A DNA stretch of 60,969 nt. Source: an uncultured Thiohalocapsa sp. GTDB lineage: Bacteria; Pseudomonadota; Gammaproteobacteria; Chromatiales; Chromatiaceae. Numbering within the stretch: the stretch's first letter is position 1; every line of letters begins with the position of its first letter. This document shows, piece after piece, positions 1 to 60,969 of the stretch. The stretch covers positions 1 through 60,969 of the forward strand of contig NZ_CAJXYK010000038.1 in assembly GCF_913063425.1 (NCBI RefSeq). The letters are read 5' to 3'. A program made the translations under genes and the position numbers. The notes beneath the pieces were generated by a model, which had not been told where the DNA came from, did no database searches, and saw only the letters and a program-made list of their open reading frames with translations.

Positions 1-50
1 TCGTAGGGCACGCCGCGAGTGTCCGTTATGAGACAAATACCTGCCGGCTC

Positions 51-398
51 TCAGGGACAGCCTGACCGGCAGTTCCCGGCCCACTGCGGCCACTGGGTCA
101 GCAAACCGAGACGTCTGCTACGGAGTGGTAAGCAGGCAATCAAGTAACCTGTCACCGGAACTGAGCCGCGCAATGCCACCAGTCCGGCCAGACAGCCGGG
201 TTCGACGGCCACGATCTCTGCCAGCCCGAGCGTCTCTCCGATGAGAAGACAGGGTTCTGACAAGGCCGCAACCGGCGCCGCGGCGGCTTGCATGTGCGCA
301 AGCACGCGCTGACCGATGTCGCGAATGTCGGCGGCACGCTCGCGCAGATAGGCATCGTCCATCTGCTCGAACACCAGAGCTGGGCGGAGGTGCGTCAC
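51..398 (-). pseudogene. Fragment of a PEP-utilising phosphotransferase (PtsI/PtsP-like)
   Basis: The minus-strand reading contains a stretch resembling the swivelling/PEP-binding region of enzyme I-type phosphoenolpyruvate-protein phosphotransferases: the residues MDDAYLRERAADIRDIGQRV match the conserved helix preceding the phosphohistidine domain, followed by a GLVALRGS-like strand. The similarity fades after about two thirds of the 115 codons, before the phospho-histidine motif, and both ends of the enzyme (normally 550 or more residues) are missing. It is therefore a relic, next to a transposase relic. Assignment is from remembered family sequence; the rest of the gene may lie outside the window on the left only if rearranged. 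Confidence 0.5.
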
Positions 399-427
399 GC
401 CGCCAGCACGCCTAGCACTCGGCGGTA

Positions 428-865
428 GTGGATGAGCGGGGCGCCGATGCCCTGCGCCGCCAGGCGCACCCGGCCGGCACGCCCGTGCTGTGCGTCGATA
501 CGAAGAAGAAGGAGTTGCTCGGCTACCTGCATCGCCCCGGCCAGTGCTGTGGCACCGGTGTCCAGCTCGTCTACGACCATGATTTTCGCCATCTTGCCGA
601 GGGCCAGCTCGTGCCGCACGGCGTGTACGACGACTTCAACCATCGCGGCTTCATCACCCTCGGCACCTCGCGCGAGACCAGTGCGTTCGTCTGCGACGCC
701 ATCGCTCCGGCCTGGACCGAAACCTTCCGCCACGACGACCCGCAGGCGACGGAGATCGTCCTGACTTTCGATGCCGGCGGCGCCAACGCGGCGCGCTCGC
801 TGCGCAATTTTTCCAAGCCCCTATTTTTCCCACCGGGGCTGCAAAACGCGAGGCGTTACATGTGA
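428..865 (+). pseudogene. ISAzo13-family transposase, truncated (DDE domain remnant)
   Basis: The translation has the hallmark of the ISAzo13 / 'Rhodopirellula-type' DDE transposases: VLCVDTKKKELLG near the first catalytic Asp, then a VYDHDF segment, a PHGVYDD segment, a GTSRETSAF segment and LTFDAGGANAARS around the second Asp (usually TADGGGSN). The N-terminal DNA-binding part and everything after about residue 130 are missing, and the last 20 residues look like unrelated sequence. The complete enzyme is about 400 residues. No terminal inverted repeats were recognised. It marks the left part of the window as a site of past insertion. Confidence 0.65.
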
Positions 866-938
866 GAACTGACCCCAGTCACCCCGCGAGGCGTTACATG
901 TGAGAACTGACCCCAGTCACCCCGACCCCAGTCACCCC
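848..938. repeat. 38-bp tandem direct repeat plus 15-bp partial third copy
   Basis: Positions 848-885 and 886-923 are identical 38-bp units beginning GCGAGGCGTTACATGTGAGA and ending in GACCCCAGTCACCCC. A third partial copy of the last 15 bases follows at 924-938. Read on the minus strand, the motif (GGGGTCAGTTCTCACATGTA) resembles the short repeats that flank REP-associated Y1 (IS200-like) transposases in some proteobacteria; that comparison is from memory. No Y1 transposase gene is visible nearby. Confidence 0.9.
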
Positions 939-975
939 GTGCGAGCGAGTACCGGCCGCGCCATGGCGACGTTCC

Positions 976-1003
976 TTGTAAGGAAAGATCGCTGTAGTAT
1001 ATC
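976..1003 (+). promoter_or_regulatory. Possible sigma70 promoter of the hsd operon
   Basis: TTGTAA (976-981) and TATATC (998-1003) are separated by 16 bp and lie 42 bp upstream of the RHH gene start. The surrounding 20 bases (TGTA...TACA) have some dyad character and could serve as an operator for the RHH protein, but the match is weak. Confidence 0.35.
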
Positions 1004-1044
1004 CGCAGTACATCCAGCGGCCACAACGGTCTAGGGGTTAACAG

Positions 1045-1236
1045 ATGGCGGCAGTAAAGACCGAGACCATCACGGTGCGGATCGAGCCCGCGGTGAAGGC
1101 GGGCCTGAAGGCGGCCGCCGAGCAAGAGCACCGCTCCATCGCAAACATGGTCGAGGTGCTGATCCGGGACCACTGCGGGCGCCATGGCATCCCCATCGGA
1201 CAGCCAACGTCCAAGACCGGGGCGGAAGAGAAGTGA
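1045..1236 (+). CDS. Small ribbon-helix-helix (Arc/CopG-like) DNA-binding protein
   Basis: A 63-residue protein whose first 45 residues have the RHH pattern: a basic beta strand (TETITVRIEPAVKAGLK), a helix (AAAEQEHRSIANMVEVL) and a second short helix. RHH proteins act as dimeric repressors or antitoxins. It is the first gene of the hsd operon and its stop codon overlaps, by GTGA, a GTG that opens a 24-codon ORF leading to hsdM, so it is probably a regulator of the restriction-modification genes. No toxin partner is visible, so an antitoxin role is less likely. It is slightly lower in complexity than its neighbours but codon use is similar. Confidence 0.75.
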   Translation: MAAVKTETITVRIEPAVKAGLKAAAEQEHRSIANMVEVLIRDHCGRHGIPIGQPTSKTGAEEK

Positions 1237-1307
1237 GCAAGAATCAGACCGAAAACAGCATGGAGCCGACTGTGACTGCAGTCAAAAACAAGGACAACCG
1301 CCGTTGA
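1233..1307 (+). CDS. Possible 24-residue coupling/leader ORF between RHH gene and hsdM
   Basis: A GTG at 1233 overlaps the stop of the RHH gene (GTGA) and opens a 24-codon frame that ends with TGA at 1305-1307. That TGA overlaps a TTG (1304-1306) which begins the homologous part of HsdM. The chain of overlaps suggests translational coupling. The peptide (starting MSKNQTENSMEP) has no recognisable domain and could be a mere spacer; it is reported because the two overlaps are unlikely to be useful by accident. Confidence 0.35.
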   Translation: MSKNQTENSMEPTVTAVKNKDNRR

Positions 1308-3482
1308 ACACTCAGACGCACGAAGAGCTGAAAGGAAAGATCTGGGAGATCGCAAACCGGCTGAGGGGTCCGTATCGGCCGCCTCAGTACCGCCTGGTGA
1401 TGCTTCCCATGGTCGTCTTGCGGCGGCTCGATTGTGTCCTGGAGCCGACCAAGGATGCCGTGCTGAAGCAACGGGAGAAGCTGGAGGCCCAGCAGATGCC
1501 CGAAGCGGCCATGGATCGCCTGCTCGGCAAAGCCGCTGATCCGGACCGCAAACACCCGCTCTACAACACCAGCCCCTACACCTTCGCCCGTCTGCTCGGC
1601 GACGCGGAGAACATCGCGCCGAACCTCGTCTCCTACATCAACGGCTTCTCACCGACCGCCCGGAGCATCTTCGAGCGCTTCAAATTCGCCGATCAGATCG
1701 AGAAGCTGGACGCCAGCAACCGGCTCTTCACCATCGTCAAGGCGATGGCGGATGTCGATCTCCATCCCGACAGGATCGACAACCTCCAGATGGGTTACCT
1801 GTTCGAGCATCTGGTGATGCGCTTCAACGAGCAGGCCAACGAAGAGGCGGGCGATCACTTCACCCCGCGCGAGGTCATCCGCCTGATGGCCAATCTCGTC
1901 TACACCGGCGAGCAGGACGTCTACAAGCCCGGCATCTACCGCACCATCTACGACCCGGCCTGCGGCACCGGCGGCATGCTCTCCGAATCCGAGAAGCTGA
2001 TCCTCTCCCAGAACGAGCGCGCCGAGCTCGCCCTGCACGGCCAGGAGTACAACGACGAGTCCTGGGCCATCTGCTGCTCGGACATGCTCATCAAGGACGA
2101 GGACACCAGCAGCATCGTGCTCGGCGACACCCTGGGCGACGGCAAGACCCGCGACGGATTCGAGGGCAAACGCTTCCACTACATGCTCGCCAACCCGCCC
2201 TTCGGCGTCGAGTGGAAGGACCAGAAGGCCCAGGTCGAGAACGAGCACAAGACCTTGGGGCTAGCGGGCCGTTTCGGCGCCGGCCTGCCGGCCATCAACG
2301 ACGGCTCGCTGCTGTTCCTCCAGCACATGATCGCCAAGATGCACCCCCATGCCGACGGGGACGAAGACCGGCCAGCTCTCCAAGATCGCCATCGTCTTCA
2401 ATGGCTCGCCGCTCTTCTCCGGTGACGCCGGCTCCGGCCCCTCCAACATCCGCCGCTGGATCATCGAGAACGACTGGCTCGACGCCATCGTCGCCCTGCC
2501 GGACCAGCTCTTCTACAACACCGGCATCTTCACCTACGTCTGGCTGGTGACCAACCGCAAGCCCCCGGAGCGGCGCGGCAAGGTGCAGCTCATCGACGGC
2601 ACCCGCTTCTACCAGAAGATGAAGAAGAGCCTCAACAACAAGCGCAACGAGATCAGCGAGGACCAGATCCGCTTTCTCACCCAGGTTTATGGCAACTACC
2701 AGGACGGCGAGACCGCGGAGGTACCGATCAACGGCGAGACCGAGACCCGCGTCATCTCGCGCATCTTCGAAAATCGGGAATTCGGCTTTCTCAAGGTCAC
2801 GGTCGAGCGCCCCTTGCGCATGAACTTCGAGGCGACCCCGGAGCGCATCGCCCGGCTTGACGAACAGACCGCCTTCGCCAATCTGGCCGTCTCGAAGAAG
2901 CGCAAGGACAAGGCCCAGGTCGAGCGCGAGGAACAGGAAGGCCGCAAGCAACAGGACGCCATCCGCGCCCTGGTCGCGACGCTCGAAGGCAACGGCCGCT
3001 ACATGGATCGCGCCGCCTTCGATGCCGACTTGACGCGGGCCGCGAAGCGGGCCGGCATCAAGCTCGCTGCCCCGATCAAGAAGGCCATCTTCGCCGCCCT
3101 TGGCGAACGCGACCCGGACGCCGAGATCTGCCGCGACGGCAAGGGGCGCTCAGAGCCCGACAGCGAGCTGCGGGACACCGAGAACATCCCGGTCCCGCCC
3201 GGCACCACACTGCCCCTGCCCATGGACTTCGGCCCGGACAAGCCCAACGACCGGCTGATCGCGACCTTCCGGGACGAGATCGACGCCTACATCGCGCGCG
3301 AGGTGCTGCCCCATGTCCCCGACGCCTGGGTGGACTACGACAAGACGAAGGTCGGCTACGAGATCCCGATCAACCGGCATTTCTATGTCTACAAGCCGCC
3401 GCGACCGCTCGATGAGATCGAGGCAGACATTACGAAACTTGAAGGGGAGATTGCGGGGCTGCTGAAGGGGCTGGTGCCGTGA
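1304..3482 (+). pseudogene. hsdM: Type I restriction-modification DNA methyltransferase subunit (HsdM), frameshifted
   Basis: N6-adenine methyltransferase subunit of a type I system. The N-terminal HsdM_N helical domain begins at MNTQTHEELKGKIWEIANRL if the TTG at 1304 is the start (AGGA lies 9 bases upstream); upstream residues of the open frame look non-homologous. The SAM-binding motif is DPACGTGGML and the catalytic motif IV is NPPF. The frame breaks at a run of five C at 2344-2348: removing one C joins IAKMHP to MPTGTKTG...IAIVFNGSPLF, restoring the family sequence, and the second part continues to 3482. Corrected length is about 725 residues, the long HsdM subtype with a C-terminal coiled extension. 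If the frameshift is real the enzyme is inactive; a homopolymer sequencing error is equally possible. It overlaps hsdS by 4 bases (GTGA). Confidence 0.85.
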
Positions 3483-4765
3483 GCTACTTTGCGCACAGCG
3501 ATGAACTGCCCGAGTGGGCGGCGCATGTCCCGGAAGGTTGGGGTAGCAACTGGCTAAAGTGGTCGGTTGACCTATCCACGAAGCGCCCGACCGAAGAAGA
3601 GCAAGAGGCACTTCCATTCATCTCCAACGAGGATATCGCGCCCTGGACGGGCAAACTTCTGGTCGAGGAGCCGAAGCCGGCTGAGGCGGACAGCCGCAGG
3701 TTTCACAAAGATGATGTTCTCTTCAACAAGCTCCGCCCGTATCTCGCCAAGGTATTGCACGCGACATTTGACGGAGTGAGTTCTGGGGAACTCCTTTGCC
3801 TCCGGCCTTCCCAGACTGTTGAGCCCCGCTTCTTGTTCTACGTGCTTGTTTCAAAGGGCTTCATTGACACCATCAACGCCGAAACCTTTGGGGCGAAGAT
3901 GCCCCGCGCGGACTGGGAGATCGTAGGCCATCAGCCGCTACCTTTACCCGCTCCCGACACGCAACGACGGATTGTGCAGTTTCTGGATGAGAAGACGGCG
4001 CGAATCGACGGACTGATCGAGAAGAAGCGCGCGCTGCTGGACCGGCTGGCCGAGAAGCGCCAGGCCCTCATCACCCGCGCCGTAACCAAGGGCCTCAACC
4101 CCGACGCCCCCCTGAAACCCTCCGGCATCGACTGGCTCGGCGACATCCCGGCGCATTGGGAAAAGGGCAACATACGTCGCTTCGCTCAAATGAAGACGGG
4201 ACACACGCCTTCGCGGTCCAACCCAGAGTATTGGGACGAATGCACTATCCCGTGGTTCACACTCGCTGACGTTTGGCAGTTAAGGGATGGGACCCGCTGG
4301 TATTTGGAAGAAACAGCTGAAAAGATCAGTGAAATCGGCCTCGCCAATTCGGCAGCGGAATTGCTCCCGGCTGGAACAGTGGTCTTCTCGCGTACTGCCT
4401 CGGTTGGCTTTTCCGGGATCATGCCGCAGCCGATGGCTACCACGCAGGACTTCTGGAACTGGATTTGCGGCCCCAAGCTGACGTCCGAGTATCTTCTCCT
4501 CTTATTCAGGAGTATGAGGCAAAAGTTTGAGGAGAGCACAAGCGGCTCAACCCATAAGACGATCTATCAGGGGATCGCAGCGGGTCTTGAAATCTGTGTA
4601 GCACCGATTGAAGAACAGCGGGAAATAGCATGCTTGGTCTTCGAGTGGGCGGCTGCGATCGATGCGGCCGCGAGGCAGGTCCGTAGCTCCATCGATTTGC
4701 TGTCGGAGTATCGCGCCGCCCTCATCACGGCCGCGGTTACAGGGAAGATCGAGAGCCTCGAATGA
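3479..4765 (+). CDS. hsdS: Type I restriction-modification specificity subunit HsdS
   Basis: This 428-residue protein gives DNA target specificity to the HsdM/HsdR complex. It has the two-repeat layout of HsdS: target recognition domain 1 (about residues 1-165), a conserved helix (QRRIVQFLDEKTARIDGLIE to ALITRAVTKGL, about 160-210), target recognition domain 2 starting at SGIDWLGDIPAHWEKGNIRR (about 215-375), and a second helix (EEQREIACLVFEWAAAIDAA). The GTG start overlaps the hsdM stop. The TRD-encoding stretches (about 3500-3900 and 4170-4640) are visibly richer in A/T than the flanking genes, as expected for exchangeable TRD cassettes. The ATGA at its end is shared with the next gene. Confidence 0.93.
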   Translation: MSYFAHSDELPEWAAHVPEGWGSNWLKWSVDLSTKRPTEEEQEALPFISNEDIAPWTGKLLVEEPKPAEADSRRFHKDDVLFNKLRPYLAKVLHATFDGVSSGELLCLRPSQTVEPRFLFYVLVSKGFIDTINAETFGAKMPRADWEIVGHQPLPLPAPDTQRRIVQFLDEKTARIDGLIEKKRALLDRLAEKRQALITRAVTKGLNPDAPLKPSGIDWLGDIPAHWEKGNIRRFAQMKTGHTPSRSNPEYWDECTIPWFTLADVWQLRDGTRWYLEETAEKISEIGLANSAAELLPAGTVVFSRTASVGFSGIMPQPMATTQDFWNWICGPKLTSEYLLLLFRSMRQKFEESTSGSTHKTIYQGIAAGLEICVAPIEEQREIACLVFEWAAAIDAAARQVRSSIDLLSEYRAALITAAVTGKIESLE

Positions 4766-5373
4766 TACTGACGGCCGCCACATATTTCGAGCATCTGAAG
4801 GCGTACGTAAACAGCGACTACGTCATCCACGATGGATCGGGAAGCAAGGTTGTTCTAACCGAGAAGTACTTCCGCCGGGAAGACGTGAAACCTCAACAGC
4901 GAAGAATCGAACTGCTGTTGCCTGGTGCGGGAATGGCATTCAAGCTCGACCAAGATGACTTCGATGCATCAAAGAGTACGAGCAAGCCGCCGCTCTTTCA
5001 CTTCCTCGACGGTAATGCGAAACCCTGGTCAAAGCGCTGTGATTTCGTGATCTTCTACGTCAACGGTCGATCCTTCTATCCTGACTTCATCGAATTCAAG
5101 TCAAAGAGCCTGGCCGCTGAGAAGATCGTGCCGCAGCTCAGGGCCGGGACATGCTGGGTTGCCAGCCTGAAGCGCACGATCGAGCACTACACCGGTGACA
5201 AACGCAAGCTCCGTCTGCGCAAGTTCGTCTTTGCTGAGAACGCGAACCCCGGCCCGTATATCGACGGAAACCGGCAGCTCAATGCCGATCCCTCAATTCG
5301 CTACTATCACTTAGACGAGGTGCAGGGGCGTCCACTTGCCGACCTTCAAAATACTTCGGTGCAGGAGATTTGA
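4762..5373 (+). CDS. Uncharacterised protein with PD-(D/E)XK-like motif, inside hsd operon
   Basis: I do not recognise this 203-residue family. It starts at an ATGA overlap with hsdS and ends 3 bases before hsdR, so it is translated as part of the hsd operon. Residues 94-113 read D94 ... PDFIEFK, with E111-x-K113 after a hydrophobic strand and a Lys/Gln pair (K121, Q125) in the next helix; this arrangement is that of the PD-(D/E)XK nuclease core (Asp, Glu-x-Lys, then a helix with Gln). The N-terminal 60 residues carry many charged residues and no membrane segment. A nuclease or nuclease-derived accessory factor is an inference from the motif only. Base composition is more A/T rich than hsdR, suggesting a separate origin. 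Confidence 0.7.
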   Translation: MILTAATYFEHLKAYVNSDYVIHDGSGSKVVLTEKYFRREDVKPQQRRIELLLPGAGMAFKLDQDDFDASKSTSKPPLFHFLDGNAKPWSKRCDFVIFYVNGRSFYPDFIEFKSKSLAAEKIVPQLRAGTCWVASLKRTIEHYTGDKRKLRLRKFVFAENANPGPYIDGNRQLNADPSIRYYHLDEVQGRPLADLQNTSVQEI

Positions 5374-5376
5374 ACC

Positions 5377-8300
5377 ATGTCCGGCCAGACCGAACGCGAT
5401 TTCGAGACAGCGATCGAAGCCGGGCTGACCAGTTCGGGCGGCTATGAGAAGCGAGGCCCGGCCGACTATGACGAGGGCCTGGCGCTCTTCCCCGAGGACG
5501 TCACCGGCTTCCTGAAGGACAGCCAGCCGGCCAAGTGGGCCGCACTGGAGGCGCTGCTCGGGCCGAAGACGGCCGCGACCGTGCTCGACAGCCTGGCCAA
5601 GGAGCTGGACCTCAAGGGCACGCTGCACGTCCTGCGCCATGGGTTCAAGTGCTACGGCAAGACCTTTCGTATGGCCTGGTTCCGGCCGAACACCCGCATG
5701 AATCCCGAGGCGGCGGAGCACTACGCCAAGAACCGGCTGACCATCGCGCGCCAAGTCGGCTTTACCTCGGTGATGAAGAAGGCGGACGGCCCGGATGCAA
5801 ACAGGCACCGCCGCTGCATCATCGATGTCACCCTGGCCGTCAACGGCATCCCTGTCGTCACCGCCGAGCTCAAGAACCCGTTGACCGGACAGCGCGCCGC
5901 CGATGCGATGCGCCAATACGCGCATGAGCGGGACGAGCGCGATCTGCTCTTCGCCTTCAAGAAGCGCGCCCTGGTGCACTTCGCCCTGGACCCGGACGAG
6001 GTGTGGATGACGACCCGGCTGAGAGGGAAGGAGACCCATTTCCTGCCCTTCAACCGGGGCAACAACCACGGGGCGGGTAACCCACCGGCGGAGGGGAACT
6101 GGAAGACCCACTACCTCTGGGACGAGGTGCTGAAGGCCGACAGCCTGTTGGAGATCCTGCAACGCTTCATGCACCTGGAAGCGAAGGAAAAGCAGGTCAA
6201 GACCGACAAGGGTGTGCGCACCGTGCGCAAGGAGACCATGATCTTCCCGCGCTATCACCAGCTCGACGCGGTTCGCCGGCTGGTGGCCCACGCGAAGGCC
6301 CACGGCTCGGGCCGCAACTACCTGATCCAGCATTCGGCCGGTTCCGGCAAGTCGAACTCGATCGCCTGGCTCGCGCACCGGCTGGCGAGCCTGCACGATG
6401 CGCAGGACGAGAAGGTGTTTCACTCGGTCGTCGTGGTCACGGATCGGCGGGTGCTCGATCAGCAGTTGCAGGCGACCATCTACCAGTTCGAGCACAAGAC
6501 CGGCGTGGTCGAGAAGATCGACGAGGATACCCAGCAGCTCGCCCGCGCCTTGTCCCAGGGCACGCCCATCGTCATCACCACCATCCAGAAGTTTCCCTTC
6601 ATCTCCCAAGCGCTCTTGACCCTGGAGAAGAAGGGGAGCGGCGTGACCATCGACACGGCGGGCAAGCGCTTCGCCGTCATCGTCGACGAGGCGCACTCGT
6701 CCCAGAGCGGGGAGACGGCGACGGCGCTGAGGGGCATGCTGAACCAGCACGGCATCGAGGCGGCCATTGCCGCGCAGCTGTCTGACGAAGAGGATGATGC
6801 CCTGTCCGATGACGCCCGGGCGGCGGTGCTGCGCGATGCACTGAAGCGCGCCCGGCAGCCGAACTTGAGCGTCTTCGCCTTCACCGCCACGCCGAAGTTC
6901 AAGACCAAGGCCCTGTTCGACGAGCCCGGCCCGTCCGGCACCTCGCCCTTCCACGAGTACAGCATGCGCCAAGCCATCGAGGAAGGCTTCATCATGGACG
7001 TGCTCGCGAACTACACCACCTACAAGCGCTTCTTCGGCCTGATCAAACAGGTCGAGAACGACCCCGATGTGCCGCGCAAGAAGGCCGCGAAGGCGCTGGC
7101 GCGCTATCTGGAGCTGCATCCAGTCAATATCGAACAGGTTGTCTCCGTCATCGTCGAACATTTCCGGCTCTACGTGATGCACGAGCTGGGTGGGCGGGCG
7201 AAAGCGATGGTGGTTACCGGCTCACGCCTCGCGGCCGTGAGATACAAGCTCGCTTTTGATCGCTACATCAAGGATCAGGGCTACACGGGCATTCGCTCGC
7301 TGGTGGCCTTCTCGGGCACGGTCGAGGACCCGGACGACCCCGGTTCGTCCTACACGGAAGTGGCGATGAACGAGGGACTCGCTGAAAGCGAGCTGCCCGA
7401 GACCTTCGAGCGCGACGATTACCGGGTTCTATTGGTCGCGGAGAAGTACCAGACCGGCTTCGACCAGCCCCTGTTGCAGACCATGTATGTGGTGAAGCGG
7501 CTGGCCGGTGTGCAGGCGGTGCAGACCCTCTCGCGGCTCAACCGCATCGCGCCTGGCAAGTCGCGCACCTTCGTGCTCGATTTCGCCAACGAGGAAGATG
7601 ACATCTTCCAGGCGTTCAAGCCCTACTACGAGACGACGCCGGTTGACGAGAACGCCGATCCGCAGCGCCTTTCGGAACTGCAACACCGCCTGCTGGAGTG
7701 GGCGATCTTCACGCCGGCGGATGTGACCGCTTTCGCCGAAATCTGGTACAGCCATAAGCGCGAACACTCGGCGAGCGATCACAAGAAGATGAACGCTGCA
7801 CTCGATGTCGTCGTGCAGCGCTTTGCGGAAAGAGAAGAGGAAGAGCGGGAGGAGTTTCGTGGCCAGTTGGCGGCCTACCGCAACCTCTATGCCTTCCTGT
7901 CGCAGATCATCCCTTACCAGGATAGCGACCTGGAACGGCTCTACACCTTCGTGCGGAACCTGTTGGCGAAGCTCCCCCCACCGGGAGAAGGTCAGGGCTT
8001 CGTGCTCGACGACGAGGTGGCGCTACGGTTCTTCCGGCTTCAACAGATGACCGAAGGTTACATCGACCTCGCGCAGGGGGAGGCTTACCCCTTAAAGGGA
8101 CCGACCGATGTCGGAACTGGAGGTGTCAGGGATGAACCAGTTGCTCTTTCGAGCCTGATCGACACCCTCAACGAGCGCTTCGGCACCGACTTCACCGAGG
8201 CGGATCAGTTGTTCTTCGACCAGATCCGGGCCTCGGCGGAAAGCGACGAGAACATCGCGGAGGCTGCCCGCGCCAACAACTATTCAAACTTCGCCGCCTA

Positions 8301-8451
8301 CTTCGATCGGATGCTCGACGAACTGTTCATCGCGCGCATGGAGGGCAACGAGGAGATCTTCTCTCGGGTGATGACGGATGCCGAGTTCCGCTCGACGGCG
8401 CATGAGCACCTTGCGCAGGAGATTTTTCGCCGGGTGCGAGAGCAAGCGTAG
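5377..8451 (+). CDS. hsdR: Type I restriction endonuclease motor subunit HsdR
   Basis: A 1024-residue DNA-translocating and cleaving subunit. The N-terminal nuclease domain has the strand IDVTLAVNGIPVVTAELKNP with E-x-K at about residues 162-164. The SF2 helicase core follows: Walker A HSAGSGKSNS near 320, the DEAH-type box VIVDEAHSSQSGETA near 437 and motif III FAFTATPKFKTKALF near 507. A later segment, FDQPLLQTMYVVKRLAGVQAVQTLSRLNR, matches motif VI. The C-terminal third is the helical domain that docks on HsdM/HsdS. Length and motif order are normal and no internal stop is seen, so HsdR appears intact even though hsdM is frameshifted. It follows the small PD-(D/E)XK-like gene by 3 bases. 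Confidence 0.95.
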   Translation: MSGQTERDFETAIEAGLTSSGGYEKRGPADYDEGLALFPEDVTGFLKDSQPAKWAALEALLGPKTAATVLDSLAKELDLKGTLHVLRHGFKCYGKTFRMAWFRPNTRMNPEAAEHYAKNRLTIARQVGFTSVMKKADGPDANRHRRCIIDVTLAVNGIPVVTAELKNPLTGQRAADAMRQYAHERDERDLLFAFKKRALVHFALDPDEVWMTTRLRGKETHFLPFNRGNNHGAGNPPAEGNWKTHYLWDEVLKADSLLEILQRFMHLEAKEKQVKTDKGVRTVRKETMIFPRYHQLDAVRRLVAHAKAHGSGRNYLIQHSAGSGKSNSIAWLAHRLASLHDAQDEKVFHSVVVVTDRRVLDQQLQATIYQFEHKTGVVEKIDEDTQQLARALSQGTPIVITTIQKFPFISQALLTLEKKGSGVTIDTAGKRFAVIVDEAHSSQSGETATALRGMLNQHGIEAAIAAQLSDEEDDALSDDARAAVLRDALKRARQPNLSVFAFTATPKFKTKALFDEPGPSGTSPFHEYSMRQAIEEGFIMDVLANYTTYKRFFGLIKQVENDPDVPRKKAAKALARYLELHPVNIEQVVSVIVEHFRLYVMHELGGRAKAMVVTGSRLAAVRYKLAFDRYIKDQGYTGIRSLVAFSGTVEDPDDPGSSYTEVAMNEGLAESELPETFERDDYRVLLVAEKYQTGFDQPLLQTMYVVKRLAGVQAVQTLSRLNRIAPGKSRTFVLDFANEEDDIFQAFKPYYETTPVDENADPQRLSELQHRLLEWAIFTPADVTAFAEIWYSHKREHSASDHKKMNAALDVVVQRFAEREEEEREEFRGQLAAYRNLYAFLSQIIPYQDSDLERLYTFVRNLLAKLPPPGEGQGFVLDDEVALRFFRLQQMTEGYIDLAQGEAYPLKGPTDVGTGGVRDEPVALSSLIDTLNERFGTDFTEADQLFFDQIRASAESDENIAEAARANNYSNFAAYFDRMLDELFIARMEGNEEIFSRVMTDAEFRSTAHEHLAQEIFRRVREQA

Positions 8452-8588
8452 GCCGCTCCCGTGCGTGAACTTGCGTAGTCCGGAGTCAAGGCGCACCCCG
8501 GAAGGACGACTGCCGGAGCCGTTAAGAGTGCGCGAGAATCGGATGACGTGCGGAGCCGAGCACCGGAGCGATTGACGGGAGACTTGCC

Positions 8589-9710
8589 ATGGCACTGTGG
8601 TTGGTTCGCGCCGGTCGTCACGGCGAGTATGAAAAGAAGTTCCTCGGTGAGAGCCGCGTCTATCTCACCTGGAACGGGCTCTCGCAAGATCTCGGCTCGC
8701 TCAAGAACCGCGGGTAACTCCGCGTCTTGTTGGAGAAGGTTTATCCCGACGCGCCCAAGGGCCGGATCACCAACAACCTGGGGCAGATCTGGGCCTTCAG
8801 CCAGGCCATCGCCAAGGGCGATTGGATCGTGCTGCCCCGCAAGCAGAAGCCCGCGATCCATGTCGCGAAGGTCACCGGGAATTACACCTTCAACCCCGAC
8901 GGCGATGATCCGTTCTTTCACTTCCGGGATGTCGAATGAATTGCCCAGGATGTACCGCGCACCAACTTCGATCAGGACTTGTTGTATTCCTTCGGTGCCT
9001 TCATGACCGTCTGCCAGGTGAGCCGTAACGATGCCGAGCAACGGGTTCACCAGATGGCGAAGCACGGATGGAAGTCCTCGGGCGCCCCGGCCGGCCCGAA
9101 GAAGAAAGCCGACGACGAGGCCACGGCTAGCGGCGAGGGACTGGAGGACTTGGCCCAGGCCGCGCGGGATCAGATCGCCAAACTGATCATCGCCCGTTTC
9201 CAGGGGCACGGCATGGCGCGGCTGGTGGATGCTGTGCTTCGCGCCAGGGGATACACCACCTACCTGAGCCCAGAGGGTCCGGACAAGGGCATCGACATTC
9301 TGGCGTCACCGGAGCCGATGGGGTTCGGCGAGCCGCGTGTCTGTGTGCAGGTGAAATCTGGGGATTCCACCCTGGATCGCCCGACGCTGGACCAGCTCAT
9401 CGGCGTGATGCAGAACGTCCAGGCCAGCCACGGCCTGTTGGTCTCTTGGGGCGGTTTCAAGTCCAGCGTCGACAAGGAAGAGGCCACCCAGTTCTTCCGC
9501 GTGCGCCTTTAGGATCAGGGTGACCTCATCGACCAAGTCCTCGCGCACTACGACAAGCTGGACGAGGAGATCCGCACGGAACTGCCGCTGAAACGGATGT
9601 GGGTGGTTGCCGAGGCGGCGGAGTCATCGTTGTTGTGCAACACCCGCTATCGCTCGTGTTGCGGAGCTTTGTTCCGCCCGGCACCAGAAAGGCAAACAAC
9701 GCCTTTCTGA
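8589..9710 (+). pseudogene. Mrr-like restriction endonuclease, inactivated by three in-frame stops
   Basis: One continuous frame from ATG 8589 reads as an Mrr-type endonuclease. It has an N-terminal domain (MALWLVRAGRHGEYEKKFL), then a C-terminal Mrr nuclease domain with GHGMARLVDAVLRARGYTT, DKGIDILASPEP and VCVQVKSG (the D ... Q-x-K signature of Mrr), and a tail LIDQVLAHYDKLDEEIR. The frame is interrupted by TAA (8715-8717), TGA (8937-8939) and TAG (9510-9512) with no frameshift. Comparison with the expected family sequence suggests the last two replace Trp codons (VE-W-IAQD and RL-W-DQGDL). The 137 bp between hsdR and this gene hold nothing I recognise. The gene probably belonged to the same defence island and has decayed by point mutation. 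Confidence 0.8.
9637..9662. repeat. 7-bp inverted repeat with 12-nt loop
   Basis: GCAACAC (9637-9643) and GTGTTGC (9656-9662) are perfect inverted repeats, immediately before the larger hairpin at 9677-9717. They lie at the end of the Mrr remnant. Confidence 0.6.
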
Positions 9711-9717
9711 TGCCGGG
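9677..9717. repeat. 17-bp hairpin with one mismatch, island boundary
   Basis: CCCGGCACCAGAAAGGC (9677-9693) pairs with GCCTTTCTGATGCCGGG (9701-9717) around a 7-base loop, with one C/A mismatch. No T-run follows on either strand, so a classical terminator is not supported; a dispersed palindromic (REP-like) element or a transposon-end relic fits better. Confidence 0.8.
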
Positions 9718-10095
9718 CTTGGATCACTCCCCATCCACATCAACGGGAGCTTTGAGCGGGCAAGTAACGTACGCCCACGCTGGGTTAAGCAGACATATGG
9801 CACGCACCACGATACGTCTCGTCAATGACATCCCTGTACTGCGCTAGCCCGCCCGGTTTAGCGTTCGCGTCCCGCTTCAGCGCCGTCCGATTACGTGTCT
9901 GCTGGAGGAGCGGTTGCGGCCGATCTCCGGCGCCGGCTGAGCGTCCGCACTTGGCCGACAGCTGCCCATCCCGGCACTGCCGAAGCCTGTCCGTTGTCTC
10001 GCCCCAAGCTGCCGCTTCCCGCAGGCATCGGCGGCGGAGAGTGCGCTCCAGGCACCGACCGCAAGGGAACGCGATAACGCCGATCACGCGTTGTG
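9718..10095. other. Gene-free junction between defence island and core genes
   Basis: About 380 bases with no convincing ORF, tRNA or terminator. A 16-codon frame at 9797-9847 begins MARTTIRL, like the first strand of many RHH antitoxins, but stops at once and is treated as a chance frame or relic. No direct repeats diagnostic of integration were found. Confidence 0.6.
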
Positions 10096-11367
10096 CTATC
10101 TCACTCTGTTGATCTGCTGCCCCAGCATGTCCGGCGTCACCAGCGTCACGCCGCCCTCGCTCACATGGAAGCCGGCGGCCTCGTCGGCGGCGCGGTTGTA
10201 GCCGATGGTGGTGTTTGGCGCGATGCGGCACCAGCGGTCGATGACGGCCCGCTGGATGCGGCAGTTGCGACTGATCTCGACGTTCGGCAGTACCACCGAG
10301 TCCTGTACGTAAGAAAACGAGTTCACACGCACGCTGGAGAAGAGCAGCGAATGGCGCACCGTGGCGCCGGAGATGATGCAGCCGCCGGAGACCATGGAGT
10401 CCACGGCCATGCCGCGGCGCTCGTCGCTGTCAAAGACGAACTTCGCCGGCGGCAGCTGCTCCTGATAGGTCCAGATGGGCCAGTGCTCGTCATACAGGCT
10501 GAGCGGCGGTGTGACGCCGATGAGCTCCAGATTGGCCTCCCAGAAGGCGTCCACGGTGCCGACGTCCCGCCAATAGGCCTGCTCGCCGGACTTCGGGTCC
10601 CGGAACGGATAGGCCATGACCCGGTAGTGCTTGATCACATAGGGCAGCAGGTCCTTGCCGAAGTCACGGCTGGAGCCCGGTTGGTCGGCATCACGGATGA
10701 GCTGCTCGTACAGAAAGTCCCGGTTGAAGACATAGATGCCCATGGACGCGAGCGACAGTCCCGGCTGGTCCGGGAGCTCGGGCGGCGCCGACGGCTTCTC
10801 GACGAAGCCGCACACCCGCCCCTCGCTGTCCACGTCCATGACACCGAACTCCCGGGCGCGCTCCGCCGGCACCTCCAGGCAGCCGACGGTGAGATCCGCC
10901 CCGGTTTCGACGTGGTGGGCGATCATGGTGCCGTAGTCCATTTTGTAGACGTGATCGCCGGCGAGGATGAGCACGTATTCCGGGTCGTGATTGCGGATGA
11001 TGTCCAGGTTCTGGAACACCGCATCCGCCGTGCCGGCATACCAGGCGGTCTCGGCGACCCGCTGCTGCGCCGGCCACAGCTCCACGAACTCGCCGAACTC
11101 GCCGCGCAGGAAGCCCCAGCCCTTCTGAATGTGGCGGATCAGCGAGTGCGCCTTGTACTGGGTCAGCACCCCGATGCGGCGGATGCCGGAATTGATGCAG
11201 TTGGACAGCGGGAAATCGACGATGCGGAACTTGCCGCCGAAGGCCACGGCGGGCTTGGCACGCCAGCGGGTCAGGTCTTTCAAGCGCGAGCCGCGCCCGC
11301 CGGCCAGAATCAGCGCCAGGGTGTTGCGGGTCAGACGGCTGACGAAACGCGGTCCGGCATCCGGCAT
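10096..11367 (-). CDS. glgC: Glucose-1-phosphate adenylyltransferase (ADP-glucose pyrophosphorylase)
   Basis: It makes ADP-glucose from ATP and glucose-1-phosphate, the first committed step of bacterial glycogen synthesis. The 423-residue protein has the nucleotide-binding signature [11 protein letters not shown] with the adjoining [19 protein letters not shown], the [13 protein letters not shown] substrate loop, GFVEKP, and the [15 protein letters not shown] segment of the sugar-phosphate site. A C-terminal left-handed beta-helix follows ([18 protein letters not shown]...). The length is normal. A clear GAGGTGA ribosome binding site precedes the ATG at 11367. It is transcribed divergently from glgB, so the two probably share a control region. 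No glycogen synthase gene is in the window. Confidence 0.96.
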
Positions 11368-11668
11368 GGGTCACCTCGTGGGGTCTTGGGGGCGCCGGTG
11401 TTGGGGCGCCGGCGTCCGGGTGCCGCAGGGACTCAGGCGTCAGCGCGTCCCGGCGCAGCCCGCAGTCGCCCCGCAGTCGCCTGCCTCGCCGGCGGTGGAT
11501 GCGCTTCGCTCATGCACCCGACTTCGGGCCCCCGCAACCTCCCCATGGCGCTGCCCGCCACCGGCCGGCGGCAACCCCCGGGAGCCCCATGGTAGCATTG
11601 CGGGTCGTCACGCCGCCGCCGTTCATGCCCGCACCGGCCCGGCACAAGATACGCCAACGGAAGTCCTC
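11368..11668. promoter_or_regulatory. Divergent glgC/glgB intergenic region
   Basis: 301 bases separating the two divergent starts. It holds short GC-rich repeats (GGGGCGCCGG occurs twice between 11385 and 11420; GCAGTCGCC twice near 11461-11482) but no strong sigma70 promoter that I can defend. The open frames running through it are extensions of glgB upstream of its real start. Confidence 0.45.
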
Positions 11669-14020
11669 ATGCCCATCGGTCCCTCCCCGTCTCCCGCCCT
11701 CCCCGAGCCGCTGCTGCGCATCATCGAGGCACGTCACCACGACCCCTTCGAGGTACTCGGCAGCCACCGCCAGGATGACGGCACCGCCACGGTGCACGCC
11801 TTTCTGCCGCAGGCGGAGCGCGCCCGCATCAACGAGGCGGGCATCGACCTTGAGCGGATTCCCGGCACGGACCTGTTCGCCTGGGAAGGCCCGGCGGACC
11901 AGCTCGCGCAGCACAGCCATTACCGCGTCACCTGGTACGACCGCCAGGGCCGGGTGGAGAGCCGCTGCGACCCTTACACCTTCGGCCCGCAGCTCGGCGA
12001 CTTCGACCTGCACCTGTTCGGTGAGGGGCGCCACTGGCATGCGTATCGGTTCCTGGGCTCGCACCGGCGCACGGTGGACGGCGTCGAGGGCTTTCAGTTC
12101 GCGGTCTGGGCGCCGGGCGCCCACCGCGTCAGCGTCATCGGCGACTTCAACAACTGGGACGGGCGCGCGCACCCCATGCGCGTGCGCGGCGGCTCCGGCG
12201 TCTGGGAGCTGTTCATCCCGGACCTGACGCCGGGCACCCTGTACAAATACGAGCTGCGCGACGGCGGCGGCAACGTGCATGTGAAGATCGACCCCTACGC
12301 CAACGCCTTCCAGGAGCGCCCGGACAACGCCTGCATCCTGACCGCCCCCAGCAGCTACCGCTGGGGCGACGCCGAGTGGCTCGCCGCCCGCGCCAAGCGC
12401 GACTGGCAGCACAGCCCCATCTCCGTCTACGAGATCCACCTGGGCTCATGGCAGCGGGAGGCCGACGGCAGCTTCCTGAACTACCGCGAGATCGCCAAGC
12501 GCCTGGCGGCTTACTGCACCGAGATGGGCTTCAACTACGTCGAGCTGCTGCCCGTTACCGAGCACCCGCTCGACGCCTCCTGGGGCTATCAGGCAACGGG
12601 ATACTTCGCCCCCACCGCCCGCTTCGGCGCGCCGGACGACTTCCGCGCTTTCGTGGACGAGCTGCACAAGCACGACATCGGCGTGCTGCTGGACTGGGTG
12701 CCGGCACACTTCCCGCGCGACACCACGGCGCTCGCCAAGTACGACGGCACGGCGCTGTACGAGCATGCCGACCCGCGCCAGGGCGAGCACAAGGACTGGG
12801 GCACGCTCATCTTCAATTACGGCCGTCACGAGGTGAAGAATTTTCTGCTGTCCAGCGCCCTCTACTGGCTCGCCGAGTACCACATCGACGGCCTGCGCGT
12901 GGACGCGGTGGCCTCCATGCTCTACCTGGACTACTCCCGGGAAGACGGCGAATGGATCCCGAACAAGTACGGCGGCAACGAAAACCTGGACGCCGTGGAT
13001 TTTCTGCGCCAGTTGAACACCGTCACCCATGAGCAGCACCCGGGCTCCCTGATGGTGGCAGAGGAGTCCACCTCCTGGCCGCAGGTCTCCCGCCCCACCT
13101 ATTTGGGCGGCCTGGGCTTCAGCATGAAATGGAACATGGGCTGGATGCACGACACCCTGTCCTACATGGAAAAGGATCCGATCTACCGCCACTACCACCA
13201 CGACCTGCTGACCTTCGGGCTGCTCTACGCCTTCACCGAGAACTTCGTCCTGCCCTTCAGCCACGACGAAGTGGTCCACGGCAAGAAGTCCATGCTGGAC
13301 AAGATGCCGGGGGACGCCTGGCAGAAGTTCGCATCGCTGCGGCTGCTCTACACTTTCATGTTCACCTACCCGGGCAAGAAGCTCCTGTTCCAGGGCTGCG
13401 AGTTCGGCCAGGGGCAGGAATGGAACTTCGATGCCGAGGCCGACTGGTATCTGTTGGAGCGCCCGCAGCATCAGGGCATCAAGCAGATCGTGCGCGACCT
13501 GAACCAGCTCTACCAGGCGCATCCGGCGCTGCACGAGGTGGACTTCGACAGCGCCGGCTTCGAGTGGATCGACTGCCACGACTCCAGCCAGTCCGTGCTG
13601 AGCTATCTGCGCAAGTCCAAGGACGGCAAGCAGATTGTCTGCTGCGCCTTCAACTTCACACCCGTGCCGCGGGAGAACTACCGCATCGGCGTGCCGCTGC
13701 CGGGCTACTACCGCGAGGCCATGAACTCCGACGCCGAGCTCTACGGCGGCAGCAACGTCGGCAACCGCGGCGGCGTGCATGCCGAGCCCGTGAGCTGGAT
13801 GGGCCGGCCCAACTCCATCCCCCTCGCGCTGCCGCCGCTGGCGGGGGTCGTGATGGTGCATGAGCCGGAGGTGGACGCCGCAGCGGAGACCGCGGACACG
13901 CCGACGGCGACCGCCGAGGGGGCTGCTGCGGCTGCGCCCAGGGGCTCCGCCGCAAGCCCGGGCGCCGCCGCCGGCAGCGACGCAGACGCCGGTGCCGACC
14001 CCGACGCCACGCCGGGCTGA
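11669..14020 (+). CDS. glgB: 1,4-alpha-glucan branching enzyme GlgB (GH13) with Ala-rich tail
   Basis: It introduces alpha-1,6 branches into glycogen. The ATG at 11669, behind ACGGAAG, gives 783 residues; the open frame extends further upstream without homology. N-terminal domain ([11 protein letters not shown]), CBM48 ([20 protein letters not shown]), then the GH13 barrel with nucleophile region [17 protein letters not shown], acid/base region [14 protein letters not shown] and the third Asp in [12 protein letters not shown]. After the beta-sandwich domain (ending near [13 protein letters not shown]) there is an extra tail of about 50 residues rich in Ala, Gly and Asp, absent from typical GlgB (about 730 residues). 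The tail-coding DNA overlaps the start of dacB. Confidence 0.95.
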
Positions 14021-15791
14021 CACGGCGGCTGCCCCGTCGCCGCGCCGGCGGGCGCTGACGACCGCCGCGACAGCGCTGTGCCTGCTGCTGGCGGCGCACG
14101 CCCTGGCTCAGCAGGCGGCACCAGACCCAGGCCCAGCGCCGGACGCCGCAGCTCGGGAAACCGCCGCACCGGAACAGCCCGGGGCAAGGGCACCCCATGA
14201 CCGGCTCCCGCCCGAGGTGGCGGCCCTGCTGCCGGAGCTGACGCTCGAGCCGAGCCAGGTGAGCGCCTACGTGCGCGCGGTGGACGCCGACCGGCCCCTG
14301 CTGGCCGTGGCAGCCGAGCGGCCGCGCATCCCCGCCTCCACCATCAAGCTCGTCACCAGCATCGCCGCGCTGGACCTGCTCGGGCCTGACCACCAATGGC
14401 ACACCGAGGTGCGGATTGATGGCGAGGTGGTGGCCGGCACCCTGGAGGGGCGCTTGAGCATCAAGGGCTACGGCGACCCCTTCCTCAGCACCGAGGATTA
14501 CGCTGCGCTGATCCGCGCCGTCCGCGCCAAGGGCATTCGCCACATCGCAGGCGATCTGATCCTGGACAACAGCCACCTGGTGGCCCCCACGGCCGGGCGC
14601 GGCGACTTCGACGGGGCCGCGCAGCGCAGCTACAACGCCCTGCCGGCGGCACTCAGCCTGAACCGGCAGGTGACGGACGTGCACCTCTACCACGACCGTG
14701 CCCGCGGCGGGGTCGGCGTCTACACCGAGCCGCCGCTCAGCCACCTCGACATCGTCAACGAGGCGCGGGTGGTGCAGGCGCCCTGCCGCGGGCGCTACCA
14801 CAGGCTCAGCGTGCGTTACACGGAGCCTGCACCCGCATCCACCGGTGAAGAGACGATTGCCGCAACGCCGCAGCCCGATGCCGACGGCAGCCCCGGCGGG
14901 GGCGATCCCGGGCCGCTGGAGCCGCAGCCGCCTGCGGATGACACACAGGCACAACAACCGCAGACCATCCCGCTGCCCGAGCTTCCCGGCAATGGCGGCC
15001 CCCAGGCCGGCTCGCGGGACCTGGACGCCGACGCCCGGGCGGCACAGCCGCCCAGGCTCACCATCACCGGCACCTTCGCCAGCGAATGCCCGGACGAGCG
15101 CATCCCGCGCCTGATCCTGAGCCCCGAGCAGCATGCCGCCGCGGCCTTCGACGCCCTCTGGCGGGAGGCCGGCGGCACCCTGAGCGGCCGGGTGCTGGCG
15201 GCATCCACGCCCGCGGGCGCCGAGCTGTTCCACAGCACCGACTCGGAGCCCCTGCACGCCGTGCTGCGGCGGATCAACAAGTGGTCCGACAACCTGATGG
15301 CGCGGCTCGTCTTCCTGGCCCTGGGCAGCCAGCACGCGGGTCCACCGGGCAGCAAGGAGAAGGCCCGGGAGGCGCTGCATGCCTGGCTCGCCGAGCGCGG
15401 CTTCCGCTTCCCGGAGCTTGTCATCGACAACGGCTCCGGTCTGTCGCGGGACAGCCGTATCGCCGCTGCCAGCCTGGGCGAGCTCCTGACCTGGGCCTAC
15501 CGCCAGCCGTGGATGCCGGAGCTGATGGCATCCATGGCCATCATGGGCGTGGACGGCACCCTGGCCAAGCGCATGCGCAACGAGCCCATTGCCGGCCGCG
15601 CGCACCTGAAGACCGGCACCGTGCGCGACGCCAGCTGCATCGCCGGCTATGTGCTGGGCGCGGACGGTCGGCGCTGGGTCGTGGTGGTGCTGGTGAACGC
15701 CCTGCCCGGCCAGCGGCTCGCGGCCTGGCACGGTCACGCGGTGCACCACGCACTGCTGCGCTGGTTCCAGGACGGCGCCAAGCTGCCCTGA
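13992..15791 (+). CDS. dacB: D-alanyl-D-alanine carboxypeptidase/endopeptidase (PBP4, DacB)
   Basis: Periplasmic penicillin-binding protein that trims peptidoglycan cross-links. All three active-site motifs are present: SxxK as STIK in [11 protein letters not shown], SxN as SDN in [13 protein letters not shown] and KTG in [13 protein letters not shown]. The GTG at 13992 is chosen because it places a basic n-region (PRRRALTT), a hydrophobic core ([10 protein letters not shown]) and an ALAQQ cleavage site at the front; the frame is open back to an ATG at 13860 and the start is uncertain. It overlaps glgB by 29 bases. A Pro/Gly/Gln-rich low-complexity insert of about 75 residues (encoded near 14820-15050) interrupts the domain between the SxxK and SxN motifs and makes the protein longer (599 residues) than usual. 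Confidence 0.88.
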
Positions 15792-15958
15792 AGACGCCGC
15801 CTGGGGGGCCAAGGCGCTGGCGGCGCCGATGACGCGCCAGCGGCCCGGCCCCGGCCAGCTGGGCGACGGGCGAGGCCGAAGCGGTGCGTCGGGCTTCCAG
15901 CAGCGAGCACGGATCTCCCGGCCCCGAGCGGACGGATTTCCGCGTACGCGCTGTCTCG

Positions 15959-17440
15959 CTAGCGCAGCGCCGCCGTCACAAAGGCAAGATTGGTGGCCGC
16001 GTCGAAGGCATCCCGGCGCGTCACCGCGAGCACCTCCTCCGCGTCCATCAGGGCCTTCTCCGCCGCGACGGCTTCGGTGAGCGTGCCGAGGCCGACATCC
16101 AAGCCCTTGCGGGCGGCGTCCACGGTGATCCGGCTCGCCGCGACCAGGGAGCGGGCGCTGCGTTGCGCCGCCAGCGCCGTGCGCAGGGCCGTATAGGCCG
16201 CCGCGATCTCCCGGGCCGCGGCGTCGCGCACGGCGGCGACCTCCGCCTGGGCCGCACGCACCCGCGCATAGGCGCTCCTGCGCCGGCTCCGGCGAAGGCC
16301 GCCGTCGGACAGCGGCAGGGTCATGCCCACCAGCACGCCGGTCTGCTCCAACGGCGTGCCCAGCGTGCCGCTGTTGTTGAGGCGGAATTGGTTGTCGTCG
16401 ACGGCCAGGCTGCCGACGACCCCGACCTTGGGCATGAAGGCCGCCTGCGCCAGGTCCACGCCGGCCTGTGCCGCGCGCAGCTCCGCCACGGCCGCGATGA
16501 TGTCCGGGCGCTTGGCGAGCGCCGCATCGATGACCTGGTCCAGGGAGCGCGCGCTCGCCGCCGGCAGCGGCCCCGGAGACGCCAGGCGCAGCCGGATCGC
16601 CTGGGGCAGGCCGAGGGCGGCGTTGAGCGCCACATGGGCGGTGTCGGCCTCGCCCTGTGCATTGGTCAGCGACAGCTGCGCCTGGGCCAGCTGCTGGCGC
16701 GCCTGAGCCACCTCCACGCGGGTGCCGACCCCGCGCGCCTGCCCGGTCTCGGCAGCAGCGAGGATCTGCCGGGTCGCGGCAACGGCCCGCGCAGCGGTGC
16801 GGCGTTTCTCGGCCGCGGCCACGGCGGCGTGATACGCCTGGCTCACGTCGAACACCAGCTGCTGGTGCACCTGGTTGAATTCCACATTGGCAACGGTGGT
16901 AAGGTGCCGCGCCGCCCGCACTGCCGCATCGCGCTCGCCGAAGTCGAACAACAGCCACTCCAGGCTCAGCACCGGCATCACCCCCTGCACATCCGCGCTC
17001 AGGGTGCGGGTGCCGCCCAGCGGCAGCTGGATGGGCGTGGAGACGCGCTGATAGCCGCCGACGACAGTGGCGGCGAGCCGTGGCAGCAGCGTGGCCTCGG
17101 CCTCCCCCACCGCCTGCGCCGCCTGTCGTGCCGCCTCCCAGGCCACGCGGGTCTGCGGGTTGTTGCGCTGGGCGATGTCGATGAGCTCAGGCAGCGCGTA
17201 GGCGCGACCCGTATCGATGCCGACAGCCGGCGGCGCAGCGGCCCCGTCCCGGCGCCCGGCGCCCACCTGCGCCACCACGGAGGCGACCTCTGCCTGAAGC
17301 TCCTCCGGCACGGGCCAGGGCGCCGCCGGGCTCGCCGGCGTCGGTGCCGGCGTCAGGGTGCGGCAGCCCGTCAGCAACACCAGCAGCAAGCCGCCGGCGG
17401 CAAGGCCCAACAGAGCAGCACGGCGGCGCGCCCGGCGCAT
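15959..17440 (-). CDS. TolC-family outer-membrane efflux lipoprotein
   Basis: Outer-membrane channel of a tripartite efflux pump. With ATG 17440 the protein has 493 residues and starts with a lipoprotein signal (MRRARRR, then GLAAGGLLLVLLTGC with the lipobox Cys). Two OEP repeats follow: the first from YALPELIDIAQRNNPQTRVA to about GLPQAIRL, the second from LDQVIDAALAKRPDIIAA to the end, with long Ala-rich helices. The frame runs 5' to 17812 into the preceding gene, but those residues are non-homologous. It is the last gene of the YtcA/adaptor/FUSC operon, 86 bp after the FUSC gene. Substrate unknown; related systems (MdtNOP, Aae) export aromatic acids or dyes. Confidence 0.88.
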   Translation of the reverse strand: MRRARRRAALLGLAAGGLLLVLLTGCRTLTPAPTPASPAAPWPVPEELQAEVASVVAQVGAGRRDGAAAPPAVGIDTGRAYALPELIDIAQRNNPQTRVAWEAARQAAQAVGEAEATLLPRLAATVVGGYQRVSTPIQLPLGGTRTLSADVQGVMPVLSLEWLLFDFGERDAAVRAARHLTTVANVEFNQVHQQLVFDVSQAYHAAVAAAEKRRTAARAVAATRQILAAAETGQARGVGTRVEVAQARQQLAQAQLSLTNAQGEADTAHVALNAALGLPQAIRLRLASPGPLPAASARSLDQVIDAALAKRPDIIAAVAELRAAQAGVDLAQAAFMPKVGVVGSLAVDDNQFRLNNSGTLGTPLEQTGVLVGMTLPLSDGGLRRSRRRSAYARVRAAQAEVAAVRDAAAREIAAAYTALRTALAAQRSARSLVAASRITVDAARKGLDVGLGTLTEAVAAEKALMDAEEVLAVTRRDAFDAATNLAFVTAALR

Positions 17441-17526
17441 GCTGCATCGCACGCACCAGCGCGATAATGCCGGGCCGGCTTGGCGCCCGGCGCCGCCGCG
17501 TCGAGGCCGCCTGTCAGGTCGCTGGA

Positions 17527-19815
17527 TCATACGCTTGCCCACTGCGCTCGACTCCCCAGGGCGGGCTCGCCGCCCGCATGCGCGAGGGCCAGCAACGGTG
17601 CCAGCCGCGCATCGAAGGCTTGGTACAACCGCCAGCGGTCCTGAAGGTCCGGGTCCTCGGCGCGGGCGAGCGCCGGCGCACCCTCGGGCATTCCCGGCGG
17701 CGCCGGCGCATCCGGCGCGTGCGCCCGCAGCCGCGCGGCAAAGGCTTCGAGCGCGTTGGCCCGCGCGCGGTCCTGGGTCTCGATGTCCGCGAGCATGTCC
17801 TGCCCCAACCACGCCGTCGCCCCGTCTGCGCCCGAGTGCATCGCCAGCAGCCGCAGCCGCTGCTGCGCCAACTGCGCGCCCACCTGGTAAAGGCCGTCGG
17901 CCAAGGCCGCGAGCTGCACCGCCTCGCGCCGGCGCTGACGGCTCGGGCGAATACGGGCGGGCTCGAACACCACCAGCTCGGCCGCATCCCGGGCCGCGGT
18001 GAGCGCCGCATTGATGCGGTCGCCGGCGCGTGCCACCGCCGCCGGGCGCGCGGGCGCCGCAAGCACGGCAGCGATGCCGTCCAGCCCGTCGGCGAAGCGC
18101 CGGCGCACCTTAGCTTCCGCGCTGACGGGCCAGAGTGTTGTAAAGAACAGCGCCACGGCAAGATTGCCCACCACCACCCCGATAAGCCGGCCGCTGGCCA
18201 CGTCCAGGTGCACCGTGGGGCCGAACCCGTGCAGGGTCGCCAAGAAGAAGCAGAGTGCGATCTGCAGGCCGATGTAGGACGTCCGCTCGCTGCCGACGCC
18301 GATCCAGGCGGAGGCGAAGGCGACGACACCGATGACGAGCGCCAGCGAGCCCACGGAAGTCATGTGCGGAAAGGCGAAGATCAGCACCGCATAGCTCAGC
18401 ACCGCGCCGATGGCGCAGCCGATGAGCCGCAGGATCAGCTTGTGCATGGTCTCCGCCACCGAGCTCAGGGCGACGTAGAAACAGGTGATGACACAGGTGT
18501 GGATGCCCGGCCAGTCGAGGGAGACATAGAACAGGTAGCAGGCGATCACCGCCAGCGTGGTCTTGAGCGCATAGCGGGGGTACTCGGGGTTGGTGAAGGC
18601 GTCCGCAACGAAGAGCCCGCCGCCAGCGGCGGGCGCCGCATCGCCCCTGGCCTCCGCGACGGCGGCGTCGTCGCCGGCGCAGACCCGCGCGAGCGCCGCC
18701 ACCACGCGGTCGATCTCCTGCTCCTCGGCGCGGGGCGGTCGCGGCAGGCGGGTCGGGTCCAGCCCGCTCGGCCCGACGGCGGCCGGGTGCGGCGGGTCGG
18801 GCCGCTGGAGCCAGGCCTCGCAATGGCCGAGCACCGCATCGCGCTGTCGCAAGCGGGCAGGATCGCTCGGCAGGTGGGGCTGAGGCGCGGCGCCCGACAG
18901 CGCACTTGATCGCAACGCTGGATCAGCGCGCGCCGTCGCCGGCGTCTGCGCTGCCGCCAGCGCCGAGCGCGCCGCCAACGCCGTCAGCAGGCGCATGGAC
19001 AGGCGCTCCATGGCCTCCAGCTGCGCCAGCCTGCGCATCGGCACCAGATGCAGCAGACGGGTCATCTTGGCGAAGTCCGCACTGCGGGCGTCGCCCTCGT
19101 GCAGCAGGGTCAGAAGACGGCGGCCGCCGCCGTCCCCATCGTGCAGCGCGGCACGGGCGGCAGCGAAGCGCTCGCGCAGCAGCGCGCGATAGAGCCGTAC
19201 CGGGCTGCGCCCCGCCACCAGGTTACTGACGATGAGCAACGCCATGGGCACCAGACCCACCGGCAGCATCCAGAAGAAGGCGGTCTCGATGAGCTGCGGA
19301 TAGCCGATCAGGTCCGGCGCCGTCAGCGCCATGGCCAGCACCATGGCCACGGAGCTGGCCACGGGCCCGAGCGACGTGGTGGCCGCGAGGAACATCCCGC
19401 CGAACACCAACAGGCCCAGAGCCGACACCCGCAGCGCCGGGGAGCCCAGGGTCGCCGCGGTGGCGACGAAGGCGACGCCGATCACCAGGACGATGAGCAC
19501 CATCAGCACGAAGCCGTCGATGGAGCTGGTGGCGGCGTCGTCCTTGCTCGCGAAGAACACCAGATACGCCGCGAGCGCCGACTCCGGCATGCCGAAGGCC
19601 ATGAAGACGATCACCACCAGCATGCACAGGACGGCGATGCGAAGGGCCCGGCCGAAGCGCCCCGGGAAGGGGGCGAGCTCCCGCCACAGGAAGGCCCACA
19701 GCCGCGCGCCCGCGGACGGCTCCAGCACGGCGGCGGTGGGGCTCATGCGCGCCGGCCGGCCGGCCGGCCACGGACCCCGCCGGCCGCGGGCACCGGCGGC
19801 GTCAACGCCGCTCAT
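17527..19815 (-). CDS. FUSC-family inner-membrane transporter (MdtO/AaeB-like)
   Basis: A 762-residue membrane protein with two clusters of transmembrane segments: an N-terminal block (ALRIAVLCMLVVIVFMAFGM through LVPMALLIVSNLV) and a second block (TLAVIACYLFYVSLDWPGIH, AVLSYAVLIFAFPHM, LVIGVVAFASAWIGV, IALCFFLATLHGFG, VVVGNLAVALFFTTLWP). Each is followed by a soluble helical domain, as in the fusaric-acid-resistance (FUSC) family. The ATG at 19815 overlaps the end of the adaptor gene by 14 bases; an alternative ATG at 19746 gives MSPTAAVLEP. The central loop (about residues 290-400) is Ala/Pro rich. It works with the HlyD-type adaptor and the TolC homologue of the same operon. Confidence 0.88.
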   Translation of the reverse strand: MSGVDAAGARGRRGPWPAGRPARMSPTAAVLEPSAGARLWAFLWRELAPFPGRFGRALRIAVLCMLVVIVFMAFGMPESALAAYLVFFASKDDAATSSIDGFVLMVLIVLVIGVAFVATAATLGSPALRVSALGLLVFGGMFLAATTSLGPVASSVAMVLAMALTAPDLIGYPQLIETAFFWMLPVGLVPMALLIVSNLVAGRSPVRLYRALLRERFAAARAALHDGDGGGRRLLTLLHEGDARSADFAKMTRLLHLVPMRRLAQLEAMERLSMRLLTALAARSALAAAQTPATARADPALRSSALSGAAPQPHLPSDPARLRQRDAVLGHCEAWLQRPDPPHPAAVGPSGLDPTRLPRPPRAEEQEIDRVVAALARVCAGDDAAVAEARGDAAPAAGGGLFVADAFTNPEYPRYALKTTLAVIACYLFYVSLDWPGIHTCVITCFYVALSSVAETMHKLILRLIGCAIGAVLSYAVLIFAFPHMTSVGSLALVIGVVAFASAWIGVGSERTSYIGLQIALCFFLATLHGFGPTVHLDVASGRLIGVVVGNLAVALFFTTLWPVSAEAKVRRRFADGLDGIAAVLAAPARPAAVARAGDRINAALTAARDAAELVVFEPARIRPSRQRRREAVQLAALADGLYQVGAQLAQQRLRLLAMHSGADGATAWLGQDMLADIETQDRARANALEAFAARLRAHAPDAPAPPGMPEGAPALARAEDPDLQDRWRLYQAFDARLAPLLALAHAGGEPALGSRAQWASV

Positions 19816-20989
19816 CCACCTGCACCACGGCGGAGGCGCCGATGCGCATGAGCCGCTCCGGCGGGTCCGTCAGCGCGATGCGCACCGGAAACCGCGCGGC
19901 CACCCGCACCCAGTTCAGGGTGCGCGCCACATAGGGCAGATCCCCGAGGGCACCGATGGCGTCGTCGGAGACCACGCCCCAGCCGATCTCCGCCACCTCG
20001 CCGGCGATGGGCCTGGACTGGTCGATCATGACGTAGACCCGGGCCGGATCGCCGACGCGCAGGTGCTTGAGGTCCGTCTCCCGAAACAGCGCCCGGGCAT
20101 GCCAGCTTGCGGTGTCGATAAGGGTGAACAGCGGCTCCCCGGGCTGCAGAAACTCCCCCTCAGCCAGCCGCAGACCGGCCACCCGGCCGGCGATGGGTGC
20201 ACGCACCGCGGTCTTTTCCAGCTCGCGGCGGGCGATGGCCACCAGGGCCTCGTTGGCGCGCACCTGCGCCTTGAGCGCGCGGGCGGTCTGCACCTCGCTC
20301 TCTGCGGCGCGGGCGCCCTCCAGTGCCTGGCGCAGCGAGACCTCGGCGTCGCCGACGGCGGTGCGCGCCTCGTCCAGCGCCTGCTGCGAGGCATAGCCAT
20401 CCGCAGCCATGGCGCGGGTGCGCGCCAGTGACCGGTTGGCGAGCTCCAGGTTGGCGCGGGCGCGGCTCACCTCGTCGCGTGCCGCGGTGGCATTGGCGCG
20501 CTCGGACTGGAGCAGCCGCTCCTGCTCCGCCAGCTGCGCCTGCACGGCGGCCAGCTCGGCCTCGGCCAGCGCCAGCTCCTGACGGTAGGATTCGGCGGCG
20601 ATGCGAAACAGCACCTGCCCGGCGTCGACCCGCTCGCCGTCGGCCACCCGCAGTGCCTGAAGGCGCCCCGGCACGGCAGCGGCGATGCGCACCACCTCCG
20701 CGTCGATCTCCGCATCGCTGGTGCGCGGGGCGTCGCTCAGCGTCGTCAAAAGGCGATAGCCCAGCCCGATGGTGCCCGCCAGCATGAGCACAAACAGCAG
20801 ATGTCCCAGGGCCGCCAGCAGTCGCTCATGACGGCGACCGGTGCGCGCGGCGGGCTCCGGCATTGCCAGCGAGCCGACGGCGCCCGGACTCGCTGTGTCT
20901 GCCGTGCGCGCGTCCTGTCCGTCGGCCCGCACCGGTGTGCCACCCGCGGTCTCGGGCGGACCGTTCTCGGTGGGTGTTGTCCCGCTCAT
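19802..20989 (-). CDS. HlyD/EmrA-type periplasmic adaptor (membrane fusion protein)
   Basis: A 395-residue adaptor linking the FUSC pump to the outer-membrane channel. It has one N-terminal transmembrane helix (LGHLLFVLMLAGTIGLGYRL, about residues 62-81) after a Pro/Ala-rich cytoplasmic tail, a biotinyl-lipoyl half-domain (AAAVPGRLQALRVADGERV), a long coiled-coil hairpin (about 135-265, LALAEAELAAVQAQLAEQER...), the second lipoyl half (TAVRAPIAGRVAGLRLAEGE) and a beta-barrel (HLRVGDPARVYVMID). Gene order YtcA-adaptor-FUSC-TolC is that of mdtNOP/ytcA-like operons. It starts 4 bases after the upstream small gene. Confidence 0.9.
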   Translation of the reverse strand: MSGTTPTENGPPETAGGTPVRADGQDARTADTASPGAVGSLAMPEPAARTGRRHERLLAALGHLLFVLMLAGTIGLGYRLLTTLSDAPRTSDAEIDAEVVRIAAAVPGRLQALRVADGERVDAGQVLFRIAAESYRQELALAEAELAAVQAQLAEQERLLQSERANATAARDEVSRARANLELANRSLARTRAMAADGYASQQALDEARTAVGDAEVSLRQALEGARAAESEVQTARALKAQVRANEALVAIARRELEKTAVRAPIAGRVAGLRLAEGEFLQPGEPLFTLIDTASWHARALFRETDLKHLRVGDPARVYVMIDQSRPIAGEVAEIGWGVVSDDAIGALGDLPYVARTLNWVRVAARFPVRIALTDPPERLMRIGASAVVQVDERR

Positions 20990-20993
20990 GCCG

Positions 20994-21212
20994 TCAGCCC
21001 AGCGCGTCCGTGAACAGCAACAGCCAGAACAGCATCGCCGCGGATGCCCCGGCCATCAGATAGAACAGGCCCGGCAGGGGAATCCAGCGCGCCATGCCGA
21101 GCTTGACCAGCAGCGCATAGAGCACCACGGCTGCAACGACACCGAAGACGGCGCTTGGAATCCAGCCCGGGAAATAGGACCCCGCGATATCGATGACCGG
21201 CCCTGCCAGCAT
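20994..21212 (-). CDS. YtcA-family small membrane protein
   Basis: A 72-residue protein with the YtcA pattern: a short polar start, AGSYFPGWIP (YtcA has GAYYPGW), a first hydrophobic helix (AVFGVVAAVVLYALLV) and a second (LMAGASAAMLFWLLLF). Members sit first in FUSC-type efflux operons such as ytcA-mdtNOP, and their role is unknown. Unlike E. coli YtcA, no lipobox Cys is present, and an in-frame TAG lies 12 bases upstream of the ATG, so the lipoprotein signal is truly absent here. First gene of the operon. Confidence 0.7.
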   Translation of the reverse strand: MLAGPVIDIAGSYFPGWIPSAVFGVVAAVVLYALLVKLGMARWIPLPGLFYLMAGASAAMLFWLLLFTDALG

Positions 21213-21541
21213 AGGCGCGGGCTATTGCGGCACCGGACCACGCAGCCCTGAGTCCGCCGCGACCAACGCCGCCGTCTGGGGAAGCTTCATGGACTGGGGT
21301 TTTACCTGATGCAAGGGTAATATCCCCCCTTTATGGCATAGGGCTCAAGCGGGCCGCAAGCCCGCCGGTGAGATCGCTGCGCCGCGCGGGCCCAAGATCC
21401 GGGGGAAATGGCCCAAACTGGTGCAGATTCAGATCAGCCATCCTTTTAAAGCGCCCCCAAGCCCCGTACTTTTCTGTCGCATGGATCAGCAGCGGCCTGC
21501 GGCAGCCGGGGACGGCCTGGTTGACGGGCCGTCGCGACCGG
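21213..21541. other. Divergent intergenic region upstream of efflux operon and EAL gene
   Basis: About 330 bases with a relatively A/T-rich centre (21295-21345, including TAATATCCCCCCTTTATGG) that probably holds the promoters of both the minus-strand efflux operon and the plus-strand EAL gene. I could not place -35/-10 pairs convincingly, and no coding sequence is supported. Confidence 0.4.
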
Positions 21542-21592
21542 CCGGGGGCAACCGCGCAGGGCTTCGCCCTGGGCTTGCGGGCGGTTCCCCGG
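21542..21592 (+). promoter_or_regulatory. Long structured hairpin in the leader of the EAL gene
   Basis: Nested perfect helices: CCGGGG (21542-21547) with CCCCGG (21587-21592), AACCGC (21550-21555) with GCGGTT (21581-21586), and CAGGGC (21557-21562) with GCCCTG (21566-21571) closed by a 3-base loop. The structure ends 129 bases before the ATG of the EAL gene. It has no T-run and matches no riboswitch consensus I know. Confidence 0.6.
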
Positions 21593-21721
21593 TAGTCAAA
21601 GCCATTGCCGCCTGCGGGCGATCCCCCGCCCCGCCGGCGCTGCCCTGGTCCAGGTCACCCTGGGCGCGACCCCCTCAGATGCCGCCGGTCACGCCTGCCC
21701 GTTGGTCCGCCGGAGCCCTCC

Positions 21722-22783
21722 ATGCGTTGTCCTGAATGCGAAGCCATCGAAGCACTGCTGTTCGAGCCCACGCTGTTCTGGCTGCACCTGCCCACCGTCG
21801 ATGTGCTGGACAAGCTGAAGCAGGCCTATGCCAGCCACGAGCCGCCGCTGCGCAGCGACCATGACCACCACGCGGCGCTGCTGGTGCCACGCGCCCAGGT
21901 GGGCCGCTTCATCGACACACTCAGCGCAACCCTGAACGGCCAGGAGCTCGCCGGCATCCGGCTGATCACCACTCCGGGCAAGGACCCCGGCATCGAGGAT
22001 CTGGGCCGGGTCCTGGACGGCAAGGTCTTCGTGAACCGCTACCGGGGCCGCGAAATCACCGATGCACTGGCCGCAGGGCGCTACACCTCCTGGTTTCAGC
22101 CCATCCGCGCCGCCCAGGCACCCGAGGATGCGAAGCCCTTTGCACGGGAGGCCCTGTTCCGCCTCTGGGACGCCGCCGGTCATCTGATCCCGCCGGCTCG
22201 GGCCTTCCTGCAGGCGGACCTCTCCGGTCAGCTCTTCACGCTGGACTTGCTTGCCCGCCGCTGCGCCGTCGAGACCGCTGCCCGCGCCGGCTTCGCAGGC
22301 AACCTCTTCATCAACTTCAATCCGTCCAGCATCTATGATCCGGCCTACTGCCTGCGCACCACCGCGGCCACCATCGCCGAGCTGGGGCTGCGTCCGGAGA
22401 ACATCGTCTTCGAGCTGACGGAGACCCATCGCGCCCGGGATATGGAACATCTGAAGCAGATCCTGCACTTCTATCGCGACGCCGGCTTCGGCGTCGCCAT
22501 CGACGACATGGGCTCAGGCTGGGCGGGGCTGAATCTGCTGCACGAGCTGCGCCCCGACTACATGAAGCTCGATATGGCGCTCATCCGGGACATCGACCGG
22601 GATCGCTTCAAGCAGTCCATCGTCGTGCACCTGTTCGAGACCGCGCGACGCAACGGTATCCAGAGTCTCGCCGAAGGTGTGGAGACCGAGGCCGAGGCGG
22701 ATTGGCTGCGCGCGGCCGGCGCGGATCTGTTGCAGGGCTTCCTGTTCGGCAGGCCCGAGCCCGTGGCGGATGCCGGGGATTGA
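21722..22783 (+). CDS. EAL-domain protein (c-di-GMP phosphodiesterase-like)
   Basis: A 353-residue protein with a C-terminal EAL domain (about 95-353). Catalytic landmarks are largely kept: EALFR in place of EALLR, N in FINFNPSS, the Glu of FELTET, the DD pair in AIDDMGSGWAGL (usual DDFGTGYSSL), the Lys of DYMKLD and the Glu of LAEGVETE, ending LLQGFLFGRP. This predicts c-di-GMP hydrolysis or at least binding. The N-terminal 90 residues begin MRCPEC with a CxxC pair, and are a small unrecognised, possibly sensory domain. The ATG at 21722 was chosen over the longer frame, whose upstream codons are low-complexity. It converges with the glycan operon, suggesting local c-di-GMP control of matrix. 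Confidence 0.88.
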   Translation: MRCPECEAIEALLFEPTLFWLHLPTVDVLDKLKQAYASHEPPLRSDHDHHAALLVPRAQVGRFIDTLSATLNGQELAGIRLITTPGKDPGIEDLGRVLDGKVFVNRYRGREITDALAAGRYTSWFQPIRAAQAPEDAKPFAREALFRLWDAAGHLIPPARAFLQADLSGQLFTLDLLARRCAVETAARAGFAGNLFINFNPSSIYDPAYCLRTTAATIAELGLRPENIVFELTETHRARDMEHLKQILHFYRDAGFGVAIDDMGSGWAGLNLLHELRPDYMKLDMALIRDIDRDRFKQSIVVHLFETARRNGIQSLAEGVETEAEADWLRAAGADLLQGFLFGRPEPVADAGD

Positions 22784-22817
22784 GAGCAAGACCCGACGCG
22801 CAGACGCCCCGGCGTGC

Positions 22818-24053
22818 TCAGGCGTAGCGCGCCCAAAGTCCGAGAAACCGCTCCGCCGCGAGCTTCCAGTGGACCTGCGCCGGCAGCCCCAGGGCGCTCG
22901 CGGCACAGGGGTCCAGCAGCGAGCCGGCCTCGGTGAGCAACAGCGGCAGGACGGCGATGAGACGCTCGCGGGGATAGCGCAGGGCGCGGCGCGGCCGGCG
23001 CAGCGGCTCACGAGGGCCGAAGTCGCGCAGGGTGACGCCGAGGTTGCGGACCAGGTTGCCGCCCTGGCCCTTGGGCAGGTCGGGGCGACAGTAGTCGTGC
23101 CAGTCCGCAAAGCTGCGGCCCAGCCTGCGGATCTCGAACGCACGCAGGGTGGCGGTCCAGATGCGCAGCACGCGCGCCAGCCAGTCCGACGGGCGCGCGT
23201 GCGCAAACTCCGCATAGGCCGGATGGAACTTGTGCCGATAGGCAAGTCGGTAGAGCTCCAGAAACTCGTCATGCCTGGGCATGGGGTCCGGGCGCTCGTG
23301 CTCGTCCACGTAGACCGCCGGGCGCGGCGCCTGCAGGCGGGCGAGCTTCTCGGGGTAGGAGGGATGGTAGCACCCCGCGGCGGCGAGGCGGGCGTCGCCG
23401 CAGGCGAGCACTGCCTTGAACAGGTACTTGAAGAAGACCTCCCGCTCGCCCGCATCCAGACCACCGCCCACGCCGAGGGAGCGGCGCTCCAGCAGCAGTT
23501 GCTGATCCATGAGCAGCAGGGCGCCGCGGTTCAGCATGAGCCGGGTGAATTCACCCGGAGGCAGGCCGTGGAAGGGCATGTCGCGCATACCCCGCAGCAC
23601 GTCCTGATCCCCCGCCACCACGCGGTGGCCCCAACGCATCTCGGCGTTCATCAGTGAGTATTCGGCGCGCTTCAGCCGCTCGACGCCGAGGAGCGCGAAG
23701 TCCACCTCCACACCCAAGCGCACGGTGAGCGTCTCGGCAAGCTCGCCCAGGGCCGCGTGCAGGGCGGCGCGGGCGCCGCCCGACATGCGGCGGACGACGA
23801 CGAAGTAGTCGTAGTCGTTGAAGGGCGCCGGTCCCTGGTCGGTGACCACATAGCCGCCCTCGCCGCGCCCATAGCCGCCCATGAGCACCAGGGCGACGAG
23901 ATGCGGCGCCGGCACCACGGCGGTGACCGCCGCCGCCACCTCGTGCTGGTCGGCCTCGATGCGTGCCTCCACCTCCGGCCCGCCGTCCAGGGTCCAGCGC
24001 GCAGGCGGGGCGGCGATGGGCTCCGCCGCTGCAACCGGCTCAGCCCTGCCCAT
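22818..24053 (-). CDS. Nucleotidyltransferase-fold protein of the glycan operon
   Basis: A 411-residue protein of no named family. Residues 57-85 carry the pol-beta-type nucleotidyltransferase signature: LMGGYGRGEGG (G59-G60, then R63-G64-E65) followed by NDYDYFVVV with D80 and D82, and a third acidic residue in VEVDFALLG (D118), so three metal-binding carboxylates are present. The rest is helical and charged, without membrane segments. It overlaps the upstream GT2 gene by 14 bases and is the last gene of the glycan operon, so it probably modifies a sugar carrier, the glycan or a partner protein by nucleotidyl transfer. Substrate cannot be read from sequence. Confidence 0.65.
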   Translation of the reverse strand: MGRAEPVAAAEPIAAPPARWTLDGGPEVEARIEADQHEVAAAVTAVVPAPHLVALVLMGGYGRGEGGYVVTDQGPAPFNDYDYFVVVRRMSGGARAALHAALGELAETLTVRLGVEVDFALLGVERLKRAEYSLMNAEMRWGHRVVAGDQDVLRGMRDMPFHGLPPGEFTRLMLNRGALLLMDQQLLLERRSLGVGGGLDAGEREVFFKYLFKAVLACGDARLAAAGCYHPSYPEKLARLQAPRPAVYVDEHERPDPMPRHDEFLELYRLAYRHKFHPAYAEFAHARPSDWLARVLRIWTATLRAFEIRRLGRSFADWHDYCRPDLPKGQGGNLVRNLGVTLRDFGPREPLRRPRRALRYPRERLIAVLPLLLTEAGSLLDPCAASALGLPAQVHWKLAAERFLGLWARYA

Positions 24054-24984
24054 GCGCAGCGCCCCGCTTGCCGTTCACCGCCCGCAGCCCCGCCCGCAGT
24101 CCACGCCAGCGGCCCCACTTCTGGGTCAGCCGCAGCGGGACGCTGTGCAGCGCCGCGTCCAGGGAGCGCTCGCGCACGGCCCAGTCCAGGTCCCGCAGCA
24201 CCTCCATGCCCGCGGGCAGCACCATGTAGCGCAGGAAAGACATGTCCATCTCGCCGTTACGGAAGATCCAGGCCTCGGCCTTGCCCTCGCCGAACTGGCG
24301 CTTGTACGACTGCGCCAGGGTGTAGTTGTGGGAGTGCGTGGCCGCCGCCTCCGGCACGTAGACGATGCGCAGCCCCGCGCGGCGCAGCCGGTAGGACCAT
24401 TCGATGTCTTCGGAGTATTGCACACGCGTCTCGAAGGGGTACTGCTCCAGTACCTCCCGCCGGGCGGCGGCGTTGGCCATGGAGAAGAAGTGCACCCAGT
24501 TTGCGGACTCGCTGCCGTCGCCGAAGGCGCGCTCCGTGTCCTTGCGGAACAGCTCCCGGCAGTCCGGACGCGCGGTCTGCCGGCCGAACACGGCGCCGAC
24601 CTCCGGCGCCGCCAGCGGGGCGATGAGCCGCTCCAGCCAGTCCTCGCGCTCGGGGGTGGCATCGGAGTTGAGAAAGACCACGATGTCCGCGTCGGCGCCC
24701 GCCGTGGCCACGGCGTGGTTCAGCACCCGGCCCGGATTGTAGTCCTTGGGGTCGTTCTGCAGAATGCGCGCCGGGTCGTTGTACTCGCGGATCACCTCCA
24801 GGGTGCCGTCGCTGGAGCTGGAGTCGAAGCTCCAGAGCCTGAAGTTGCGGTAGCCCTGGCGGGCGACCATCTCCAGCGTGCCGCGGATGGTGTCGATGTC
24901 GTTGTAGGAGCGCATGGCGATGGCCACACGCGGTGCATGGCCCGGCTGTCCGCCGGCCCTGACCTGAGCACTGTCCCCGGGCAT
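24040..24984 (-). CDS. Family 2 glycosyltransferase
   Basis: Cytoplasmic GT-A glycosyltransferase of 314 residues, resembling rhamnosyl-type GT2 enzymes. The fold starts at RVAIAMRSYNDIDTIRGTLE. The nucleotide-sugar Asp occurs in SFDSSSSDGT, the metal-binding region in VVFLNSDATPEREDWLE, the acceptor loop in WVHFFSMANAAARREVL, and the catalytic ED in YSEDIEWSYRLRRAG. It has no membrane helices. It lies between the NTase/sugar-transferase fusion gene and the nucleotidyltransferase-fold gene, overlapping the latter, and is expected to add a sugar to the lipid-linked glycan begun by the operon's sugar transferase. Confidence 0.9.
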   Translation of the reverse strand: MPGDSAQVRAGGQPGHAPRVAIAMRSYNDIDTIRGTLEMVARQGYRNFRLWSFDSSSSDGTLEVIREYNDPARILQNDPKDYNPGRVLNHAVATAGADADIVVFLNSDATPEREDWLERLIAPLAAPEVGAVFGRQTARPDCRELFRKDTERAFGDGSESANWVHFFSMANAAARREVLEQYPFETRVQYSEDIEWSYRLRRAGLRIVYVPEAAATHSHNYTLAQSYKRQFGEGKAEAWIFRNGEMDMSFLRYMVLPAGMEVLRDLDWAVRERSLDAALHSVPLRLTQKWGRWRGLRAGLRAVNGKRGAAHGQG

Positions 24985-25056
24985 CTCATCCTCCCCGTGC
25001 CGTGTCGTTGTTGTGATTTGGGCGCCGTCGCGGGCTCGAAAGCCCCGCCACCGGAC

Positions 25057-26562
25057 TCAGACGCGCTGCCAGGCCCGGCGGCTGAAGAGGCCGAGCAGGC
25101 CGGTCCAGAGCCAGCGCAGGTCGCCCAGGGCGCTGCGCTTGCCGGCATAGAAGGCGTCGCTCATGAGCCGCTCGTCGAAGGGCGCGTCCGCCGGCAGGTT
25201 CAGCTGGGTCGGCCCGATGAGCCCCACCGGCGCCTGGTCGCGCACCCGCTGCCAGTCCTCGGTGCGCGCCTCCGCCTGCTGCGGCGTCAGGGGTGCGACC
25301 CCCACCGGTCGCAGGTCGCCGCTGATGACGGCCAGGACCCGCGGCAGGGTCGCCAGCACCGGAATGCGGGTTGCGAACCTTCGGGTGACGAAGGCCCGCT
25401 CATTGCCGCCGCCGGCAGCGCCGTTCAGCGCCGGCGCGCGGTTGCCGATGAGGGTCTCCCCACGCAGCAGGCCGCCGCCGGACTCCAGCGCCGCGGCGGC
25501 AAGCGCAATGGGCCAGAGCGGCAGCGACAACAACAGCAGCAGCACGCCCAGCATGCGGTCGGAGAGGCGCGGACCCTCCGGCTGTGCGGCCTCCCCGCCC
25601 AGGCGCCCGAGCAGGAAGGCGTCCGCCACCTTGAGCACCGCACCCGTGTCCACTCGGATCAGCACATCGTGGGCGACGATGGCGTTGCTCACCTCCACCA
25701 GCTCGCCGATGTAGCTGTGCGGCAGGATGACGCTGTCGGCGATGGTGGCGCCCCGGTCCACTACCACGTCCCGGGCGACAACCACCTCGCCCAGCAGCTC
25801 CGCATCGGCGCTGATGCGGCTGTTCTCGCCCACATAGGCCTGGCCCTGCTTGAGGCTGCGGGGGGCCACGGCGGCGCGGCGCCCGGCAGTGAGGCCGAGC
25901 GCCACCTCGCGGCCGGCGGCGGCGAGGCCCGGGAGCCGCCCGGCCACCAGGTCGCGGTTGGCGCGGTGGTAGTCCGGCAGCGTCGCAAGCAGATTCAGGG
26001 GCGTGGCGGTGAGGTCTATGGCGTGGGCTGCACCGGCGGCGTCACCCGCCGCAGGCTGCGGATCCGGGGCGCCGCCCCAGTGCAGCAGATCCAGGAGCGG
26101 GCCCGGGTCCGGATGGCCGGCGCGCAGCAGCAGCAGCGAAGCGCGCGGGTCCGCCGCCTGCCCCACCACCACCGCACCGGGCAGCCCCTGGGCCTGGTCC
26201 AGGAAGGCCGCGATGCAGGGCGCCGCAAGCACGTCCGCGCGCAGCGCCAGCAGCGGCTCGTCGTCGCGCAGGGCGATGCGCGGCCAGACCGCGCTCGGCG
26301 CCTCCGCGCCCCCGCCGCCGGTCCGGCTGAGGGCAAAGCGAAAGCGCCCGCCCCAGCGCTCGCCGGCGCCGAGCAAAGCCTCCAGCTTGTCCGCATGCTC
26401 GCCGAGCACGAAGATGCACTCGGTGATGCCGGCGTCGATGAGCTCCTCCAGCCGGAACTGCACCAGGGGCCGGTCCGCCAGCGGCAGCAGCGCCGGCGCG
26501 TACTGGGCGTCCAGGGGCGCCAGGTCGGCGGCGGGGCGGTCTGCGAGCACGAGTGCGCGCAT
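25057..26562 (-). CDS. NTase-like / left-handed beta-helix / sugar-transferase-like fusion protein
   Basis: A 501-residue three-part protein. Residues 1-210 resemble a sugar-nucleotide pyrophosphorylase (PLADRPLVQFRLEELIDAGI), but the GGxGTRL glycine loop is replaced by LADRPAADLAPL, so catalysis is doubtful. Residues about 230-320 are hexapeptide beta-helix repeats (AYVGENSRISADAELLGEVV..., SVILPHSYIGE). Residues about 330-501 have a membrane helix (MLGVLLLLLSLPLWPIALAA) and a bacterial sugar-transferase-like domain ending GDLRPVGVAPL. The Asp-Glu of the family's DELPQ motif is absent here (LATLPRVLAVISGD, near residue 405). It therefore looks like a scaffold or regulator built from two probably inactive enzyme folds. 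The next gene upstream encodes an intact sugar transferase. Confidence 0.75.
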   Translation of the reverse strand: MRALVLADRPAADLAPLDAQYAPALLPLADRPLVQFRLEELIDAGITECIFVLGEHADKLEALLGAGERWGGRFRFALSRTGGGGAEAPSAVWPRIALRDDEPLLALRADVLAAPCIAAFLDQAQGLPGAVVVGQAADPRASLLLLRAGHPDPGPLLDLLHWGGAPDPQPAAGDAAGAAHAIDLTATPLNLLATLPDYHRANRDLVAGRLPGLAAAGREVALGLTAGRRAAVAPRSLKQGQAYVGENSRISADAELLGEVVVARDVVVDRGATIADSVILPHSYIGELVEVSNAIVAHDVLIRVDTGAVLKVADAFLLGRLGGEAAQPEGPRLSDRMLGVLLLLLSLPLWPIALAAAALESGGGLLRGETLIGNRAPALNGAAGGGNERAFVTRRFATRIPVLATLPRVLAVISGDLRPVGVAPLTPQQAEARTEDWQRVRDQAPVGLIGPTQLNLPADAPFDERLMSDAFYAGKRSALGDLRWLWTGLLGLFSRRAWQRV

Positions 26563-26647
26563 GGCTCAGGCGCTCCCGCCGCTGACGGGTGGGCGCACAG
26601 GCGCGCGGTGGCAAGCGGTGCGTCTCGCCTTGCACATGTCATGGTCC

Positions 26648-27382
26648 TCAGTAGGCGCCGGTGCCGAGCAGGAGCGCCGGCACGGTTTTGAGAAGGATTT
26701 TCAGGTCGGTCCAGAAGGACTGGGACTCGATGTACTGCACGTCGAGCTCCACCTGCTGCTCGAAGGGGATCTCCGAGCGCCCGGAGATCTGCCAGATGCA
26801 GGTGATGCCCGGGATGACTTCCAGGCGCCGGCGGTCGGAGAGGGAATACTCGTCCACCTCCGCGGGCACCGGCGGCCGCGGCCCCACCAGCGACATCTCG
26901 CCGCGGAGCACGTTCCACAGCTGGGGCAGCTCGTCAATGCTGGTCTTGCGGATGAAGCGGCCGACCTTGGTCACCCGCGGATCGTTCTTCATCTTGAAGA
27001 TGACGCCGCCGGCCATCTCGTTCTGCGCCATCAGCGCCGCCTTGCGCGCCTCCGCGTCCACGTACATGGACCGGAACTTCCACATGGTAAACAGCCGCCC
27101 CCAGCGCCCGACGCGCGTCTGCCGGAACAGGATGGGCCCCGGCGACTCCAGCCGGATGGCCAGCACCACCATGGCGAATACCGGCAGCAACAGCACCAGC
27201 AGCACCGCGGAGGCTGCGATGTCGAACAGGCGCTTGACCAGATAGGAGCCGCGCACCACGCCCACCCAGGCGGCGCGCTTGAGCCACATGCGCGTCCGTG
27301 CCCGGGCACCGAGGGCAGCGGGATTGCCGTAGCGCTTGATGAGCGCCGCCTGCCGGCGCCGCTGCTCGCTGGCGGTGCTCAT
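26648..27382 (-). CDS. Initiating sugar (phosphoglycosyl) transferase, WcaJ/EpsE-like
   Basis: Membrane phosphoglycosyl transferase that loads the first sugar phosphate onto undecaprenyl phosphate. The ATG at 27382 gives 244 residues. A re-entrant or transmembrane helix (LFDIAASAVLLVLLLPVFAM) is followed by SPGPILFRQTRVGRWGRLF, the KFRSM box and the catalytic IDELPQLWNVLRGEMSLVGP (Asp-Glu dyad intact), then PGITCIWQISGR. The start overlaps the stop of the preceding gene by ATGA. Of the three sugar-transferase-like proteins in this operon, this is the only one with a complete active site. Confidence 0.92.
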   Translation of the reverse strand: MSTASEQRRRQAALIKRYGNPAALGARARTRMWLKRAAWVGVVRGSYLVKRLFDIAASAVLLVLLLPVFAMVVLAIRLESPGPILFRQTRVGRWGRLFTMWKFRSMYVDAEARKAALMAQNEMAGGVIFKMKNDPRVTKVGRFIRKTSIDELPQLWNVLRGEMSLVGPRPPVPAEVDEYSLSDRRRLEVIPGITCIWQISGRSEIPFEQQVELDVQYIESQSFWTDLKILLKTVPALLLGTGAY

Positions 27383-28787
27383 GGCGCGCCCCCGGGCGCG
27401 GCTTGCGCTGCCGGTGCGGGCCGCGGGGCGGTCGGCAGTTGGGCGGGCAGCGGGAAGCGCTCCGGGCGCTGCATCTGCCACCAGACGCGGTACAGGAACA
27501 GCGGGTTGCCGATGACGTAGCGCCGCCACATGCGCCCCAGCTCCTGAAGCAGCCGGTAGGCCCACTCCAGGCCGATCTCACGCATCCACTCGGGTGCCCG
27601 CGGGATGCGCCCGGAGTAGAAGTCGAACAGGCCGCCGACGCCCATGCGCACCGGCGGTGCGAGAACGTCCCGGTGCTGGTGCAGCCACAGGTCCTGGCGC
27701 GGCGCACCGAAGGCCACCAGCAGGATGTCGGCGCCGCTGGCGTTGATCTGTTCGATGACGGCGGGCTCCTCGGCGGCGTCGAAGTAACCGTCCCGCGTGC
27801 CGGCAATGCGCAGCGCCGGGTAGCGCTGGCGCATGCTCTGCGCCGCCGCCGCGGCGACCCCGGGCCGGGCGCCCAGCAGGAACAGCGAGCGCCCTGCGCC
27901 GCCGCCGCCTCGCACAGCAGGGGGAACAGGTCGGTGCCGTTGACGTTCTCCCGCAGCGCCAGCCCCTGCATGCGGCAGCCGATGTGGATGCCGATGCCGT
28001 CCGGCAGCACACGCGCCGCCGCAAGCAGCGCCGTGCGGTAGTCCGCATGGCGCCAGGCGATGTTGAGGCAGTCCGGGTTGACGAAGGCGACCTGCCGAGG
28101 CGCCCGGTCCGCCGCCCCGCAGGCCGCCATAAGCCAGTCCACCGCCGCCTGCATGCTGGTGTTGAGGATGGGAATGCCGAAGAAGTTGAGCACCGCGGGC
28201 ATCTCCCGGGCGCCGCCGCCGCCCAGCACTCCGCTCACCATGGAGCGGGCGGCGAGACCGAGGTCCCCATGCATCGATTGGCTGTAGACGAAGTCCCGGT
28301 CCAGCCGGCTCTCGCCCACATGGGCGATGCCCACGCTGCGCTTGACGCCGAAGGGGGACACCAGACCCGGGCGCACCGTAAAGCGCACGGCGTCCGCAAC
28401 CGGCACGGCAGCGGCCTCCGCCGCCGTGAGCGGGCGTGGCCCGACGATGGCGAGGTCCCCCTTCAGCACGCTGAGCCACACGGCGAGCCCACGCAGCGGA
28501 CCCCGGCCGGCAAAGCGCAGGCGCTGGATGCGGCTGCGAAAGCGCCCGATGAGCGCCTGCGGCGTGAACAGTCCGCCCGTTTGCGCCAGGCTGGCGGCGG
28601 CGCGCGCCAGGACCAAGGGCGAAAGCACCAGCAGCAGGGCCGACGCAATGGCAATGTCCAGGAGCCGCGGCAGGGCATCCGCAAAGAAGCGCAGCACCGG
28701 CAGCAGCCTGCGCCTGACGGCAAGGCGCCACCGCCCGCGCGTGCGCTTGCCGAGCGGCCCCGGAATCTTGAGCGCTTGTCGTCCCAT
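27379..28787 (-). pseudogene. Sugar-transferase-like / WecG-TagA glycosyltransferase fusion, frameshifted
   Basis: The first gene of the glycan operon. Residues 1-175 have a membrane helix (RLLDIAIASALLLVLSPLVL) and a reduced sugar-transferase domain ending LAIVGPRPLT; its DELPQ motif is replaced by GPLRGLA near residue 97. From FFGIPILNTSMQAAVDWLM onward it is a WecG/TagA/CpsF (GT26) enzyme, with FVNPDCLNIAWR, RVLPDGIGIHIG and NGTDLFPLLCE. At 27892-27894 a run of three G (minus strand) puts the frame out. Adding one G restores GRSLFLLGARPGVA through ILLVAFGAPRQDLWLHQH to the stop at 27379. WecG-type enzymes add N-acetyl-mannosaminuronate or ManNAc to lipid-linked sugar. The frameshift may be sequencing error. 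Confidence 0.8.
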
Positions 28788-29191
28788 GTGCCTGCCGACG
28801 TCGTGCTGATTTATGTGCGTCTCAGGGTGGCGCTCAGGGTGGGTCTAAGGCTGGCTCTCAGGGTGGGGCTCAGGCGCCCGGCGCCCTCGGTGCCCCATGG
28901 CCGAAAGCGCCGCCGCCGGCCTTGGTGCCACCGCAGCCGCGCGCAGGAGAAGGACAACGGGTTCAGCCCACAGGAACTGTGCGCCGCATCACATTTTCAG
29001 GCGCAGCGCCGGGCGGCACGGACCGCGCCCGGAGTCCCGGCACCGAGCCGCATCGACCCTTGAGCACAGTTCGGCAACAGGCATGCTGCAAGTGGTTGGA
29101 TGCAGGTAACTGACGCACACGCCCCAGCAATCCGCCGACGACGCGGGGAGCCCTGGACATGGCTGGGGCAGCCGCGTCGGGAGGGGGCGGA
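28788..29191. other. Gene-free region upstream of glycan operon
   Basis: About 400 bases without a supported gene. It contains the 12-bp repeat array (28821-28880) and presumably the glycan-operon promoter. ACGCACATAAATCAG on the minus strand offers an A/T-rich -10-like patch near 28808-28820, but no good -35 is visible. Confidence 0.45.
28821..28880. repeat. Five imperfect 12-bp tandem repeats
   Basis: Units start exactly every 12 bases at 28821, 28833, 28845, 28857 and 28869. Consensus is CTCAGGGTGGSK; the third unit is CTAAGGCTGGCT and the fifth decays after CTCAGG. They lie 34-93 bp upstream of the first glycan-operon gene and are not translated, because an in-frame stop separates them from the ORF. 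Confidence 0.75.
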
Positions 29192-29944
29192 TCAGCCGCC
29201 GTCGGTGATCGGCGTCAGCAGATCCGCATCGTCATTGCGGGGGCTGTTGACCCGGCGCGAGACCGGGTCCAGCACCCAGGCGCCGGCGGGCGCCGGTCTG
29301 AGCAGGGCCTGCAGGGCATCGGTGTCGGCGTTGTCCGGGTCGAGCCAGGTATCCATGGCGCCCGGGGTATCCGGGTCGAGCACCACGGGCATGCGCTCGT
29401 GCACCGGTGCGATGGCGGCATTGGCATCCGTGACCACGATGGTGCACGAGTGCACCGGATCACCTTCCTGCGGCCGCCAGACCTCCCAGAGCCCCGCGAG
29501 CAGAATGGGCGCGCCGTCCCGGCGGTGGATGAAATAGGGCTGCTTGGGCTTGGACCTATCCTTGCCCACGCCCTTACCGCCGCCCTTGCCTGCATCCTCG
29601 CCGGCGACAGGTGCCTGCCATTCGTAGAAGCCGTCCGCGGGGATCAGGCAGCGCCGGCGCTTGAAGGCGCTGCGATAGGCCGGCTTGGTCGCGACCGACT
29701 CGGCGCGGGCGTTGATCATGCTGTAACGGTTGTCCGGCCCCTGCGACCAGCTCGGAATCAGCCCCCAGCGCAGGGCCGCGAGCTCCCGCCCGCCGTCCTT
29801 GGCCGCACGGATCGCCAGCACCGGCCGGGTGGGCGCAACATTGAAGCTCGGGCGCCAGTCGCCCAAGCCATCCGCCGGCAGCTCCGCGGCGTATCGGCTC
29901 GCGTAGATCTCCGGGTCCGCGTGTTGGACGAAACGACCGCACAT
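29192..29944 (-). CDS. SRAP-family abasic-site protein (YedK/HMCES-like)
   Basis: SOS-response-associated peptidase family: it covalently captures abasic sites in single-stranded DNA. The invariant Cys2 follows the start Met (MCGRFVQ). Other conserved parts are FNVAPTRPVLAIR, LRWGLIPSW, INARAESV, the catalytic Glu in IPADGFYEW and the His in VHERMPVVL. The 250-residue length is slightly above normal because of a Gly/Lys-rich insert after FYEW (about residues 115-135, GKGGGKGVGKDRSK), probably a surface loop that may add DNA affinity. It follows the PEP-CTERM gene on the same strand with 80 bases between. Confidence 0.93.
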   Translation of the reverse strand: MCGRFVQHADPEIYASRYAAELPADGLGDWRPSFNVAPTRPVLAIRAAKDGGRELAALRWGLIPSWSQGPDNRYSMINARAESVATKPAYRSAFKRRRCLIPADGFYEWQAPVAGEDAGKGGGKGVGKDRSKPKQPYFIHRRDGAPILLAGLWEVWRPQEGDPVHSCTIVVTDANAAIAPVHERMPVVLDPDTPGAMDTWLDPDNADTDALQALLRPAPAGAWVLDPVSRRVNSPRNDDADLLTPITDGG

Positions 29945-30024
29945 GGGAGGAGCCTAGCGAGTCGAGTCTGCTCACTGCAAGCGCTGTCCGTCGAGCGCCG
30001 GCCGGCAATCAACTGGTATCTCCC

Positions 30025-30795
30025 TTAGGCAGCCCCCCGCCGTCGCCGCTGAACACCGATGGCAGCAATGCCGATGCCGAGAAGCGCGACCGTGGCCGGC
30101 GCAGGGACGGTGGGCCCAGCGGTAGCCGACGCGAAGCCGTCTGCGTCGATCAGGCCGGTGATGAAGTTCTGCCCGCCCGCGGCCAGATCGAAGGAAAAGG
30201 TCCCCGTGCCGCCGTCGCTGTCGCTGAGGGGGCCGAAGAGTAGGCCTGCGCTTGCTTCGAGCACGAAATCAACAAAGCCCTCGTCGTCGAGGATGTCCAC
30301 GAGCGCGAAGGCAGAGGCATCGTCCCCATCGGCGAGGGAACCGGTGACCCCAGCAGCCACCGCGAAATCGTAGGCGAAGTTGAAGTTCAGAACGTCAGGG
30401 GAGAGGTTCTCGACGAATAAGCTGAAATCCGTCCAGGAGAGGGACTCGGCGCTGCCGAGCGTGGCGTTCCCGAAGGCCCTGGACGACTGGACCACGGTGT
30501 CGTCGACGCCCAGCAACAACGGCGGATCGACGACGACGTTGTCGAAGTCGGCGTTGGCCGATCCTGTGGTGAAGGCGCCCTCGTCGAAGGTCGAGCCGGA
30601 GGCCCCGACCAAGAAGTCGTCGGGGCTCGCAGCGCCGTCGCTGCCGACCACCGAGAGGAGCGTCAGACTGATGCTGGCTTCCGCCTCATAGGTGGCGAAG
30701 GCGCTTGCCGCCGGCGTAAACGCTGTACCCAATATGAGGGTCGCCGCGAGCGCCGCTGAACGCGCGCAAGAAGATTTCGTTTGCCTACCGTACAT
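30025..30795 (-). CDS. PEP-CTERM sorting-domain protein
   Basis: A secreted protein of 256 residues. The ATG at 30795 is chosen because it begins a signal peptide (basic MYGRQTKSSCAR, hydrophobic ALAATLILGTAF, then PAASAFA); the frame is open further upstream without homology. The mature part is acidic, rich in Asp, Gly and Ser, and predicted beta-rich. The C-terminus is a PEP-CTERM tag variant: VPAPATVALLGIGIAAIG followed by RRRR, i.e. motif, membrane helix and basic tail, as processed by exosortase. No exosortase gene is in the window; a PrsT-like gene is 7.5 kb away. Its role is probably extracellular matrix or surface, but no specific function can be assigned. Confidence 0.82.
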   Translation of the reverse strand: MYGRQTKSSCARSAALAATLILGTAFTPAASAFATYEAEASISLTLLSVVGSDGAASPDDFLVGASGSTFDEGAFTTGSANADFDNVVVDPPLLLGVDDTVVQSSRAFGNATLGSAESLSWTDFSLFVENLSPDVLNFNFAYDFAVAAGVTGSLADGDDASAFALVDILDDEGFVDFVLEASAGLLFGPLSDSDGGTGTFSFDLAAGGQNFITGLIDADGFASATAGPTVPAPATVALLGIGIAAIGVQRRRRGAA

Positions 30796-31608
30796 GTCAT
30801 TCACCCTGGTGGTCAGACGTTTGCGGGATGTACATTTGCACGACGAGACGGCACCCAGCGCCAATGGACATTGCGGCCGTTGCAGGCCCGCATTCATGCC
30901 CATCATTGATAACCGCGGTGTCCGATCAGTCGGTCAGCCTGCCAAAAATCTCTCTCCGACGTTTTCACTGCGTTCCCGGGTGAAGCCGAAAACACAGGGG
31001 CTGCATCGCATACGCCCGCGATTAAATCTCTGCTGGCGAGCATGCAACAGCTCCAATCAGCAATGGCAGCGTGCGAGACGATACAAATCGAACACGCTCT
31101 GCGAAAGCATCCGGGAGCCCGAAGCCTGTGGAGGCGCAAAAAAGTCCGACGAACGGCCAATGTATAGGTCTTTTGACTGAGCTTGGAATACAGTGATTCC
31201 CTGAGCCTTATATCCAGCTTTCTGCAGAAAAAGCGTTTTTGGTCGGCAGCCCGTGTCCGGGTCAGGTTTCACGCGCCAGCGCCTTGCAGCCTCATTGCGC
31301 ATCGACGCAATGCTGTGTCATTCGCAATCGCGGGGGCCTCAGCGCACTGACATTGGGACGACGGTGCACGGGGCGCTGGACCATCGTGCAAGGCGTACCG
31401 ACCAAGAGCACACCATGGACCACGTGGATGATCTCAGCGCTGCCGATGCCGCAGCTCCCGGCGCCGAGCTGGCGCTACGCGGGTTGGGTACTCCGCCGGC
31501 GGCAGCCTCAGGCCATCGAAGGTTGCTGCGCCTTGACGCCCGCCACGCGCCTGCGATGATGGCGGGCTCCGCCACCGCGCCTTTGCACGCCCTTTCCTGA
31601 CGCCCGCC
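30796..31608. other. Gene-free region between PEP-CTERM gene and uvrA
   Basis: About 810 bases, clearly more A/T-rich around 30940-31240 than the surroundings, consistent with divergent promoters for the PEP-CTERM gene (minus) and uvrA (plus). I found no supported ORF, no LexA-type CTGT-N8-ACAG box that I could confirm, and no convincing sigma54 (GG-N10-GC) site upstream of the PEP-CTERM gene. Confidence 0.45.
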
Positions 31609-34600
31609 ATGCCCGACCCCGCCGACCGCATCCGCCTGCGCGGGGTGCGGCAGAACAACCTGAAGCACCTGGACCTGGACCTGCCGCTCGGCGAGCTCAT
31701 CGTCGTCACCGGTGTCTCGGGCTCCGGCAAGTCGTCGCTGGCCTTCGACACCGTCTATGCCGAGGGCCAGCGGCGCTATGTCGAGACCTTCTCGCCCTAT
31801 GCCCGGCAGTTCCTTGACCGGATGGACCGCCCGCAGGCGGACCGCATCGACGGCATCCCCCCGGCCATCGCCATCGACCAGACCAATCCCGTGCGCACCT
31901 CACGCAGCACCGTCGGCACCATGACGGAGCTGAACGACCATCTGAAGCTGCTCTTCGCCCGCGCCGCCCGGCTGTTCTGCCGTGGCTGCGGCCGCGAGGT
32001 GCGCCGGGATACGCCCGAGAGCATCTGGGGCGCCCTGCGCCACCGCACGGGGCAGGACCGGGCGGATGCCGGTGAGCGGCCGGAGCCCCTGCGCGCACTC
32101 ATCTGCTTCGACGTGCCGGTGCCGGAGTCCATGACCGCGGCGCAGGTGAAGGAGCTGCTGGGCCAACAGGGCTACATCCGGTTCCTCGCCGAGTCCGATG
32201 CGCGGCTTGAGGTGATCCAGGACCGGCTCAAGCTGGACGCGGACAACCAAAGCCGTGCCGTGGAGGCACTCGCCGCAGCGCTGGAGCACGGCCGCGGTCG
32301 GCTCCGGGTCTATCCGCTGGACGCGGAGCGCAATCCGGGCGAGCCCTGGCGCTTCTCCTCTGACCTGCACTGTCCGGACTGCGACATCCATTACCGGGAC
32401 CTGCAGCCGGCGCTGTTCTCGTTCAACTCGCCGCTCGGGGCCTGCGACAGCTGCCGCGGCTTCGGCCGGGTCATCGGCATCGACTGGTCGCTGGTGGTGC
32501 CGGATGCGTCCAAAAGCCTGCTGGACGGGGCCATCAAGCCCATCCAGTCGGACAGCTACTCGGAGGTGCAGGAGGACCTGATGGCCTTCGCCCATCGCCG
32601 CGGCGTGCCCACGGACGTGCCCTGGCGGGATCTCTCGGAGGCCGATCGCGAGTGGGTACTGGAGGGCGAGGGCGAGTGGGAGGAGCGGGTGTGGTACGGC
32701 ATCCGCCGCTTCTTCGACTGGCTGGAGGGCCGCGCCTACAAGATGCACGTGCGGGTGCTGCTGTCGCGCTACCGCAGCTACGACAGCTGCCCCGCCTGCG
32801 CCGGCGCCCGGCTCAAGGACGCGGCGCTCGACTTCCGCGTCGGCGACCATGGCCTGGCGGACACCGCCCTGCCCCGGGGGGAGCGCTTCCGCCACCAGCG
32901 CATCGCCATGCCGGATCTCGCCTGGCTCGGCCTGCCGGGGCTCAACCTGCACGACCTCATGCGCCTGCCCATCGCCCGCTGCCGGGCCTTCTTCGACGAC
33001 CTGGCACTGCCCGGGGCCATGGACCAGGCGATGGAGCTGCTGCTCGCGAACATCCGCTCGCGGCTCAGGTATCTCACCGAGGTGGGACTCGGCTACCTGA
33101 CCCTGGACCGCCAGTCCCGCACCCTCTCCGGCGGCGAGGTGCAGCGCATCAATCTCACCACGGCGCTGGGCACCTCGCTGGTGAATACGCTGTTCGTGCT
33201 GGACGAGCCGAGCATCGGCCTGCATCCGCGGGACATGGACCGGGTGGTGGGCATCCTCGAGCGTCTGCGCGACCAGGGCAACACGCTGCTGGTGGTGGAG
33301 CACGACCCGCAGGTGATGCTCGCGGCGGACCGGATTCTGGACATCGGCCCGGGCCCCGGCGAGCGCGGCGGCGAGTTGGTGTTCCAGGGGCCGCCGGCGG
33401 CGCTGCTGCAGGCGCCTGGGTCCCTCACCGGCGCCTACCTGGCCGGGCGCCGCCGGGTGGAGCCGCCGCGGGAGCCGAGACCACCCGCGGCGGATGAGCC
33501 CGCCATCGGCATCCGCAACGCCCGCGAGCACAACCTGCGCGGCGTCGACCTCGAGATTCCGCTCGGCCGGCTGGTGGTGGTGACGGGCGTCTCCGGCTCC
33601 GGCAAGTCGACGCTGGTGCAGGAGGTCCTGTTTCACCACCTCGCCAAGGCCAAGGGGCATCCGGAGGGTGCGCTCGGCGACTGCGATGCGGTCACCGGCG
33701 CCGACCTTGTGCGCGACGTACTGATGCTGGACCAATCCCCCATCGGCCGCTCATCGCGCTCCAACCCGGCGAGCTTCGTCGGCGCGCTGGACCCCATCCG
33801 CAAGCTGTTCGCCGCAACGCCTCTGGCCAGGGAGCGGGGCTGGAAGGCGGGGCACTTCAGCTTCAATTCGGGCACCGGGCGTTGCCCCACCTGTGCAGGC
33901 TCGGGCTTCGAGCACGTGGAGATGCAGTTCCTCTCCGACGTCTATCTGCGCTGCCCGGACTGCAACGGGCGGCGCTACAAAAGCGCGGTGCTCGACGTGC
34001 GCCTGGACGGGCTCGCGCAGCCCGGCGCCGGGCATGCGCCGGAGCAGCGCCCGAAGCAGCACCCGGAACAGCATCAGCAGCCGAGCGGGGCCGGGCTCAA
34101 CATCGCCGAGGTGCTGGAGCTGACGGTGGCCGATGCCCTGAGCGCGTTCGCCGCGCATGCGGACGTCACCCGCGCGCTCAAGCCGCTGGCCGATGTGGGC
34201 CTGGACTATCTGCGCCTGGGGCAGCCGGTGCCGACGCTGTCCGGCGGCGAGGCACAGCGCCTGAAGCTCGCCGGGCACCTGGCCAAGTCGCTCGGGAAGC
34301 GCCGTGGGGCGGGGCTCCTGTTGTTGCTGGACGAGCCCACCACGGGTCTGCATTTCGATGACATTGCGACCCTGCTCCGGGCCTTCCGCCGCCTCATCGA
34401 CGCCGGCCACTCCCTGGTGGTGATCGAGCACAATCTGGACCTGATCCGCGCCGCGGACTGGCTCGTCGACCTGGGCCCCGAGGGCGGCGACGGCGGCGGG
34501 AACATCGTCTGCACCGGAACACCTGTGGATGTCGCCCGGCATGAGACAAGCCACACGGGCAAGGCGCTGCGGGCACTGGGAACGAGTATCGAGGCGCGCG

Positions 34601-37293
34601 GTGCGAGGGCTGCGCGGCGGGTCGCTGACAGCGCCGGGCACTACATCGCGGAGGAAACCGTGGTGGCCGCGCCCCTTGAGCTTCGCCCCTCGAAACCCGA
34701 CCACCAAAACGCGATCCTCATCAAGCATGCCCGCGAGCACAACCTGAAGGATCTGACCCTGTCCATCGAGCGCGAGCGCTTCGTGGTGGTCACCGGCGTC
34801 TCCGGCAGCGGCAAAAGCACACTCGCCTTCGACATCCTGTTTGCAGAGGGCCAGCGGCGCTATCTGGAGTCGCTGAACGCCTATGCGCGGCAGTTCGTGC
34901 AGCCGGCGGCGCGGGCCGATGTGGACGCCATCTTCGGCATCCCGCCCACCATCGCCATCGAGCAGCGCACCAGCCGCGGCGGGCGCAAGAGTACCGTCGG
35001 CACCCTCACGGAAATCCATCACTTCCTGCGGCTGCTCTACGTGAAGCTCGGCGTGCAGCACTGCCCGGACTGTAACCTGCCCATCGCCGCACAGCCCCGC
35101 ACGGCCATCCTGGAGCGCCTGCGCTCGGACTTCGCCGGCCGCAGCGTGACCCTGCTGGCACCGCTGGTGATCGCCCGCAAGGGCCTCTACAACGATCTCG
35201 CCGCCTGGGCGGCCCGCCAGGGCCATCCGCTCTTGTGGGTGGACGGGGAGCCCATGCCCACGCAGCCCTGGCCGAAGCTGGACCGGTTTCGCGAGCACGA
35301 CATCGACCTGCCCGTGGGCGATGTGGAGCCGGGCAGCGCACCCACCGAGACCCTGGCGGCCCTGCTGGACCAGGCGCTGGATGCCGGCAAGGGCCTGGTG
35401 CGGGTGCTGCCGGCGGGCGCGGCCACGGCCGCCGCCACCTATTCCACCAGCCGCACCTGCCCGGGCTGCGGGCGCGGCTTCGAGGAGCCGGACCCGCGGC
35501 TCTTCTCCTACAACTCCAAGCACGGCTGGTGTCCGAGCTGCTTCGGCACCGGCGTCGAGCTCGCCGGCTTCGACGCGGAACAGAGCGGCGAAGAAGGCCA
35601 GTGGCTGGAGGGCGACGACGGCGGCGCCGAGGTCTGCACCGCCTGCGACGGCGCCCGGCTCAAGGCCGAGGCTTTGGCGGTGCGCTTCAAGGGTCAGAGC
35701 ATCGCCGAGCTGTCGGCGCTCACCGTGGCGGCGGCGGCGGACCTGCTGGGCGCTCTGACGCTGGATGCCCGGGAGGCGGCCATCGGTGCCGACGTCATCG
35801 CGGAGGTGCGCTCTCGGCTCGGCTTTCTGGCCCAGGTGGGCCTTGCGTATCTCAGCCTGGACCGGGCGGCGCCGACGCTCTCCGGCGGCGAGGCCCAGCG
35901 CATCCGCCTTGCCGCCCAGCTGGGCTCGAATCTGCGCGGTGTCTGCTATGTGCTGGACGAGCCGAGCATCGGCCTGCATCAGCGCGACAACGCCCGCCTC
36001 ATCGACACCCTGGCGGGCCTGCGCGCGCGTGGCAACAGCGTCATTGTGGTGGAGCACGACGAGGACACCATGCGCGCCGCCGATGAGATCATCGACCTGG
36101 GCCCCGGCGCCGGGCGCAACGGCGGCGCCGTGGTGGCCCGCGGCAGCGCAGCGGAGCTGGCGGCGGCCCCGGCTTCGCTCACCGGGCGCTTCCTGAGTCG
36201 CCCTCCCCAGCCGCCCGCACAGCCGCCCCGCCCCTGCCGGCCGGACGCCGCCGACCGGCTCCGGCTCCAGGGCGCGGCGCGGCACAACCTCCGGCACCTG
36301 GACGTCGCCCTACCCCTGGCGCGGCTGGTGTGTGTCACCGGTGTGTCGGGCTCCGGCAAGTCGACCCTGGTGCGCGATGTGCTTGCACCCTCCCTGCGGG
36401 GACTGCTGGCGGCGGAGCGCCCGGGCCCGCGTGGGCGCCGGCATGTGCTTCAGGGCTGCCGCTCGGTCACCGGCTGGCAGGCCCTGAGCCGGGTGCTGGA
36501 GGTGGACCAGACACCCATCGGCAAAACCCCGCGCTCCTGCCCCGCCACCTACATCGGTTTTTGGGACGCCATCCGCCGGCTGTTCGCGGCGACGCCCGAG
36601 GCGCGCATGCTGGGCTGGGGGCCTGGGCGCTTCTCCTTCAACACCAAGGGCGGGCGCTGCGACGCCTGCGACGGCCAGGGCGTGCAGCGCATGGAGATGA
36701 GCTTCCTGCCGGACGTGAAGGTTCCGTGCGAGGTCTGCCACGGCAGCCGCTTCAACGCCGAGACCCGGGGCATCCGCTACCGCGACCACAGTATCGGCGA
36801 GGTGCTCGGCCTCAGCATCGACGCGGCGACGGAGCTGTTCGCCGCCCATCCTGCTGTGCGCCGGCCGCTGGAGCTGTTGCAGGCCGTGGGCTTAGGCTAC
36901 CTGACCCTGGGCCAGGCAAGCCCGACCCTGTCCGGCGGTGAAGCGCAGCGCATCAAGCTGGTGGCGGAGCTGGCGAAGGCGCGCAGCGACGCCGAAGGCC
37001 GCGCCGCGCGGCCCACGCTCTATGTGCTCGACGAGCCGAGCGTGGGGCTGCACATGGCCGACGTGGAGCGGCTCATCGTGGTGCTGCAGCGGCTGGTGGA
37101 CGCCGGCCACTCGGTGGTGGTGATCGAGCACGACCTGGACCTGATCGCCGCCGCCGACTGGGTCATCGATCTCGGGCCAGAAGGAGGCGCCGGCGGCGGT
37201 ACCCTGGTGGCAGCGGGGCCGCCAGCCGCAATTGCAGCCGCGGGCACGGGCCACACCGCCCTGGCGCTGCGCCGGAAGCTCGGCCTCGGCTGA
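31609..37293 (+). CDS. uvrA: Double-length UvrA (tandem-fused excinuclease ABC subunit A)
   Basis: A 1894-residue protein made of two UvrA-like halves (about 1-1010 and 1030-1894). It has four Walker A loops of the form [10 protein letters not shown] (near residues 35, 659, 1062 and 1578), four LDEPS/T-GLH Walker B/D-loop motifs and four LSGGE signatures. Zinc-finger Cys pairs occur repeatedly: CRGCG, CPDCD, CDSCRG, CPACAG, CPTCAG, CPDCNG in the first half and CPDCN, CPGCG, CPSCFG, CTACDG, CDACDG, CEVCHG in the second. Ordinary UvrA is about 940 residues and works as a dimer in nucleotide excision repair; here the dimer is covalent. Such fused forms are known in some Proteobacteria. A normal uvrA elsewhere would make this a paralogue. 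No uvrB or uvrC nearby. Confidence 0.93.
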
Positions 37294-37338
37294 AGCCGCG
37301 CTTTCGGCGCCGCCCGGGCGCGGGTTGACGTCAGTCGC

Positions 37339-38184
37339 TCACGCATGGACGCCGAGGGTCTGGTGGATCTGGCCCACCACCAGCGGATGCAGTCCGCTCG
37401 CCTGGGCGAACTGCTGGAGGTACTGCCTCTCGGCGTCGGTGTCCACCTCCACCGCCAGCAGCGAGGCCGTGTACACCTGCGCCGCGACCTCCTGATTCGG
37501 AATCTCCGCCGCGAACGCCTGCACATTGAGCGGCGCCTGCATCTCCTGCATGACCCACTGCTGCATGCCCTGATCCGCGCCGGATTCCTGGAGCTTGCCG
37601 ACGATGCGCTGCATCTCCTTCGGGGAGATCTGGCCGTCGGACTTGGCGGCGTTGATCATGCCCTTCAGCACCAGCTGGGCGGTGGACTCCAGGGCCTCTT
37701 CCTCCGCCGTGGTCTGCGGCGGGCGCATGCCGAGCGGCACGTCGCCACCGGACCAGGGGCCGCTGCCCTGAGCTTGACCACCGCCGGGCATCAGCCCCCC
37801 CAGCAGGTCCGCGAGGCCGCCGCCCTGCCCGCTCGCTGTCTGCTGCTCGCCGGCTGCGGTGAGCGCCTTCATGGCGACGCTGGCCAGCACCGCCATCATG
37901 CCGCCCTGCACGGCCCCCTTGCCGCCACCCATCAGCGAGCCGAGCACGGCACCGAGGCCACCCGCCTGCCCAGGATGCTGCGCAGCGCCGCCGAGCCCGC
38001 CTTTGACCATGTCGAGGATGCCGCCGAGCATGCCACCCGGGCCGCCTGGCATGCCGCCGGCCGGCGCGCCGCCGCCGAAGCCGCTGCGCTGGAGCTGCTC
38101 CAGTGCGCTGCCGATGCGGTTGCCCGCAGACGGCGCCATGGCGCTTTCCATGAACGCGCCGATGAGATTGCCGAAATTGCTCAT
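37339..38184 (-). CDS. DUF533 / TerB-like protein (YebE-like)
   Basis: A 281-residue protein. The N-terminal half is low-complexity, Gly/Met/Ala rich (GGGAPAGGMPGGPGGML and similar), with a hydrophobic helix (GGMMAVLASVAMKAL). The C-terminal 120 residues (EEALESTAQLVLKGMINAAK ... SDGQISPKEMQRIVGKL ... LLAVEVDTDAERQYLQQFA) are the helical DUF533/TerB fold, with the SDGQIS and EVDTDAERQYL motifs of YebE-type proteins. Function is not established; E. coli YebE is an envelope-stress-induced inner-membrane protein. It converges with uvrA, separated by only 45 bp. Confidence 0.82.
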   Translation of the reverse strand: MSNFGNLIGAFMESAMAPSAGNRIGSALEQLQRSGFGGGAPAGGMPGGPGGMLGGILDMVKGGLGGAAQHPGQAGGLGAVLGSLMGGGKGAVQGGMMAVLASVAMKALTAAGEQQTASGQGGGLADLLGGLMPGGGQAQGSGPWSGGDVPLGMRPPQTTAEEEALESTAQLVLKGMINAAKSDGQISPKEMQRIVGKLQESGADQGMQQWVMQEMQAPLNVQAFAAEIPNQEVAAQVYTASLLAVEVDTDAERQYLQQFAQASGLHPLVVGQIHQTLGVHA

Positions 38185-38353
38185 GTGCCTTGCCTCTGTG
38201 GGGTAGAACGCAGGGGCGGCGGCTGCCGCGCCTGTTCAGCCCGACGCTCAACCGGATGCCCGGGCCGGCGCATTGTGCGCCGCGCCCGGTGACCTGGGAA
38301 GTATCGATGTCCGAAACAGGCCGGTTTTGCTGCCATGCGGAGCGGCAGCAGCG

Positions 38354-41146
38354 TCAACCGCCGAGGCGCTTAAGCAGCGCCCGTGCCGCGCTGCGCTCGG
38401 GGAAATCCTTGTCCAACAGATTGAGCAACACCACGCGCGCCTCTGCATCGCGCTCGGCCATGGCCAGGGCCTCGGCGTAATGGAAGCCGATGGTCGCGTT
38501 CGTGGGCTCGGCGCGCGCGGCCTGCTCCAGCAGCCCCAGGCCGCGCTGCAGCTCGCCGGCATGCACCAGCAAGTTGCCGAGGGTGTCCTTGACGGCGGCG
38601 GAGCCGGGCTCGTCACGATAGGCGCGCTCGGCGTACTTGAGGGCCTGCTCCGGGTCCGTCTCCCGCAGCAGCCAGGCGAGGTTGTTCAGCAGCAGCGGGT
38701 CCGAGGCAAGGGCGGGATCGGATGCCATCAATCCCTCAAGCAGCTCCCGCGCCGCGGCATCGCGGCCGAGCTCCGCCTGCACCTGCGCCAGCATTACCCG
38801 CGCAGTGACATCGTCCGGGTGGCGCTCCAGCCAGGCCGTGAGCACCTCCTCGGCGGCGGGCTGGGCATTGCCCGCGAGCTGGATCTCGACGAGCTTGTGC
38901 AGCACGCCGAAGTCGTCCGGATAGCGCATCAGCAGTCCGCGCATGAGCCGCTCGGCACGGGCGTGGTCGCCGTACTCCACCAACAGGTCCGCCTTGGCGG
39001 CGACGAGGCGCGGGGCATTGTCCGTCACCCTGAGCAGCCGATCCAGCAGGCTCAACCGCAGCGCCGGGTCTTTGTACAGCGTCTTGCCCGCCGCCAGCGC
39101 AGAGCGCAGCAGGGGACTGTCCGGCGCCTTGGTCGCCCCCTCCAGCAGGGCCTCTTCCATGGCGGGCCGGTTCTTGCGCTCGGCGTAGAGCGCGGCCAGC
39201 AGAAAGTTGGGCGTCGCACTCTCCGGCGTCTTCAGCAACAGGGCCTGGAAGGTCTCCAGCGCCGCATCGAGATCGCCCACACTGGCCTGCGCCTGCCCCA
39301 GCACCAGCATCATTTCCGCCCGCTCACGCAGACGCTCCGGTGCCGACTGCACCAGTAGACGGGCACGCTCCGGCGTGCCGTTGCGCAGGTAACTCTGCGC
39401 CAGGGCGAGCAGGAACCGGGGCTCGTCCGGAACGGCGTCCAGCACTGCACGCAGGCGACGCTGCTGACCGCGTATGTCGCCTGCACTGGCGTCGAGCTCC
39501 GCCAGAGCGAGCGTGGCCTCGACATGGTTGGGCACGGCCGCCACCACGTCCTCCAGCAGGGCGCGGGCGCCGCCGGGATCACCCTCCCGCAGACTGAGCT
39601 TGGCGAGGTTGAGCGCCGCGTCCGGGAAGGCCGGCGCCGCATCCAGCGCGGCTCGGAAGGACCGCCTGGCCGCCGCCGCATCACCCTGCGCCAGCTGGGC
39701 CAGGCCATGCGCGTTGAGCGCGTAAGGATCGTTGCGGCGGGCGCGGATGAGGGTTTCCGCGTGCGTGAGCGCCTCCTCCATGCGCTTGAGCTCGAGCAGG
39801 ACCTTGATGCGCAGCAGTGGCGCGCTGCGGTGCAGCGGGTCCAGCGCCAGCGCCTGCTCCAGCTGTGCGAGCGCCGCGTCGTGCTCACCGATTCGATGCA
39901 GATACTCGGCCGCGGCGAAGCGATGATCGGCGACGTCGGGTTGGATGTCCACCACCCGCAGCAAGGCCGCGCTGGCCGCCTCCCATTCCCCCTGACGGCT
40001 GAGCGCCTGGGCGAGGGTGAGCAGCAGCTCGGGGCGGTCCGGCCGTGCCTGCAATGCCTCGCGCAGGAGCGCCTCCGCCGCCGACGGCTTGCGCTGGCGC
40101 AGCAGCACCTCGGCCAGCGCCCGGCTCGCCGGCACCGAGTCCGGCAAGCGCTTGCGGTAGCGCGTCAGCAGGTCCGACGCCAGCTCCAGGTTGCCGCGCT
40201 CCGCCTCGCCGATGGCGGAGAGGAACAAGGCCCGCAGGTTGTTCGGGTCGTACTTGAGATAGGTCTCCAGGGCGCTCAGCCCGGCGTCCAGCTCACCCTG
40301 CTGCAACAGCAGGGCGCCCCGCGCAAAGGAGAGCCCCGGAAAGTTGGGAAAGGTGCGGGCAACGGCGTCGATGTCCGCCGCTGCGGCCTGAAGCTCGCCG
40401 AGCTCGATGCGGGTCAGCGCGCGCTTGAAGCGGGGCAGCCATTTGTTCCGGCCCGCGATCACCGCTTTGACGAGCGATTGCTCGGCTGCGGCGTGCTCAC
40501 CTCGGGCGAAGTCCACCTCCGCGAGGAGCTCCCAGGCGCGGGCCGCCTCGGGGTTGGCAGTGGTCGCGGCGACGAGCAGCTCGCGTGCGTCATCGATCCG
40601 GCGCTCTGCGAGCGCGAGCCGGGCCTTGCCCAGCAGGGCATCGGTCTGCGCCGGCGCCAGCTCCAGGGCGCGCTCGTACTCGGCGAGTGCGGCGTCCGTG
40701 TTGCCGAGGCCGCGCTCGGCATCACCGCGCAGGGCGGCCAGCACGGCGCGCTGTGCCGGGTCCGCCACCGCGGCCACCGCCACCTCGTCCAGCACGCGCT
40801 GATGGGCGCCAGTCAGCAGCAGCGCCCGGGCGCGGGGCTCCAGCAGGCGTGCCCGCGGGGCGCCCAGGCGTTGCGCTGTCTCAAGCTCCTTGAGCGCTGC
40901 ATCGCCCTGATAAAGATCCAGATAAACACGCGCCAGCAGGATACGTGCAGCTGCATCTTCGGCCTCAGTGCGCAGGTGCTCTTTCAGCACCAGGCCCGCG
41001 GCGTTCAGCTCGCCCCGCTCCCAGTAGGCCCGTGCATCATCCAGGGACCCGGCGGGCGCAGGCGCGGCCCAGAGCAGCAGGCAGGTGATGGCGATGGCCG
41101 CAGATGCGGGCCAACCGAATCGCAGCGGTGATGGGAACAGGTTCAC
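38354..41146 (-). CDS. prsT: PrsT-like TPR-repeat protein of PEP-CTERM systems
   Basis: With GTG 41146 (GAGTGAG upstream) the protein has 930 residues: a signal peptide (MNLFPSPLRFGW, then AAIAITCLLLWAAPAPAG) and tandem tetratricopeptide repeats to the end. Typical units are AREYW-like DDARAYWERGELNAAGLVLK, AALAEYERALELAPAQTDAL and AAIAQLEQAL-type ALAQLEQALALDPLHRSAPL. Length, secretion signal and repeat layout match PrsT, the TPR protein associated with exosortase/PEP-CTERM gene sets and linked to exopolysaccharide assembly. It lacks the lipobox Cys of some PrsT. The assignment to PrsT rather than another large periplasmic TPR protein rests partly on the presence of a PEP-CTERM protein in the window. 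Confidence 0.65.
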   Translation of the reverse strand: MNLFPSPLRFGWPASAAIAITCLLLWAAPAPAGSLDDARAYWERGELNAAGLVLKEHLRTEAEDAAARILLARVYLDLYQGDAALKELETAQRLGAPRARLLEPRARALLLTGAHQRVLDEVAVAAVADPAQRAVLAALRGDAERGLGNTDAALAEYERALELAPAQTDALLGKARLALAERRIDDARELLVAATTANPEAARAWELLAEVDFARGEHAAAEQSLVKAVIAGRNKWLPRFKRALTRIELGELQAAAADIDAVARTFPNFPGLSFARGALLLQQGELDAGLSALETYLKYDPNNLRALFLSAIGEAERGNLELASDLLTRYRKRLPDSVPASRALAEVLLRQRKPSAAEALLREALQARPDRPELLLTLAQALSRQGEWEAASAALLRVVDIQPDVADHRFAAAEYLHRIGEHDAALAQLEQALALDPLHRSAPLLRIKVLLELKRMEEALTHAETLIRARRNDPYALNAHGLAQLAQGDAAAARRSFRAALDAAPAFPDAALNLAKLSLREGDPGGARALLEDVVAAVPNHVEATLALAELDASAGDIRGQQRRLRAVLDAVPDEPRFLLALAQSYLRNGTPERARLLVQSAPERLRERAEMMLVLGQAQASVGDLDAALETFQALLLKTPESATPNFLLAALYAERKNRPAMEEALLEGATKAPDSPLLRSALAAGKTLYKDPALRLSLLDRLLRVTDNAPRLVAAKADLLVEYGDHARAERLMRGLLMRYPDDFGVLHKLVEIQLAGNAQPAAEEVLTAWLERHPDDVTARVMLAQVQAELGRDAAARELLEGLMASDPALASDPLLLNNLAWLLRETDPEQALKYAERAYRDEPGSAAVKDTLGNLLVHAGELQRGLGLLEQAARAEPTNATIGFHYAEALAMAERDAEARVVLLNLLDKDFPERSAARALLKRLGG

Positions 41147-41248
41147 GGGCTCACTCTGTTGTGCCGGTCTCGGAGCAATCTCGCGGTTATGCGCAGCCTT
41201 GAGCCGGGAGACGCATCGGCGAAGCACACCCGAGGGCGCAGTCGTACC

Positions 41249-42031
41249 TCAGGGGCGGCATGTTATCGAATCGCCGGGGTGGAGACTGAGATCAACGTCA
41301 GCACGTCCCTGATTGACAGCGATCTCGACGAGACCGAAGGCGTTTTCGTACCAGAACGGCGTACCCACGGCGACGTCGGAGAAGGTGCGGGCGTGCGCGA
41401 CTCGCGTGTCGCCGATGACGACCACGGCGGCATCGCTCAGCTCGCGCGCCGGGATGCCCGTCATGACGTTCCCGTAACGATCTACGTAGCACACCGTTGC
41501 AGTAGTGGCCGGCCGGTCGGCACCGACGAGGTCCGCGACGTCCACCGGCGTCGCCTGCGGCAGCCGCCCGCGCGCAATCTGTTGGGCGAGCGGCGTGAAG
41601 AGATCACGACCATGAAAGCTCGCGGATAGGGTCGGAGGTCGCCACAGAACGCGCCACAGACGCACATCCGTCGGCGCGCTCCCCCGCAGCAGCGGCACGA
41701 GAAGGCCGTTGTCCGGCGCGAGCAGCCAGTCCGCGCCGACGCGCGCAGCGAGGATACCGCGAGCACCGCCGACCCCAGGGTCAACGACGCACAGGTAGAG
41801 GGTCCGGCCGGGCATGCCGCGGCGCAGACCGGGAAGGAGTAAACCGGCGAGATCCGGGCGGAACGGCGTCAGATCCGACACCAGGTCCACCACCGGGCGC
41901 CGCGGACGATGCGCCGCGAGCAGCAGCTGGATCTGACCCGTGTAGGGTCCGCGGCCGAAATCCGTGACCAACGCGAAGCGCCGTGGGCGCCACGCCCGCG
42001 GAATCCGCCATCGGCCTGAGCCTTGACGCAT
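41249..42031 (-). CDS. SAM hydroxide adenosyltransferase (SAM hydrolase, DUF62)
   Basis: A 260-residue member of the SAM-dependent halogenase/hydroxide adenosyltransferase family, which cleaves S-adenosylmethionine to adenosine and methionine using water. Family motifs are clear: FALVTDFGRGPYTGQIQ, VDLVSDLTPF, LYLCVVDPGVGG, LLAPDNGLLVPL, FHGRDLFTPLA and YVDRYGNVMTG. The halogenase-specific loop is not apparent, so the hydrolase activity is the safer call. It is the first gene after the ribosomal supercluster, on the same strand; a terminator-like hairpin lies only 12 bases upstream of its ATG. Confidence 0.88.
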   Translation of the reverse strand: MRQGSGRWRIPRAWRPRRFALVTDFGRGPYTGQIQLLLAAHRPRRPVVDLVSDLTPFRPDLAGLLLPGLRRGMPGRTLYLCVVDPGVGGARGILAARVGADWLLAPDNGLLVPLLRGSAPTDVRLWRVLWRPPTLSASFHGRDLFTPLAQQIARGRLPQATPVDVADLVGADRPATTATVCYVDRYGNVMTGIPARELSDAAVVVIGDTRVAHARTFSDVAVGTPFWYENAFGLVEIAVNQGRADVDLSLHPGDSITCRP

Positions 42032-42042
42032 GGGCCCTCACG

Positions 42043-42068
42043 CAAAAGGCCGGGACGAGCTCGGCCTT
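42043..42068 (-). terminator. Terminator-like hairpin after rplQ
   Basis: On the minus strand AAGGCCG (42068-42062) pairs with CGGCCTT (42052-42046) around a 9-base loop, and the paired TT runs on into TT, giving TTTTGCG. It is about 75 bases past the rplQ stop and would end the alpha operon; short U-tract, so possibly leaky into the SAM hydrolase gene. Confidence 0.6.
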
Positions 42069-42090
42069 CGATATTCTTAAGGATGCGAGG

Positions 42091-42114
42091 CCGCCGACAG
42101 ATGCATGTCGGCGG
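42091..42114. other. 9-bp perfect hairpin in rplQ 3' region
   Basis: CCGCCGACA (42091-42099) pairs with TGTCGGCGG (42106-42114) around a 6-base loop, without a following T-run. It probably stabilises the 3' end of the alpha-operon mRNA ahead of the terminator. Confidence 0.55.
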
Positions 42115-42142
42115 GCCAATACGGCCTCAGACGGCTTCGCCC

Positions 42143-42541
42143 TCAGACGGCTTCGTCCTCATCGTCCTCGATCTCGTCGACCATCGGCCGGTCCACGAGC
42201 TCGACGTAGGCCATTGGTGCGGCATCCCCCGGACGGTAACCGCATTTCAGGATGCGCAGGTAGCCACCCGGCCGGGTCTCGTAGCGCGGACCGAGCTCTG
42301 TGAAGAGCTTGCCCACTGCCTCTTTGTCCCGCAGCCGCGCAAAGGCCAGGCGCCGGTGATGTACGGAATCGGTTTTGCCCAGGGTAATCAGGGGCTCCGC
42401 GACGCGCCGCAGCTCCTTCGCCTTGGGGAGCGTCGTCTTGATCAGCTCATGGCGAATCAACGAGCCGGCCATGTTCCGGAACATCGCTTCGCGATGGGCG
42501 CTGGTGCGGTTGAGGTGCCTGCCGGCTTTGCGATGGCGCAT
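42143..42541 (-). CDS. rplQ: 50S ribosomal protein L17
   Basis: 132 residues; [20 protein letters not shown] and [20 protein letters not shown] are the L17 signature. It ends with an acidic tail ([11 protein letters not shown]) a few residues longer than in E. coli. Last gene of the alpha operon, as usual, 36 bases after rpoA. Confidence 0.98.
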
Positions 42542-42577
42542 GATCTTGCTTCCGTCTGAATACCGTTTCCAACAGGT

Positions 42578-43591
42578 CTACTTGACCATCAGTTCGTCGA
42601 TGTTCTCGGGCGGCCAGTTGTCCAGTCGCATACCCAGCGACAGCCCGCGGGTGGCCAACACATCCTTGATCTCGGTAAGCGACTTCTTGCCGAGGTTGGG
42701 GGTCTTGAGCAGCTCCACCTCTGTGCGCTGAATCAGATCGCCGATCAGATAGATGTTCTCGGCCTTGAGGCAGTTGGCGGAGCGCACGGTCAGCTCCAGC
42801 TCGTCCACCGGCCGCACCAGGATCGGGTCGAAGGGCGGCTCTTTCGGGGCATGCTCCGCCGGTGCCTCGCCGCCGACCGATGTTTCCAGATCGACGAAGC
42901 TCGAGAGCTGATCGCGCAGAATGATCGCCGCCCGCTGAATCGCGTCCTGTGGATCGATGGTGCCGTTGGTTTCCAGGTCGATCACCAAGCGGTCGAGGTC
43001 TGTGCGCTGCTCCACACGCGCGGAAGGCACTTCGATCGCCACACGCCGCACCGGGCTGAAGGAGGCATCCAGCGGCAGCTTGCCGATGGGACGGTCCTCG
43101 CTGCCTTCGGCATCGCGCTGGGTTGCCGGCTCGTAGCCACGGCCCCGCCTGATGGTGATGGTCATGCTGAGCTCGGTCTCGCCGGTGAGGTTGGCAATCA
43201 CCAGCTCGGGGTTGGCGATCTCGGCCGTGTGATCGATGGCGATGTCACCCGCCGTCACCGGCCCAGGACCCACTTTGCTCAGCGTAAAGGTCGCCTCATC
43301 ACGCCCGTTGAGCGCGATGGCGAGATCCTTCAGGTTGAGCAGGATCTCGAGCACATCCTGCTGCACACCCTCGATGGTGGTGTACTCGTGGAGGATGCCC
43401 TGAATCTCCACCTCCGTGACCGCGCACCCGTCCATGGAGGACAGCAGGATGCGGCGCAGCGCGTTGCCCAGCGTATGGCCGAAGCCGCGCTCCAGGGGCT
43501 CCAGCGAGACCCGGGCACGATGCTTCGAGCCATCCACGGGCTCCACCTTGACGATGCGCGGCTTGAGGAATCCGCTCCCGGCCTCTGCCAT
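42578..43591 (-). CDS. rpoA: RNA polymerase alpha subunit
   Basis: 337 residues. The N-terminal assembly domain (about 1-235) includes [18 protein letters not shown], and the acidic linker leads to the C-terminal domain (about 255-325) that contacts UP elements and activators: [20 protein letters not shown] and [17 protein letters not shown]. An eight-residue surplus over E. coli falls mainly in the N-terminal domain insert ([14 protein letters not shown]) and the tail. Located between rpsD and rplQ in the alpha operon. Confidence 0.98.
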
Positions 43592-43627
43592 ACTAGGAAC
43601 CTCTGGGGTTGATACCTCTGGAATGCG

Positions 43628-44248
43628 TTACTTCGAGTACAGCTCGACGATGAGCGACTCGTTGATGTCCGCGGGCAGGTCGGCCCGATCCGGAACGCGC
43701 TTGAACACACCCTTCGCGGCCTTGGTGTCAACGTCCACCCAGTCCACGAAGCCGTACTGCTCGGCCAGCGCCATGGCGTTCTGGACCCGCACCTGCTTCT
43801 TGGCCTTCTCGCGCACCTCGATCGCATCTTCCGGTGCAACGGTGTAGGACGGAATGGACACCACTTGGCCGTTGACCAACACGCCCTTATGGTTGATGAG
43901 CTGCCGCGCTTCGGCACGTGTCGAGCCGAAGCCCATGCGGTAGACAACGGAATCGAGCCGCCGCTCAAGGAGTTGCAGCAAATTCTCACCGGTGGCGCCT
44001 TTACGCCGGGCGGCTTCTTTGTAGTACCCGCGAAACTGCTTCTCCATGATTCCGTACATGCGGCGCACTTTCTGCTTCTCGCGCAGCTGGACGCCGTAAT
44101 CCGACAAGCGGCGGCGACGCTCCATCGCCTGCCCGGGCGTTTTCTCCATGTTGCACTTGGACTCCAGTGCACGCGCCCGGCTCTTGAGGCCGAGGTCGAC
44201 GCCCTCGCGGCGCGCAAGCTTGCAGGTCGGTCCGACGTACCTTGCCAT
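43628..44248 (-). CDS. rpsD: 30S ribosomal protein S4
   Basis: 206 residues. It binds 16S rRNA early in assembly and in gammaproteobacteria represses the alpha operon. [40 protein letters not shown] and the S4 RNA-binding domain ([20 protein letters not shown]) are near identical to E. coli. Of the zinc-finger cysteines only two remain (residues 9 and 32), so it is the zinc-free type. Confidence 0.98.
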
Positions 44249-44268
44249 TTCGAGACTCTCTCTCTGAT

Positions 44269-44655
44269 TCAGACGCGCCGCTTCTTGGGCGGGCGGCAGC
44301 CGTTGTGAGGGATCGGCGTCACGTCCGTGATGCTGGTCACCTTAAACCCGGCGTTGTTCAGTGCCCGCACCGCGGACTCGCGCCCCGGTCCCGGGCCCTT
44401 GACGTTGACATCGAGGTTGACCACACCGAACTCCTTGGCCGCGGCACCCGCACGCGATGCGGCCACCTGGGCCGCAAACGGGGTACTCTTGCGCGAGCCA
44501 CGGAAACCGGAGCCACCGGAGGTGGCCCACGCCAACGCGTTGCCCTGACGATCCGTAATGGTGATGATTGTGTTATTGAAGGATGCGTGCACGTGGGCGA
44601 TGCCATCGGCCACCTGCTTCTTCACCTTCTTGCGAGTCTTGACCTGTTTTGCCAC
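44269..44655 (-). CDS. rpsK: 30S ribosomal protein S11
   Basis: 128 residues. It forms the platform near the mRNA exit. Signatures are [38 protein letters not shown] and the C-terminal [11 protein letters not shown]. Between rpsM and rpsD. Confidence 0.98.
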
Positions 44656-44753
44656 CAGTTGCTCCCGGTAGAAATCGGCGGACGAGCTGCCCGCTGAGCC
44701 GCCGCCGAAGCCGTCGGCTGCGGGTTCTCTCGCCTGTCAGCCCGACAGGGCGC

Positions 44754-45110
44754 TCAACGCTTGATGGGACGCCGCGGTCCCTTGCGGGTGCGTGCGTTGG
44801 TCCGGGTGCGCTGTCCGCGCAGCGGGAGGCCGCGCCGATGCCGGATACCCCGGTTGCAGCCCAGATCCATCAGGCGCTTGATGTTCATGGACACCTCGCG
44901 GCGCAGATCCCCTTCGACGGTGTGCTTCCCGACCTCGGAGCGCAGCCGCTCCACTTCGTCTTCAGAGAGGTCCTGGATGCGCGTGGCCGCCGGCACATTG
45001 GCAGCGTCACAGATCTGCGCTGCACGCGTCCGACCGATGCCGTAGATCGCAGTCAGCGCGACGACCGCGTGCTTGCGGTCCGGAATGTTGACACCGGCTA
45101 TGCGGGCCAT
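44754..45110 (-). CDS. rpsM: 30S ribosomal protein S13
   Basis: 118 residues. It contacts the 50S subunit and P-site t[32 protein letters not shown] and the basic tail [20 protein letters not shown] identify it. First gene behind the alpha promoter at 45157-45185. Confidence 0.98.
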
Positions 45111-45156
45111 GCCTGAAACTCCTCGCTACTTTTAACGGCGCGAACGTAAACCGCGC

Positions 45157-45185
45157 AGAATACCAATAATTGGAGGCAGCGTCAA
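45157..45185 (-). promoter_or_regulatory. Alpha-operon sigma70 promoter upstream of rpsM
   Basis: On the minus strand TTGACG (45185-45180), 17-bp spacer, TATTCT (45162-45157). Start of transcription would be about 40 bases before rpsM, so the leader is too short for the full S4-binding pseudoknot known in E. coli. Confidence 0.75.
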
Positions 45186-45196
45186 TAGGCGTGTTC

Positions 45197-45310
45197 TCAC
45201 CCCTGACGCTGTTTGTGCCGCACGTCCTTGCAGATCACGCGAACGGTACCGTGGCGACGGATGATCTTGCAGTGACGGCAGATCTTCTTCACTGATGCCT
45301 GAACTTTCAT
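45197..45310 (-). CDS. rpmJ: 50S ribosomal protein L36 (zinc-binding type)
   Basis: 37 residues, [20 protein letters not shown], with the zinc-ribbon ligands C11, C14, C27 and H32 all present. The ATG at 45310 has GAGAGG just upstream. The frame is open further 5' but those codons are the secY-rpmJ spacer. Between secY and rpsM, last gene of the spc group. Confidence 0.96.
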
Positions 45311-45376
45311 ACCTCTCTCCTGGCGCGCGTTGCGCCTGCCCCCGCAATCTGCGGAAGTCGTCTTTGTTGTCCACCG

Positions 45377-45398
45377 AAAAAGGCTGATCTCGGCAGCC
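45377..45398 (-). terminator. Weak terminator/attenuator between secY and rpmJ
   Basis: On the minus strand GGCTG (45398-45394... read GGCTG) pairs with CAGCC (45386-45382) around a 7-base loop and is followed by TTTTT (45381-45377). The 5-bp stem is short. With the GC-rich hairpin just upstream it could reduce read-through into rpmJ. Confidence 0.45.
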
Positions 45399-45400
45399 AC

Positions 45401-45419
45401 CGCCGCCGGGGTGGCGGCG
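45401..45419. other. 7-bp GC hairpin in secY-rpmJ spacer
   Basis: CGCCGCC (45401-45407) and GGCGGCG (45413-45419) are perfect inverted repeats with a 5-base loop, immediately upstream (minus strand) of the weak terminator. Confidence 0.5.
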
Positions 45420-45508
45420 TCATTCACCTCGCCCGTCGCGAACGCTTGGCCCCGAGCGACATCCGCCCGACCGCCTGATCGGGCACGCACGGGGCTCCGG
45501 CACAGCCC

Positions 45509-46861
45509 TCAGCGCGTGAGGCCGGCGCCCGGTGCCTTCAGGTTCGCCTTCTTCATCAGCCCCTCGTACTGATGCGACATCAGATGCGCCTGCACCTGGG
45601 CCATAAAGTCCATCACGACGACGACGACGATGAGCAAGGACGTCCCGCCAAAGTAGAAGGGCACGTTCCAGCCGACGATCAGGAACTCGGGCAACAAGCA
45701 CACGGCTGTGATGTACAGCGCACCGGCGGCAGTGAGTCGTGTCATCACCGTGTCGATGTAGCGTGCCGTCTGCTCACCCGGGCGGATACCCGGAATGAAA
45801 GCCCCGGACCGCTTCAGGTTGTCCGCGGTGTCCTTGGAGTTGAACACCAGGGCAGTGTAGAAGAAGCAGAAGAAGATGATCGCCGCCGCATAGAACAGCA
45901 CATAAATGGGCTCGCCTGGCGACAACTTGGCGGTGATGTCCGCAAGCCAGCGCAGATCTTCCGACTGCCCGAACCATTGTCCGAGCGTGCCCGGGAACAG
46001 GATGATGCTCGACGCAAAGATCGGCGGGATCACACCGGCCATGTTGAGCTTGAGCGGCAGGTGCGTGCTCTGCGCCGCCATCATCCGCCGGCCTTGTTGC
46101 CGACGCGCATAGTTGACCGTAATGCGGCGCTGCCCGCGCTCGACGAACACGACGAAGGCGGTCACGGCGAGCGCCAGAGCGAACAACGCCAGCACCGTCA
46201 AGGCGTTCATTTCGCCCGTGCGCACCAGCTCCAGGGTGCCGCCGACGGCGGCAGGCAGCCCGGCCACGATCCCCGCGAAGATGATCAGCGAAATGCCGTT
46301 GCCGATGCCACGCTCGGTAATCTGCTCTCCCAGCCACATCAGGAACATGGTGCCCGTGACCAGGGACACGGCTGCGGTGAACACGAACCCGAAACCCTGC
46401 TGCACGACGATGGGCGAGCCGCCGGCGGTCTGACCCTGCAGCGCGATGGAGATGCCGATGGCCTGGAAGGTCGCAAGCACCACGGTGCCGTAGCGCGTGT
46501 ACTGGGTGATCTTGCGACGCCCGGACTCACCCTCTTTCTTCAGCTGCTCCAGCTTCGGGATGACGGCCGCCATCAGCTGCATGATGATGCTCGCCGAGAT
46601 GTACGGCATGATACCGAGCGCCAGGATGCTCGCACGCTCCAGCGCGCCGCCTGAGAACATATTGAACATGTCCAGGATCGAGCCCTGGTTCTGATCGAAA
46701 AGAACGGCCAGCGCCTCAGGGTTCACGCCGGGCACCGGGATGAAGGTGCCGATGCGATAGACGAGCAGCGCCCCGAGGACGAACAGCAACCGCTGCCGCA
46801 ACTCCGTGAGTCTGCCCATGCCCCCGAGGGACTGCATGGCCGATGCACTGCTTTTCGCCAT
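45509..46861 (-). CDS. secY: Protein translocase subunit SecY
   Basis: 450 residues, ten transmembrane helices; forms the SecYEG channel. Start region [20 protein letters not shown], the plug/lateral gate segment [26 protein letters not shown], the cytosolic loop [15 protein letters not shown] and the C-terminal [20 protein letters not shown] are characteristic. In the spc operon between rplO and rpmJ, as in other gammaproteobacteria. Confidence 0.98.
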
Positions 46862-46953
46862 AGGTCTGTCGCCGAACCCTTGGGTTGAACCTAAACTCGG
46901 CGGCGCGCCTCAGGGCGCGCCGCACGGCTCCGTCGGTAAGTCGGGCGAGCCCC

Positions 46954-47391
46954 TCAGGAGTCCTCCACCGAGCCGCCCGCGGCCTCGATGGCGGCCTTCG
47001 CACCTGACGTGACGGCCAGACCGCGCACCGTAACGGCACGCGACACATTGCCTGACTTGATGATCTTCACGCGCTTCACGGCGACGCCGATCAAACCCGC
47101 CGCTCGCAGGCTGTCCAGGGTCACTTCGCTGCCCTCGACACGCCCAAGCTCGCTCAACCGGATCTCATCGCGCTCCAACGCGCCGCGCGAGCGGAAGCCC
47201 ACCTTCGGCAGGCGCCGCTGCAACGGCATCTGACCGCCTTCGAAGCCGAGCTTGTGAAAACCACCCGAGCGGGACTTCTGGCCCTTGTGGCCACGTCCGC
47301 CGGTCTTGCCCAACCCACTGCCGATACCGCGCCCGACCCGCTTGCGTGCGGGACGGCTCCCCGGAGCGGGCTTCAGATCGTTCAGTTGCAT
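46954..47391 (-). CDS. rplO: 50S ribosomal protein L15
   Basis: 145 residues. [20 protein letters not shown] and the Gly-rich [17 protein letters not shown] are diagnostic. Ends GGSVEDS. Followed 92 bases later by secY. Confidence 0.97.
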
Positions 47392-47392
47392 A

Positions 47393-47593
47393 TCACTGCT
47401 CCGTGACTTCGCGCACCATGTAGGCGACCCGGTTCAGCATGCCGCGGGTCGCTGGGGTGTCCTCAACCTCCACGATCTGGTGCATGCGCCGCAGACCGAG
47501 CCCGCGCACGCAGGCTTGGTGAGTCTTCAATCGCCCGTGCATGCTGCGCACCAGCTGCACGCGCATGATCGGCTTACTGCCTGCGGCACTCAT
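47393..47593 (-). CDS. rpmD: 50S ribosomal protein L30
   Basis: 66 residues; [20 protein letters not shown] and [20 protein letters not shown] are the L30 core. Start ATG 47593 overlaps the rpsE stop by ATGA, and the gene ends one base before rplO, so translation is tightly coupled. Confidence 0.96.
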
Positions 47594-48096
47594 GACAAAA
47601 TCTCCTCGACCGTCTTGCCGCGCTTTGCGGCCACCAGCTCGGCATCGCCCATCTGCGCCAGACCGTTGATGGTGGCCCGAACGACATTCATGGCGTTGTT
47701 GGTGCCGATGCACTTGGCCAGAACGTTCTGCACGCCCACCACTTCGAAGACCGCGCGCATGGCGCCCCCGGCGATGATGCCTGTACCATCGGAAGCCGGC
47801 TGCATGTAGACGCGTGCAGCGCCGTGACGGCCGACCAGCGGATACTGCAGGGTGCTGCCCTTGAGCCGCACGTCGACCATGTTCTTGCGCGCCGACTCCA
47901 TGGCCTTCTGAATGGCGACCGGCACCTCGCGGGCCTTGCCTGTGCCGAAGCCGACGCGGCCCTTACCGTCCCCGACCACCGTGAGCGCGCCGAAGCCGAA
48001 AACGCGGCCGCCCTTGACCACTTTCGCGACCCGATTCACCGAGATGAGTTTTTCAAGGAGCTCGTCGCCCTCGGGCGCGGGATTGTATGCTGCCAT
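47590..48096 (-). CDS. rpsE: 30S ribosomal protein S5
   Basis: 168 residues from ATG 48096. Contributes to decoding fidelity and the mRNA entry site. [20 protein letters not shown] and [20 protein letters not shown] form the double-stranded RNA-binding fold, with [20 protein letters not shown] in the C-terminal part. The longer frame upstream overlaps rplR and is not homologous. Confidence 0.98.
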
Positions 48097-48106
48097 GACC
48101 CTAACC

Positions 48107-48463
48107 TCAGAACTTGAGTCCGTTTTCGCGCGCCGCGTCGGCCAAGGCCTTGACACGCCCGTGATACTTGAAGCCCGAGCGGTCGAAGCTTACTTCGTCC
48201 ACACCGGCCGCGCGTGCCCGCTCGGCGACGATCCGGCCTACGGCGGAGGCCGCAGCGATATTGCCGGAGTGGCCCTTCGCACCCTGGCGGTACTCCTTGT
48301 CCAGCGTGGACGCACTCGCGACGACGCAGTCACCGGATGGCGAAATGACCTGGGCATAGATATGCCGTGGTGAGCGATACACACACAACCGATGCGCACC
48401 GAGCTCGCGGATCTTCAACCGCGCACGGGCCGCACGCCGCAGTCGGGATTGCTTTTTGTCCAT
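48107..48463 (-). CDS. rplR: 50S ribosomal protein L18
   Basis: 118 residues from ATG 48463; binds 5S r[23 protein letters not shown] and [20 protein letters not shown], ending [20 protein letters not shown]. 10 bases before rpsE. Confidence 0.98.
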
Positions 48464-48473
48464 CGCTGACCCC

Positions 48474-49007
48474 CTATTTCTTCTTCGCTTCTTTGCGCAC
48501 GACGTACTCGTCGGCGTAGCGCACACCCTTGCCCTTGTACGGCTCGGGGGGACGGAAGCCGCGGATCTCCGCTGCCACCTGACCGACGCGCTGCTTGTCG
48601 GCGCCACGCACGACGATCTCCGTCGCCGCCGGCGTCTCGATCTCGATGCCTTCGGGCACCGGATAATCGATGGGATGGGAGAAGCCCAACGCCAGATTCA
48701 GCACCTTGCCCTTGGCCTGCGCGCGATAGCCCACACCCACCAGCGTCAGCTTGCGCTCGAAGCCGGTGCTCACGCCGGTCACCATGTTGTTGATGAGCGC
48801 GCGGGTGGTGCCGGCCATGGCCCAGTGCTCAGGCCGATCACCGTTCGGCTTGACGCGCACGAGCCCGTCCTCGACCCCGACAGAGACGGTGTTGTGCACC
48901 GACCAGCCCATGACACCCTTGGGGCCCTTCACAGCGACGTCCTGACCGGTGACCTTGACCTCCACCCCGGACGGCACTTTCACGGGCGCTTTTGCGATTC
49001 TTGACAT
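48474..49007 (-). CDS. rplF: 50S ribosomal protein L6
   Basis: 177 residues. Two tandem L6 folds; the C-terminal [20 protein letters not shown] and [28 protein letters not shown] are diagnostic. Sits near the factor-binding site of the 50S subunit. Confidence 0.98.
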
Positions 49008-49020
49008 GTCCAGCCTCCGG

Positions 49021-49416
49021 TTACGCCACGTAGGCGACGATCTCGCCGCCGTGCCCGGCTTCCCGCGCTGCGCGGTCGGTCATCAGCCCCTTGGACGTCG
49101 ACACGATGGCGATGCCGAGGCCGCCCCAGACGCGCGGCAGCTCGTTCCGACCGCGATAGATGCGCAGCCCCGGACGGGAAATCCGCTTCAACTCTTCAAT
49201 GACCGGCTTGCCGCGGAAGTACTTGAGCCGCAGCTCAAGCTGCGCCTTGCCCTCCGCGTCATGGACGGCGTAGTCGTTGATGTAACCTTCATCCTTGAGG
49301 AGGACGGCGATGGCCTGCTTCTGCTTCGACGACGGCATGCGAATGGTGATCTTGCCGCGCGCCTGGCCGTTGCGGATATGCGTCAGCATGTCCGCAATGG
49401 GGTCCGACATACTCAT
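49021..49416 (-). CDS. rpsH: 30S ribosomal protein S8
   Basis: 131 residues from ATG 49416, chosen because GAGGAG lies 7 bases upstream; an ATG two codons later is possible. [20 protein letters not shown] and [20 protein letters not shown] identify it. In E. coli S8 is the feedback repressor of the spc operon. Confidence 0.97.
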
Positions 49417-49523
49417 TGTTTGTCTCCTCGGGTCAGCCCGCCGTAGCCGGCGCGATACCCCGTCTGTCTCTGCCACCGCGGCCCATGCCGCGGTGCCCGT
49501 GCTGCCCGCAACAGCGGGCGCCG

Positions 49524-49829
49524 TTACCAGCTGGCTTTGACCACACCCGGCACGTCGCCGCGCATCACGGCCTCGCGCAGCTTGTTGCGGCACAAGCCGA
49601 ACTTGCGGTAGACGGCATGCGGTCGCCCGCTGACGCGACAACGGCGCTGCTTACGCACCGGGCTCGCGTCGCGCGGCAGCTTCTGCAGCGCAACCACTGC
49701 AGCATCGACGGCCTCCGGCTCAGCGCTGCGGTCGTTGATCACCGCCTTGAGCCGCTCGCGCTTGGCGGCGAAACGCGCCGCGGCCTGCGCCCGCTTCGAC
49801 TCGCGGGCGATCATGCTCTTTTTTGCCAT
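49524..49829 (-). CDS. rpsN: 30S ribosomal protein S14 (long, zinc-free type)
   Basis: 101 residues, [20 protein letters not shown], ending [27 protein letters not shown]. The length and the lack of the paired CxxC ligands mark the zinc-independent form, in contrast to the zinc-type L36 in the same cluster. Confidence 0.97.
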
Positions 49830-49838
49830 AACTCGCTC

Positions 49839-50378
49839 TTATGTCCGAAACGGAAAACTGAAGGCGTCCAGCAGCGCACGCCCCTCCTCGTCCGTCTTGG
49901 CGGTGGTGCTGATGGTGACATCGAGGCCGCGGATGGCGTCGATCTTGTCGTAATCGATCTCCGGGAAGATGATCTGCTCGCGCACACCCATGGAGTAGTT
50001 GCCACGGCCGTCGAACGCCTTCGGGCTCAGCCCGCGAAAATCGCGGATTCGCGGAATGGCGATGTTGATCAGCCGGTCCAGGAACTCGTACATCCGTTCC
50101 CGGCGCAGCGTCACCTTGCAGCCGATGGGCCAGCCCTCCCGGATCTTGAAACCAGCGACGGACTTACGCGCCTTGGTGACGATGGGCTTCTGCCCCGAGA
50201 TCCGCGTGAGATCGCCGACGGCATTCTCCATGATCTTCTTATCGTTGATCGCCTCTCCGACGCCCATGTTGAGCGTCACCTTCACCAGCCGGGGCACCTG
50301 CATCACGCTCGTGTAGCCGAAGCGCTGCTGCAGCTGGCCGACGATCTCTTCCCGGTATTGCGTTGCCAGTCTGGACAT
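49839..50378 (-). CDS. rplE: 50S ribosomal protein L5
   Basis: 179 residues; binds 5S rRNA and P-site t[43 protein letters not shown] and the C-terminal [20 protein letters not shown] are conserved. 9 bases before rpsN. Confidence 0.98.
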
Positions 50379-50389
50379 ACTTGCTCAAC

Positions 50390-50707
50390 TCAAACGTCGA
50401 CGACTTCGCCGTCGGATTTGAACACCCGCACCTTTCTACCGTCACCAAGCACCTTGAAGCCCACACGGTCCGCGGCCCCTTTGCTGGGGTTGTAAAGCCC
50501 GACATTGGAGACGTGCAGTGGCATCTCTTTGTCCATGATGCCGCCCGCGACGCCGCGATTCGGATTCGGCTTCTGATGCTTCTTGGCAATGTTCACGTTC
50601 TCGACCACCACATGCTCGGCGTCGATGACACGCAACACGGTGCCCCGTTTACCCTTGTCTTTACCGGCGACCACCATGACATCGTCGCCCACTTTGATCT
50701 TACGCAT
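50390..50707 (-). CDS. rplX: 50S ribosomal protein L24
   Basis: 105 residues from ATG 50707. KOW motif in [40 protein letters not shown] follows. The open frame continues upstream without homology. An assembly-initiator protein of the 50S subunit. Confidence 0.97.
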
Positions 50708-50759
50708 GAATTTGAACCTGTCAGCCCTGCCGGCTGCCGCTGCACGCTGCGCGCCGTGC

Positions 50760-51128
50760 TCAGAGCACCTCGGGCGCAAGCGAAATGATCTTCATGAACC
50801 GCTCGCTGCGGAGCTCACGGGTTACGGGCCCGAAGATGCGAGTGCCAATGGGCTGCAGCTGATTGTTCAGCAGCACGGCCGCGTTCCCATCGAAACGGAT
50901 CAGCGACCCATCAGGCCGCCGCACGCCCTTGCGCGTGCGCACCACCACTGCGTTAAAGACATCGCCCTTTTTCACCTTCCCCCGCGGGATGGCGTCTTTG
51001 ACCGTCACCTTAACGATGTCACCGATGTTGGCGTAGCGCCGATGCGAGCCGCCGAGCACCTTGATGCACTGCACGGCCCGCGCACCACTGTTGTCCGCGA
51101 CCGCGAGGCGGGTTTGCATTTGAATCAT
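50760..51128 (-). CDS. rplN: 50S ribosomal protein L14
   Basis: 122 residues; [20 protein letters not shown] and [20 protein letters not shown] are diagnostic. First gene of the spc group, after a 109-base gap from rpsQ in which a separate spc promoter might lie; I could not identify one. Confidence 0.98.
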
Positions 51129-51237
51129 TGTCAGTACCTACCTCTGCCAAAATTGCCCGGCTTGTACCCACCCTGCCGACGCGGGGCTGTGCGCGCATTT
51201 GCGCTGCACTCCCGTCAGGGCGCAACGGCCGGCACAC

Positions 51238-51495
51238 TCAGCGCGCGCGCTCCACGATCTCCACCAAGCGCCAGCACTTCGTCTTCGACAACGGCCGGCA
51301 TTGCTCGACCCGAACCAAATCGCCGGTGTTGCAGGCGTTGTCGGCGTCGTGTGCATGCAGCTTCATGGAGCGCCGCAGGAACTTGCCGTACAGTGGGTGC
51401 TTGACCCGCCGCTCCACCAGCACGGTAATGGTGCGGTCCATCGCGTTGCTGACGACGCGACCGCTCACAATTCGATTGCTCTTGTCTTCGGACAT
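51238..51495 (-). CDS. rpsQ: 30S ribosomal protein S17
   Basis: 85 residues from ATG 51495 ([20 protein letters not shown]); the frame is also open to a GTG 30 bases upstream, but 85 residues matches the family. OB-fold with [19 protein letters not shown] and [20 protein letters not shown]. Last gene of the S10 group. Confidence 0.96.
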
Positions 51496-51552
51496 GTTGT
51501 TCTGTTCCGTTGTCGCCGGCTTCACGCCTGAACCAACCCCGATGACCGACGC

Positions 51553-51759
51553 TTACTGCGGACCGACCGTGGCAGCCTGCTCTGCGAGCACCGTCTTGAT
51601 ACGGGCAATCTCGCGGCGCACCGTCTTGAATTGCGACGGCCGACTCAGCTGGCCACTGCCCTTTTGCATGCGCAGATTGAACTGCTCCTTGAGGAGCTCC
51701 AACAGCTGCTTCTCCAGCGCCTCACGGCCCTGGCCCCGCAATTCTCCGGCCTTACTCAC
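51553..51759 (-). CDS. rpmC: 50S ribosomal protein L29
   Basis: 68 residues, two helices: [20 protein letters not shown] and the motif [14 protein letters not shown]. Located at the exit tunnel near the trigger-factor site. The start overlaps the rplP stop by 4 bases. Confidence 0.96.
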
Positions 51760-52169
51760 AGCATCGACCTCTTCTCGAACTTGGTCTGCACCGGCAGCTT
51801 CGCTGCCGCCAGCCGAAACGCCTCACGCGCCAGATCCTCGGACACGCCCTCGATCTCGTACAGCATCCGGCCGGGCTGGACCAGTGCCACCCAGTATTCG
51901 ACGTTGCCCTTGCCTTTACCCATGCGCACTTCCAGCGGCTTCTTCGAAATGGGCTTGTCCGGAAAGAGCCTGATCCAGAGCTTGCCGCCGCGACGCACCT
52001 TGCGCGTGATAGCACGGCGGGCCGCCTCGATCTGTCGCGCTGTGAGCCGCCCCCGGCCGGTGGCCTTGAGCCCATACTCGCCGAACGACACCTGATTGCC
52101 GCTTTGCGCCAGGCCGCGGTTGCGGCCCTTATGCTGCTTACGGAACTTGGTTCTTTTCGGTTGCAGCAT
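51756..52169 (-). CDS. rplP: 50S ribosomal protein L16
   Basis: 137 residues; [40 protein letters not shown] and [20 protein letters not shown] are conserved. Organises tRNA binding at the A site. Three bases separate it from rpsC. Confidence 0.98.
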
Positions 52170-52172
52170 CGA

Positions 52173-52853
52173 TCACCCCCTACGTCCGCCGCGCTTCTCG
52201 GCCGGCTGCGGCTCTTCGGGCATCCCTTCGAAGACCTCGCCGCGGAAGATCCATACTTTGACGCCGAGGATGCCGTAGGTCGTCCGTGCCTCGGCAAAGC
52301 CGTAATCGATATCGGCACGCAATGTGTGCAGAGGGACACGACCCTCGCGATACCACTCCGAGCGCGCGATCTCGGCGCCGTTGAGTCTGCCCGCAATATT
52401 CACCCGGATGCCCCCGGCGCCAGCACGCATGGTCGATTGCACGGCGCGCTTCATCGCGCGCCGAAACATGATGCGACGCTCGAGCTGCTGGGCGATCCCT
52501 TCGGCCACGAGCTGCGCGTCGAGCTCGGGCTTGCGGATCTCCTCGATACTGATGTGAACCGGGATTCCCATGCGCCGGGAGACCTCGGCCCGCAGCTTGT
52601 CGATTTCCTCGCCCTTCTTGCCGATCACGACGCCCGGCCGTGCCGTGTGAATCGTGATGTGGGCGTTCTTCGCCGGACGATTGATCTGGATCCGGCTCAC
52701 CGAGGCGGCGGCGAGCTTCTTCTTGAGGAAGCCCCGCACCTCGATGTCGTTGTTCAGGAAATCGGCATAGTCCTTCGAATCGGCATACCAGGTGGACGTC
52801 CAGTCCTTGACGATGCCGAGCCGAATGCCGGTCGGGTTAACTTTCTGTCCCAT
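52173..52853 (-). CDS. rpsC: 30S ribosomal protein S3
   Basis: 226 residues; [20 protein letters not shown], a KH domain with [20 protein letters not shown], and the C-terminal domain [20 protein letters not shown]. Part of the mRNA entry tunnel. Slightly shorter tail than E. coli (233). Confidence 0.98.
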
Positions 52854-52867
52854 GACCTCTTGCCACC

Positions 52868-53200
52868 TCAGCCTTCGGCCACAGTCACACTGATGTGACT
52901 GGTGCGCTTGAAAATACGCGACGCCCGGCCCTTGGCGCGGGCGCGAATGCGCTTCATGGTGGGGCCTTCGTTCACCTGGACGGCGACCACCTTGAGCTCG
53001 TCCACGTCGGCCCCTTCGTTATGCTCGGCATTGGCGATGGCGGACTCCAGGATCTTGCGGAAGATCTCCGCCGCCTTCTTGGTGTTGAACTGAAGGTCGT
53101 TCAGGGCACGCTCCACGTGCCTACCCCGGATCTGATCCGCCACCAGCCGCGCCTTCTGCGCCGAGATACGGGCGTATTTGAGTGTCGCCACCGCTTGCAT
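52868..53200 (-). CDS. rplV: 50S ribosomal protein L22
   Basis: 110 residues; [40 protein letters not shown] and the tunnel beta-hairpin [20 protein letters not shown] are typical. Lines the exit tunnel; no alteration typical of macrolide resistance was evident by eye. Confidence 0.98.
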
Positions 53201-53223
53201 GATGCTTCTCCAACTGGTCCGAG

Positions 53224-53502
53224 TCAGCGCTTCTTCGCCTTGCGGTCGGCAGCGTGACCGCGGAACGTCCGGGTCAGCGCGAATTCGCCGAGCTTGTGGC
53301 CGATCATGTTCTCGTTGATGAGAATGGGCACATGCTGACGGCCGTTGTGCACGGCGATGGTCAGGCCGACCATCTCCGGCAGGACCATCGAGCGACGCGA
53401 CCAGGTCTTGATCGGCCGCTTACTGTTCTGGGCCACCGCATCGGACACCTTCTTTGCCAGGTGGTGATCGATGAACGGGCCTTTTCTGATTGAGCGTGGC
53501 AC
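53224..53502 (-). CDS. rpsS: 30S ribosomal protein S19
   Basis: 92 residues beginning at a GTG (53502) with GAGGTT upstream; [20 protein letters not shown] follows directly, so the longer open frame is rejected. Conserved [20 protein letters not shown] and [20 protein letters not shown]. Confidence 0.97.
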
Positions 53503-53525
53503 TGGATCGAACCTCGAAACTGTTC

Positions 53526-54353
53526 CTACTTGCGGCCCCGGCGGCGCACGATCATGCCGTCGGTGCGCTTGTTCTTGCGGGTCTTGAACCCCTTGGTGGG
53601 CACACCCCAGGGAGTGACGGGGTTGCGGCCACCCGAGGTGCGGCCTTCGCCACCGCCGTGCGGATGATCCACCGGATTCATCACAACGCCGCGCACGGTC
53701 GGCCGTACACCGCGCCACCGCGTCGCGCCGGCCTTGCCGAGCTTGCGCAGACTGTGCTCCCCATTGCCGACCGCACCGATGATGGCCCGGCACTCGGCGT
53801 GGACCTTGCGCATCTCACCGGAGCGCAGTCGCAGCGTGGCGTGATTCCCTTCGCGAGCCACCAACTGCACGGAGGCGCCCGCTGATCGGGCCATCTGCGC
53901 GCCCTTACCGGGCCGCAGCTCCACGGCATGAACCTCGGTGCCCACGGGGATGTTGCGCAGCGGCAAGCAGTTGCCGACAGCAATGGGCGCGGTTTCGGAG
54001 GCCACGACGGTATCGCCCGCCTTCAGCCCCTTCGGCGCCAGCACGTAGCTCCAGTCGCCGTCGGCGTATTTGAGCAGGGCCAGATTCGCGGAGCGATTCG
54101 GGTCGTACTCGAACCGCTCGACCGTCGCCGGGACATCCTGCTTGCGCCGTTTGAAATCGACGACCCTGTAGCGCTGCTTGTGGCCACCACCACGGTGACG
54201 GACGCTGATGCGACCGGCGTTGTTGCGGCCCCCGCTGCGGGATTTCTTCTCCAGCAGCTGGCTCAAGGGCGGCCCCTGATACAGCTCGGGGCTGGTCACC
54301 TTCACCATGAACCGGCGGCCAGGCGAGGTCGGTTTCGTCTTTGCGATTGCCAT
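53526..54353 (-). CDS. rplB: 50S ribosomal protein L2
   Basis: 275 residues. Needed for subunit association and peptidyl transfer. [20 protein letters not shown] and the strongly conserved [20 protein letters not shown] (with the functionally important His) are present; ends [14 protein letters not shown]. Confidence 0.98.
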
Positions 54354-54379
54354 CTCGGTTTACTCCCGTGCGACGCCGC

Positions 54380-54676
54380 TCAGGCGCCACCGCCGAAATC
54401 GATATCCTGCCCCGGCTTCAGACGCACGTAGGCTTTGCGCCAATCGGGACGACGGCCGTTGCGGGCACCGAAGCGCTTGCGCTTGCCCTTGACGTTCAGC
54501 ACGCGGACATTGTCCACTTTCACGTCGAAAAGGAGCTCCACAGCGCGGCCGATCTCCTGCTTGGTCGCATCCGTCGTGACCCGGAAGACGAACTGACTGT
54601 TCTCATCCGCCGCCAAGGTTGATTTCTCGGAGATGACGGGACCGAGCAGGACCTTCATCAAGCGTTCCTGATTCAT
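54380..54676 (-). CDS. rplW: 50S ribosomal protein L23
   Basis: 98 residues; [40 protein letters not shown]. Docking site for trigger factor and SRP at the tunnel exit. Overlaps rplD by 4 bases. Confidence 0.97.
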
Positions 54677-55275
54677 GCGAAGCGCGCCTCCAGCCGCGCG
54701 AGCGCCGCTTTCGTCAACACCAGATGCTCGAAACCGATCAGACTCACAGGATCCACGCTCACCGCGGCGGCCACATCCACGTGTGGGAGGTTGCGCGCGG
54801 CCAGGGCCAGCGTGTCATCCTGCCCATCGATTACGATCAACGCCTCACGCAGGCCCAGCTCGTCGAGCTTGGCCCGGAGCGCCTTGGTCTTCGGCGCATC
54901 CAGCCCGAGCGACTCCAGAACATGGACGCGACCGAGCCGCGAGAGCTCGGACAGGATCGCGCGCATGGCGCCGCGATACATCTTACGGTTGACCTTCTGC
55001 TCGTAGCTGCGCGGCGCTGCCGCGAAGGTCTTGCCGCCGGAGCGCCACAGCGGGCTGCGCGTGGTGCCTGCCCGAGCGCGGCCGGTACCCTTCTGACGAT
55101 ACGGCTTGGAGCCGCCGCCGCTCACCGCGGAGCGGCTTTTCTGCGCCTTGGTGCCGGCACGGCCACCCGCCAAGTAGGCGGTGACCACCTGATGCACCAG
55201 GGGCTCGTTGTAATCAGCGCCGAAGACCGAGTCGGACACCTCGACCGTGACGCCATTTGCCGCGCTCAGCTGCAT
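54673..55275 (-). CDS. rplD: 50S ribosomal protein L4
   Basis: 200 residues. Globular domain plus the tunnel loop [28 protein letters not shown]. In E. coli L4 represses the S10 operon through a leader hairpin, but here the S10 genes follow tuf with only 18 bases between, so no such leader exists. Confidence 0.97.
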
Positions 55276-55282
55276 GACCGCC

Positions 55283-55933
55283 TCACCCCTTGTTCTTCTG
55301 CTTCACCGATGGCAAGACGACGAGCCGACCACCCGCGGGACCGGGCACACCGCCCTTGACGAGCAGCAGGTTGCGCTCAGCATCCACACGCACGATCTCC
55401 AGGTTCTGCTGACAACGCTTCGCGTTGCCGTGCTGACCCGCCATACGCTTGCCCTTGAACACCCGACCCGGCGTCTGGCACTGGCCGATGGAGCCTGGGG
55501 CGCGATGCGACAACGAGTTGCCGTGGCTGTTGTCCTGGCCGCGGAAGTGGTGCCGGCGGATGCCGCCAGAGAAGCCCCGGCCCTTGGTGACACCACGTAC
55601 ATCGATCTTTTGACCCGGCTCGAACAGACCCACACCGAGCTCGGCCCCAGCGTCGAGGTCTGCGCCCTCATCAGCCGCGAGCCGAAACTCGTGCACAGTG
55701 TCGCCGGCCTCGACGCCGGCCTTCGCAAAGTGCCCGGCCATGGGCTTGGTCACGCGCGACGCGCGGCGGGCCCCAGCCGTGACCTGCACGGCGCGATACC
55801 CGTCGGTCTCGTCGCTGCGGACCTGACTCACGCGATTGGGCGTCACCTCGATGACTGTCACCGGAATGCTGGCGCCGTCGTCGCCGAAGACGCGCGTCAT
55901 GCCGGCTTTGCGCCCGATTACTCCAATGCTCAT
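55283..55933 (-). CDS. rplC: 50S ribosomal protein L3
   Basis: 216 residues; [20 protein letters not shown] and [25 protein letters not shown], near the peptidyl-transferase centre. The Gln methylated by PrmB in enterics lies in the [20 protein letters not shown] region, which is conserved. Confidence 0.97.
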
Positions 55934-56014
55934 GTCTGCCTTCCCGTTCAGCGCGGCGCCCGGCCGTCCACGTCAGCTTCGACGTGCACGGGCGCCGCTA
56001 CAATCGTCACTCTG

Positions 56015-56326
56015 TCAACTGAGCCGGATCGAGACGTCCACGCCGGCCGCCAGATCCAGCTTCATCAAGGCATCGACGGTCTTGTCGGTGGGATCGACAA
56101 TGTCCATCAGCCGTTTGTGTGTCCGCAGCTCATACTGATCGCGCGCGTCCTTGTTCACGTGCGGCGAGACCAGCACCGTGTAGCGCTCGTGCTTGGAGGG
56201 CAGCGGCACAGGGCCGCGCACCTGGGCGCCGGTACGCTTGGCGGTGTCGACGATCTCCCGCGCGGATTGATCGATCAGGCGGTGATCGAATGCCTTGAGG
56301 CGGATACGGATACGTTGGTTAGCCAT
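56015..56326 (-). CDS. rpsJ: 30S ribosomal protein S10 (NusE)
   Basis: 103 residues; [40 protein letters not shown]. Also acts as NusE in antitermination. First S10-group gene, 18 bases after tuf, so it is probably co-transcribed with the str genes. Confidence 0.98.
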
Positions 56327-56344
56327 CTGTTCTGACTCGATCCA

Positions 56345-57535
<1,191 letters not shown>

Positions 57536-57589
57536 GGTCTGTATCCTCGGGATGGAAGTCGGGGTATCGAAGTCGGGGATCGGCGTCGC

Positions 57590-59686
57590 TTATTGCTTCT
57601 TGGTGACGGCCTCGGCGATGCTGGCCGGCACCTCAGTGTACTTCGCGAACTCCATGCTGTAGGTGGCCCGGCCCTGGGTGGCAGAGCGCAGATCAGTCGC
57701 ATAGCCGAACATGGAGGCAAGCGGGACTTCCGCGCGGATGACCTTGCCGGAAGGCGCGTCCTCCATGCCCTGGATCATGCCGCGGCGGCTGTTGAGGTCG
57801 CCCATCACATCGCCCATGTTTTCCTCCGGCGTGACCACCTCGACCTTCATGATCGGCTCCAGCAGCACCGGCTTGGCCTTCGCCGAGCCTTCCTTCAGGG
57901 CCATGGAGCCTGCGATCTTGAAGGCCATCTCGCTCGAATCCACCTCGTGATAAGACCCGTCGTACAGCGTGACCTTCACATCCACCATCGGGAACCCGAA
58001 CGAGACGCCGCTCCCCATGGCCTCCTGAATCCCTTTGTCCACCGCCGGGATGTACTCCTTCGGAATGACGCCGCCGACGATCGCGTTGACGAATTCGTAG
58101 CCCGCACCGGACTCCTGAGGCTCGAGGCGAATATACACATGCCCGTACTGGCCGCGACCGCCCGACTGCCGCGCGAACTTGGTTTCCTGCTCGACCTGCG
58201 CCCGGATCGTCTCGCGGTAACTGACCTGCGGCGCACCGACATTGGCCTCGACGTTGAACTCGCGCTTCAGCCGATCAACGATGATCTCCAGATGCAGCTC
58301 GCCCATACCGGAGATGATCGTCTGGCCCGACTCTTCGTCCGAGCGCACGCGGAAGGAAGGGTCCTCCTGCGCGAGCTTGGACAGGGCCACGCCCATCTTT
58401 TCCTGGTCGCCTTTGGTCTTCGGCTCAACGGCCACCGAGATGACAGGCTCCGGGAACTCCATTCGCTCGAGCGTGATGGGCTTATCCAAAGCGCACAGCG
58501 TGTCGCCCGTGGTGACGTCCTTGAGACCGACCGCGGCCGCGATGTCCCCGGCGCGGACCTCTTTGATCTCTTTGCGATCGTTGGAGTGCATCTGAAGAAT
58601 ACGGCCGACGCGCTCCTTCTTGCTCTTCACCGGGTTCAGAACCGTATCGCCGGAGTTGAGCACGCCGGAGTAGACACGGAAGAAGGTCAGCGTGCCCACG
58701 TAGGGATCGGTTGCAATCTTGAACGCCAGCGCAGCAAAGGGGGCATCGTCGGTGGAGGGACGCTCCTCGACCGTTTCTGCCGCGTCGTCGAGCACGCCCT
58801 GGATCGCCGGCACATCGCGCGGCGCCGGCATGTAGTCGATGACTGCATCCAGCATCGCCTGCACGCCCTTGTTCTTGAAGGCAGACCCGCAGAGCATGGG
58901 CACGATCTCGTTGGCGAGGGTGCGCATGCGCAGCCCCTTCTTGATATCGGCCTCCGACAGCTCGCCGTCTTCGAGATAACGCTCCATCATCTCCTCGTCG
59001 GCCTCCGCTGCCGCCTCCACCATGTTCTCGCGCCACTCGCTGCAGAGCTCGACCATGTCCGCCGGAATGTCACGCGCGTCGTAGGTCATGCCCTTGGAGG
59101 CATCATCCCAGTAAATGGCCCTCATGCGCACCAGATCGACGACACCGGCGAAGTCGTCCTCGGCGCCGATTGGTAACTGGATCGGCACCGCCTGGCCACC
59201 CAAGCGATCCTTGACCTGCTGCACCACGCGCAGGAAGTTGGCCCCCATACGATCCATCTTGTTCACGAAGGCGAGGCGCGGCACGCGGTACTTGTCAGCC
59301 TGGCGCCAGACGGTCTCCGACTGGGGCTCCACACCGCCGACGGCACAAAAGACGGCGCAGGCACCATCGAGCACGCGCAGGGAGCGCTCGACCTCGATGG
59401 TAAAGTCCACGTGTCCCGGCGTATCGATGATGTTGATTCGGTGCTCCGGGTATTGCTGGTCCATGCCCTTCCAGAAGCAGGTGGTGGCCGCAGAGGTAAT
59501 GGTGATACCCCGCTCCTGCTCCTGCTCCATCCAATCCATGGTGGCCGCACCGTCGTGCACCTCGCCGATCTTGTGCGACAGGCCGGTGTAGAACAGGATG
59601 CGCTCTGTGGTCGTCGTCTTGCCGGCATCGATGTGCGCCATGATGCCGAGATTCCGGTACCGATCGATGGGTGTACTACGTGCCAC
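57590..59686 (-). CDS. fusA: Elongation factor G
   Basis: 698 residues; translocase GTPase. P-loop [20 protein letters not shown], switch [32 protein letters not shown], domain IV with the tip loop and [20 protein letters not shown], and the C-terminal [20 protein letters not shown]. Normal length, 69 bases after rpsG. Confidence 0.99.
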
Positions 59687-59755
59687 GGCTCTGTCCGCCT
59701 GTCTGAGAGATTGAGGTGCTGCCTGCGTGGCCCGGCCTGCGCAGGCTCCGCGCGC

Positions 59756-60226
59756 CTACCAGCGATAATGAGAGAAGGCCTTGTTGGCCTCCGCCATACG
59801 ATGCGTGTCTTCCTTCTTCTTCACCGCGGTGCCGCGCGAATCGCCTGCGTCCATCAGCTCACCCGCGAGCCTGAGCGCCATGGACTTCTCCGAGCGTTTA
59901 CGGGCTGCATCGATGAGCCAGCGCATCGCGAGCGTGTTGCGGCGCGTCGGACGCACCTCCACCGGCACCTGGTAGGTGGCACCGCCCACGCGCCTGGACT
60001 TGACCTCCACCGCCGGGCGCACGTTCTCCATGGCCTGATCCAGGGTTTCCAACGGATCGACCCCTTTCTTTTCGGAAACGTGCTCAAGCGCGCCATACAT
60101 GATGCGCTCGGCCACGGCCTTCTTGCCGTCTTCCATCAGCATATTGATGAACTTCGCAAGCAGCTCGCTGCCGTGCTTCGGATCCGGCAGGATCTGGCGC
60201 TTGGCGATGACGCGTCTTCTCGGCAT
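59756..60226 (-). CDS. rpsG: 30S ribosomal protein S7
   Basis: 156 residues; [40 protein letters not shown], ending [14 protein letters not shown]. It nucleates assembly of the 30S head and in enterics represses the str operon. Gap to rpsL is 56 bases. Confidence 0.98.
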
Positions 60227-60282
60227 CTCGTCTGTATCTCCGACCTTGACTGAAAACCGACCGCAGGGGATGGTCCGGCGTG

Positions 60283-60657
60283 TCAGCTTTTCGGGCGCTT
60301 GGCGCCGTACTTGGAACGACCCTGCCGGCGCTTCTCCACGCCCGTGGTATCCAGGGTGCCGCGCACCGTGTGGTACCGGACGCCCGGCAGGTCCTTGACG
60401 CGACCGCCGCGAATCAACACCACGGAATGCTCCTGCAGGTTATGCCCCTCACCGCCGATGTAGGACGCCACCTCATAGCCGTTGGTGAGGCGCACGCGGG
60501 CGACCTTACGCAGCGCCGAGTTCGGCTTCTTCGGCGTGGTGGTGTAGACACGGGTGCAAACGCCGCGCTTCTGCGGGCACGCCTCCAGCGCCGGCACATT
60601 GCTTTTCTCCGCCCTGCGCTTGCGCGGCTTGCGGACGAGTTGGTTGACAGTCGCCAT
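60283..60657 (-). CDS. rpsL: 30S ribosomal protein S12
   Basis: 124 residues from ATG 60657 ([20 protein letters not shown]). Decoding-site protein. The streptomycin-critical lysines of [12 protein letters not shown] and [11 protein letters not shown] are wild type. First gene of the 18-kb translation supercluster, behind a strong promoter and a roughly 180-base structured leader. Confidence 0.98.
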
Positions 60658-60708
60658 GAAAAGCTCCATCCAAACGGGGCGCAGCGCACGACACGACGCG
60701 ACCCGAGC

Positions 60709-60741
60709 CCGCAATGCCGCAGCCTTGACTGGGCATTGCGG
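60709..60741 (-). promoter_or_regulatory. 10-bp perfect stem-loop in rpsL leader
   Basis: CCGCAATGCC (60709-60718) and GGCATTGCGG (60732-60741) are perfect inverted repeats with a 13-base loop, 52 bases before the rpsL ATG. On the minus strand TTTTTT lies just upstream of the stem rather than after it, so it is not a simple terminator. Confidence 0.7.
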
Positions 60742-60813
60742 AAACGCACAAAAAATAGGAAGCAAGCAGCGGGATTGACCGACCAGCGGAGGCCTGAACC
60801 CCGGGAACAAACG

Positions 60814-60833
60814 CGCCGGCTCAATGGCCGGCG
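60814..60833 (-). promoter_or_regulatory. 7-bp GC hairpin at start of rpsL transcript
   Basis: CGCCGGC (60814-60820) and GCCGGCG (60827-60833) enclose a 6-base loop. It would form within the first bases of the mRNA started by the promoter at 60847-60875. Confidence 0.6.
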
Positions 60834-60846
60834 AGCTAAGAAGAGA

Positions 60847-60875
60847 AGTGTAACAAGGCCGCATCAGCGTGTCAA
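60847..60875 (-). promoter_or_regulatory. Strong sigma70 promoter of the str operon
   Basis: On the minus strand a consensus -35 TTGACA (60875-60870), 17-bp spacer, and -10 TACACT (60852-60847). Transcription would start near 60840, giving a leader of about 180 bases before rpsL. Confidence 0.85.
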
Positions 60876-60892
60876 CCGTGTGACACGCTGAT
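60863..60892. repeat. 12-bp perfect inverted repeat over the rpsL -35 box
   Basis: ATCAGCGTGTCA (60863-60874) and TGACACGCTGAT (60881-60892) are perfect inverted repeats separated by 6 bases. The left arm contains most of the -35 element, so the palindrome could be an operator; a rho-independent terminator of the upstream gene is less likely because no T-run follows. Confidence 0.85.
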
Positions 60893-60969
60893 CAGCCCTG
60901 AAGCATGATCGGCCGCCAACGCAGCCGGCGGCGCCGGCGCGGCGATGTCGGATGTCGCCGAGCCGTTCC

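Follow-up and report, generated by a model that had tools for sequence, protein, structure and literature searches.

The 60,969-nucleotide stretch of Thiohalocapsa DNA analysed here (the window) carries on its minus strand a trio of neighbouring genes, W-P-N, in which an active-type phosphoglycosyl transferase (PGT), P, is encoded between two fusion proteins whose PGT-like domains have lost the catalytic residues (Table 1). We consider it probable (about 0.6) that these two pseudo-PGT domains are non-catalytic membrane and docking modules, tying a second-step GT26 glycosyltransferase (in W) and a pseudo-nucleotidyltransferase (in N) to P. All three proteins exceeded the Pfam cut-off of 27 bits for PF02397, in agreement with a preliminary description of the same DNA that had recognised three neighbouring PGT-domain genes and the IDELPQ motif in the middle one.

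Table 1. Features of the W-P-N trio and its downstream neighbours in the window; domain assignments are predictions.
Feature	Position	Strand	Match or basis
W: pseudo-PGT domain + WecG/TagA/CpsF (GT26)	27379..28787	-	PF02397 43.8 bits; PF03808 in two pieces
W pseudo-PGT domain	about residues 30-190 of W		
W dyad-position residues GPLRGLA (Arg-Gly replaces Asp-Glu)	28482..28502	-	profile alignment
P: active-type small monotopic PGT, 244 aa	26648..27382	-	PF02397 239.7 bits
IDELPQ, catalytic motif of P (D150-E151)	26921..26938	-	
N: degenerate sugar-nucleotidyltransferase fold + left-handed beta-helix (LbH) + pseudo-PGT, 501 aa	25057..26562	-	PF00483, Hexapep, PF02397 32.8 bits
N nucleotidyltransferase-like + LbH part	residues 1-321 of N		
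N pseudo-PGT domain	residues 322-501 of N		
N dyad-position residues LATLPRV (Ala-Thr replaces Asp-Glu)	25336..25356	-	profile alignment
GT2 glycosyltransferase, next after trio	24040..24984	-	PF00535
411-aa protein, family without assignment, next after GT2	22818..24053	-	

The start codon of P and the stop codon of W share 4 bp (ATGA), an overlap present in most loci. P matched only positions 253-445 of the 445-position EPS_sugtrans model, corresponding to the C-terminal catalytic part, and the N-terminal part of large PGTs of the WbaP/WcaJ type is absent from it. The GT26 part of W can be assigned to that family, given its PF03808 match, predicted TagA fold and catalytic Asp. Comparison of the W reading frames with the homologue at locus L033 revealed that the window's copy is broken by a frameshift near 27.89 kb, with WecG continuing in another frame (ORF 27379-28731), and that the 617-aa ORF 26934-28787 does not correspond to one protein. 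The gene is in one frame at all six related loci compared that carry W, and the pseudo-PGT domain of the window's W lies entirely upstream of the frameshift. The pseudo-PGT/WecG fusion described earlier is real, but the frameshift in the window had been overlooked.

The loss of the catalytic site was examined via profile-profile alignment with hhalign, which placed the Arg-Gly of W (probability 98.9) and the Ala-Thr of N (probability 87.9) opposite the Asp-Glu dyad of P, confirming the earlier placement of GPLRGLA and LATLPRV; the flanking GD...VG...PL stretch was kept in both, as had also been stated. The Asp-Glu dyad was present in all 24 P rows and its Asp in none of the 20 stand-alone W rows or the 27 N rows, so that on these counts its loss exceeds what chance would be expected to yield. 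The dyad Glu was likewise absent from all 27 N rows and found in 4 of the 20 W rows (with Glu or Asp together occupying this position in 8/20). Arg stood at the Asp position in 18/20 W and 20/27 N rows, the other N rows having Ala (five, all Thiohalocapsa) or Ser (two).

The active-site segment, running from the K59-equivalent Lys up to R88, measured 42 residues in P, 2 in W and 3 in N, and was of uniform length across all rows of each type. The K59-equivalent Lys was found in 21/21 P, 0/18 W and 0/21 N rows; the R88 column was a gap in 18/18 W rows and contained Arg in 6/21 N rows. In N this column borders the deletion, and its alignment is uncertain. The preliminary description was right that the dyad is gone; the alignments indicate, in addition, a deletion of the whole catalytic segment of ca. 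40 residues. A displaced Asp-Glu able to replace it was found in neither protein: the window's W pseudo-domain contains no such dipeptide, and the N pseudo-domain contains a single one (FDER, residues 463-464). Because this FDER aligned with P residues 208-209, 58 residues beyond the dyad, and occurred in only 5/21 N rows, we rejected it as a relocated dyad. With the nucleophile Asp, the K59-equivalent Lys and the segment all missing from W and N, and the Glu missing from N as well, the PGT-like domains of both proteins are most likely unable to carry out the transfer performed by P.

Other elements of the family were retained. The Pro of the re-entrant membrane helix was kept in 18/18 W and 21/21 N rows, the helix Arg and Asp of W in 17/18 rows, and the Arg of the GPRP motif of W in 18/18; conservation beyond the helix further comprised the GD and PG motifs. 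The helix break was visible in the predicted structures of the pseudo-PGTs, although the W model was of low confidence at residues 151-195, the end of its pseudo-PGT. Family match and predicted fold together indicate that W and N are PF02397 homologues. For N, the fold assignment rests on profile matches to PglC and WbaP and on a comparable succession of helices and strands in the predicted models, because the fold list was filled by matches to its nucleotidyltransferase part; the lack of PGT rows in that list is no counter-evidence. Ratios of dN/dS were well under 1 in every pair tested, pointing to purifying selection on both pseudo-domains, which evolve faster than P (dN/dS 0.015-0.15) and contain columns invariant across families. 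Alignment, conservation, selection and fold thus back the earlier view of one active and two putatively non-catalytic relatives.

The first part of N, whose degeneracy the preliminary description had passed over, matched 8x7s, AGPase, eIF2B and GMPPA/B in predicted fold. The two positions which we take to be the Arg of the GxGTR loop and the Lys of the PK motif of sugar-1-phosphate nucleotidyltransferases were altered in all 27 N rows, with Glu in 21 and Arg in none at the former, and Val in 17 and Lys in none at the latter. Judged by these signature residues, this domain is degenerate as well, and N combines a predicted NTase-LbH fold with a lost active-site signature, as GMPPA and the eIF2B regulators do.

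The order W-P-N was kept in 21 of 26 related loci, so that the expected conservation of the trio in relatives held with five exceptions, and W and N lay at most 3.9 kb apart in all 24 genomes of the window's family that have both. In two genomes the pseudo-PGT, WecG and active PGT are joined in a single chain, while in two others WecG is joined directly to the active PGT and the pseudo-PGT is absent; the two fused-form pseudo-PGTs have Asp-Pro at the dyad position, and hence keep the Asp. Some loci carry only part of the trio. P and N occur in L039 and L048 with no adjoining pseudo-PGT-WecG; L056 and L057 carry N, yet their genomes offer no close P, the best PGT match there reaching 147 bits (versus 454-475 bits for P); and L038 (genome G576) keeps W and N next to a fragment of P, with the best PGT elsewhere at 143 bits. 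These last three loci indicate that N, and once W, can persist without P. Near-invariant columns were broken most often in the L056 and L057 rows (8 and 11 of 113; next rows 7, 6 and 6); as the two are close kin and other rows are similar, we treat relaxed constraint on N after loss of P as weak.

Some purple sulfur bacteria and organisms related to them carry the trio. At the thresholds used, four of ten genomes of the window's genus lacked both W and N, and a sample of 114 genomes of the class yielded a second trio (G674). In the phylum samples the W and N domains were each found in 1 of 398 genomes, namely the window's own (E 1e-18 and 1e-15), a rough figure for rarity since at most eight candidates per genome were scored. 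As the W search at E 1e-12 also matched active PGTs, a stricter cut-off was used afterwards.

In a phylogenetic tree, the W (100/99), N (100/100) and, weakly, P (87/35) domains each formed one group. W joined P in one clade that excluded two further PGTs encoded in the same genome (99/96), and N sat on a long branch of unsure placement. This separation led us to reject recent tandem copying of P as the origin of W and N. Distances among the domains correlated at 0.75-0.94, values that still include shared phylogeny and are no evidence of contact.

Enzymes of the P family move sugar-1-phosphate onto undecaprenyl phosphate. Building on the loss of catalytic residues, the kept helix Pro, the predicted folds, conservation, selection, gene order and natural fusions, we propose that W-P-N would be a conserved module starting a polyprenyl-linked surface polysaccharide, in which P would add the sugar-1-phosphate and the pseudo-PGT domains, with their re-entrant helix, would assemble on P. 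The W module would position its GT26 domain beside P, allowing Und-PP-sugar to pass straight to the second-step transferase, and the N module would bring in the degenerate nucleotidyltransferase/LbH domain, a candidate for binding a sugar phosphate or nucleotide sugar and for modulating P. This suggests that inactive copies of an enzyme attach proteins with later or regulatory roles to the working copy. The earlier idea of partners or scaffolds gains indirect support from the gene order, the W/P overlap, the fusions and the absence of the pseudo-PGT where WecG is fused to a PGT, observations from which we infer binding and any role in specificity. More tentatively, and with clear doubt, the trio could be a heteromeric PGT, consisting of a stripped-down P with two pseudo-PGT partners, in which W delivers GT26 for the hand-off and the pseudo-nucleotidyltransferase of N senses nucleotide sugar and gates initiation.

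The pseudo-PGTs might also be membrane anchors only, their helix holding WecG and the nucleotidyltransferase-like domain at the inner membrane without specifically contacting P. Retention of the helix residues alongside loss of the catalytic ones, and the loci without P, would fit this, as would the dependence of TagA activity on membrane association reported in PMC6493773. However, that same text attributes the membrane association of TagA to a C-terminal appendage, implying that GT26 enzymes of this kind have a membrane-binding tail of their own. Moreover, conservation reaches well past the helix, both pseudo-domains occur together in all 24 family genomes with both, and a pseudo-PGT is found fused to an active PGT via WecG; we thus regard anchoring alone as unlikely. 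It seems more improbable still that the domains keep their own chemistry or ligand role, such as binding undecaprenyl-PP-sugar with the Arg in a new function. The prevalence of Arg at the Asp position looks selected, and the GPRP Arg and helix Pro of W are invariant, but the dyad position also accommodates Ala, Ser and, in the fused forms, Asp, and the missing nucleotide-side segment makes a nucleotide-sugar reaction unlikely.

Selection, conservation and the tree disfavour two further readings. That the domains are leftovers of an ancestral duplication, without function and in decay, would agree with their faster change and with the partial loss of the trio at some loci, but is very hard to reconcile with dN/dS far below 1, columns invariant across families, a constant segment length within each type and one tree group per type. 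Slighter still is the chance that misalignment, a frameshift or faulty annotation only simulates the loss of the dyad: the window's W does have a frameshift and its N a stray DE, but the former lies beyond the pseudo-PGT, the latter is non-conserved and far from the dyad, and 20/20 W and 27/27 N rows agree. Docking onto P remains our preferred reading.

Several known systems resemble parts of the trio. With the small and large monotopic PGTs (PglC; WbaP, WcaJ, EpsZ), all three proteins have PF02397, the GD motif and the helix Pro in common, and W also GPRP, whereas the Asp-Glu dyad is found in P alone. P further differs from WbaP in lacking the N-terminal region by which that protein forms dimers (PMC10942596), and W from WecG/TagA/CpsF proteins in its N-terminal pseudo-PGT fusion. 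The first part of N shares its predicted two-domain fold and lost signature with GMPPA, described in PMC11228364 as a non-catalytic regulator of an active paralogue, and with eIF2B gamma/epsilon; in contrast to these, N has a C-terminal pseudo-PGT and the trio contains no active nucleotidyltransferase partner. The Myxococcus protein EpsW, which interacts with and regulates the initiating PGT EpsZ (PMC12802240), offers a likeness as an accessory protein, but EpsW is a response regulator, whereas the candidate partners in the trio are pseudo-PGT fusions. Among the matches listed from a limited literature collection, no paper combined pseudoenzyme with phosphoglycosyl transferase or described such a trio.

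The trio bears on two open problems: how scarce undecaprenyl phosphate and nucleotide sugars are allotted to a single polysaccharide, and how the lipid-linked product of the first transferase reaches the second. It would be a naturally occurring case of inactive copies of the first enzyme joined to the enzyme that follows and to a domain resembling a sensor, the covalent fusions being evolutionary alternatives. This would make hand-off and regulation directly testable, and would extend the study of pseudoenzymes to monotopic PGTs as a superfamily.

For the 411-aa protein encoded beyond the GT2 gene, neither PDB (at E 1) nor NCBIfam (at E 0.1) gave a match, and Pfam gave a single one, below its cut-off. 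The GT2 gene followed by this protein lies downstream of the trio in the window and in 9 of the 26 related loci (Thiohalocapsa, Lamprocystis, Thiodictyon and one Chromatiaceae MAG).

Three adjacent genes on the minus strand, in a genome of 5.9 Mb whose closest named kin, judged by the third protein, belong to Thiohalocapsa, purple sulfur bacteria of the Chromatiaceae, encode a phosphoglycosyl transferase (PGT)-like domain joined to WecG (W), a canonical small PGT (P), and a nucleotidyltransferase-like and LbH protein ending in a second PGT-like domain (N). All three passed the PF02397 cut-off. P matched profile positions 1-178 (239.7 bits); W and N matched only positions 95-174 (43.8 bits) and 88-174 (32.8 bits), respectively. 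Downstream of N lie a GT2 glycosyltransferase gene and then that of a 411-aa protein, which also comes after the trio in 9 of the 26 related loci and whose GGYGRGEG...DYDYF stretch is reminiscent of a minimal nucleotidyltransferase motif.

Genes of the trio and its surroundings in the window
Feature	Position	Strand	Remark
W	28787 to 27379	minus	first of trio in transcription order
P	27382 to 26648	minus	second of trio
N	26562 to 25057	minus	third of trio
411-aa protein	22818-24053		no Pfam family over cut-off, no NCBIfam match
SRAP gene	29192-29944
PEP-CTERM motif protein	30025-30906		upstream of trio, past SRAP gene
UvrA-like ORF	31609-37293		1894 aa; by eye two UvrA proteins in tandem, one chain

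The preliminary description held that only P retains the catalytic Asp-Glu dyad, and profile-profile alignment bore this out. Asp150-Glu151 of P, kept in all 23 other rows of the P alignment, stands opposite Arg-Gly in W (hhalign probability 98.9) and Ala-Thr in N (87.9). Across the families, the dyad Asp position is occupied by Arg, Lys or Ala in W (18, 1 and 1 of 20 rows) and by Arg, Ala or Ser in N (20, 5 and 2 of 27), while the Glu position holds Glu in none of the 27 N rows and Glu or Asp in four W rows each (n = 20). A displaced dyad was not found either: the W pseudo-domain of the window contains no Asp-Glu dipeptide, and the single one in N (residues 463-464) does not take its place, because it aligns far from the dyad column, opposite residues 208-209 of P, a position where only 5/21 N rows have it.

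Judged from the alignments, the loss in W and N goes beyond the dyad noticed originally. The stretch running from the R104 column to the R145 column comprises 42 residues in active domains (21/21), 2 in W domains (18/18) and 3 in N domains (21/21), and none of the 18 W and 21 N domains has a counterpart of Lys K59 of PglC (PglC numbering from PMC12802240, with columns assigned to it in this analysis). All of these W and N domains retain the Pro of the re-entrant helix; the helix Asp is found in 17/18 W (one row begins later) and only 12/21 N, the GPRP Arg in 18/18 W and 2/21 N, and the C-terminal helix Asp in 12/18 W and 15/21 N. In PglC this Pro contributes to the re-entrant topology and has been implicated in binding polyprenol (PMC6133551). 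The pseudo-PGTs have thus kept the membrane half and lost the nucleotide half, more markedly in N than in W.

Pairwise dN/dS of the pseudo-domains was 0.05-0.28 (13 pairs for N, 12 for W); P gave 0.015-0.15, the nucleotidyltransferase-LbH part 0.09-0.23 and WecG 0.11-0.25. The pseudo-domains are thus maintained by selection, under lower constraint than P. A 62-row tree placed the domains of W, N and P in one group apiece, with good support for W (100/99) and N (100/100) and weak support for P (87/35).

The trio was also largely conserved in relatives. Scanning genome contigs for the N family gathered 26 loci, from Chromatiaceae, Competibacteraceae, two methanotrophs (Methylolobus, Methylotetracoccus) and one unplaced proteobacterium. 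The order W, P, N was found in 21 of them, including one with split W (L050) and one with W truncated by the contig end (L058). The W stop and P start overlap by 4 bp in 16/21 loci, including the P fragment of L038. Among the five exceptions, L039 and L048 carry P and N with no adjoining pseudo-PGT-WecG, and L056 (10001-11458) and L057 (10001-11461) a lone Competibacteraceae N-type protein in which several otherwise near-invariant residues are changed. L038 (5389-5544; genome G576, matched by contig coordinates) has intact W and N and only a C-terminal fragment of P; this is either a module of pseudo-PGTs with no active PGT of its own or an error in assembling the MAG. The genomes carrying L038, L056 and L057 have no close P elsewhere, and their best PGT matches reach 143-147 bits versus 454-475 for P.

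Within the window's family, N-type domains (E <= 1e-12) occur in 27/210 genomes and W-type domains (E <= 1e-18) in 26/210; at these thresholds 4/10 genomes of the window's genus have neither. Both occur in 24 genomes, always on one strand with W upstream of N and spanning 3.0-3.8 kb, the intervening P having been inspected in a subset. A PF02397 search (E <= 1e-4) of a 114-genome sample of the class gave six matches below 50 bits. Four, all open and covering only the profile's C-terminal half, are W and N of the window genome and of G674, in which the presence of the trio was confirmed; the remaining two are part of an interrupted gene (G672) and a match with an internal stop (G055). Another match to the C-terminal half (G044, 85 bits) corresponds to the latter half of a gene that is listed in two pieces.

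The 617-aa ORF initially read as one protein did not hold: it is in the wrong frame from ~27.89 kb, and WecG runs on in ORF 27379-28731. The frameshift, at 27880-27900 inside the WecG part, reflects either an error in the assembly or a break specific to this strain, W being in a single frame in all six W-bearing loci compared for this. The dyad observation is unaffected because the pseudo-PGT domain precedes it. In L050 (Thiocapsa sp. KS1, 8469), W is also split, with the frame changing at the pseudo-PGT/WecG boundary (HSPs stop at residue 190 and restart at 191).

Every part of W-P-N falls in a known family or fold; a pseudo-PGT pair around an active PGT was not found described in the search results and passages of the literature consulted. 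P most likely begins a lipid-linked sugar chain, and we infer that the pseudo-PGT of W most likely docks WecG at the membrane beside P for the second transfer, while that of N most likely brings a non-catalytic nucleotidyltransferase-LbH domain. This domain may sense nucleotide sugar, like GMPPA, which does so for GMPPB (PMC11228364). Unlike WbaP, which dimerises via an N-terminal part, P is without that part, so the pseudo-PGTs may supply its oligomeric partners.

Natural fusions, by a Rosetta-stone argument, indicate that W and P work together. Two genomes (G567, G568) encode pseudo-PGT, WecG and active-type PGT in a single chain of 690-704 aa, in which Pfam recognises two PF02397 stretches and a single PF03808. 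The pseudo-domain of this chain carries Asp-Pro at the dyad, as if in an intermediate state; PF02397 does not match the N-like protein next to it. G502 and G605, the two divergent members among the 27 N-type genomes, have a divergent pseudo-PGT in N and WecG joined directly to active-type PGT with no pseudo-PGT ahead (Pfam was run on that of G502 only). This direct fusion in place of the pseudo-PGT suggests that the pseudo-PGT of W serves to bring WecG to the PGT. At L066 (9299-12029) and L067 (9628-12266), the WecG-PGT fusion and N are followed, judged by eye, by a flippase-like membrane protein and a sulfotransferase-like protein, suggesting a Wzx-type polysaccharide cluster, its product perhaps sulfated.
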